IMG/VR virus record: IMGVR_UViG_3300025896_000130
Location: 1-30,679 of that record
DNA: 30,679 nt
Source: a virus
Reading direction: 5' to 3' (one strand)
Under the pieces are notes generated by a model, which worked only from the letters and a program-made list of their open reading frames with translations, was not told the DNA's origin and did no database searches. The position numbers and the translations under genes are program-made. This document shows, one piece after another, positions 1 to 30,679 of this stretch (positions are counted from its first letter, which is position 1; every line of letters starts with the position of its first letter).

Positions 1-2
1 AA

Positions 3-734
3 AATGAAGTTGACTCGTACCGCAACATGGTCAAGCAAAACGCTAAAGCCGGAGGCATCTTTGCCTGCGTCTCGGACAGCTATGACATTTACAAAGCCTG
101 CGAACTCTGGGGCACAGAGCTCAAGCAAGACGTCCTTGACAGTGGCGCAACTTTGGTCGTCCGCCCAGACTCGGGCAACCCATCAGACGTGGTTGTAAAG
201 TGTTTGTACATTCTTGAAAAGTACTTTGGCTCTACTACCAACGCAAAAGGCTTTCGTGTATTGAATCCAGCAGTACGCATTATCCAAGGTGATGGTATCA
301 ACCACGCCAGCATTCACAGCATCCTGTTCTGTATGGAACTTGCAGGCTTCAGTGCAGACAACGTGGCGTTTGGACAAGGTGGAGCATTGCTTCAAATCGT
401 CGACCGTGACACAATGCAATGGGCAATGAAGTGTTCAGCAATTGGCGTTCGTGTTGAAGATCGCAAAATGACCTCAGCAGGAGTAGTTGTTGTTGATGAA
501 CTTGAATGGCGTGATGTGTACAAAGACCCTATCACTGATAGCGGTAAGCGTAGCAAGCGTGGTCGTGTTACACTTTGGGAATCGGGTGGTGAATATCAGT
601 CATCAGTAACCCAGCCAATGGGATGGACTGACAAAGGCACTGGTTGGAATCATGTTCTGAAAGAAGTGTTCCGCGATGGTGAGTTGAAAAACGAAATCAC
701 CTTTGACGAAGTTCGAGCAAACGCTCGCAAGTAA
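3..734 (+). CDS. nadV: Nicotinamide phosphoribosyltransferase (NAMPT/NadV), C-terminal part
   Basis: The reading frame is open from base 3, so the gene begins before the window; 243 residues are visible. It matches the C-terminal half of NAMPT: the SDSYDIY segment, the phosphate/nicotinamide-site RPDSGNP, IQGDG, FGQGG(A)LLQ, the KDP...KRSKRGR loop and a terminal FDEVRANA segment. The enzyme makes nicotinamide mononucleotide from nicotinamide and PRPP, the first step of a short NAD salvage route found in several T4-like phages. It probably keeps NAD available during infection. It is followed by a clear intrinsic terminator, so it ends a transcription unit. The partner NMN adenylyltransferase is not in the window. 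Identification is strong; only the 5' end is missing. Confidence 0.93.
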   Translation, partial: NEVDSYRNMVKQNAKAGGIFACVSDSYDIYKACELWGTELKQDVLDSGATLVVRPDSGNPSDVVVKCLYILEKYFGSTTNAKGFRVLNPAVRIIQGDGINHASIHSILFCMELAGFSADNVAFGQGGALLQIVDRDTMQWAMKCSAIGVRVEDRKMTSAGVVVVDELEWRDVYKDPITDSGKRSKRGRVTLWESGGEYQSSVTQPMGWTDKGTGWNHVLKEVFRDGELKNEITFDEVRANARK

Positions 735-779
735 TAGGTTTACCGACTGCTGACTATTTGCGTGGATGGAAGTCGGTGG

Positions 780-809
780 AACAGACTCTTTGGAGTCTGT
801 TCTTTTTTC
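780..809 (+). terminator. Intrinsic terminator after nadV
   Basis: A 9-bp stem (aacagactc/gagtctgtt) with a TTTG loop is followed by TCTTTTTTC. It separates nadV from the uvsW promoters. Confidence 0.9.
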
Positions 810-851
810 TGTGTTATGGCAAAATTGCCCTTTTAAAATCATGGTTTTTAC

Positions 852-859
852 TATAAGTA
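852..859 (+). promoter_or_regulatory. Possible late promoter upstream of uvsW (TATAAGTA)
   Basis: TATAAGTA differs from the T4 late consensus TATAAATA at one base, and the same variant recurs at 15784 exactly where a start is predicted. Here the predicted start (about 865) would leave a leader of about 40 nt. T4 uvsW is a late gene, so a late input is plausible. Confidence 0.45.
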
Positions 860-872
860 TCTTACAAATGAA

Positions 873-901
873 TAGACATACTCCTGCAAAAGTGTTATAC
901 T
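873..901 (+). promoter_or_regulatory. Sigma70 promoter of uvsW, leaderless
   Basis: TAGACA (873-878), 17-bp spacer and TATACT (896-901) with an extended TG. The predicted +1 is about 908, on the ATG at 907, and there is no Shine-Dalgarno sequence between. Confidence 0.75.
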
Positions 902-906
902 AGAAC

Positions 907-2364
907 ATGCCCGGAATAACTAGATTAGAAATTAAAGACGAAGTCAATATCAAGTTCCATGACCTTGATCCAAGCACTCGTCGCAAATGTGAAACCAAAT
1001 TAAAGTATATGCTACCGCATGCATATCACGTACCAGCTTTTCGATTAGGAAGATGGGACGGCAAGATTGGTTTCTTTACAACCGCAGGAGCCACTTATCT
1101 AAACTTGCTAGATAGAATACTACCCATCCTTGATGAGGAAGGTTGGCAAATTGAAATTGACGACAAACGACCTGTGCATAATATCAAGTTTACTGAAGTT
1201 ACCGAAGACACGTTCTCTCACATACTTTGGCCCAAGGGACACCCAGCTGAAGGTCAACCTATTAAGATTCGTGACTATCAAGTTGAGTGTATCAATCGTT
1301 ATCTTGCTAATCCACAAGGCGTGCAAGAGATTGCTACAGGCGCAGGCAAGACCTTGATGACAGCAGCCATGAGCCTGTGCTGTGAACCCTTTGGTCGCAC
1401 ACTGGTTATTGTGCCCAACAAAGATCTTGTGCGTCAAACGCATGCTGACTATGTTAACATGGGCTTGGATGTTGGTGTATACTTTGGTGATGAGAAAGAC
1501 CTTGGGCACACTCATACTATTGCAACGTGGCAAAGCATTAACAGTCTTATTAAAAAGAACAAAGAAGGCACAAGTGCAATTGGTATGGATGCCATTACAG
1601 ATGACTTGATTGCTGTAATCGTTGACGAAGTACACATGGCCAAAGCTGATGTGTTGCGTACAATGTTAACTGGTCCGTTTGCACATATTCCAATTCGTTG
1701 GGGATTGACTGGCACTATTCCCAAAGAAGAACATGAATACATTAGTCTTATTGCTAGCCTGGGAGAAGTAACTCACCGCCTCCAAGCAAGCGAATTACAA
1801 GACATGGGTGTGTTATCTAACTGTCACGTTAAAGTATTGCAGTTTGACGACAAAGTAGAATACAAAACATATCAAGAAGAATTGACGTATCTAACGTCAA
1901 ATGAAAAGCGATTAGATCATCTTGCAAGCACAATCAGCGCCATTGGGTTAGCTGGGAATACACTTGTACTGGTTGATCGTATTGCGACTGGCAAGATGCT
2001 GGTAGAACGATTGCCCGACAGTGTGTTTGTATCGGGCGCAATGAAATCAAAGGACCGAAAAGATGAGTATGATGAAATTACCACAAGCGATAACAAAATT
2101 ATCGTTGCAACATATGGTGTGGCGTCTGTCGGTATTAATATTCCTCGGATCTTTAACCTGGTACTTGTGGAGCCTGGCAAATCGTTTGTCAGAGTTATTC
2201 AAAGTATTGGCCGCGGCATAAGAAAAGCACAAGACAAAGACTTTGTACAAATCTGGGACATTACCAGTACAGCAAAGTTTGCCAAACGACACTTAACCAA
2301 GCGTAAACAATTTTACACTGATGCCAATTACCCATACCAAACAGAAAAGGTCACTTACAAATGA
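907..2364 (+). CDS. uvsW: UvsW-like superfamily 2 DNA/RNA helicase
   Basis: The protein has 485 residues, close to T4 UvsW (about 500). An N-terminal substrate-recognition region (about 1-110, with FRLGRWDGKIGFF) is followed by a two-lobed SF2 motor: motif I ATGAGKT near residue 144, the DEVH box in VIVDEVHMAK, motif III-like GLTGT, and motif VI QSIGRGIRK. In T4, UvsW unwinds R-loops and branched DNA and shifts origin-dependent replication to recombination-dependent replication. The start fits a sigma70 promoter that places +1 at the ATG. The stop overlaps the next gene (ATGA), implying coupled translation. Confidence 0.93.
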   Translation: MPGITRLEIKDEVNIKFHDLDPSTRRKCETKLKYMLPHAYHVPAFRLGRWDGKIGFFTTAGATYLNLLDRILPILDEEGWQIEIDDKRPVHNIKFTEVTEDTFSHILWPKGHPAEGQPIKIRDYQVECINRYLANPQGVQEIATGAGKTLMTAAMSLCCEPFGRTLVIVPNKDLVRQTHADYVNMGLDVGVYFGDEKDLGHTHTIATWQSINSLIKKNKEGTSAIGMDAITDDLIAVIVDEVHMAKADVLRTMLTGPFAHIPIRWGLTGTIPKEEHEYISLIASLGEVTHRLQASELQDMGVLSNCHVKVLQFDDKVEYKTYQEELTYLTSNEKRLDHLASTISAIGLAGNTLVLVDRIATGKMLVERLPDSVFVSGAMKSKDRKDEYDEITTSDNKIIVATYGVASVGINIPRIFNLVLVEPGKSFVRVIQSIGRGIRKAQDKDFVQIWDITSTAKFAKRHLTKRKQFYTDANYPYQTEKVTYK

Positions 2365-2867
2365 ATATATTAACAGTTGATAACGAGTCGTACGACTTGG
2401 ATAGGCTACCCGAAGAGATTGACGAAGACCTCCGTTACGGTGTGTTAGATTACAGCAACCCAGCCGAAGTTGATTATATCTTTGTACCCTTGGTATTCTT
2501 AGAAAGTTTTAGTTGCCCGGCAGCAGTGCTACGCATTGGTAAAACAGAAGTCAAAGTTCCACTAGATTGGTCCCTGATCATTGGTGAAGCTGATCACGGT
2601 GAACCTGAAGTCATTAATGTAATGAGCATCAATGATCGCGGCTTTAGTGCGTATGTGTTTAATCCCATCAACGGATACAAACCAGAGTGGCAGCGTGTGG
2701 AAGTAATCAATATCTATCAAGAAGTAAAATGGTATGTACCAAAGCTAAAGTTTGGACACTTGCTGGCAGTACCATTGGCCAAAGGCAACGAGCCAATGTG
2801 TGCGTTCTTTGTCAAAGAAACAAATAAAATCCCGGAAGTGCTTGACTTAAACAAGATTTGGTTTTAA
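2361..2867 (+). CDS. Conserved phage protein of unknown function
   Basis: The 168-residue protein starts inside the uvsW stop codon (ATGA). It is acidic, with beta-rich segments such as KVPLDWSLIIGEADHGEPEVINVMS and a C-terminal WYVPKLKFGHLLAVPL stretch. I see no enzymatic motif, signal peptide or membrane helix. Its last 30 bases contain the promoter of the following gene. Being sandwiched between UvsW and a clamp-loader-like gene suggests a role in replication or late transcription, but that rests on position only. Confidence 0.8.
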   Translation: MNILTVDNESYDLDRLPEEIDEDLRYGVLDYSNPAEVDYIFVPLVFLESFSCPAAVLRIGKTEVKVPLDWSLIIGEADHGEPEVINVMSINDRGFSAYVFNPINGYKPEWQRVEVINIYQEVKWYVPKLKFGHLLAVPLAKGNEPMCAFFVKETNKIPEVLDLNKIWF

Positions 2868-2870
2868 AAT
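2842..2870 (+). promoter_or_regulatory. Sigma70 promoter inside the preceding gene, leaderless
   Basis: TTGACT (2842-2847), 17 bp and TAAAAT (2865-2870). The predicted +1 is 2877, exactly the A of the next ATG. Confidence 0.7.
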
Positions 2871-2876
2871 ATACAT

Positions 2877-3368
2877 ATGGCCACTAAAAAGAAAGCACCA
2901 ACAACTGCCAAGTATCAACTACCAATTGATCAAGTTATGTCAGCAGTGGATCTACGCCGGGGCGATTATTATAGTAAGCTAGGAACAGACGAGTTAAAGT
3001 CATTAAGCACATACATGGCGCAACGCTGGGCCAGCCAGGTACAAGGTACACAGGATCTACAAGAGTATTATTTGACCACAGTCAATGACTTATCTAATTT
3101 GGATTACATTGCAGTAGGTAGTACACATGATGAAATGCGGTGGCGCACCCTGGCCTTGTGTGGAATTGGTCATAATATGCGGCACGAGTTTATCCCACCC
3201 AAGGGTGCCAAGAAAGACAAGTTAACTGCTTGGTTGATTGAGCAGTTTCCAAGTCTCGGTGATGATGAAATTGAACTGTTCCGTGCGCTAAATGGTGATG
3301 ATGTACTAGAAGATATTGCTGTTTCACTAAACATGGGTAATAAAGATCTTAAGGATTTGTTTAAATAA
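2877..3368 (+). CDS. Probable sliding-clamp-loader small subunit (gp62-like)
   Basis: The protein has 163 residues. A basic N-terminus precedes a helical region (YMAQRWASQV...LQEYYLTTVNDLSN) and a C-terminal segment LIEQFPSLGDDEIELFRALNG. Helix order and this C-terminal pattern recall T4 gp62 (NTNDAINYKSIL...G), the small subunit that joins gp44 to load the clamp gp45. Similarity is only at pattern level, so the assignment is tentative. Placement after uvsW and near primase and helicase fits. It probably has its own leaderless promoter. The stop overlaps the next start (TAATG). Confidence 0.5.
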   Translation: MATKKKAPTTAKYQLPIDQVMSAVDLRRGDYYSKLGTDELKSLSTYMAQRWASQVQGTQDLQEYYLTTVNDLSNLDYIAVGSTHDEMRWRTLALCGIGHNMRHEFIPPKGAKKDKLTAWLIEQFPSLGDDEIELFRALNGDDVLEDIAVSLNMGNKDLKDLFK

Positions 3369-4060
3369 TGATACAAGATTACCAATGTCGCTTTTGCGGA
3401 AAAGCATTTACACGTGAGCGTACTTTAAGTAGCCACATGTGTGAACGTAAACGTAGATGGATGAACAAGGATGAATCTGCAAGTCGTATTGCTTTTAGCG
3501 TATGGTTAGACTTTATGAAATATGTAAGTCCTAATACAAAAAAAGAAAAGACAATCGACGATTTTATAAGGAGCACAGATTATATTGGCTTTGTAAAATT
3601 TGCTAACTACTTAATAGAACTACGACCATTGGAAAGTGAAAAGTTTTCAAATTGGCTTTTCAAAATGGGGGTTCGATTAAGTGATTGGACAAAGCCAGGA
3701 ACTTATCAGTTATATGTGCAAGAAGCGGCTAAAAAGGAAACTCCGGAACGTGCATTGGAGAGAACTATTTTAGCCATGGTTGATTGGGGTACTAACACCA
3801 ACAACAACTGGCAAGATTTTTTTAATAAAGTTGCGCCAGCTACAGCAATGAATATGATTAACATGGGCCGTATCAGCCCTTGGATAATTTATTCTGCTGG
3901 AGTAGCTCAGCAATTATTAGATAGAATGGAACCTGGCCAAATTGATGCAATTACTAAACATGTGGATACAAAATGGTGGATAAGCAAAATAAAACAAAAC
4001 GAAACGCAGGCGTTGTGGATACACACAACGATGTCGCAGGCACTCGATATGCCCTGTTAG
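3368..4060 (+). CDS. Zinc-finger protein of unknown function
   Basis: The 230-residue protein opens with a C2H2-type finger: C8 and C11 in YQCRFCGKAF, then H23 and C25 in LSSHMCERKR, followed by a basic patch. The rest is helical, rich in W and F, without recognised catalytic motifs. The finger suggests nucleic-acid or protein binding. Its 3' end overlaps the next gene by about 88 nt in another frame. A TAAATA just before the ATG would put transcription start inside the gene, so it is probably not its promoter. Confidence 0.75.
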   Translation: MIQDYQCRFCGKAFTRERTLSSHMCERKRRWMNKDESASRIAFSVWLDFMKYVSPNTKKEKTIDDFIRSTDYIGFVKFANYLIELRPLESEKFSNWLFKMGVRLSDWTKPGTYQLYVQEAAKKETPERALERTILAMVDWGTNTNNNWQDFFNKVAPATAMNMINMGRISPWIIYSAGVAQQLLDRMEPGQIDAITKHVDTKWWISKIKQNETQALWIHTTMSQALDMPC

Positions 4061-4185
4061 AAGCACGACTAGCAGTAGTGCTTGATCAATTGGCCATAAT
4101 GACACAGGAAGTCCTGGCTATCAAACAACAGCAAGCAGATATATTACAAATTGTAAAAGATAAATTTGACAAGAAAGCAAAATGA
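3973..4185 (+). CDS. Small coiled-coil protein overlapping its neighbours
   Basis: Up to 70 residues. The second half (LEARLAVVLDQLAIMTQEVLAIKQQQADILQIVKDKF) has heptad-spaced hydrophobics and looks like a coiled coil. The chosen ATG lies 88 nt inside the preceding gene; a start nearer 4015 (GTG) or an internal ATG is possible. The stop overlaps the next ATG (ATGA), typical of coupled genes in this phage, which supports translation. Function unknown. Confidence 0.6.
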   Translation: MVDKQNKTKRNAGVVDTHNDVAGTRYALLEARLAVVLDQLAIMTQEVLAIKQQQADILQIVKDKFDKKAK

Positions 4186-4769
4186 ACTTACCAGACGTAG
4201 ACATTGACTTTGCTGATAGGGAGCAGGTGTTAAAATTATTAGCGCATGTTCCGGCCATGCAGATTATGCCCAACGGTAATAGGCAAAAGCACAAAACCGG
4301 AGTGTACTTCCATCCAGTACCTGCTAACCCATTCACTGGATGGTGTGACATTGATTATCAACAAGCAGAGCAACTTGGATTCTTCAAAGTAGACTTGCTG
4401 AATGTGGGTCTATACCAAGGCGTAAAAAGCAAAGAGCATTTGGATCAACTAGCCAATCAGGAGCCATTATGGGATCTATTACAAGACAACGACTTTGTAA
4501 ATCTGTTATTTCATTTGAACGGGCATGGGGATATTCTGAAGAAGACTTGTCCCACTTCCGTGGAACAATTAGCTGCCGTCCTGGCAATGATACGCCCTGC
4601 GAAACGTCATCTGATTGGGAAGTCATGGACGATGATAATGAAGGAAGTTTGGATCAAACCTGACAACGGTGAGTACTACTTTAAGAAAGCTCACGCTGTA
4701 GCGTATGCAGTCGCTATTGTTGCGCAGATTAATTTAATTTGTGAAAGTATCAGCTACGGATACAATTAA
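4182..4769 (+). CDS. Miniature protein resembling the palm/fingers of DNA polymerase III alpha
   Basis: 195 residues. Segments align in order with bacterial DnaE (C-family) palm and fingers: PDVDIDF (residues 4-10) with the two catalytic aspartates of PDFDVDF; FFKVDLL (68-73) with the third catalytic aspartate of KFDFLG; PTSVEQLAAVLAMIRPA (124-140) with the NVEELAAVVALYRPG-type segment; and FKKAHAVAYAV (167-177) with FNKSHSAAYAL. PHP, thumb, clamp-binding and OB domains are absent, and the protein is about one sixth of DnaE size. It lies among T4-type replication genes and its start overlaps the preceding gene. Whether it polymerises DNA or is a degenerate binding remnant is unknown. Confidence 0.7.
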   Translation: MNLPDVDIDFADREQVLKLLAHVPAMQIMPNGNRQKHKTGVYFHPVPANPFTGWCDIDYQQAEQLGFFKVDLLNVGLYQGVKSKEHLDQLANQEPLWDLLQDNDFVNLLFHLNGHGDILKKTCPTSVEQLAAVLAMIRPAKRHLIGKSWTMIMKEVWIKPDNGEYYFKKAHAVAYAVAIVAQINLICESISYGYN

Positions 4770-4790
4770 TTGTACTTGTTAAAAGTACAA
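4770..4790 (+). terminator. Hairpin between convergent genes
   Basis: An 8-bp inverted repeat TTGTACTT/AAGTACAA with a GTTAA loop lies between two converging stop codons. There is no strong T tract on either side, so it is a weak or bidirectional terminator candidate. Confidence 0.45.
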
Positions 4791-4797
4791 ATCTATG

Positions 4798-5172
4798 TCA
4801 ATGCATCTTTCTTACAAGGCTAATTTGACGTCTTTTTGTACGTTTAGTAATGACATTGGTCAAGCTGGTTTGATGACCATATAGTACTTCAAAGTCCTTG
4901 GTGCTATAAGTTCTTAATGCATACGTAAATCTACGCATCTGCTCTTTAAGCACAATGTTGATTGGGATTAAACGATTGCTACCCCACCACCATTCGTCAC
5001 CTTGCTCGATTAGGGCCAGTTTGTCTTCATCAGATTTCAGCAAGTTATAGACGTACATGGTAACAACTACGTTGTCACTGTTTTGAATGATACCTACTAA
5101 CTCTTGATCACCGTAACGAGCCAAGCTCATAAACGGGAAGCGTTCTAGGAATTCTTTAACTTTATTATCCAT
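4798..5172 (-). CDS. Conserved phage protein of unknown function
   Basis: The 124-residue protein is on the reverse strand and convergent with the polymerase-like gene. It begins VKEFLERFPFMSLARYGDQELVGIIQNSD, with a central EWWWGSNRLIPINI motif that looks family-specific, and ends in a basic tail (KRTKRRQISLVRK). No catalytic motif is evident. Upstream lies a TAAGTA late-promoter variant with predicted +1 next to the ATG and no Shine-Dalgarno sequence. Confidence 0.8.
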   Translation of the reverse strand: MDNKVKEFLERFPFMSLARYGDQELVGIIQNSDNVVVTMYVYNLLKSDEDKLALIEQGDEWWWGSNRLIPINIVLKEQMRRFTYALRTYSTKDFEVLYGHQTSLTNVITKRTKRRQISLVRKMH

Positions 5173-5178
5173 CAGCTT

Positions 5179-5184
5179 TACTTA
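5179..5184 (-). promoter_or_regulatory. Variant late promoter, reverse strand (TAAGTA)
   Basis: Read on the minus strand, TAAGTA sits 7-12 bases before the ATG at 5172. By T4 late-promoter spacing, transcription would start within one base of the start codon. Confidence 0.4.
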
Positions 5185-5211
5185 GCTTCGTAAAATCATT
5201 GGGCTATTCGC

Positions 5212-5217
5212 TAAATA
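5212..5217 (+). promoter_or_regulatory. Late promoter, leaderless (CTAAATA)
   Basis: TAAATA matches the core of the T4 late -10 TATAAATA (-13 to -6). The predicted +1 is 5223, exactly the A of the ATG. Confidence 0.75.
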
Positions 5218-5222
5218 AGAGC

Positions 5223-6020
5223 ATGGCCACATTAAACTCAAGTATTCCAACTGCATCACTAAATTATTCCGGCGCAGGTACAGGACCAAGCGCAACACGA
5301 CACGTACCTGGTTACACTGACCAACGTATTGTTTGGTTTAAGGGCGTGGATAATATCTTAGATCTTAATATCACCGGCACAGATCGCCGCCCGGTTAGCT
5401 TACTGCGTCGTGAGTTAACGGTAACAATGTGGGATAGAGAAACAGGTACCACAATCTTTCGACGCCGCGCAATTGCCACAGTAGAAGAAAATGGACAAAC
5501 TCGTTTAACTGTTTTTGCTCGTGATTTAATGACGCTACCAGTTGGCATTTATTCTCTTGGTGCAACCTTTATTGACAGCAACGGGCTGGAAACTGCATTG
5601 ACTTGGAATCGTGCCCAACAAGGCGCATTTGATGTAGAAGTAAAAGATGCAGTAGTTCCAACTAGTCGTGTAACGCAAGAAGTTACCACTTGGACTGATA
5701 CCAACGGCCTGTTAGTATCAAGTGCATTCAACGGCCCACAATTTTATAGAAAAGATACTAGCCTGTTTACAGTAGCATTGTACGGCAGTAACTGGACTGG
5801 TAAAGTAATAGTCCAAGGCACATTGGACGAAGCTGTAACTGGAGCCACATTGTGGGGTAACCTAAAACCACAGGACTACGAAACCCATAATATGGAATTA
5901 AATGGCTACACTGGCATTGACCCATACAACTTTTATGCTGGCGTTCGTTGGCTCCGTGTCTTAAAGCAAGCCAGCCTGTCAAACTCTGGCACACTTGATA
6001 AAGTGCTAATACGGGTTTAA
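5223..6020 (+). CDS. Probable virion structural protein
   Basis: 265 residues counted from the ATG at 5223; an upstream in-frame ATG at 5199 would precede the late promoter, so it is rejected. The sequence is rich in S, T, G and V with many beta-strand stretches (LRRELTVTMWDRETGTTIF, LPVGIYSLGATF, LFTVALYGSNWTGKVIVQG), like tail or baseplate beta-domain proteins. There is no signal peptide. It is a single late-promoter gene between replication genes. Exact virion role is unknown. Confidence 0.7.
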   Translation: MATLNSSIPTASLNYSGAGTGPSATRHVPGYTDQRIVWFKGVDNILDLNITGTDRRPVSLLRRELTVTMWDRETGTTIFRRRAIATVEENGQTRLTVFARDLMTLPVGIYSLGATFIDSNGLETALTWNRAQQGAFDVEVKDAVVPTSRVTQEVTTWTDTNGLLVSSAFNGPQFYRKDTSLFTVALYGSNWTGKVIVQGTLDEAVTGATLWGNLKPQDYETHNMELNGYTGIDPYNFYAGVRWLRVLKQASLSNSGTLDKVLIRV

Positions 6021-6025
6021 TCAAT

Positions 6026-6054
6026 TTGACTTTGCTTGTTGAGTAGTGTATAAT
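6026..6054 (+). promoter_or_regulatory. Sigma70 promoter of the primase gene, leaderless
   Basis: TTGACT (6026-6031), 17 bp and TATAAT (6049-6054). Predicted +1 is 6061-6062; the ATG is at 6062. Confidence 0.85.
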
Positions 6055-6061
6055 ACATTAC

Positions 6062-7027
6062 ATGAGCATAGTTGAATCTACATTACAAGCACACCTACCT
6101 GCGTTAAAGCGCAACACAAATGGCTGGCTGACTATGAACTGCCCAGTCTGTACTCAAAATGGACAAGCACGTCCAGATACCAAACATCGAGGCGGCATCA
6201 AGTTTGAACAAGACCGTGTGGGGTATCATTGTTTCAACTGCGGATACACTACAGGTTGGAGGCCCGGCCAACGACTAGGCATCAAGCTGATCAAGTTCAT
6301 GCGAGCTATCGGAGTGGACGAAGGTGAGATTCAAAGACTTAAAATTCAACTTTGGGAACAAGTGGTCGAAGATGATGAGACCATTTACGAGCCGTTTAAA
6401 AAGCCTGATTGGCCAGAAATTGAGTTCCCGTGGGAAATACAAGAGCTTACATTAGAAGCAGCCGAGTACTTGGACAAACGCGGCATACTTGAGTTAACTG
6501 AATGGCTTGCTAGCCCTAGTAGCATACAAGGCATGAATAATCGTGCCATACTGCCATTCTTTGACGATGGTAAGTTAGTGGGATACAATGCACGTTGGAT
6601 AGGAGAAGTACCTAAAGGCGTTGCTAAAATTATTGCTAGCCGCCCCGCAAGTTTTGTGTTTAACTTGGATCGGCAAAGTCAAACAAGAAAATACACAGTG
6701 GTCACTGAGGGTGAATACGATGCATTAAGTTTAGATGGTGTTGCTATTATGACCAACAGCATCAGTCCTGAGCAAGCAAAAATTATTGAAGACATTGATA
6801 ATGAACCAGTGGTGCTACCAGATAGAGATAAGCCAGGCCTACAGTTGGCCTTGCAGGCAGCTGAACTTGGATGGAATGTCAGCTTTCCAGACTGGCCAGA
6901 GGGTATTAAAGATGCTAATGACGCAGTACAACATTTTGGTCGTGCTGCAACACTGCAAAGTGTGCTAGAAGCAATTGAGACTAGCCCGTTGAAGATTAAA
7001 CTAATGGCAAGGCGATGGTGTGTATAA
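6062..7027 (+). CDS. DNA primase (gp61-like)
   Basis: 321 residues. The N-terminal zinc ribbon has C27-P-V-C30 and C57-F-N-C60. A central region is followed by a TOPRIM fold: VVTEGEYDALSL (about 213-224) with the catalytic glutamate, and PDRDKPG (about 255-261) with the metal-binding aspartates. This is the architecture of T4 gp61, which makes RNA primers with the gp41 helicase; gp41 follows two genes later. The early-type sigma70 promoter gives a leaderless mRNA. The 3' end overlaps the next gene by 8 nt. Confidence 0.93.
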   Translation: MSIVESTLQAHLPALKRNTNGWLTMNCPVCTQNGQARPDTKHRGGIKFEQDRVGYHCFNCGYTTGWRPGQRLGIKLIKFMRAIGVDEGEIQRLKIQLWEQVVEDDETIYEPFKKPDWPEIEFPWEIQELTLEAAEYLDKRGILELTEWLASPSSIQGMNNRAILPFFDDGKLVGYNARWIGEVPKGVAKIIASRPASFVFNLDRQSQTRKYTVVTEGEYDALSLDGVAIMTNSISPEQAKIIEDIDNEPVVLPDRDKPGLQLALQAAELGWNVSFPDWPEGIKDANDAVQHFGRAATLQSVLEAIETSPLKIKLMARRWCV

Positions 7028-7217
7028 AGTAAAAATAGTTTGGAAGCTGGGACAGGATAATGAGGAATGGTGGAACGAATCTTGTATATGGGTGCTTGAA
7101 GAATACGGTCTTCCAGGAGACCGTTATACGACTACACTAACAGAAGACTACTTGATATATAACTTTACAAAACAAGAAGACGCTGCAATGGCAGCATTAC
7201 GTTGGGGAAACAATTAA
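7020..7217 (+). CDS. Small conserved protein between primase and helicase
   Basis: 65 residues from a GTG at 7020 that overlaps the primase stop. Contains WKLGQDNEEWWNESCIWVLEEYGLPG and a C-terminal YLIYNFTKQEDAAMAALRWG, suggesting a small alpha/beta fold. Small proteins of this type occur next to primase and helicase genes in T4-like aquatic phages as I recall them. No function is known. The stop overlaps the ATG of gp41 (TAATG). Confidence 0.75.
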   Translation: MYKVKIVWKLGQDNEEWWNESCIWVLEEYGLPGDRYTTTLTEDYLIYNFTKQEDAAMAALRWGNN

Positions 7218-8695
7218 TGGCAAATGAAGTAAAAGAATACGGCTATGAACTACAGAAACTATTTCTGGATTTTATGGTTAGTAATAGAGATTTGGCAGCA
7301 CGATGCCAAAACGTTTTAGATCCTGAACACTTTGATCGTAGATTGCGAAGTGCGGCTGAGTTTATTAAGACGTATGTAATTGAACACGGCAACATTCCGG
7401 ACATTACACAGGTAAAGGCCACAACAAATACTGAGCTTTCACATTTGGAAACGCAAGCAGTTGAACATAGTGCTTGGTTCCTAACAGAGTTTGAAGGCTT
7501 TGCAAGACACAAAGCGTTAGAGAAGGCTATTCTTCAAAGTGCTGACATGTTGGATAAAAGCCAGTATGGCGCAGTTGAAAAGCTGATTAAGGATGCAGTA
7601 CAAGTTGGCTTACCAAAGACATTTGGTACAGATTACTTTGCTGACCCTGCAGGTCGACTTAATGCACTTAAAGATAATAATGGACAGTTGAGCACAGGTT
7701 GGAAGTCACTTGACGATAAACTGTATGGTGGGTTCAACAGGGGTGAGTTGAACATCTTTGCTGGAGCATCTGGTGCAGGCAAGAGTTTGTTCTTACAAAA
7801 CTTAGCACTAAATTGGGCTAGGACAGGATTGAATACAGTTTACTTTTCATTAGAACTATCCGAAGGCCTGTGTGCCATGCGTATGGATGCAATGATATCA
7901 GATACTCCCACTCGTGAAGTTTTTAAGAAACTAGAAGACGTTGACCTTAAGGTACGTATGGCAGGCAAGAAAGCTGGTGTACTACAAATTGTACAGTTGA
8001 CCAACGGCGTCACGCCAAACGACTTGTTATCCTGGGTTCGTGAATTCCAAACACAGCGTAAGATTAAAGTGGATGCCATCTTGGTTGACTACTTGGACTT
8101 GATGATGCCAGCAGGTCAAAAAATCAGTGTAAGCGATATGTTTGTCAAGGACAAGCTAGTAGCGGAAGAATTGCGAAACTTGGTTGTTGGTGAGCAGTTG
8201 TTGTTGGCAACAGCCAGTCAGTTGAATCGTAGTGCTGTTGAAAGTGTAGAATTTGACCATTCAATGATTGCTGGTGGTTTAAGTAAAATTCAAACTGCTG
8301 ATAACGTATTTGGTATTTTCTCTACGCCTACAATGCGTGAACGTTGTATGGTACAGTTACAGTTTATGAAGACTCGTAGTTCAGGCGCAGTTGGCCAAAA
8401 GATTGATTTAAGTTTCAATCCAGACACACTACGCATTAGCGATATGGATGGCGATCAAGCAAGTTTAACCACTAGACCAAATGATGTGTATGACAAGCTA
8501 AAGCGTAATACTATGGGCACGCCAATTGATACAGAAAAGTCTGCATCAACGTCCTGGGAAAAGCCGCAAGCAAAAGAAGGATTTGATTTGTTAAAGCCAA
8601 ATTCAGGAGTGCCCACAACAAAGCCCTTAACCACACCAGTTGCTAGCAATGCCAACAGAGATGCACTAAGGGCTATTGTGAGCCGTGAAATTTAA
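7217..8695 (+). CDS. Replicative DNA helicase (gp41, DnaB-type)
   Basis: 492 residues from the ATG at 7217, which overlaps the preceding TAA. An N-terminal helical domain (1-150) is followed by a RecA-like motor: Walker A GASGAGKS near 183-190, FSLELSEG, Walker B AILVDYLDLM near 283-292, and TASQLNR as sensor. In T4, gp41 is a hexameric helicase at the fork that activates gp61. The C-terminal 80 residues are low-complexity and polar. The stop abuts the convergent stop of the next gene with no spacing. Confidence 0.95.
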   Translation: MANEVKEYGYELQKLFLDFMVSNRDLAARCQNVLDPEHFDRRLRSAAEFIKTYVIEHGNIPDITQVKATTNTELSHLETQAVEHSAWFLTEFEGFARHKALEKAILQSADMLDKSQYGAVEKLIKDAVQVGLPKTFGTDYFADPAGRLNALKDNNGQLSTGWKSLDDKLYGGFNRGELNIFAGASGAGKSLFLQNLALNWARTGLNTVYFSLELSEGLCAMRMDAMISDTPTREVFKKLEDVDLKVRMAGKKAGVLQIVQLTNGVTPNDLLSWVREFQTQRKIKVDAILVDYLDLMMPAGQKISVSDMFVKDKLVAEELRNLVVGEQLLLATASQLNRSAVESVEFDHSMIAGGLSKIQTADNVFGIFSTPTMRERCMVQLQFMKTRSSGAVGQKIDLSFNPDTLRISDMDGDQASLTTRPNDVYDKLKRNTMGTPIDTEKSASTSWEKPQAKEGFDLLKPNSGVPTTKPLTTPVASNANRDALRAIVSREI

Positions 8696-9142
8696 TTACT
8701 TTAACGTGCGATTGTCAACTGGAAGCTCATCAGCTTCTGGTTCTTCAAAATCAGTTGAACTAAGATTTGGACTGTATGAATCACCCTCTGAATTGTCGCC
8801 ACCCTTTTCGTCATTGTAGTCCTTGATATCAGAACGTAAACGAGAAATCAATGAACTATCACTTGCAACAATGTCAGCCATGCTAATGAATGCAGCAGTA
8901 ATGAGTTTTGACTCTGCAAAAGTAATGGGCTGTCCACTTACCATTTTGTTTAAAACTTGCATGAAGCGACTCTGCATGTCGCTACTGACCAATGGACGCA
9001 TGGCAATCTTCAAGCGATTTAGTTCACTATCTGTGATTTCCGGGTCGGGTTCGTGCGTATCATCGCTAGTATTGTATTCGCTGAGCTGTTGTAGCCTATT
9101 GGATAAGTTTCTTAAATCCTGTGCGCTTGGTGAAAGTTGCAT
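8696..9142 (-). CDS. Conserved acidic phage protein, reverse strand
   Basis: 148 residues. The middle (RLKIAMRPLVSSDMQSRFMQVLNKMVSGQPITFAESKLITAAFISMADIV) is helical and probably folded. The last 40 residues are acidic and disordered (EKGGDNSEGDSYSPNL...EEPEADELP). A clear GGAG Shine-Dalgarno lies 8-11 nt before the ATG, and the late promoter at 9165-9170 gives a 17-nt leader. It diverges from the structural cluster. Function unknown. Confidence 0.8.
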   Translation of the reverse strand: MQLSPSAQDLRNLSNRLQQLSEYNTSDDTHEPDPEITDSELNRLKIAMRPLVSSDMQSRFMQVLNKMVSGQPITFAESKLITAAFISMADIVASDSSLISRLRSDIKDYNDEKGGDNSEGDSYSPNLSSTDFEEPEADELPVDNRTLK

Positions 9143-9164
9143 TTTCAGTGTCTCCTATTAATTC

Positions 9165-9178
9165 TATTTAGCTAAATA
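9165..9178. promoter_or_regulatory. Palindromic back-to-back late promoters
   Basis: The perfect 14-bp palindrome TATTTAGCTAAATA contains a TAAATA late core on each strand. Reverse: +1 near 9159, with a 17-nt leader carrying a Shine-Dalgarno. Forward: +1 near 9184, 3 nt before the ATG at 9187, with no ribosome site. Confidence 0.75.
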
Positions 9179-9186
9179 TACTAATC

Positions 9187-9438
9187 ATGCGTAAACAAAC
9201 TCGTAGCATCCTAGAAGAAATTACAGGCCTAGTACCTAAACAAGACAAGCACTTGCTTATTGAGGGACTGGCAACACAGGCCATTGCCCGTGTTATTAAT
9301 CTAGTTGAAATTATACAAACTAACTATCCACCGCACCAAGCCGAAGAACTTGTGCGTCGATTGCAATTGGCCATTAAAAATGGCGACCCTGCTAAGTTTG
9401 CCCGAGGAGTAAGAGCAATTAAGGAAAATGAACAATGA
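9187..9438 (+). CDS. Small conserved late protein
   Basis: 83 residues, helical, beginning MRKQTRSILEEITGLVPKQDKHLLIEGLATQAI and ending in a basic segment (FARGVRAIKENEQ). It is the first gene of the forward late cluster and its stop overlaps the next start (ATGA). Short proteins of this kind lie at the start of virion gene runs in T4-like aquatic phages. It could be a head or core component, but no motif confirms that. Confidence 0.75.
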   Translation: MRKQTRSILEEITGLVPKQDKHLLIEGLATQAIARVINLVEIIQTNYPPHQAEELVRRLQLAIKNGDPAKFARGVRAIKENEQ

Positions 9439-10652
9439 AAGTAAATGACCTACAGCGTCAACTTGACGAAGGATTTTTAGACAATTTAGTTTCTAAAGTA
9501 CAAAGCATGGCTGGGGGCGATGGGCCAACTGGTATCATTCGTGCTTTACGTGGCAGCAATGCTGCCTTGCGTAAATTTGCAGATGCCATCACAAATGCTA
9601 CACGTCCGCGTGTTATGCAACGTGTAGGGAATCAGCTAGAGCAAATTAATGCAGGTACAGCACCACTTCCAGTAAAAATGATATATCAGCAAGCACTTGC
9701 TGCCGCTGAAAAAATTGCAGCCGCTGACCAAATGCAAGTTGAAATTGCACAAGTTGCCCCGACTATTAAATCCAATCGTGTAGATATTGAACGATTGGTT
9801 CTTACTAGCAACCTAGGTGACAACAACGAAATCAAATTACTGTTTGATGCCATCCTTGGCGGAACTGGATCAGCTTCAATTGGCATGGAGGTTGAACCGG
9901 CCATTGCTGCAATTTCAATGATCGTAGCAGCTACAGTTATTTTTATTCAAACTCAGCAAGAAGACAGTGGAAATGTAGAAGTAGATGAAAATGCACTTGA
10001 AGCTTTTAACGCAGCCGGTGTTGCACTTGATAGAGTTTTATTTTCGCAGGACAGTCCTGAGTTAAAGACTTTAAATCCAAATCCAAAATTAGCTCAAAAC
10101 TTAGAATTACTAGCTGCCGTTAATATGACGACTGGTCCAAACGCTATTCAAAAGAAGTATTTGAATATTACCACCGAGCAGATGCAAGCAATTGCAGCCA
10201 GTCCACCACAGTTGGTAAACCCACAAGCACTATCTAGATTATTATCTAGTCATGCACCAGACGTTGATCCGGCTGCATTGACGGCAGTGGTTGCAAAGGC
10301 AGAAACTTTAATACAAGCACTGTTTACTACATGGTTACAGATTGCAGTTACCCAACAGCCACCAAGAGCCAATGCATTTGAGATTTACAAAAAATGGGCT
10401 ATAAATGCAATGAATACAGCCAGAGACATGAACTTTGCACAACCAGATGCTACTCCAGATACAGCAGGTAAAGAAATCCCACCTGCTGGCGAAGAGATTC
10501 CGTTAGCCGGCGAAGAGATTCCACCGGGTGGCGTAGCACCAGATATTGCGTCAATTGTTGATGCAGCAAAAAAATTGAGCGCGAGCGATAAAACAAAACT
10601 CACTGGCCAATTACTAAGTGTACTTGGTGGCGGTGGGGCAAGTCGAGTATAA
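9435..10652 (+). CDS. Late protein, probably virion or head-associated
   Basis: 405 residues. The N-terminus LQRQLDEGFLDNLVSKVQSMAGGDGPTG resembles the start of other phage virion-associated proteins. The bulk is Ala/Gln-rich helix, with a possible membrane-like segment AIAAISMIVAATVIFIQ near 155-171. Near residues 344-364 there are three tandem AG(K/E)EIP repeats, then a helical end. The start overlaps the preceding gene. A coat, scaffold or internal protein is possible. Confidence 0.7.
   Translation: MKVNDLQRQLDEGFLDNLVSKVQSMAGGDGPTGIIRALRGSNAALRKFADAITNATRPRVMQRVGNQLEQINAGTAPLPVKMIYQQALAAAEKIAAADQMQVEIAQVAPTIKSNRVDIERLVLTSNLGDNNEIKLLFDAILGGTGSASIGMEVEPAIAAISMIVAATVIFIQTQQEDSGNVEVDENALEAFNAAGVALDRVLFSQDSPELKTLNPNPKLAQNLELLAAVNMTTGPNAIQKKYLNITTEQMQAIAASPPQLVNPQALSRLLSSHAPDVDPAALTAVVAKAETLIQALFTTWLQIAVTQQPPRANAFEIYKKWAINAMNTARDMNFAQPDATPDTAGKEIPPAGEEIPLAGEEIPPGGVAPDIASIVDAAKKLSASDKTKLTGQLLSVLGGGGASRV
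10464..10526 (+). repeat. Three tandem 21-bp repeats inside a late gene
   Basis: Units at 10464, 10485 and 10506 encode AGKEIPP, AGEEIPL and AGEEIPP. They form a flexible proline/acidic linker that can change length by slippage. Confidence 0.85.
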
Positions 10653-10653
10653 T

Positions 10654-11844
10654 ATGAAAATATTTGAAGTAACACAAAATCACAAGCGCAAGCTGAACGA
10701 AGCTAAGGCCCGCATTGACCATCCTGAGGATATCATGTTTGATGAAAACGGGATCGAAGGTGCGCAACGTGCATTGTCTGCACTAATGCATGCTGCCGAC
10801 TCGCACCACGAAACAACAACAATCAAATGGGATGGTAGTCCAGCAGTTATATTTGGCTGGATTGATAAAGGAACATTCATTGTAACAGACAAGGCTGGTA
10901 TTGGCGCCAAGAAATACGATGGTCGTCCTGCCAGTGCTGAACAAGTATCTGCAATGATTTACAATCGTCGTCCAGAGCAAGCTGGCCGTGCCGAGTATGC
11001 CGCACATTTTGGTGGCATGTACGATTTGCTAAAACGGGCTACCCCTGCCAAGCTAGTGGGCAAGATGTTTCAAGGCGATATGCTTTGGATGAAGGCACAG
11101 GATTTGACCATTGACGATTCAAATGTAAACTTTAGTCCAAACAAAATACCATACCACATTGATAAAAATAGTGAAATTGGTAAAAAGATTGTTAAAAGCC
11201 GTGCTGGTATTGCAGTACATGGTGTATACGATTCTGCTGACGAAGCCGCTTCTGCTACGGCAGAACCAACTCCAGTATCTCCGGATGCAGTTGGCATTAA
11301 ATCTGTTCCTGGACTAGTTGTATTTGGACCATCTACTAACTTAACACAAGAACACACAGTTAAATTGCCTGCTGCAGATATTAAGAAAGTACAAGCACTT
11401 ATTAATAGTCCAGCCGCAGCCAAGATTGACGATATGTTGGACCCGTTTACAATTGGCACATTAAAAATTTCAAACTTACCAGACGTATTCAAGAGCTTTA
11501 TTAACTTTAACGCACGTAGTGGTCAAGAGATTACAAATGGTAAAGCAGTTGCCAATGAATTTATGGCTTGGTTAAAAGGCCCAAGTGGCCTAACAGCAAG
11601 TAAACAAGCCAACGTAGAAGCACACATTAATCAGTTCAAGCAAGCGTTTCAAACAGCCTGGGATATAGTTGCTGGTATTACTGTTATCAAGCACAAAATT
11701 AAAGATCAGTTGGATAAACATGTTGGTGCAGATACCAGTAGCTTACAAACAGGGTCGGGACACGAAGGCTTTGTTTCTGCTACACCACATGGCAAGATTA
11801 AATTAGTTAATCGTCCAGAGTTTATGAAAGACAAGGTCAAATAA
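10654..11844 (+). CDS. Late protein with nucleotidyltransferase/ligase-like motifs
   Basis: 396 residues from the ATG at 10654; upstream in-frame codons lie inside the previous gene. TTTIKWDGSPAVIFG (K58-W-D60-G61) fits motif I (KxDG) of covalent nucleotidyltransferases (DNA/RNA ligases, capping enzymes). FQGDMLW (139-145) could be motif III, and at the extreme C-terminus HEGFV (370-374) and KIKLV (381-385) fit motifs IV and V. About 220 residues separate III and IV, longer than usual, and no OB-fold follows. It resembles a phage family of unknown function (DUF6267-type, from memory). Its place in a late morphogenesis cluster is unexpected for a ligase. Confidence 0.65.
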   Translation: MKIFEVTQNHKRKLNEAKARIDHPEDIMFDENGIEGAQRALSALMHAADSHHETTTIKWDGSPAVIFGWIDKGTFIVTDKAGIGAKKYDGRPASAEQVSAMIYNRRPEQAGRAEYAAHFGGMYDLLKRATPAKLVGKMFQGDMLWMKAQDLTIDDSNVNFSPNKIPYHIDKNSEIGKKIVKSRAGIAVHGVYDSADEAASATAEPTPVSPDAVGIKSVPGLVVFGPSTNLTQEHTVKLPAADIKKVQALINSPAAAKIDDMLDPFTIGTLKISNLPDVFKSFINFNARSGQEITNGKAVANEFMAWLKGPSGLTASKQANVEAHINQFKQAFQTAWDIVAGITVIKHKIKDQLDKHVGADTSSLQTGSGHEGFVSATPHGKIKLVNRPEFMKDKVK

Positions 11845-11845
11845 A

Positions 11846-12622
11846 ATGGAAGATATACAAGACAGCAGCTTTAGTTTTATACTAGAGAATTGCAATGAGA
11901 GCAAGATGTTTCGTAATAATTATCTTGGTCAGTTGACTCTACGAGACACAGTTGATAGTGTGTTTTTAAACATGCTGACTCTTTATATGTTAAGCAAGGA
12001 ATTTGAAACAGCACCCTTTGCCAAAGACTATGCACAACGTACTTTAGCATTTGGTAATTTCACAGCACCAAGAATTTCAGGCACAGACTTGTATCAGGGC
12101 TTGCATATCTTATTAAATCCAACCAGTGTCACAGCGAAACAGCTAAAAGCACATGATCAGAACTTAGTACTAGCCAAACAACTTCGAACCAACGCTAAAT
12201 TAGTAAAGCAGTTCCTGAGTGGAATTGTCAATGGCACATTAGATAGAGTAACAGCTATTCGACTAATGTACAGATTGGAAGGCCAAATGGATATTGATGT
12301 TAGTAATTACAAAAGTTTGCGCAGGCTAATCACTGATTGGGAAAATCTTTCAACCCAACAACGAGAACTATGCGCAACTAGATTACTACAGTACTATCGC
12401 ATACGTGGTAAGCGTAGCGAGTTGCTGCCAGTATTAGATGTGCTTACTAGAAACAAAGGTTACGAAATAACAGGTGCCGCTGATGCGGAACTTGCCGCCC
12501 TGGGCGCTGGCACCATTGCTGGTTCACGTTCCAGTGATAGCTTTTTAAAGAGTATTGCCAAGGTTGGCGGCGCAGGCCTGGCAGGGTATGCACTTGGTCG
12601 TGCAATACATTCAGTAAAATAA
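11846..12622 (+). CDS. Late protein of unknown function
   Basis: 258 residues, mostly helical, starting 1 nt after the preceding stop. It has many basic/aromatic helices (LLQYYRIRGKRSELLPVLDVLTRNKG). The C-terminal 35 residues are Gly/Ala-rich and hydrophobic (AALGAGTIAGS...KVGGAGLAGYALGRAI), resembling a glycine-zipper membrane or packing segment. It probably belongs to virion assembly by context. The stop overlaps the next start (TAATG). Confidence 0.7.
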   Translation: MEDIQDSSFSFILENCNESKMFRNNYLGQLTLRDTVDSVFLNMLTLYMLSKEFETAPFAKDYAQRTLAFGNFTAPRISGTDLYQGLHILLNPTSVTAKQLKAHDQNLVLAKQLRTNAKLVKQFLSGIVNGTLDRVTAIRLMYRLEGQMDIDVSNYKSLRRLITDWENLSTQQRELCATRLLQYYRIRGKRSELLPVLDVLTRNKGYEITGAADAELAALGAGTIAGSRSSDSFLKSIAKVGGAGLAGYALGRAIHSVK

Positions 12623-13050
12623 TGCAAATACGCGAAGACAAAAAATCCTGGATGATACCCGGAGCACACATGGGTTCAGATCCAGAATTCTTCACAGTGT
12701 GGACTCTGTATGACATTGGTCCTTCTTGTAATGATAGCCGCAGTAATCTTGCTACTATAATGAATATTATTGCCAGTCGTGGTCAGCCACTACTAGCCGG
12801 AGTTGATTGCATTGAACAACAAGATGTCACTGATGGTCTGTTTGGCACAAACTTCATTGGTGCGCACCGTGTCTGGTGCCTGAAGTGGATTGCTGAGCGA
12901 ATTGGACAAATGACTGAAGAAACATTGACCACTGATTCAGCAGGAAGTACAGCAATTACTGGTCTCAATGAAACAGCAGTTCTAGATGGCAGGATCGTTA
13001 CTGCAGGACCAGACACAAATACGTTTTACATACGACACGATTCTTTCTGA
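12622..13050 (+). CDS. Late protein of unknown function
   Basis: 142 residues, coupled to the preceding gene by TAATG. The sequence alternates polar and beta segments and has cysteines at DIGPSCNDS, GVDCIEQQ and RVWCLKW. No motif is recognised. A late promoter follows it at 13056, so it ends the upstream cluster. Confidence 0.7.
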   Translation: MQIREDKKSWMIPGAHMGSDPEFFTVWTLYDIGPSCNDSRSNLATIMNIIASRGQPLLAGVDCIEQQDVTDGLFGTNFIGAHRVWCLKWIAERIGQMTEETLTTDSAGSTAITGLNETAVLDGRIVTAGPDTNTFYIRHDSF

Positions 13051-13055
13051 TCTGC

Positions 13056-13061
13056 TAAATA
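13056..13061 (+). promoter_or_regulatory. Late promoter with a long leader (CTAAATA)
   Basis: TAAATA with predicted +1 near 13067 gives about 100 nt of leader before the ATG at 13169. The leader contains the perfect palindrome TAGACTGGAGTCTA (13124-13137) and a T7 run. Confidence 0.6.
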
Positions 13062-13168
13062 TAACTGTATAATAATTTATACAATAACTCATCTAGGCTC
13101 ACTTTAACTCACTGCTTTACCTTTAGACTGGAGTCTAATAGGAAGTTTTTTTACGGAATTTAGCTCAG

Positions 13169-13465
13169 ATGGCAAACGATAGACCAATTACCGAACTTAC
13201 CAGCTTAGAGCTACACGTAGAATTGTGTGCCGAGCGTTATAAGCGTTTAGAAGAAAAAATTGGAGCAGTAGAAGACTCCTTGGATCGCATCCACAATGAT
13301 TTTTCATCCTTTAAAACAGATAATTCAAAAAACATGAGCGAAATTAAAAACATGTTAAGTAATGCCAAAGATGAAAAGTTTAAAATCATGGTTTCAGCCA
13401 CTGCAACAGTAATTGTAGGATTGCTGGCAATGCTAGGTTATGTGATTACACATCTAGCAAAATAA
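13169..13465 (+). CDS. Small coiled-coil protein with a C-terminal membrane helix
   Basis: 98 residues. Residues about 15-70 (ERYKRLEEKIGAVEDSLDRIHNDFSSF) form a coiled coil. Residues about 74-96 (KIMVSATATVIVGLLAMLGYVITHLAK) are one membrane helix. This layout resembles XhlA-type holin-associated proteins, so a lysis role is possible, but there is no diagnostic motif. The ATG is preceded by a stretch that looks like a tRNA 5' end. Alternatives include a membrane anchor for head assembly. Confidence 0.75.
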   Translation: MANDRPITELTSLELHVELCAERYKRLEEKIGAVEDSLDRIHNDFSSFKTDNSKNMSEIKNMLSNAKDEKFKIMVSATATVIVGLLAMLGYVITHLAK

Positions 13466-13466
13466 A

Positions 13467-13742
13467 ATGCAAATAGTTGTTGAAACCAAAGTAGTATGGG
13501 CCCGTTCCGGCAAGCGAATTAAACGTAAAGTTCGCTGTACAGTAGGCTTAAAAAAAGGTAGAGTAGTCAGTTCAGCTAGCACTTGTAGCAAACGGATTGA
13601 TATTAAAAAACGTATTAGATTTAATCGTTTAAAAGCCAAATTCAAAAAGAGATTCATTGCCAGAGCCCGCAGAACCAAAAAGTTCAACCAGGTCAGTAGA
13701 CGTGTGGCTAGAATGAACAAAATGAGCAAGCCAAAACACTAA
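13467..13742 (+). CDS. Very basic small protein, probably nucleic-acid binding
   Basis: 91 residues with about one third Lys/Arg. Starts MQIVVETKVVWARSGKRIKRKVRC and has a second cysteine at STCSKR; the two may form a metal or disulfide site. The rest is a string of basic clusters (KKRIRFNRLKAKFKKRF). Similar tiny basic proteins occur in virion gene clusters of T4-like aquatic phages and may bind packaged DNA. It follows the membrane protein by 1 nt. Confidence 0.8.
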   Translation: MQIVVETKVVWARSGKRIKRKVRCTVGLKKGRVVSSASTCSKRIDIKKRIRFNRLKAKFKKRFIARARRTKKFNQVSRRVARMNKMSKPKH

Positions 13743-13745
13743 ATA
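13740..13745 (+). promoter_or_regulatory. Late promoter with a short leader
   Basis: TAAATA, overlapping the preceding stop. The predicted +1 of 13751 leaves a 12-nt leader containing GGAG, so this late gene uses a normal ribosome site. Confidence 0.7.
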
Positions 13746-13762
13746 AAGTATCGGAGACCATT

Positions 13763-14392
13763 ATGAAATTTAATGATATTACAACAACAACAACCCCAGC
13801 ACAAGCAGCTCGACGTGCCTTGCGTAAGGAAAGTATTGACATCAAGCCATTAGGCGGTCGTTTATTACGTGAGCAGTTAGAGCGTGTGCAATCAGAGATT
13901 GATACATTAGCCAGCCGCGGTGGCGCAGAATATACTCGTGCAATTTTGCAACGTGAAGTGTATGAAGAAATGGCTGATATCGACCCAGTTCTATTTGAAG
14001 CTGAATTAGATGATGCAGATTTGGATCAAGCAGAAGTTATCATTGCTGCTCGTTCAATGAACAAAGAATTTCAAGGCATGATCGAGGATGTAGCAGACAT
14101 GCTAGGTAAAGACATGATTACCTTGGTTGATCAAATCAAAGCTCGCTTTGGTGATGCAACTGGTGAACAATATGTACAAACAGTCAAAGGTGCGTTAGAA
14201 GAAGCAATCAACATGTTGATGCAAACTAAAGATACACTTGATGCTGCCATTACCAGTTTAACTGCACCAGGCGATGCACTACCAGCTGCTTTACCAGGTG
14301 AAGAAACGCCAGGAGAATCTCCAATTTTTCCAAGTAGCGCAGGCCCAGAAGAAGAGCCAACTGGCCGGGAGATGAAGAGTGATATTGCTTGA
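13763..14392 (+). CDS. Acidic late protein, possibly head core/scaffold
   Basis: 209 residues. The N-terminus is basic (QAARRALRKESIDIKPLGGRLLREQLERV); the centre is acidic helix (LFEAELDDADLDQAEVII, EFQGMIEDVADMLGKDM). The last 45 residues are Pro/Glu-rich (ALPGEETPGESP...GPEEEPTG). Composition and late promoter with Shine-Dalgarno fit an abundant morphogenesis protein such as a core component. No family is assigned. The end overlaps the next start. Confidence 0.7.
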   Translation: MKFNDITTTTTPAQAARRALRKESIDIKPLGGRLLREQLERVQSEIDTLASRGGAEYTRAILQREVYEEMADIDPVLFEAELDDADLDQAEVIIAARSMNKEFQGMIEDVADMLGKDMITLVDQIKARFGDATGEQYVQTVKGALEEAINMLMQTKDTLDAAITSLTAPGDALPAALPGEETPGESPIFPSSAGPEEEPTGREMKSDIA

Positions 14393-14720
14393 GCTATCTA
14401 GTGTAGATCAAAGTTTTGCCAATGCTGTTAAAATGCTCTTGATTAAGAGTCAAAATGATGGCGTAGCAACCTTGCCTATGCAAGACCTAGTGCAACGTCT
14501 TAATCGTATGGGATTCAGTGCGTCAAATCAAATTGATGCTATCCGCGGTTTAATTGCAACATTCAAGGCAAAAAACAACGACCTAGTTGCTGATGTAAGC
14601 AATGATAAAATTATGATGACCACTGTGCCATCAGCTGACACAGTTGATCAAGCAGAGCAAAATAAAGAAATTGTCAGCAAAGACGCCACAGCACAAGCAC
14701 GTAAGGATTTAGGATTATGA
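14379..14720 (+). CDS. Small late protein of unknown function
   Basis: 113 residues from a GTG at 14379 with GGGAG about 8 nt upstream; TTG at 14385 is an alternative. A helical region (FANAVKMLLIKSQNDGVATLPMQDLVQRLNRMGF) resembles a small winged or helical DNA-binding fold, but this is weak. The C-terminus is disordered. It overlaps both neighbours. Confidence 0.7.
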   Translation: MILLELSSVDQSFANAVKMLLIKSQNDGVATLPMQDLVQRLNRMGFSASNQIDAIRGLIATFKAKNNDLVADVSNDKIMMTTVPSADTVDQAEQNKEIVSKDATAQARKDLGL

Positions 14721-15064
14721 GCCGCGTAATGTTAACTGCATCAGAAGCACGACTAAAGTCACTCCAGGACATTTTTGTCTTGCGAGAGATCCGTGACCTA
14801 GAAGAAGAAATCCTGCTGGCGGCTGCTGAAGGCGCTGTTGAGGTTGTAGTATCTACAACAAGCACAATGGCAAAGAATCCAACTGACACAGGTTATGCCT
14901 TGGCAACAGAATACTATAATACCTGGACCGGTGTCAACGATAGTAGACAGTATCGTCTCCAAATGGCAAAAGTGATCCAGTACTTTTCAGATCTGGGCTA
15001 CACTATTGAACGCCAAATAAATTCCACAAGCCAGACCACTTTCCAGTGGGTAATTGCCTGGTAA
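14717..15064 (+). CDS. Small late protein of unknown function
   Basis: 115 residues, start overlapping the previous stop (ATGA). A helical N-terminus (SEARLKSLQDIFVLREIRDLEEEILLAAAEG) precedes a beta/aromatic C-terminal half ending in FQWVIAW. Last gene of the late run before the exonuclease promoter. Confidence 0.75.
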   Translation: MSRVMLTASEARLKSLQDIFVLREIRDLEEEILLAAAEGAVEVVVSTTSTMAKNPTDTGYALATEYYNTWTGVNDSRQYRLQMAKVIQYFSDLGYTIERQINSTSQTTFQWVIAW

Positions 15065-15067
15065 TCA

Positions 15068-15096
15068 TTGACTTATATTACACTAGCGTGTATAAT
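15068..15096 (+). promoter_or_regulatory. Sigma70 promoter of the exonuclease gene, leaderless
   Basis: TTGACT (15068-15073), 17 bp and TATAAT (15091-15096). Predicted +1 is 15103, two bases before the ATG at 15105. Confidence 0.85.
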
Positions 15097-15104
15097 AAGT
15101 TATA

Positions 15105-15788
15105 ATGATAAATTTCAATCCCAAATACAACTACAAACCCTTGAACAGAATAGACGGCGCAAGTCGTCTATACGAAACCCCCGACGGTGCTCGGGTACCC
15201 AGCGTTACTACAATCCTTGATCGAACAAAGAGTGAGGAATCAAAGCAAGCCCTACAAAATTGGCGCAAGCGTGTAGGCGAACAAAAAGCCAAAGAGATCA
15301 CAACTGAAGCAGCCGGCCGCGGTACCCGCATGCACAAGTGGCTTGAAAACTATATACTCACTGGAGAAACTGGAGACCCCGGCACCAATCCATATGGTAT
15401 CCAAAGTCATAGAATGGCGCATACCATTATCGAGCAAGGTTTAGTAAACTGCAATGAAGCATGGGGTACTGAAGTTCAACTGTACTGTCCCGGCCTATAT
15501 GCAGGCACTACAGACTTGGTGGGTGTACATGGCGGAGAAGATGCCATTATGGACCACAAGCAAACCAACAAGCCTAAAAAACGTGAGTGGATTGATGACT
15601 ACTTTGTTCAAACAACTGCTTATGCATTGGCACATGATGAAGTCTGGGGCACCAAGATTAGAAAAGGGGTCATCTTCATGTGCTCCGCAGATAATGAATA
15701 CCAAGAGTTTATAATTGAAGGAACAGAGTTTGAGCGTTATCAAGACTTGTGGTTGCGTCGAGTAGAACAGTATTACAAACTATTATAA
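15105..15788 (+). CDS. PD-(D/E)XK exonuclease
   Basis: 227 residues. Shows the RecB/Cas4/MGME1-like nuclease core: GRGTRMHKWLE near 70-80 (acidic/His motif), GTTDLVGV near 133-140 with the first metal aspartate, AIMDHKQT near 146-153 as the D-x-K, and QTTAYAL near 170-176 as the QxxxY motif. Such nucleases process DNA ends in recombination or degrade host DNA; they are common in T4-like aquatic phages. Its early promoter gives a leaderless mRNA. Confidence 0.88.
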   Translation: MINFNPKYNYKPLNRIDGASRLYETPDGARVPSVTTILDRTKSEESKQALQNWRKRVGEQKAKEITTEAAGRGTRMHKWLENYILTGETGDPGTNPYGIQSHRMAHTIIEQGLVNCNEAWGTEVQLYCPGLYAGTTDLVGVHGGEDAIMDHKQTNKPKKREWIDDYFVQTTAYALAHDEVWGTKIRKGVIFMCSADNEYQEFIIEGTEFERYQDLWLRRVEQYYKLL

Positions 15789-15791
15789 GTA
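15784..15791 (+). promoter_or_regulatory. Variant late promoter, leaderless GTG (TATAAGTA)
   Basis: TATAAGTA overlaps the exonuclease stop. T4 spacing puts +1 at 15797, exactly the G of the proposed GTG start. This supports both the variant motif and the start. Confidence 0.6.
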
Positions 15792-15796
15792 TCACA

Positions 15797-16243
15797 GTGG
15801 AACATAGAAATTTAGAACATTGGTTTACCGACAAGCACAGCAGGCTACAAGCCTGGCGAGATTGGAGACTGAGTTTAACCGACTTACCGCTTGATGCAGT
15901 GCATCAAGAAGTGGCAACCTGGTGGAAATTTGTTCCTATGATCAGCAAAACATTTGACCCATGGCGCCAAGAATCTTGGCCTGACCCATGGGCTATGATT
16001 GGGACAGGATCCTTCTGCCCCAATGCACAAGGTCTTGGAATGTTTTATAGTTTGGTATTATCTAAAGTTGATTGCGAACTGATGTTATCTGTCATAGATG
16101 ACACACCCCGACTGATGGTAATACTTCCCAATAAAAAATTGTTAAATTATTATGACGGAGAAATAGTTGACATTGATGATGCAGAAATGCAAATTCTACA
16201 AACATGGGCGCCTAGCGACCTCGCTAACCTAGTTAAAGTATAA
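15797..16243 (+). CDS. Conserved phage protein of unknown function
   Basis: 148 residues from GTG 15797; longer frames would run into the exonuclease gene. Tryptophan-rich, with LQAWRDWRLSLTDLPLDAVHQEVATWWKF and SWPDPWAMIGTGSFCPNAQGLGMFYSL. The second half has beta segments (ELMLSVIDDTPRLMVILPNKKLLNYYDGEIV). Similar proteins occur in many T4-like phages, but I know no function. Confidence 0.75.
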   Translation: MEHRNLEHWFTDKHSRLQAWRDWRLSLTDLPLDAVHQEVATWWKFVPMISKTFDPWRQESWPDPWAMIGTGSFCPNAQGLGMFYSLVLSKVDCELMLSVIDDTPRLMVILPNKKLLNYYDGEIVDIDDAEMQILQTWAPSDLANLVKV

Positions 16244-16250
16244 AGATATT

Positions 16251-16300
16251 GCGCCATGGTTCTTTGTTAAGTATGAAACCTACTGCACAAAGAACAGCGC
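16251..16300 (+). promoter_or_regulatory. Hairpin in the nrdA leader
   Basis: GTTCTTTGT (16259-16267) pairs with ACAAAGAAC (16287-16295), flanked by a GCGC/GCGC clamp (16251-16254, 16297-16300) and with a small AGTA/TACT stem inside the loop. A TATAAA at 16239-16244 would start transcription at 16251, the hairpin's first base. A GGA ribosome site follows before nrdA. Confidence 0.55.
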
Positions 16301-16324
16301 ACTGAAAACGGATTAAAGGAAAAT

Positions 16325-18631
16325 ATGAGCAAATCAGCAATTAACGTAGTAAAAAGAGACGGACACAAAGAGCCGCTGGATATTAACAAAATCCATTTAA
16401 TGGTAGAAGAAGCATGTGAGGGGCTTTCTGGAGTTAGTATAAGCCAAATTGAAATGAATGCCGATTTGCAGTTTAACGATGGTATTACATCAGCCGACAT
16501 CCAAGAAATTTTAGTTCGTAGTGCAAGTGATTTAATCAGCTTGGACAAACCAAACTACCAATTTGCCGCCGCACGTTTGCTATTGTATGGTCTACGTAAA
16601 GTTGTATTTGGCAAGTTTGACTATGCACCATTGTACGACTTGGTAAAGGCCAACGTGGCTGCTGGTGTGTATGATCCAGAACTACTAGAGCAATATACAG
16701 AAGCTGATTGGCGCCAACTTGATGTTTACATCAACCATCAACGAGATCTAGACTTTACCTATGCTGGTATGCGCCAGGTAGTAGACAAGTATCTTGTACA
16801 AGATCGTAGCAATGGACACATCTACGAAACACCACAATACATGTACATGATGATTGCCGCAACATTATTTGCGACATATCCAGCTGACAAGCGCCTGAGT
16901 TTTATTCGTCGTTACTACGATGCAATCTCTACATTCAAGATTAATATTCCTACTCCAGTAATGAGTGGAGTTCGTACACCTATTCGCCAGTTTGCAAGTT
17001 GCGTATTGGTTGACGTCGACGATACTTTGCAAAGCATCTTTAATAGCAGTTCTGCCGTTGGATACTATATTGCTCAACGAGCTGGTATTGGTCTGAACGT
17101 GGGCCGCATCCGTGCCATCAATTCTAAAATTCGCGGTGGCGAAGTTGCACACACTGGCGTCATTCCCTTCTTGAAAGTGTTTGAATCAGTTGTGCGTAGT
17201 TGCACACAGAATGGTGTTCGTGGCGGCAGTGCTACTGTTCACTTTCCAATCTGGCACAAAGAGATTGGTGATGTTATTGTTCTAAAAAATAACAAAGGCA
17301 CAGAAGACAATCGTGTACGTAAATTAGATTACTCAATTCAGTTAAGCAAGATCTTTTACGAACGCTTGTTGGCTGATGGTGACATTACATTGTTCTCCCC
17401 ACATGACGTGCCTGGCTTGTATGAAGCATTTGGTAATAACGAAGTGTTTGATGCACTGTATGTCAAGTATGAAAAGGATCCTAAGATTAGTAAGAAGACT
17501 GTTAAGGCTATGGAACTGTTTGGTGATATTCTAAAAGAACGTGCTGAAACAGGTCGTATCTATATCATGAACATCGACCACTGCAACAGCCACAGCAGTT
17601 TTACAGACATGGTGCGAATGAGCAATCTATGTCAAGAAATTACATTGCCAACAGATCCTATCCAAGGGCTTGACGATACCAAAGGCGAAATTGCATTGTG
17701 CATTCTAAGTGCAATCAACGTTGGCAACATACGCGAATTAGATGACTTAAAGAATCTAACCGAGCTTGCAATCCGTGCGCTTGACCAAATCATTGACTAC
17801 CAACGTTATCCAATTATTGCCGCAGAGATTAGTACAAAGGCTCGACGCAGTCTTGGCATTGGCTACATTGGCCTTGCCCACTACCTTGCTAAAAAGGGTT
17901 TAAAGTATAGTGATGTTGAAGCAGCTCAATCAGTAAATCGTTTAACTGAAGCATTCCAGTACTATTTGATCAAGGCCAGTGTTGAACTTGCCAAAGAAAA
18001 AGGCCCTTGCGAATACTTCAGCCGTACCAAGTACAGCAAAGGTATCCTTCCAATTGACACATACAAGCGTGAGGTTGACGAGTTCCTGGGAACAGACCTG
18101 CACTATGATTGGGAATTGTTGCGCAGAGAAATTGCTGAACATGGTATGCGTCACAGTACACTAAGCGCACAAATGCCAAGTGAGTCTAGCTCAGTTGCCA
18201 GTAATGAGACAAACGGTATTGAACCGCCCCGTGCGGCAATGAGCACCAAGAAGAGTAAGAAGGGACCACTCAAGCAAATCGTCCCACAATACGGCAGCTT
18301 GAAAAACAACTACTCGTACCTGTTTGAAGAAGGCGTACAAGATGGTTACGTTAAGATTGTTGCAGCAATGCAAAAATACTTTGACCAAGCTATTAGTGGC
18401 AATTGGAGTTACAATCCCAAGCACTATCCAAACAATGAAGTACCAATGAGTGTTATGTTCCGCGACTTGTTGACAACTTATAAGTTGGGTTGGAAGACTT
18501 CGTACTACCAAAATACATATGACATGAAGGGTGAAGATGAAGAGACTCTTGACAACCCAGATGCAAACGTGTTACAATTACAACAAGTAAATGATGATGA
18601 TGCAGAAGCCTGCGAGGCATGTACAATTTGA
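16325..18631 (+). CDS. nrdA: Ribonucleotide reductase class Ia, large subunit
   Basis: 768 residues, the usual length. A short N-terminal ATP-cone-like region (VVKRDGHKEPLDINKI) precedes the ten-stranded catalytic barrel. The active-site cysteines are seen in FASCVLVD (near 226) and NLCQEI (near 435), and the redox shuttle pair in the C-terminal CEAC. PSESSSVASNETNGIEPPR is the substrate/phosphate loop. It reduces ribonucleotides to deoxyribonucleotides for phage DNA synthesis with NrdB. A Shine-Dalgarno (AAAGGA) lies before the ATG, behind a leader hairpin. Confidence 0.97.
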   Translation: MSKSAINVVKRDGHKEPLDINKIHLMVEEACEGLSGVSISQIEMNADLQFNDGITSADIQEILVRSASDLISLDKPNYQFAAARLLLYGLRKVVFGKFDYAPLYDLVKANVAAGVYDPELLEQYTEADWRQLDVYINHQRDLDFTYAGMRQVVDKYLVQDRSNGHIYETPQYMYMMIAATLFATYPADKRLSFIRRYYDAISTFKINIPTPVMSGVRTPIRQFASCVLVDVDDTLQSIFNSSSAVGYYIAQRAGIGLNVGRIRAINSKIRGGEVAHTGVIPFLKVFESVVRSCTQNGVRGGSATVHFPIWHKEIGDVIVLKNNKGTEDNRVRKLDYSIQLSKIFYERLLADGDITLFSPHDVPGLYEAFGNNEVFDALYVKYEKDPKISKKTVKAMELFGDILKERAETGRIYIMNIDHCNSHSSFTDMVRMSNLCQEITLPTDPIQGLDDTKGEIALCILSAINVGNIRELDDLKNLTELAIRALDQIIDYQRYPIIAAEISTKARRSLGIGYIGLAHYLAKKGLKYSDVEAAQSVNRLTEAFQYYLIKASVELAKEKGPCEYFSRTKYSKGILPIDTYKREVDEFLGTDLHYDWELLRREIAEHGMRHSTLSAQMPSESSSVASNETNGIEPPRAAMSTKKSKKGPLKQIVPQYGSLKNNYSYLFEEGVQDGYVKIVAAMQKYFDQAISGNWSYNPKHYPNNEVPMSVMFRDLLTTYKLGWKTSYYQNTYDMKGEDEETLDNPDANVLQLQQVNDDDAEACEACTI

Positions 18632-18639
18632 AGAACAAA

Positions 18640-19740
18640 ATGACAGCAACCGTTTTTAATATTAATAAAGTAGACTTCACCAAGCAACCAATGTTCTTTG
18701 GTGAAGCCCTTAACGCCCAACGATTTGATGTATTCAAGTATCCAATCTTTGATAAGCTAACGCAAACGCAGCTTGGGTACTTTTGGAGGCCAGAAGAGGT
18801 GTCATTGCAAAAGGATCGCAGTGACTATCTCGACTTCCGTGACGAACAGAAGTTTATTTTTACTGCTAATTTGAAGTACCAAATTTTACTAGACAGTGTG
18901 CAAGGTCGCGGCCCAGCAATGGCATTTATGCCTTACTGTTCATTGCCTGAGCTTGAAGGGTGTATGAATGCATGGCAGTTCTTTGAGAACATCCATAGCC
19001 GCAGTTATACACATATTATTAAGAATATCTATAGCAACCCAAGCGAAGTGTTTGACACCTTGCTAGACGATGAGAAGATCCTTGCTCGTGCAAAGAGTGT
19101 TACAAAGAGCTACGACGAGTTTCTTGACACTGCTAACCGGTACTTCTATGGTGGCAAAGGCACACTAAGGGATGTTAAGAAGAAGTTATTTCTAGCCATG
19201 GTCAATGTTAATGCACTTGAAGCACTTCGTTTCTACGTATCGTTTGCATGCAGCTTTGCATTTGGTGAACTGAAGAAGATGGAAGGCAGTGCTAAGATTA
19301 TTAGCTTGATTGCTCGTGACGAAAGTCAACATCTAAGCATCACAAGTCACGTTATTAAAAATTGGTTCAAGGGCGACGAGCCAGAGATGCAAGAAATTGC
19401 AAATGAGAACATTGGTGCCATTGGAGAAATCTATGACCAGGTTGTTGCAGAGGAAAAAGATTGGGCCGACTATTTGTTTAGTAAGGGCGCGATTGTTGGA
19501 TTAAATGCAAAACTATTGCACCAGTATGTTGAACACATTGCCAATCGTAGACTAAAAGGTCTTGGCATCGAATCTCGATATGCTCGCAGTGCAAATGACA
19601 ATCCGTTGCCGTGGACTGATCATTGGACCAGCAGCAAAGGCTTGCAAGTCGCACCACAAGAAACTGAGATTGAAAGTTATGTGATTGGCGGTATTAAACA
19701 AGACGTAAGCAAAGATACCTTTGCTGGATTTAAACTTTAA
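18640..19740 (+). CDS. nrdB: Ribonucleotide reductase class Ia, small subunit
   Basis: 366 residues from the ATG at 18640. An upstream in-frame ATG at 18619 lies inside nrdA and is less likely. The diiron ligands are present: LLDSVQGR (Asp), ENIHSRSYTH (Glu, His, and the radical Tyr), NALEALRF (Glu) and RDESQHL (Glu, His). The C-terminal tail (DTFAGFKL) is the likely NrdA-binding peptide. It lies 8 nt after nrdA, so they are co-transcribed. Confidence 0.97.
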   Translation: MTATVFNINKVDFTKQPMFFGEALNAQRFDVFKYPIFDKLTQTQLGYFWRPEEVSLQKDRSDYLDFRDEQKFIFTANLKYQILLDSVQGRGPAMAFMPYCSLPELEGCMNAWQFFENIHSRSYTHIIKNIYSNPSEVFDTLLDDEKILARAKSVTKSYDEFLDTANRYFYGGKGTLRDVKKKLFLAMVNVNALEALRFYVSFACSFAFGELKKMEGSAKIISLIARDESQHLSITSHVIKNWFKGDEPEMQEIANENIGAIGEIYDQVVAEEKDWADYLFSKGAIVGLNAKLLHQYVEHIANRRLKGLGIESRYARSANDNPLPWTDHWTSSKGLQVAPQETEIESYVIGGIKQDVSKDTFAGFKL

Positions 19741-19749
19741 AGGAAAAAA

Positions 19750-20064
19750 ATGTTACTTGATATTAAAAAAGATGGCGATGTAGTTACTCTGAAAATGAGT
19801 TCAGGTGAAGAACTAATTGGTACCTACAAAGATGATGATAGTGTTTCATACACAATTGATCGTCCAGTGACACTGAGTGTTGGTCCAAAAGGTGGTCCAG
19901 CTCTTACTCCGTACTTGATGACTGTAAATCCAGCTACCACACGTAATCTTAAAATCAATAGAGCCTTAGTAGTATGCATGGCAAATACTGACAAGGAACT
20001 TGCTGATCAGTACAGTTCAGCAATGAGCGGCATTCAAGTTGCTCCAGCAGGATTTAGACTATAA
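19750..20064 (+). CDS. Small protein, possibly Sm-like fold
   Basis: 104 residues with a strong Shine-Dalgarno (AAAGGA). The pattern VVTLKMSSGEELIGTYKDDDSVSYTIDRPVTLSV matches the Sm/Hfq-type small barrel spacing (hydrophobic strand, GEELIG turn, second strand). That is fold-level inference only. It sits between nrdB and the PAAR gene and overlaps the latter (TAATG). Confidence 0.7.
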   Translation: MLLDIKKDGDVVTLKMSSGEELIGTYKDDDSVSYTIDRPVTLSVGPKGGPALTPYLMTVNPATTRNLKINRALVVCMANTDKELADQYSSAMSGIQVAPAGFRL

Positions 20065-20327
20065 TGCCAGCAGTTCATCGTCAAGGTGATGCAAATGACG
20101 GGGGTGGTATCATTGACGGTGTTGCCCAAGGCACAGTGTATGTAAATGAACAACTGGCCAGTGTTGATGGTAGCGGTGTAAGCGGGCACGATTTACACCT
20201 TCCTACTGCAACAGCAAATGGTAGTGCCACAGTGTTTATCAATGGTATCCCAGTTAATAGGCAAGGTGATGAAGACGAATGTGGACATGGCAGGGCTGAT
20301 GGTAGTCCGGATGTGTATGTAGGTTAA
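20064..20327 (+). CDS. PAAR-repeat spike tip protein (gp5.4-like)
   Basis: 87 residues, Gly/Asp/His-rich: PAVHRQGDANDGGG, VYVNEQLASVDGSGVSGHD, ATVFINGIPVNRQGDEDECGHG. This is the PAAR pattern of a metal-stabilised cone that caps the VgrG/gp5 spike of contractile tails. It starts inside the previous stop (TAATG). The next genes fit a tail tip/baseplate block. Confidence 0.9.
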   Translation: MPAVHRQGDANDGGGIIDGVAQGTVYVNEQLASVDGSGVSGHDLHLPTATANGSATVFINGIPVNRQGDEDECGHGRADGSPDVYVG

Positions 20328-20341
20328 AATGAAATCTCCCA

Positions 20342-20347
20342 TAAATA
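20342..20347 (+). promoter_or_regulatory. Late promoter (ATAAATA)
   Basis: TAAATA gives +1 near 20353, an 11-nt leader before the ATG at 20364, with only part of GGGAG retained as a ribosome site. Confidence 0.65.
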
Positions 20348-20363
20348 GCTGGGAGATTTCAAC

Positions 20364-21038
20364 ATGTGTGATGCAAAAACGCCTGGTACAGGCACACGAT
20401 TAACAACAGAGAGCGGCGTAATTTATTACCCAAACACCCCCGAAGGTGATGCAGCCATGCGATCTGACATGGCTAAAACAATGGGCGCCGGAGCCGGAGA
20501 AGATAGTCAACCACCTGACGATTCTCCACCAGATGCCAATCCTCCAAAAGACTGTGCAGAGTACACTGACAGCATGTGGGATAAAAATTGCAGTAAATCT
20601 TTTAGATATTCAAACATGGGCCGCAAGCCAACTGGCGGCAGCGTAGATACAAAAACAGCGGCATGTAATTGGAAAGCACTATGTGAAAATTTATTAGATC
20701 CAATTAAAGCACAGTTCCCGGGCATGAGCATTAGCTCTGGCTTTCGCCCTACAACATTTAACGGATCAACTAGTGATCATACAAAAGGCAAGGCATCTGA
20801 CATTCAATTACTACAGGGTGATGCAGTTGAAGGTGCCAAGCGAATGTTCAAATGGATCGGCGCATCAGGCTTACCATTTAGTCAATTAATCTTTGAAGGA
20901 CGTTGGGTACACGTGGCTTACAATGGCAGCTCGCCAGCCAGCGTAGCAGTGTTAGTAGCACGTAATGGCGCCGCCCCTTATCAAAATGGTGGTGGCCGCA
21001 GGGGTTCGGCATTGCCCCCAGACTTGAAGTGGGCATAA
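20364..21038 (+). CDS. M15-family peptidase, probable tail-associated lysin
   Basis: 224 residues. An N-terminal Pro/Asp-rich linker (about 45-65) precedes an M15 (VanY/DacB-like) fold: SSGFRPTTFN, the zinc motif SDHTKGKASD (S-x-H-x-x-G-x-A-x-D) near 135-144, and WVHVAY near 187-192 with the last histidine. These enzymes cut peptidoglycan peptide bridges. Its place between PAAR and a baseplate-type gene suggests delivery with the tail rather than final lysis. No signal peptide. Confidence 0.85.
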   Translation: MCDAKTPGTGTRLTTESGVIYYPNTPEGDAAMRSDMAKTMGAGAGEDSQPPDDSPPDANPPKDCAEYTDSMWDKNCSKSFRYSNMGRKPTGGSVDTKTAACNWKALCENLLDPIKAQFPGMSISSGFRPTTFNGSTSDHTKGKASDIQLLQGDAVEGAKRMFKWIGASGLPFSQLIFEGRWVHVAYNGSSPASVAVLVARNGAAPYQNGGGRRGSALPPDLKWA

Positions 21039-21041
21039 GTA
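21036..21041 (+). promoter_or_regulatory. Variant late promoter, leaderless (ATAAGTA)
   Basis: TAAGTA overlaps the preceding stop; predicted +1 21047 lies two bases before the ATG at 21049. Confidence 0.5.
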
Positions 21042-21048
21042 ACACACT

Positions 21049-22758
21049 ATGGCAAATATCCCAGTTATCCCCGGCGTAAGTGTTGCAACCAAAGGTATTC
21101 TAAACAAGCCCATCAAAGACATTATTTGTGCGTTGCTATTTGGAGGTCTTGCTAACATGCTCAAGGGTCCACTATTGTGTATCAATTTTGACCTAAACAA
21201 AATTGCTGAAGAGGCAGGCCTTGCAGGTCTTGGCGATCTAAAAGCAGAGTTAGATAATATTAAAGATCAACTCAAAGCAGCCGAAGCATTATCTGGCATA
21301 CCTGAAACATTGGCTAGAGTGAATGCAGCCATTGCCGAAGTTCAAAGTTTATTGGCGCTGGATGGCCTATGTAAGATTCCTCTAAAGGCACCAAAAATTC
21401 CTGACGTTATTGCTCAGGTTATCGATGCAGAGTTTAGAGAGATGGATGCTATCTTAAAAGACCTAGGCAAGTTGGCCAAGCCAAGTATTTGTCTAAGTGG
21501 CAATGGTGGCCTTGGATTGGGCGGCGGATATAACCCAGACAGTATACTGGGAAGCATAAGCAAGCATGTAGGAAACATGGGCAACATCCCAGGCGCAAAA
21601 TTAGACGCATTAGTAAAGAGGCTCAAGGGCGTTGGCAAGGCTTTAGACAAGTCAATTAACCGTCAGTTGTTTCCAGACTTTCGTCACAAGCATGACCTAA
21701 CAACAGGTAAGCCGTACGTGGCCGGAGGCGGCCCAACACTGGCAGGCCCACCTGCTGTTCAATGGAACCCTCCTTACCCCCCAGCCGATGCACCAAATTT
21801 AAAAAGTGCAACAGCAACAGCACAGACGCTAGTTGCCAGCGTAAAACAAACTGGCAGCTATCCTGTCAAAGCAGACGGTATAACAAACGTCAACCCTTGG
21901 TTACCTATGTTGGGGCCTGAAGTGTACAGTTTAGCAGTCAATGCACTAACTCCGCAAGATCCATTCTTCTCACAGCAAGAACCAATTTACGACTATTGCG
22001 GTAAGTTAGTCGGGTATACTTCTACAGTTGTTTCAGGTGATGTAACGGCCATTGGTGGAAACCCTACAGCAGATGCAATACTTGAACCACCTACGACTAC
22101 ATTTGACTTTGCATGGATTGGTGATCGTAACTGCTGGGCAGTCAATGGTGTTACGAGCGAACAATTAGTCAATGGACGTAAAGACACATACCTAAATGCG
22201 AACCCTGAAATTGAATTACATAGAGGTTATGCTCATACATTTAGTATTCCTTCTATTGACATTAGTGGCACAGGAGTAGCGGCAGAGTTCTTTATCTGCT
22301 ACGTAGGAACAGATTTGAAGCCACGCAAGCTATTAGACGGAACACTTGACTTATTCAATCTTGGACTAGCACGTCTAGAAACATATGAACTATTAGAAGA
22401 TGCAAATGGATCGCTTGATGAATTGTATGCGTTAGAACGTAAGGGTACGTATCCAACTGGCACCACCATGTACTTTGCAGCCGAGCAACGAGTATACTCT
22501 GGCGAAGTAGCACCAGAGTTTCCCAATGAAGCGACCTGGTGGTATAATCTTATCACATGTAATACTCAACGTTTTGCATTGAACAGAGATTCTGCTGGTG
22601 AAGTTGTTGATGGAACTGGTACATGGGTAGAAGTGTCCGAGTTAGATCGTGAAGCCAAGTGGTTTGGATCGTCAAATACATTTACGGCTCCCAACGCCAA
22701 CTACCTTGCGTACAGCAACCAAGATGGCAGTGTATTTGGATTGTTTAAGTTTATCTAA
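21049..22758 (+). CDS. Large baseplate or tail structural protein
   Basis: 569 residues. Starts with a hydrophobic, Gly-rich part (PIKDIICALLFGGLANMLKGPLLCI), then helices with coiled-coil potential (about 50-130), a Pro/Gly linker, and a beta-rich C-terminal half (LRRGYAHTF-like HRGYAHTFSIPSID, WWYNLITCNTQRF, VFGLFKFI). Order after PAAR and the M15 peptidase points to a baseplate or spike-associated component. No named T4 homologue is recognised. The end overlaps a tiny ORF. Confidence 0.7.
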   Translation: MANIPVIPGVSVATKGILNKPIKDIICALLFGGLANMLKGPLLCINFDLNKIAEEAGLAGLGDLKAELDNIKDQLKAAEALSGIPETLARVNAAIAEVQSLLALDGLCKIPLKAPKIPDVIAQVIDAEFREMDAILKDLGKLAKPSICLSGNGGLGLGGGYNPDSILGSISKHVGNMGNIPGAKLDALVKRLKGVGKALDKSINRQLFPDFRHKHDLTTGKPYVAGGGPTLAGPPAVQWNPPYPPADAPNLKSATATAQTLVASVKQTGSYPVKADGITNVNPWLPMLGPEVYSLAVNALTPQDPFFSQQEPIYDYCGKLVGYTSTVVSGDVTAIGGNPTADAILEPPTTTFDFAWIGDRNCWAVNGVTSEQLVNGRKDTYLNANPEIELHRGYAHTFSIPSIDISGTGVAAEFFICYVGTDLKPRKLLDGTLDLFNLGLARLETYELLEDANGSLDELYALERKGTYPTGTTMYFAAEQRVYSGEVAPEFPNEATWWYNLITCNTQRFALNRDSAGEVVDGTGTWVEVSELDREAKWFGSSNTFTAPNANYLAYSNQDGSVFGLFKFI

Positions 22759-22919
22759 TGAAGCATCTTAAAGAAAACAACATGAGTCATTTGGAACACT
22801 TGTGGTTCGCATGGAGCATGGGCCTGGCCCTTTTAGTACACGGACTTATTCCAGTCTTGTTTACAACATACGCATCAGATAAAATGAAAAGTATACTTGA
22901 CAAGCAAAAGTTAGCATAA
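22758..22919 (+). CDS. 53-residue membrane protein (DUF6356-like)
   Basis: The ATG overlaps the preceding stop (TAATG). The product begins MKHLKENNMSHLEHLWFAWS and continues into one membrane helix (about 17-37, MGLALLVHGLIPVLF), then a basic tail. The HL.EN...Y/HL..H..FA start and VHG.IP centre resemble the small DUF6356 family, from memory. Its TAA lies inside the next late promoter. A small inner-membrane protein with a possible lysis or exclusion role is conceivable, unproven. Confidence 0.7.
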   Translation: MKHLKENNMSHLEHLWFAWSMGLALLVHGLIPVLFTTYASDKMKSILDKQKLA

Positions 22920-22922
22920 ATA
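22917..22922 (+). promoter_or_regulatory. Late promoter, leaderless (ATAAATA)
   Basis: TAAATA, sharing its first bases with the previous stop codon. Predicted +1 is 22928 plus or minus one, on the ATG at 22927. Confidence 0.7.
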
Positions 22923-22926
22923 GTTG

Positions 22927-23283
22927 ATGCGAATTAATGAGTTAATAACTAATCACCTAGATCATCAGTTTAAAACTGCATATCATGTTACTGGTACTGA
23001 AAATGCAGAAGAAATTCTACACGGTGGACTAGACCCTTATGATGGCAAAGCGTTTATGGTTGTAGACACTGGTGACAAAGATAAGTTACGCAAAGATTTA
23101 AATACTGTTGGTAACTGGATGTACGCCAAGTCAGCGGGCAGTGACGATCCATTAACATTGTTGCAAATTGACATTACAAATTTACCATTAGGACATGAGC
23201 ACGGATGGTACTTTTCAACAATTAAAATCCCCCCTAATCGTATACGAGATTTAGGTGAAGATGAATTGTCAAAATATGTCTAA
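22927..23283 (+). CDS. Small protein with an ADP-ribosyltransferase-like start
   Basis: 118 residues from ATG 22927 (a TTG three bases upstream is also in frame). AYHVTGTENAEEILHGGLDP (18-37) matches the first strand-helix of ART-fold proteins (YHxT...N...IL..GL.P), and the C-terminal LLQIDITNLPL...WYFSTIKIPPNRI fits later strands. The catalytic set is not clear, so activity is uncertain. Expressed late, it could be packaged or act on host targets. Confidence 0.6.
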   Translation: MRINELITNHLDHQFKTAYHVTGTENAEEILHGGLDPYDGKAFMVVDTGDKDKLRKDLNTVGNWMYAKSAGSDDPLTLLQIDITNLPLGHEHGWYFSTIKIPPNRIRDLGEDELSKYV

Positions 23284-23287
23284 ACAG

Positions 23288-23316
23288 TTGACAAGCAAGA
23301 AGAATAAGTATATACT
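23288..23316 (+). promoter_or_regulatory. Sigma70 promoter of the tmRNA gene
   Basis: Consensus TTGACA (23288-23293), 17 bp and TATACT (23311-23316). Predicted +1 is about 23323, followed by hairpin TTGCT/AGCAA. Confidence 0.9.
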
Positions 23317-23340
23317 GTAAGTTATTGCTGTATGAAGCAA

Positions 23341-23600
23341 AGAGAAAAGTGTTCAAGACGCGGGTTCGACTCCCGCCACCTCCACCCAAGTGTATTGGTA
23401 CAGTATATTTGGGTGGGGGTGACCTGGTTTTCGATTGGGCAACAAGTAAATGAGTGGACAGCTCGGGAATGTGAAACCCGTAGGATTGGGGTAACCCGGT
23501 CGTAGAAGCAAAAAACTATAACTGCAAACGATTCAAGTTTCGCATTAGCGGCCTAAACACTGCTTAGGGGAGTTATCCCTCGTAACAGAAAATAACAGAG
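23341..23600 (+). ncRNA. ssrA: Circularly permuted tmRNA (two-piece)
   Basis: The tRNA 3' half comes first: T arm GCGGG-TTCGACT-CCCGC (23360-23376), acceptor strand CACCTCC (23377-23383), A84 and CC. The 5' half follows: GGGGGTG (23415-23421) pairs with CACCTCC over 7 bp including G3-U70, the alanine identity pair. The segment between them (23385-23414) folds into a 10-bp stem stacking on the acceptor, then would be cut out, giving a two-piece RNA. The downstream part has the tag frame GCA AAC GAT TCA AGT TTC GCA TTA GCG GCC TAA (ANDSSFALAA) and GCTTAG-type helices of standard tmRNA. Exact mature ends are uncertain; the encoded 3' end reads ACC-C rather than ACCA. Role: rescue of stalled ribosomes with proteolysis tagging. 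Confidence 0.92.
23524..23556 (+). other. tmRNA tag reading frame (ANDSSFALAA)
   Basis: Resume codon GCA at 23524, ten codons, stop TAA at 23554. The ALAA end is the degron recognised by ClpXP/ClpAP in beta- and gammaproteobacteria; E. coli's tag is ANDENYALAA. Confidence 0.9.
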
Positions 23601-23621
23601 AAGCACCTTCGGGTGCTTTTC
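23601..23621 (+). terminator. Intrinsic terminator of tmRNA
   Basis: AAGCACC/GGTGCTT stem with a TTCG tetraloop, then TTCTTT. Confidence 0.88.
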
Positions 23622-23660
23622 TTTGGCCATAATGAATATGATTTGGCCAACACTTATAGT

Positions 23661-23704
23661 TTATATGCAATAACTAAATGTACAACGAATCTCGTTGCAT
23701 ATAA
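23661..23704 (+). promoter_or_regulatory. Nested inverted repeats before the outer-membrane protein gene
   Basis: TTATATGCAA (23661-23670) and TTGCATATAA (23695-23704) form a perfect 10-bp inverted repeat. Inside and overlapping it is a hairpin CAACGA-ATC-TCGTTG (23683-23697). The two share bases 23695-23697, so they compete. The Shine-Dalgarno AAAGGA starts at 23703, at the edge of the outer repeat. I see no strong promoter here; CTAAATG at 23674 is a weak late match. Confidence 0.6.
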
Positions 23705-23716
23705 AGGAAATTACAA

Positions 23717-24268
23717 ATGAAGAAAATTTTATCAGTTCTAGCCCTAGTGATTAGCGGTTCAGTATTTGCAGGCACAGTAACGCTTGAAGGTCAATCAATT
23801 GACAACGGCAGCGCCGCAGATCAACGCAACGCTAACATGACAGTACGTGAAAATATCACCAAATCTGTCGCTGGACATGTGCAAGTTTCAACTACACAGA
23901 CTGATGGCACCAACGCCGTTTCAACCCGTCTAGAAACTGGCCTAACTGCTACTACAGCATTGTTTGGTCCAGTCAGTGGTTATTCAACAGTTGCTCTTGG
24001 TACTGCATTGAAGTCAAGCGGTAACTACGGCTATTACTCAGTTGAACCAGGTCTATCTGCACCTATTGGCAGCACTGGCCTAACTGCAAAAGTTGGTTAC
24101 CGTCTACGCTCTGCATTCAATGACAGCATTGCTGACACAACACGCACAGCACGAGTTGGTGTATCTTACGCATTGACCAAAGTTGATACAGTTGGTGTTC
24201 GTTACGATCATGTAACAGGTGACGCCACGCAAAAGGCTGTAGCATTGAACTATACACGTTCATTCTAA
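23717..24268 (+). CDS. Secreted outer-membrane beta-barrel-like protein
   Basis: 183 residues. A clear signal peptide MKKILSVLALVISGSVFA is cut before GTV. The mature part has about eight amphipathic strands (VAGHVQVSTTQT, TRLETGLTATTALF, YSTVALGTAL, GYYSVEPGLSA, LTAKVGYRLRS, TARVGVSYAL, TVGVRYDHV, AVALNYTRSF) and ends in phenylalanine, the usual BamA-recognised end of outer-membrane barrels. An eight-stranded porin-like or OmpX-like barrel is inferred. In a phage it could mask receptors and block superinfection. Good Shine-Dalgarno and following terminator. Confidence 0.8.
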   Translation: MKKILSVLALVISGSVFAGTVTLEGQSIDNGSAADQRNANMTVRENITKSVAGHVQVSTTQTDGTNAVSTRLETGLTATTALFGPVSGYSTVALGTALKSSGNYGYYSVEPGLSAPIGSTGLTAKVGYRLRSAFNDSIADTTRTARVGVSYALTKVDTVGVRYDHVTGDATQKAVALNYTRSF

Positions 24269-24289
24269 TTTAGAGTAAACTAGTTTGCC

Positions 24290-24313
24290 AAAGCCACCGT
24301 AATTGGTGGCTTT
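24290..24313 (+). terminator. Intrinsic terminator
   Basis: AAAGCCACC/GGTGGCTTT stem, 6-nt loop, short T run, directly after the barrel gene. Confidence 0.8.
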
Positions 24314-24326
24314 CCTATGACAAGTG

Positions 24327-24335
24327 TGTTATAAT
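24327..24335 (+). promoter_or_regulatory. Extended -10 promoter
   Basis: TGTTATAAT with no good -35. Predicted +1 is about 24342, at a hairpin GTAAGAC/GTTTTAC; the leader ends in AGGAGAAC before the ATG at 24386. Confidence 0.7.
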
Positions 24336-24385
24336 TACTATGTAAGACAACAGTTTTACAACACACTCAAACACAGGAGAACTAT

Positions 24386-24652
24386 ATGAGTACAACAGCT
24401 ACAAACGGCTACGGAATTCGTCTTGAACTACTCAAGATGTCAAAAGAAATGCTAGAGCAAGACTGGCATGCGCATCGCGACATGCTTCGGGCGCAATGGG
24501 AACAGGAAGTTAATCTGGTCCAAATTCGAGCCCATCAACTGGATCAAGCAGTTGAATCAATTCCAGCACAACCGACCTTCCGACCTTTCCCTACCGAGGA
24601 AGAGATCATTAAGAAGGCCCGGGTCCTAAACGAATTTATCTCAGCAAAATAA
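24386..24652 (+). CDS. Small conserved phage protein
   Basis: 88 residues with an AGGAG Shine-Dalgarno. TATNGYGIRLELLKMSKEMLEQDW is followed by charged helix and PFPTEEEIIKKARVLNEFIS. I recall similar sequences in many T4-like aquatic phages but no assigned function. It is a single-gene unit bounded by terminators. Confidence 0.8.
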   Translation: MSTTATNGYGIRLELLKMSKEMLEQDWHAHRDMLRAQWEQEVNLVQIRAHQLDQAVESIPAQPTFRPFPTEEEIIKKARVLNEFISAK

Positions 24653-24674
24653 GATCGAGTAGTTTACCCAAAAG

Positions 24675-24707
24675 AAGTCTATATGGATAAGAACCATATA
24701 GACTTTC
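24675..24707 (+). terminator. Terminator overlapping the next promoter
   Basis: 12-bp stem AAGTCTATATGG/CCATATAGACTT with a 7-nt loop, then TC. The TAGACT in its 3' arm is also the likely -35 of the next promoter. Confidence 0.75.
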
Positions 24708-24727
24708 TGCTTTAAAGCTGTTATAAT
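24699..24727 (+). promoter_or_regulatory. Sigma70 promoter with extended -10
   Basis: TAGACT (24699-24704), 17 bp, TGTTATAAT ending at 24727. Predicted +1 about 24734; a hairpin (24733-24759) forms at the 5' end of the leader and AAGGAAAC precedes the ATG. Confidence 0.7.
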
Positions 24728-24781
24728 TACTATACCACCAAAGCATTGATGCTGGTGTATTAAAAAACAAGGAAACTTAAA

Positions 24782-25060
24782 ATGTTAAAGAAATTTGATG
24801 AAACTACTAAACAGTACAAACTGTTTCAAGCATTGGTATTGAACGGTGAGACTTTGAGCGAAGCTGCAATTGCCAAGCGTTTTGCAATTGCAAACCCAAC
24901 AGCTACAATCTCCCAGATTCGTCAGCGTGGTTATGCAGTTTACGCCAAGCAACGTGTTGCTGGTAACGGTGTTAAGGTTACTGAATACCAACACGGTATG
25001 GCAAGTCGCAAGATGGTTGCTTTGGCATACAAAGCACAGAGCCTGGGTATTTCAATCTAA
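24782..25060 (+). CDS. Small helix-turn-helix protein
   Basis: 92 residues. LFQALVLNGETLSEAAIAKRFAIANPTATISQIRQRGYAVYA (13-55) has the helix-turn-helix plus beta wing pattern of a winged-helix DNA-binding protein, then a YQHGMASRKMV tail. Likely an early regulator; its target is unknown. It has a leader hairpin, Shine-Dalgarno and its own terminator. Confidence 0.78.
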   Translation: MLKKFDETTKQYKLFQALVLNGETLSEAAIAKRFAIANPTATISQIRQRGYAVYAKQRVAGNGVKVTEYQHGMASRKMVALAYKAQSLGISI

Positions 25061-25076
25061 TTTGGATTGACCCTAA

Positions 25077-25103
25077 GAAAAAGGCTCCAGTGGAGCCTTT
25101 TTC
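25077..25103 (+). terminator. Intrinsic terminator
   Basis: AAAAAGGCTCC/GGAGCCTTTTT with an AGT loop. The next promoter follows immediately. Confidence 0.92.
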
Positions 25104-25104
25104 G

Positions 25105-25133
25105 TTGACATTAACTGACAAAGGTGTTATAAT
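25105..25133 (+). promoter_or_regulatory. Sigma70 promoter, leaderless
   Basis: TTGACA (25105-25110), 17 bp and TATAAT (25128-25133), with TG extension. Predicted +1 is 25140, the A of the ATG. Confidence 0.88.
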
Positions 25134-25139
25134 TGACTT

Positions 25140-25691
25140 ATGCATAATATAACAGAATACGAAGCATTTGCCCAACGCATGGAAGAAAAGTTTCCAAAAA
25201 TGTTTGTGGGTAAGTATGGTGGATTTGCCTGTGGCAAAGGTTGGTGGCCCATTTTGGAAAAACTGTGCGATAACATTCAACATCACATTGACTGGCGCAA
25301 CAAGCAACGCGATCGCGAGATTGAACTGCATGCGGCATACACTAGTGGCTACGAAGCACTGGTAAAGTTTTATCAAGGTAAGTCTGCTGAGCCAAGTGAC
25401 TGGGATGAAAGTAAAGCACAAGAAACACTTGAAAACGGTGTTGAAGTACCCAAAGAAGTCCGACAGGTTGTTGTAGCACAGATTAAAGAAAAGTTTGGCG
25501 GCCTACGTTTTTACTACGATGGTGGTGATGAACAAATTAGCGGCATGGTACGTATGGCAGAAGCCTGGGCAGATGTTGCTTGTGAAGAATGTGGAGCATT
25601 TGGTAAACGCAGAAGCGGTGGTTGGATCCGTACACTGTGTGATGTACATGAAGCAGAACAGCAAGCACGTAAACTCAAACAAGATGAATAA
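25140..25691 (+). CDS. Conserved phage protein with a possible zinc site
   Basis: 183 residues. N-terminal KYGGFACGKGWWPILEKLCDNIQHHIDW; middle VVVAQIKEKFGGLRFYYDGGDEQISGMVRMAEAWADVACEECG; end GGWIRTLCDVHEAE. Cys-x-x-Cys (ACEECG) plus C-D-V-H could bind zinc. Sequences like this are widespread in phages, without known function. First gene of a three-gene early operon, overlapping the kinase by 8 nt. Confidence 0.82.
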   Translation: MHNITEYEAFAQRMEEKFPKMFVGKYGGFACGKGWWPILEKLCDNIQHHIDWRNKQRDREIELHAAYTSGYEALVKFYQGKSAEPSDWDESKAQETLENGVEVPKEVRQVVVAQIKEKFGGLRFYYDGGDEQISGMVRMAEAWADVACEECGAFGKRRSGGWIRTLCDVHEAEQQARKLKQDE

Positions 25692-26169
25692 ACTTTATGT
25701 ATTAGTAGGTGTCCCTGGATCAGGTAAAAGTACCTGGATTGGCCATCAAACTTTTGATTGGGATAACACTATCATTGTCAGCACTGATAGATTTGTCGAA
25801 CGGTATGCTACATCAGTTGGACAGACCTACAATGAAGTGTTTAAAGACTATATGCCAACAGCAGTCAAGCTAATGGCTGAATCTGCCCGCCTGGCCTTTG
25901 CTGAAGGCAAGGATATAGTATGGGATCAAACTAGCACTACTATTAAAACTCGTGCAAAGAAGTTACGTATGGCGCCAGATACCTATACTAAGATTGCAGT
26001 TGTGTTTAACACTCCAGCACCAGCTGTACATGCCAAGATGTTAGACCGACCAGGCAAGAGCATTCCTGCAGAAATTATGCAAGACATGATTGCTCGATTT
26101 GAAATGCCAACTGTTGAAGAAGGCTTTGATAACGTGATTATTGCAAGACTACTAGGTGTTGAATTATGA
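25684..26169 (+). CDS. P-loop kinase, polynucleotide-kinase-like
   Basis: 161 residues from the ATG at 25684. Walker A GVPGSGKST (9-17), then STDRFVERYA (substrate-binding DR-type segment), IVWDQTST (aspartate for 5'-OH activation), and a lid with DRPGKSIP. The pattern matches the kinase half of T4 polynucleotide kinase; no phosphatase domain is present. It may repair RNA or DNA 5' ends, perhaps tRNA cut by host nucleases. Overlaps both neighbours, implying coupling. Confidence 0.8.
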   Translation: MNKLYVLVGVPGSGKSTWIGHQTFDWDNTIIVSTDRFVERYATSVGQTYNEVFKDYMPTAVKLMAESARLAFAEGKDIVWDQTSTTIKTRAKKLRMAPDTYTKIAVVFNTPAPAVHAKMLDRPGKSIPAEIMQDMIARFEMPTVEEGFDNVIIARLLGVEL

Positions 26170-26621
26170 AAAAGATTTATTACGAAAAGGTTGGAAGAAA
26201 ATATATTCCAGTATCAGAATACGACAGCGACTTGCTGGATGGGTTTACCAAAGGTAATCATCTAGTAATGAGCTATCCCGGTGGACAAACTCGTCGCTTC
26301 AACATTGAGCCAGCCTTGGCACCAATGATTGCCGCTGGCCGCTATGCTGAAGATGCAATGAGTTCTGCAATGGTCAAGGTCAGCGAAATGCGCCCACACA
26401 ATAAGCCCGTCACCGAAAAGCAAAAGAAGGCTTGGACTGCACTAGCAAAGTCGTTTGGTGATGAAGTTTATTACATCGAACTGCCAAGTGCTCGAGAAGT
26501 TGCCGAAGCAGGCTTAAAGGCCATGGAAGCAGAAGCGGTCAAACTATTAGAGCATCCGATGGTCAAGCAAGCATACGACGAGTTCATGGCCACTTGCAAG
26601 TTAGTTTTGGATTCTAAGTAA
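26166..26621 (+). CDS. Conserved phage protein of unknown function
   Basis: 151 residues, start overlapping the kinase stop (ATGA). KKIYYEKVGRKYIPVSEYDSD, HLVMSYPGGQTRRFNIEPALAPMIAAGRYAEDAM, LPSAREVAEAGLKAMEAEAVKLL. This sequence type is frequent in phages and unassigned. Its 3' end overlaps the convergent dioxygenase-like gene by 21 bp. Confidence 0.82.
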   Translation: MKKIYYEKVGRKYIPVSEYDSDLLDGFTKGNHLVMSYPGGQTRRFNIEPALAPMIAAGRYAEDAMSSAMVKVSEMRPHNKPVTEKQKKAWTALAKSFGDEVYYIELPSAREVAEAGLKAMEAEAVKLLEHPMVKQAYDEFMATCKLVLDSK

Positions 26622-27173
26622 GGCTTCATCAACACTTAGTCGAACTTTTGACGCCTTGCATTGCAATACTACACTGATTGCAATACGAGGTTTTTCTTTA
26701 GTAAACACCACATGCGGAATGCCAGCATGTATAATGTTGGCACCTGACAATATGACTTCTTCGATGACTTCACATTCTTCTCTTGGCCAACTAAGGTAAG
26801 GTGAAACTTGTTTTGCGTTGACAACAGTAGGTGCAGTGTTTATATCATAGTGGCTCTTGGCACTTTCTTTAAGAGCAAACCATTGCATTGGTGCATCTTC
26901 ACCGCCCAGGATAAAGTTTATCTTACTGCATGTTTCTGTAATGTGATCTAGATCTGTGTGTATACGCCTAACTGTACAGCCAGCAGGTAGATAAAATACT
27001 TCCGCAAAACTTATGCGTAGATTTTTAGAGTCTGCCCATGATAAAAATGTAGGACTTAATTTGGCAGTAGGAAAACCAAAATGCTGTGACTCATTAGATT
27101 CCCACAGGTAGTTGAATTGTGAGTTGTCATTGACTACCCAGGGGCATTCTATTTGCTTGTAATTTATGCCCAT
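26601..27173 (-). CDS. Putative Fe(II)/2-oxoglutarate dioxygenase-like protein
   Basis: 190 residues on the reverse strand. A double-stranded beta-helix with the iron facial triad is suggested: H72-T-D74 (RRIHTDLDH) and a distal histidine in IIHAGIPH (149 or 154), followed by R163 in PRIAISVV, the usual 2-oxoglutarate anchor. Hydroxylation substrate unknown. Its start lies 10 nt inside the methyltransferase gene end, so the two share an operon. Confidence 0.65.
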   Translation of the reverse strand: MGINYKQIECPWVVNDNSQFNYLWESNESQHFGFPTAKLSPTFLSWADSKNLRISFAEVFYLPAGCTVRRIHTDLDHITETCSKINFILGGEDAPMQWFALKESAKSHYDINTAPTVVNAKQVSPYLSWPREECEVIEEVILSGANIIHAGIPHVVFTKEKPRIAISVVLQCKASKVRLSVDEALLRIQN

Positions 27174-27970
27174 TGTATTGCCTGCCAGTGCATCCTAACA
27201 CTCCTATATCCTGCACCAAAGTAATCAGATCCCGGCATGCCTTTAAACAGTTTGGGATTATTGTCCGGATCTCGAAGCATCGCTGATACAACCTGTTGTG
27301 CTCGTTCTGGGGTCTTGGCATAAAACACTTTGTTCTTGCCCCATAGTACAGGATACAGTAGTTTTTCTTGTACAGCAACAACAGTGGCCACAGTACGTAA
27401 TGGTGCACCAGTACACCAATCATCAACAATGTAAATGCCGCTGTCTTTTAGCTTGGGCACACAATGACGTATAGTTGCCAAGTTTTCCTCTACACTATCC
27501 CCGTAGTCATGATGTATAATATCGTATTGCTGATCGTTTAATTCTTGCTCACCTAACACACATACTAAATCAATAGGGGTGTCAGTCAATCGTAGTGTAC
27601 GCTCTTGAATCCATGCAGTTGCTTCTTGTGGAGTATTTAGGCCTGCTAAACTCGTGCGCTCTGATTCTGACAAACAGCGATTAAAGTGATCAGTATACCA
27701 AGCACCTCGACTTTGGCGAGCCCCTGCCCCTATAAACTCCAAGCTGTCGACGCCCGTAAATTTCACATCAGCATGCCCGGTTGCAGTCAACAGTTGATTA
27801 AACAGGCCAAGCCCACCACCCAAGTAAGAACCTAGCTCTAACATGTGATCGACCTGCTCGATGTTTTTAAACACCATCCAGGCAGCAATAATATCTTCAG
27901 GCGGACTCAACATGCCTAATTTTAAAATATGCTCGTAAATTCCCTTGACGTTTTTGTATGAATAATCCAT
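27164..27970 (-). CDS. SAM-dependent methyltransferase
   Basis: 268 residues, reverse strand. MLELGSYLGGGLGLF (43-57) is a class I glycine-rich SAM loop; FTGVDSLEF gives the acidic ribose position, and YDIIHHDYG...LKDSGIYIVDDW (about 147-181) fits strands 4 and 5, as in Methyltransf_24-type enzymes acting on sugars or small molecules. Its ATG lies 13 bp from the divergent dioxygenase-like gene. Probably late, via TATAGATA. Confidence 0.75.
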   Translation of the reverse strand: MDYSYKNVKGIYEHILKLGMLSPPEDIIAAWMVFKNIEQVDHMLELGSYLGGGLGLFNQLLTATGHADVKFTGVDSLEFIGAGARQSRGAWYTDHFNRCLSESERTSLAGLNTPQEATAWIQERTLRLTDTPIDLVCVLGEQELNDQQYDIIHHDYGDSVEENLATIRHCVPKLKDSGIYIVDDWCTGAPLRTVATVVAVQEKLLYPVLWGKNKVFYAKTPERAQQVVSAMLRDPDNNPKLFKGMPGSDYFGAGYRSVRMHWQAIQWA

Positions 27971-27984
27971 GATAAATATCTATA
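27971..27984. promoter_or_regulatory. Divergent late promoters in a 13-bp gap
   Basis: Forward TAAATA at 27973-27978 gives +1 at 27984, the A of the forward ATG. Reverse TATAGATA (27984 to 27977) gives +1 at 27971, one base before the reverse ATG at 27970. Both messages would be leaderless. Confidence 0.65.
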
Positions 27985-28526
27985 TGCTAAACAATTACTA
28001 CGTCTACGAAACTCCTGATTTCCTAGACCTCCCCTACATCCATAACTTAGTTATGAAGAAACTAGAAACGGATTTTGTCAAACAAGGATATGTGCGGATT
28101 AACGTAGACGAGGATGCTTACTTAAAGTCAATGCAAGTTCGTTTTCCTTTTTTAGGTGATTGGCTCAATATCTATCACACTAGACCAGTTGGGCATATTC
28201 CCTTGCACATTGACGGGCATAGATTGGCTGCATTTAACATACCAATTGAAGGATGTGATGAAACTAGTCAAACTATCTACTATGAAAGTGCAACTGCGGC
28301 ACCGCTAGAAAAAGTCTACAAAGAAGACGAACGCCATTACAGGATAACAGGTGAAGTAAAAGAAGTGTATCGCTTTGCACTGACACGCCCAGCACTCATA
28401 AGAAATGACATAGCACACGATGTAAAACGATTCAGTGCTATGTCAACTCGTATTATTGCAAGTTGGGGAGTATCGGGCACCTTTGAACAGTGCCGCGATG
28501 CTTTTGTTACTTCTTTCCGTCAGTAA
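27984..28526 (+). CDS. Putative Fe(II)/2-oxoglutarate dioxygenase-like protein
   Basis: 180 residues from ATG 27984; an upstream ATG at 27969 lies before the predicted transcription start. H75-I-D77 in IPLHIDGHR, H145 in NDIAHDV and R156 in STRIIASWG reproduce the iron triad and co-substrate arginine. It looks distantly related to the reverse-strand gene at 26601. Substrate unknown. The 3' end overlaps the convergent cupin gene by 20 bp. Confidence 0.65.
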   Translation: MLNNYYVYETPDFLDLPYIHNLVMKKLETDFVKQGYVRINVDEDAYLKSMQVRFPFLGDWLNIYHTRPVGHIPLHIDGHRLAAFNIPIEGCDETSQTIYYESATAAPLEKVYKEDERHYRITGEVKEVYRFALTRPALIRNDIAHDVKRFSAMSTRIIASWGVSGTFEQCRDAFVTSFRQ

Positions 28527-29163
28527 TATAAGTTCTGTTTAGCATGGTGTGATTCTGGTCAGTTGGACCCCAATCACCATCTGGATGGAACGCAACAACG
28601 GTTAACGTTTGGTCTAGCTCAGTACGAAAGCGATGGTATTCTCGTTCTTCGATGCAGAACATATCCCCAACTTCCAGATTGATTGTTTCATTTCTAAGAG
28701 TTGACATACCGCTACCACGAACAACTATTCCCAATCGTACACTTGGATGAATATGGAAAGTTTGATCAATGCCCGAAGGGAACTGTAACAAGTTCAAACT
28801 TGGATCGCCACAACGTGGTGGATAAATTAATAAACTATCACTACAGCCATCAATGTAACACAAGCGACCAGTTTTTTCAAGTGGCCCACCTAATGTGTTT
28901 TGTCCCAAGAAGCCCAATCGTTCAATGTAAACTGCGGTACCATTTGTAATAAATTCTTCTGCACTCTTGGCTGCATAGCAAAAGTATTGTTCTGCTTTTG
29001 CTACCCAACCATTTGGAAGTACAACTTCGCCTTCAATTACAAATCCGTAGATTGTACTATATGGTGTTGCAGTAAACGTAGACTGATGTACTTTGGTAGC
29101 GGAGCATGGATACATGGTATCTCGTAGATCAATAAAGCCGGAGGGTTGTTTGATTAGTTTCAT
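28507..29163 (-). CDS. Cupin-domain protein
   Basis: 218 residues from the ATG at 29163; a GTG at 29184 precedes the promoter. The C-terminal half has the cupin metal motif FHIHPSVRLGIVVRGSG (H137, H139) and GDMFCIEEREYHRF (H177), then beta strands. The N-terminal half (STIYGFVIEGEVVLPNGW) may be a second, degenerate cupin. Function may be epimerase, isomerase or dioxygenase-like. It belongs with the methyltransferase and HxD proteins in a late module. Confidence 0.75.
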   Translation of the reverse strand: MKLIKQPSGFIDLRDTMYPCSATKVHQSTFTATPYSTIYGFVIEGEVVLPNGWVAKAEQYFCYAAKSAEEFITNGTAVYIERLGFLGQNTLGGPLEKTGRLCYIDGCSDSLLIYPPRCGDPSLNLLQFPSGIDQTFHIHPSVRLGIVVRGSGMSTLRNETINLEVGDMFCIEEREYHRFRTELDQTLTVVAFHPDGDWGPTDQNHTMLNRTYITDGKK

Positions 29164-29171
29164 AGTGCAGA

Positions 29172-29177
29172 TATTTA
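29172..29177 (-). promoter_or_regulatory. Late promoter, reverse strand, leaderless
   Basis: CTAAATA on the minus strand; predicted +1 29166, three bases before the ATG at 29163. Confidence 0.7.
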
Positions 29178-29238
29178 GTGCCACAATAGAGAACCGCTGC
29201 TGCCTAAAAATAAAAGTTGAATTATTTCGCCATAACGC

Positions 29239-29267
29239 TTGACTTTTTCATTCAATGGATATATAAT
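29239..29267 (+). promoter_or_regulatory. Strong sigma70 promoter
   Basis: TTGACT (29239-29244), 17 bp and TATAAT (29262-29267). Predicted +1 29274 coincides with an ATG. Confidence 0.85.
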
Positions 29268-29273
29268 AGTATA

Positions 29274-29342
29274 ATGCTAAACACTAATTTAAACTTACTA
29301 GGTACAACCGGAAACGCCGCGGAGGATACTTTGCGGGGTTAA
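29274..29342 (+). CDS. 22-residue micro-ORF or small RNA
   Basis: The ATG is at the predicted +1, as in leaderless genes elsewhere here. The product starts MLNTNLNLLGTTGN and ends AAEDTLRG. The whole transcript to the terminator is about 125 nt. The same bases can pair (AACC 29306-29309 with GGTT 29337-29340; CCGC 29317-29320 with GCGG 29333-29336), so an RNA function is an alternative. Confidence 0.5.
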   Translation: MLNTNLNLLGTTGNAAEDTLRG

Positions 29343-29366
29343 TTCTACATGTCTTGTAAGATTAAG

Positions 29367-29400
29367 CCCCGGAACTAAACACTCCGGGGTTTTTGTTTTT
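29367..29400 (+). terminator. Intrinsic terminator
   Basis: CCCCGGA/TCCGGGG stem with a 9-nt loop, then TTTTTGTTTTT. It lies between the micro-ORF and the tRNA array. Confidence 0.92.
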
Positions 29401-29407
29401 GTGCTAT

Positions 29408-29481
29408 GCGTGGTTAGTTAAGTGGTATAATCAAACGTTGCCAACGTTTAGTTAAGGGTTCGATTCCCTTACCCCGCACCA
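29408..29481 (+). tRNA. tRNA-Gly(GCC)
   Basis: Cloverleaf with anticodon stem AAACG/CGTTT, loop TTGCCAA (GCC) and T arm AAGGG-TTCGATT-CCCTT. The acceptor stem has one U-C mismatch. CCA is encoded. Confidence 0.9.
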
Positions 29482-29490
29482 AGTTTTGCA

Positions 29491-29540
29491 AGTGTTGTAG
29501 AAATACAACAAAATAGTTTCAAATAAGTGTTGACAAGATG
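29491..29540 (+). repeat. 50-bp direct repeat, copy 1 (contains promoter -35)
   Basis: Identical over 50 bases to 29598-29647. Contains hairpin TGTTGTA-GAAA-TACAACA and ends just after TTGACA. Confidence 0.95.
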
Positions 29541-29558
29541 GTCAAAGTACCATATAAT
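29530..29558 (+). promoter_or_regulatory. tRNA operon promoter P1
   Basis: TTGACA (29530-29535), 17 bp and TATAAT (29553-29558). +1 about 29565, followed by hairpin TACTGTA-GCAA-TACAGTA (29566-29583) at the RNA 5' end. Confidence 0.88.
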
Positions 29559-29597
29559 AGTCACATACTGTAGCAATACAGTAAGAGGTTAGTGAGA

Positions 29598-29647
29598 AGT
29601 GTTGTAGAAATACAACAAAATAGTTTCAAATAAGTGTTGACAAGATG
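29598..29647 (+). repeat. 50-bp direct repeat, copy 2 (contains promoter -35)
   Basis: Perfect copy of 29491-29540, 107 bp downstream. Only the upstream/-35 part is duplicated; the spacer and the region after the -10 differ. Confidence 0.95.
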
Positions 29648-29665
29648 ACGTAACTGTCGTATAAT
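29637..29665 (+). promoter_or_regulatory. tRNA operon promoter P2
   Basis: TTGACA (29637-29642), 17 bp and TATAAT (29660-29665). +1 about 29672. Confidence 0.88.
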
Positions 29666-29678
29666 TGATACTTACACA

Positions 29679-29723
29679 GCAACAAACGATCGAGTTAGTT
29701 GCAATTGATCTTTAACAATTTGG
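29679..29723 (+). promoter_or_regulatory. rRNA-like antitermination leader (boxB hairpin plus boxA)
   Basis: A GCAAC...GTTGC hairpin (29679-29702, extended by AAC/GTT) is followed by TGATCTTTAACAATTT from 29706. The latter matches 11 of 12 bases of E. coli rrn boxA TGCTCTTTAACA, including the AATTT that follows. The order boxB then boxA is that of rRNA leaders. It could recruit host NusB/NusE and let polymerase cross hairpins in the tRNA array. Confidence 0.75.
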
Positions 29724-29733
29724 TGACATTTTT

Positions 29734-29808
29734 ACTGCTATCGTCTATCGGTTAGGACACTAGGTTTTCAACCTGGTAAGCGGGGTTCGACTCCCCGTAG
29801 CAGTACCA
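29734..29808 (+). tRNA. tRNA-Glu(UUC), copy 1
   Basis: Acceptor ACTGCTA/TAGCAGT, anticodon arm CTAGG-TTTTCAA-CCTGG (TTC), T arm CGGGG/CCCCG, encoded CCA. Confidence 0.93.
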
Positions 29809-30049
29809 TATTAAATTGCATTAGGTTACCAACCCAGTAGGTAACATAGCATCGCGATGTTGACAGCCGTGTCAGCCGTGCTAAGTTACATGAAAGATGG
29901 AAACGAAGCCTTAGGGTGGATACTGTATAATCGCGCTGGAACAAGTTGTCATGTAATGTGCTTGGGAGACAAGTCCGTGGACGGCACGGTAGGGCAGGTT
30001 CAAAACTGTTATTTCTGGCAAGCATCCTAGTGTAATTTAATATGGTAAT
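29809..30049 (+). ncRNA. Unassigned structured region in the tRNA array
   Basis: 241 bases with no convincing ORF or tRNA. Possible helices: GTTACC/GGTAAC (29825/29840), palindrome CATCGCGATG (29850-29859), GACA-GCCG-TGTC (29862-29873), a long-range TTACATG/CATGTAA (29886/29950), and CCGTG-GACGG-CACGG (29975-29989). It may be a small RNA, a ribozyme or a degraded tRNA/intron. No family is recognised. Confidence 0.4.
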
Positions 30050-30124
30050 GGGGGCAGTAGTGGGCTACGGGTTTGCTTTGCATGCATGCTGTCTAGAAGG
30101 GTTCGATTCCCTCGGCCTCCACCA
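30050..30124 (+). tRNA. Atypical tRNA-Ala(UGC)
   Basis: Acceptor GGGGGCA/GGCCTCC with G3-U70 (30052/30118), T loop TTCGATT and encoded CCA. TGC anticodon in loop TTTGCAT. The D arm is odd (GTAG-TGGG-CTAC directly after the acceptor), the anticodon stem has a T-T mismatch, and the variable loop is long. May be functional, divergent or decaying. Confidence 0.65.
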
Positions 30125-30133
30125 AGTTTATAA

Positions 30134-30207
30134 GCGGGATTAGTTTAATGGCAAAACAGCAGATTTCCAATCTTCGGTCATCAGTTCGATTCTGATATCC
30201 CGCTCCA
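30134..30207 (+). tRNA. tRNA-Gly(UCC)
   Basis: Acceptor GCGGGAT/ATCCCGC, loop TTTCCAA (TCC), T loop TTCGATT, encoded CCA. One mismatch in the anticodon stem. Confidence 0.9.
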
Positions 30208-30213
30208 AGTTTT

Positions 30214-30282
30214 GAAACCACATCGCCTGGATACTTCTCTCAGCAATGAGACACTAGGTCTTGCAACCGTGGTTTCTTTTTT
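30214..30282 (+). ncRNA. Structured non-tRNA element with terminator-like end
   Basis: GAAACCAC (30214-30221)/GTGGTTTC (30269-30276) enclose CCTGG/CTAGG (30226/30254) and TCTCA-GCAA-TGAGA (30238-30251), followed by TTTTTT. It occupies a tRNA-sized slot between two tRNAs. Could be an attenuator, terminator or small RNA. Confidence 0.6.
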
Positions 30283-30357
30283 GACGCTATCGTCTATCGG
30301 TTAGGACACCTGGTTTTCATCCAGGCAAGCGCGGTTCGATTCCGCGTAGCGTTACCA
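30283..30357 (+). tRNA. tRNA-Glu(UUC), copy 2
   Basis: Acceptor GACGCTA/TAGCGTT (first pair G-U), anticodon arm CCTGG-TTTTCAT-CCAGG (TTC), T arm CGCGG/CCGCG, CCA. Shares its D region with copy 1 but differs in the stems. Confidence 0.93.
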
Positions 30358-30364
30358 AGTTTTT

Positions 30365-30439
30365 GCGGCATTCATATAATGGTCATTATCTCGGATTGTC
30401 TATCCGAAGACGGGAGTTCGATTCTCCCATGTCGCGCCA
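30365..30439 (+). tRNA. tRNA-Asp(GUC), copy 1
   Basis: Acceptor GCGGCAT/ATGTCGC, anticodon arm TCGGA-TTGTCTA-TCCGA (GTC), T arm GGGAG/CTCCC, discriminator G, CCA. Confidence 0.93.
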
Positions 30440-30448
30440 GTTAGTATT

Positions 30449-30532
30449 GCGAGTGTGGCGAAATGGTATACGCAAGAGACTTAAAATCTCTCGTCGAAAG
30501 GCATGCCGGTTCGAGTCCGGCCACTCGCACCA
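30449..30532 (+). tRNA. tRNA-Leu(UAA)
   Basis: Class II tRNA with a long variable arm. Acceptor GCGAGTG/CACTCGC, anticodon arm AGAGA-CTTAAAA-TCTCT (TAA), T arm GCCGG/CCGGC, CCA. Confidence 0.95.
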
Positions 30533-30536
30533 ATTT

Positions 30537-30612
30537 ACCCTTATAGCTCAGCTGGTAGAGCACCGCCTTGATAAGGCGTAGGTCCCTGGTTCGAGTCCAG
30601 GTGAGGGTACCA
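30537..30612 (+). tRNA. tRNA-Ile(GAU)
   Basis: Acceptor ACCCTTA/TGAGGGT, D arm GCTCAGCTGGTAGAGC, loop TTGATAA (GAT), T arm CCTGG/CCAGG, CCA. Very canonical. Confidence 0.94.
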
Positions 30613-30618
30613 GTTTTA

Positions 30619-30679
30619 GGTCTGTTCGTATAGAGGTTATTACTGCGGATTGTCTATCCGCTTACGGGGGTTCGATTCC
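30619..30679 (+). tRNA. tRNA-Asp(GUC), copy 2, cut by the window end
   Basis: Starts GGTCTGT; anticodon arm GCGGA-TTGTCTA-TCCGC (GTC); the T arm begins at GGGGGTTCGATTCC where the window stops. The body is quite different from copy 1. Confidence 0.85.

Follow-up and report, generated by a model that had tools for sequence, protein, structure and literature searches.

A circularly permuted tmRNA gene in a phage genome fragment, and protein genes in the spacers of related phage tmRNAs

The viral DNA analyzed here (IMG/VR record IMGVR_UViG_3300025896_000130, 30,679 nt, hereafter the window) contains an intact circularly permuted tmRNA gene at 23274–23622 on the plus strand, which was recovered by ARAGORN, by cmscan and by reading of the sequence itself. 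The feature is most likely a real, functional phage two-piece tmRNA with an added hairpin specific to its clade. We put at roughly 0.8 the probability that it is a working permuted phage ssrA with its own promoter, whose product loses its spacer and acts as an alanine-charged two-piece RNA that rescues stalled ribosomes and adds the tag ANDSSFALAA. Phage tmRNAs are usually regarded as borrowed host genes. The gene found here belongs to a large phage-only lineage with a structural element of its own, varied degradation tags, in some cases its own SmpB, and protein genes in the excised spacer, and this lineage offers a direct handle on why phages carry tmRNA.

Anatomy of the Permuted tmRNA Gene

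ARAGORN classified the locus as tmRNA* with the tag ANDSSFALAA. With cmscan, the beta_tmRNA model RF01850 matched 23274–23622 at 137.1 bits (E = 4.6e-42, cut-off 84) and was the match retained for its clan, making it the best-scoring lineage model, while tmRNA_permuted (RF04321) matched 23326–23556 at 115.4 bits (cut-off 47); the same search returned no riboswitch in the window at Rfam cut-offs. The order of the halves is permuted, with the tRNA 3′ half encoded 5′ of the 5′ half: the former ends in ...CCACCTCC-ACC at 23386, and the latter begins with GGGGGTG at 23415. The features of the locus are as follows.

23288–23316, plus strand: sigma-70-type promoter, TTGACA-17-TATACT, 11/12 consensus positions; TTGAC and the −10 region are kept in most syntenic relatives
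23327–23386, plus strand: tRNA 3′ half (3′ piece), with helix partners, T arm, acceptor strand CACCTCC and ACC, from the models and covariation; 5′ end approximate
23387–23414, plus strand: intervening sequence of 28 nt that prolongs the acceptor stem as a hairpin and is presumably excised; relatives have spacers of 24–495 nt at the same position
23415–23600, plus strand: tRNA 5′ half and mRNA-like domain (5′ piece), starting GGGGGTG; 3′ end approximate
23464–23480, plus strand: hairpin at the PK1 position, CGGG-AAUGUGAAA-CCCG, a position common to bacterial beta tmRNAs
23484–23501, plus strand: extra 7-bp hairpin GAUUGGG-GUAA-CCCGGUC, specific to the phage clade, between the PK1-position hairpin and the tag
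23524–23556, plus strand: tag frame ANDSSFALAA-stop with resume codon GCA, from ARAGORN and alignments; −4 A and −5 U conserved
23601–23624, plus strand: terminator-like stem AAGCACC-TTCG-GGTGCTT followed by TTCTTT, from the sequence; compensated in relatives, e.g., CCCGC-TTCG-GCGGG

The G3-U70 alanine identity pair (23417–23381) lies within an intact acceptor stem, and self-pairing of the 28-nt spacer lengthens this 7-bp stem by another 12 pairs, counting G-U pairs. The predicted fold of the RNA had a z-score of −6.4 relative to shuffled sequences. Resume codon, stop codon and LAA-type ending were all present in the tag frame, and the D-loop (UUUUCGA) carried one T more than that of most relatives. 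The encoded 3′ end of the 3′ half is ACC-C, as in the RF01850 consensus, which likewise has C there, so an enzyme must complete the CCA. These results bear out the sequence-only reading as far as the anatomy of a phage-encoded two-piece tmRNA is concerned: both covariance models scored above their cut-offs, the claimed G3-U70 pair and ANDSSFALAA frame were recovered, the spacer folds into a stem-loop that extends the acceptor, and a near-consensus promoter and the TTCG stem, followed by a T-rich tail, are present. Promoter-like matches arise by chance at 1.4 per shuffled region, so it is the closeness to consensus, together with conservation in syntenic relatives, that supports the promoter. 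The terminator scan listed the 23601–23624 stem for the minus strand only.

Proposed Function

We infer that the window tmRNA is expressed and functional, and by analogy with other tmRNAs we propose the following course of events. A single precursor would be transcribed from the gene's own promoter, and host tRNA-processing enzymes would recognize the acceptor-spacer hairpin, with an RNase P cut at 23415 and, at 23386, trimming of the 3′ end and addition of CCA. This would remove the spacer and leave two pieces that stay paired, and the resulting RNA would be charged with alanine via G3-U70. Once bound by SmpB, either the host's or, as in some relatives, the phage's, it would, during infection, enter ribosomes that have stalled on broken mRNA and append ANDSSFALAA, freeing the ribosomes for phage translation and marking the truncated proteins for a host protease. 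In relatives, the same spacer serves as a slot for small protein genes.

It is possible, though we consider it unlikely, that a more specific selective benefit explains the working tmRNA, namely that the tag sends host proteins or toxin-cleaved nascent proteins to proteolysis, thereby recycling amino acids or blunting defenses. Recycling of amino acids has been proposed for phage Melnitz (PMC9004378), and both the gene's own promoter and the diversity of tags within the clade would fit such a role; however, the tag in the window is an ordinary one, and general ribosome rescue would fit the same observations.

Selection on the RNA and a Phage-Only Clade

When 19 phage copies were aligned, standard pairs occupied 95.6% of stem cells, compared with 43–51% when the pairing partners were slid, a control that corrects for relatedness (a shuffle control, by contrast, ignores kinship). 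Both sides had changed in 16 of the 24 core pairs, while G3-U70 was invariant (19/19). The high proportion of paired stem cells and the constancy of G3-U70 indicate that selection acts on a structured RNA. The AND...LAA tag and the A at −4 before the resume codon were also conserved in alignments of relatives. In syntenic relatives from IMG/VR (L038–L042), the neighboring protein was 63–70% identical and the tmRNA was kept upstream of this same neighbor, with compensated acceptor stems (GGGCCUG/CAGGUCC and GGGGAUG/CAUCUCC) and a compensated terminator. An apparent loss of the tmRNA in the relative L037 was rejected, as the gene sits elsewhere on that contig.

In a tree built from the conserved parts of 56 rows (165 columns), the window gene fell into a phage-only clade of 17 rows with support of 98/100, together with phage tmRNAs and with none of the sampled bacterial ssrA genes. 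In the same tree, phage and bacterial two-piece genes fell together on one side and one-piece genes on the other, at only 57/100, and one phage tmRNA (L028) was placed among the bacterial permuted tmRNAs. Two relatives with long spacers passed the alpha lineage model only.

The extra hairpin at 23484–23501 is common to the window and most of its clade. All seven pairs were present in 106 of 109 unique 5′ pieces, with an A-U/G-C exchange at one pair. At least 120 viral contigs contained the motif, and none of the 399 Burkholderiales genomes did. The viral occurrences lay within permuted tmRNAs (88 of 132 by ARAGORN call, the 44 others recognized by eye as tagged 5′ pieces); with about a third of the motif-found members not called by ARAGORN, tmRNAs of this clade are easily overlooked. 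For all except 14 of 128 5′ pieces, a 3′ piece was found no more than 500 nt upstream. Truly split genes, with distant halves, were considered and rejected: L328 apart, the exceptions were explained by a nearby contig end or by a 3′ piece that our filter missed because of a mismatch or a different loop. Several tRNA genes were also seen just upstream of the tmRNA gene in relatives.

This conservation makes it quite improbable that the gene is merely a captured host ssrA, neutral baggage or decaying in the phage. Such capture would not be surprising in itself, given that tmRNA genes are common sites of integration and recombination and that host-like genes occur in phages, as the position of L028 illustrates. 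Neutral carriage is, however, at odds with the strong covariation, with a phage-only clade that has its own extra hairpin, and with the finding that the gene is kept in the same place in a relative at about 77–78% DNA identity.

SmpB and Tag Diversity

The 30.7-kb window itself contains no SmpB gene. On the L037/L440 contig, the DnaB of which is 89% identical to that of the window, smpB lies directly upstream of the tmRNA gene, which ties the RNA to trans-translation. The same arrangement was found in three further contigs (L443, L444, and L445), four in all, and in two others (L442 and L441) smpB and the tmRNA gene were within about 0.4–2.1 kb of each other; L439/L440 is among the direct smpB-tmRNA arrangements. 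Like the spacer genes described below, these are computational findings on assembled viral contigs, several of which are independent contigs for one type. A diverged tRNA-like 3′ half is common to most of the SmpB-linked tmRNAs, a pattern that a cognate SmpB-tmRNA pair would be expected to show. SmpB was absent from the 19 other phage records searched, some of which are fragments, and most of these phages would thus depend on host SmpB.

The tags varied, mostly following the pattern ANDxxFALAA, with other endings including ALVA, FLMAA, LLAANA, and RLAA. Long tags of 22 to 34 residues also occurred, e.g., ANVNKTVTVSGKNVKFSARTAKEALAV. These were seen in L008, L016, L032, L022, L264, L245, L252, L311, and L424, and they form recurring families (TVSGKxVKFSAR..., DFSAMSFTGNTV...), some ending in ALAV or FAV rather than LAA. 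In the window gene, the tag is an ordinary one and the spacer a plain one of 28 nt.

The unusual tags of other clade members could conceivably poison or redirect tagging, and a tmRNA-like RNA lacking a coding sequence in mycobacteriophage DS6A is cited in PMC11915505 as a precedent for a phage RNA acting as a decoy or inhibitor that competes with the host tmRNA. For the window gene, whose canonical LAA tag is complete and whose stop codon and resume region are intact, we find a decoy role very improbable and retain the reading of a working tmRNA.

Phage Identity and Host

The window is, judging from its gene content and order, a fragment of a PA5oct-type jumbo phage. Its replication and structural block is collinear with that of the 287-kb Pseudomonas phage PA5oct (Arenbergviridae), the order of 17 matching ORFs being the same at 26–52% identity, and the best matches of its DnaB were PA5oct and relatives (50–51%); only the large subunit of RNR was closest to Pelagibacter phage Mosig and cyanophages. 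The collinear block places the window among the PA5oct-like jumbo phages, with formal assignment to the Arenbergviridae provisional for a 30.7-kb fragment. The DnaB matches and the 17-ORF collinearity led us to reject the placement among T4-like phages that the sequence-only reading had made. PA5oct itself had no tmRNA above cut-off, so the wider family can do without the gene, and among 50,697 phage genomes no close copy of the window tmRNA was present, the best match showing 71% identity over 42% of the gene.

The ALAA tag had been taken to favor a beta-type source and to point to the host. The first part agrees with the RF01850 match, but the second did not hold: the ANDSxFALAA tags of the GTDB genomes that could be checked belonged to one-piece tmRNAs from several members of the Burkholderiales, and in the tree the window tmRNA fell among those of phages. 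A host assignment from the tag was therefore rejected, this tag type being found on one-piece genes in many Burkholderiales; the GC content of the window (42%) does not decide the host either. Permuted tmRNAs scoring at least 120 bits were found in only about 16 of 399 Burkholderiales genomes. Three of these (G164, G185, and G259) each carried a one-piece tmRNA plus an additional permuted one, and this second gene is possibly on a mobile element.

Although ssrA is often used as an attachment site by phages and islands (PMC11915505), the idea that the locus is a remnant of integration is hardly credible for a complete gene with promoter and terminator, in a phage of the jumbo lytic type and with no integrase among the ORFs scanned.

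Elsewhere in the window, eight tRNA genes and a ninth cut by the window end are clustered at 29408–30679. A gene at 23717–24268 encodes a small, secreted beta-barrel-like protein with an apparent signal peptide and a weak Porin_4 match; relatives have a similar gene downstream of their tmRNA.

Protein Genes in the Spacers of Related tmRNAs

Spacer length in the window's clade and its close kin ranged from about 24 to 495 nt among the matches listed. In 41 of the 56 unique spacers of at least 120 nt among these matches, a single ORF led by a Shine-Dalgarno sequence filled at least 75% of the spacer, compared with a mean of 1.5 and a maximum of 4 in shuffled spacers; the spacer scan is biased towards spacers with a Shine-Dalgarno sequence and its counts are lower bounds, whereas the extra-hairpin motif scan is free of this bias. 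The stop codon preceded the first base of the 5′ piece by exactly 1 nt in 31 cases and by 12–13 nt in 13. Products include a thioredoxin with the motif WCGPC in L363 (Pfam E = 4.1e-21) and a DUF2061 protein in L254 (Pfam E = 3.5e-20). Of 13 comparable pairs, 11 had a dN/dS of 0.10–0.30, and the remaining two had a single synonymous difference each. Other loci with spacer genes include L291, L317, L324, L384, L393, L257, L431, and L312, as well as L404, L335, L339, L239, and L265.

The tmRNA remained intact around these genes, with G3-U70 in 60/60 and a perfect T stem in 59/60, and RF04321 matches spanned the whole gene, ORF included, in L363 (136 bits), L330 (118.5 bits), and L254 (104 bits). 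The ends of each spacer paired over a mean of 12.4 of 14 positions; arms taken from different spacers also paired over 11.2, because the arms are conserved, which makes this pairing weak as covariation. The Shine-Dalgarno sequence of the spacer gene sits inside the stem that closes the spacer, and its predicted probability of being unpaired had a median of 0.0 in the complete precursor. With the 3′ arm still to be transcribed the value was 0.58, and ordinary genes of the window gave 0.46. On this folding model, translation of the cargo may be confined to nascent RNA with a still-open stem or to processed RNA.

Taken together, we hold with moderate confidence that ssrA in this jumbo-phage lineage is a two-function transcript. 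Its spacer would accommodate protein genes that can replace one another, among them a thioredoxin gene, one for a DUF2061 membrane protein and further small ORFs, with the Shine-Dalgarno sequence and stop codon in opposite arms of the stem such that cargo translation and folding are mutually exclusive, and some members, with their own smpB upstream and strongly altered tags, would run trans-translation themselves. This would be a new way of embedding a protein gene in the gene of a structured RNA, its start signal hidden in the processing stem of that RNA. While permuted phage tmRNAs were already known, we could not find protein genes in their spacers described before in the open-access literature; the spacer contents named in the tmRNA database paper are a single tRNA gene and a single repeat, and protein genes are not among them (PMC11915505).

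The spacer ORFs of L257, L317, L322, L224, and L431 share with the window ORF at 22927–23283 the N-termini MRINEL or MRIKELTE, which may resemble the capsid-targeting leader of T4-type packaged proteins. The window ORF had no Pfam hit and no match to a solved structure, and its homology to the L257 spacer ORF, suspected by eye, was unsupported (E = 0.31).

Comparison With Known Systems

The window gene resembles the betaproteobacterial two-piece tmRNA (RF01850, RF04321) in gene order, acceptor-spacer hairpin, tRNA-like domain, promoter position and AND...ALAA tag, but differs from it in its extra hairpin at 23484–23501, in being phage-borne and in belonging to a separate phage-only clade. A permuted tmRNA in a T4-like phage had been thought unusual, yet such genes are already published for Melnitz (PMC9004378) and Marzo (PMC8928761). 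Indeed, 133 unique phage tmRNAs have been reported, 53 of them two-piece and nearly all aquatic, with that of the OM43 phage Melnitz among the two-piece forms (PMC9004378). Like the window gene, the Melnitz/pelagimyophage ssrA is permuted, encodes a tag, resides in a large aquatic phage and presumably uses host SmpB (PMC9004378); it is, however, of the alphaproteobacterial type, in a T4-like phage with a glutamine riboswitch, whereas the window gene is beta-type, in a PA5oct-like jumbo phage fragment with no Rfam riboswitch. The T4-like Stenotrophomonas phage Marzo has a ‘Betaproteobacter-class’ tmRNA (PMC8928761), and this gene and those of Mendera, Bhz51, and DLP6 are permuted and of the RF01850 type, as in the window, but these phages belong to other families, their tags differ (ANDDSFAPMAIAA and others), they lack the extra hairpin, and the best of them matched at about 71% over 42%. 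Among published examples of protein genes within tmRNA genes, the closest to the spacer genes of the relatives are tmRNA genes with group I introns, some of which carry homing-endonuclease genes (PMC11915505). There, a self-splicing intron interrupts the T loop and the RNA is rejoined, whereas in the relatives a spacer is excised with no intron or rejoining, and the identified proteins are not endonucleases.

Permuted tmRNAs were also found in phages of Stenotrophomonas, Xanthomonas, Acinetobacter, and Alcaligenes, the gene being unannotated in many records. Unannotated beta-type examples include those of Acinetobacter phage BUCT628 (L005), Alcaligenes phage QDWS595 (L006), Xanthomonas phage Rb1 (L004), and Stenotrophomonas phage DLP6 (L002), three of which have gammaproteobacterial hosts that probably use one-piece tmRNA.
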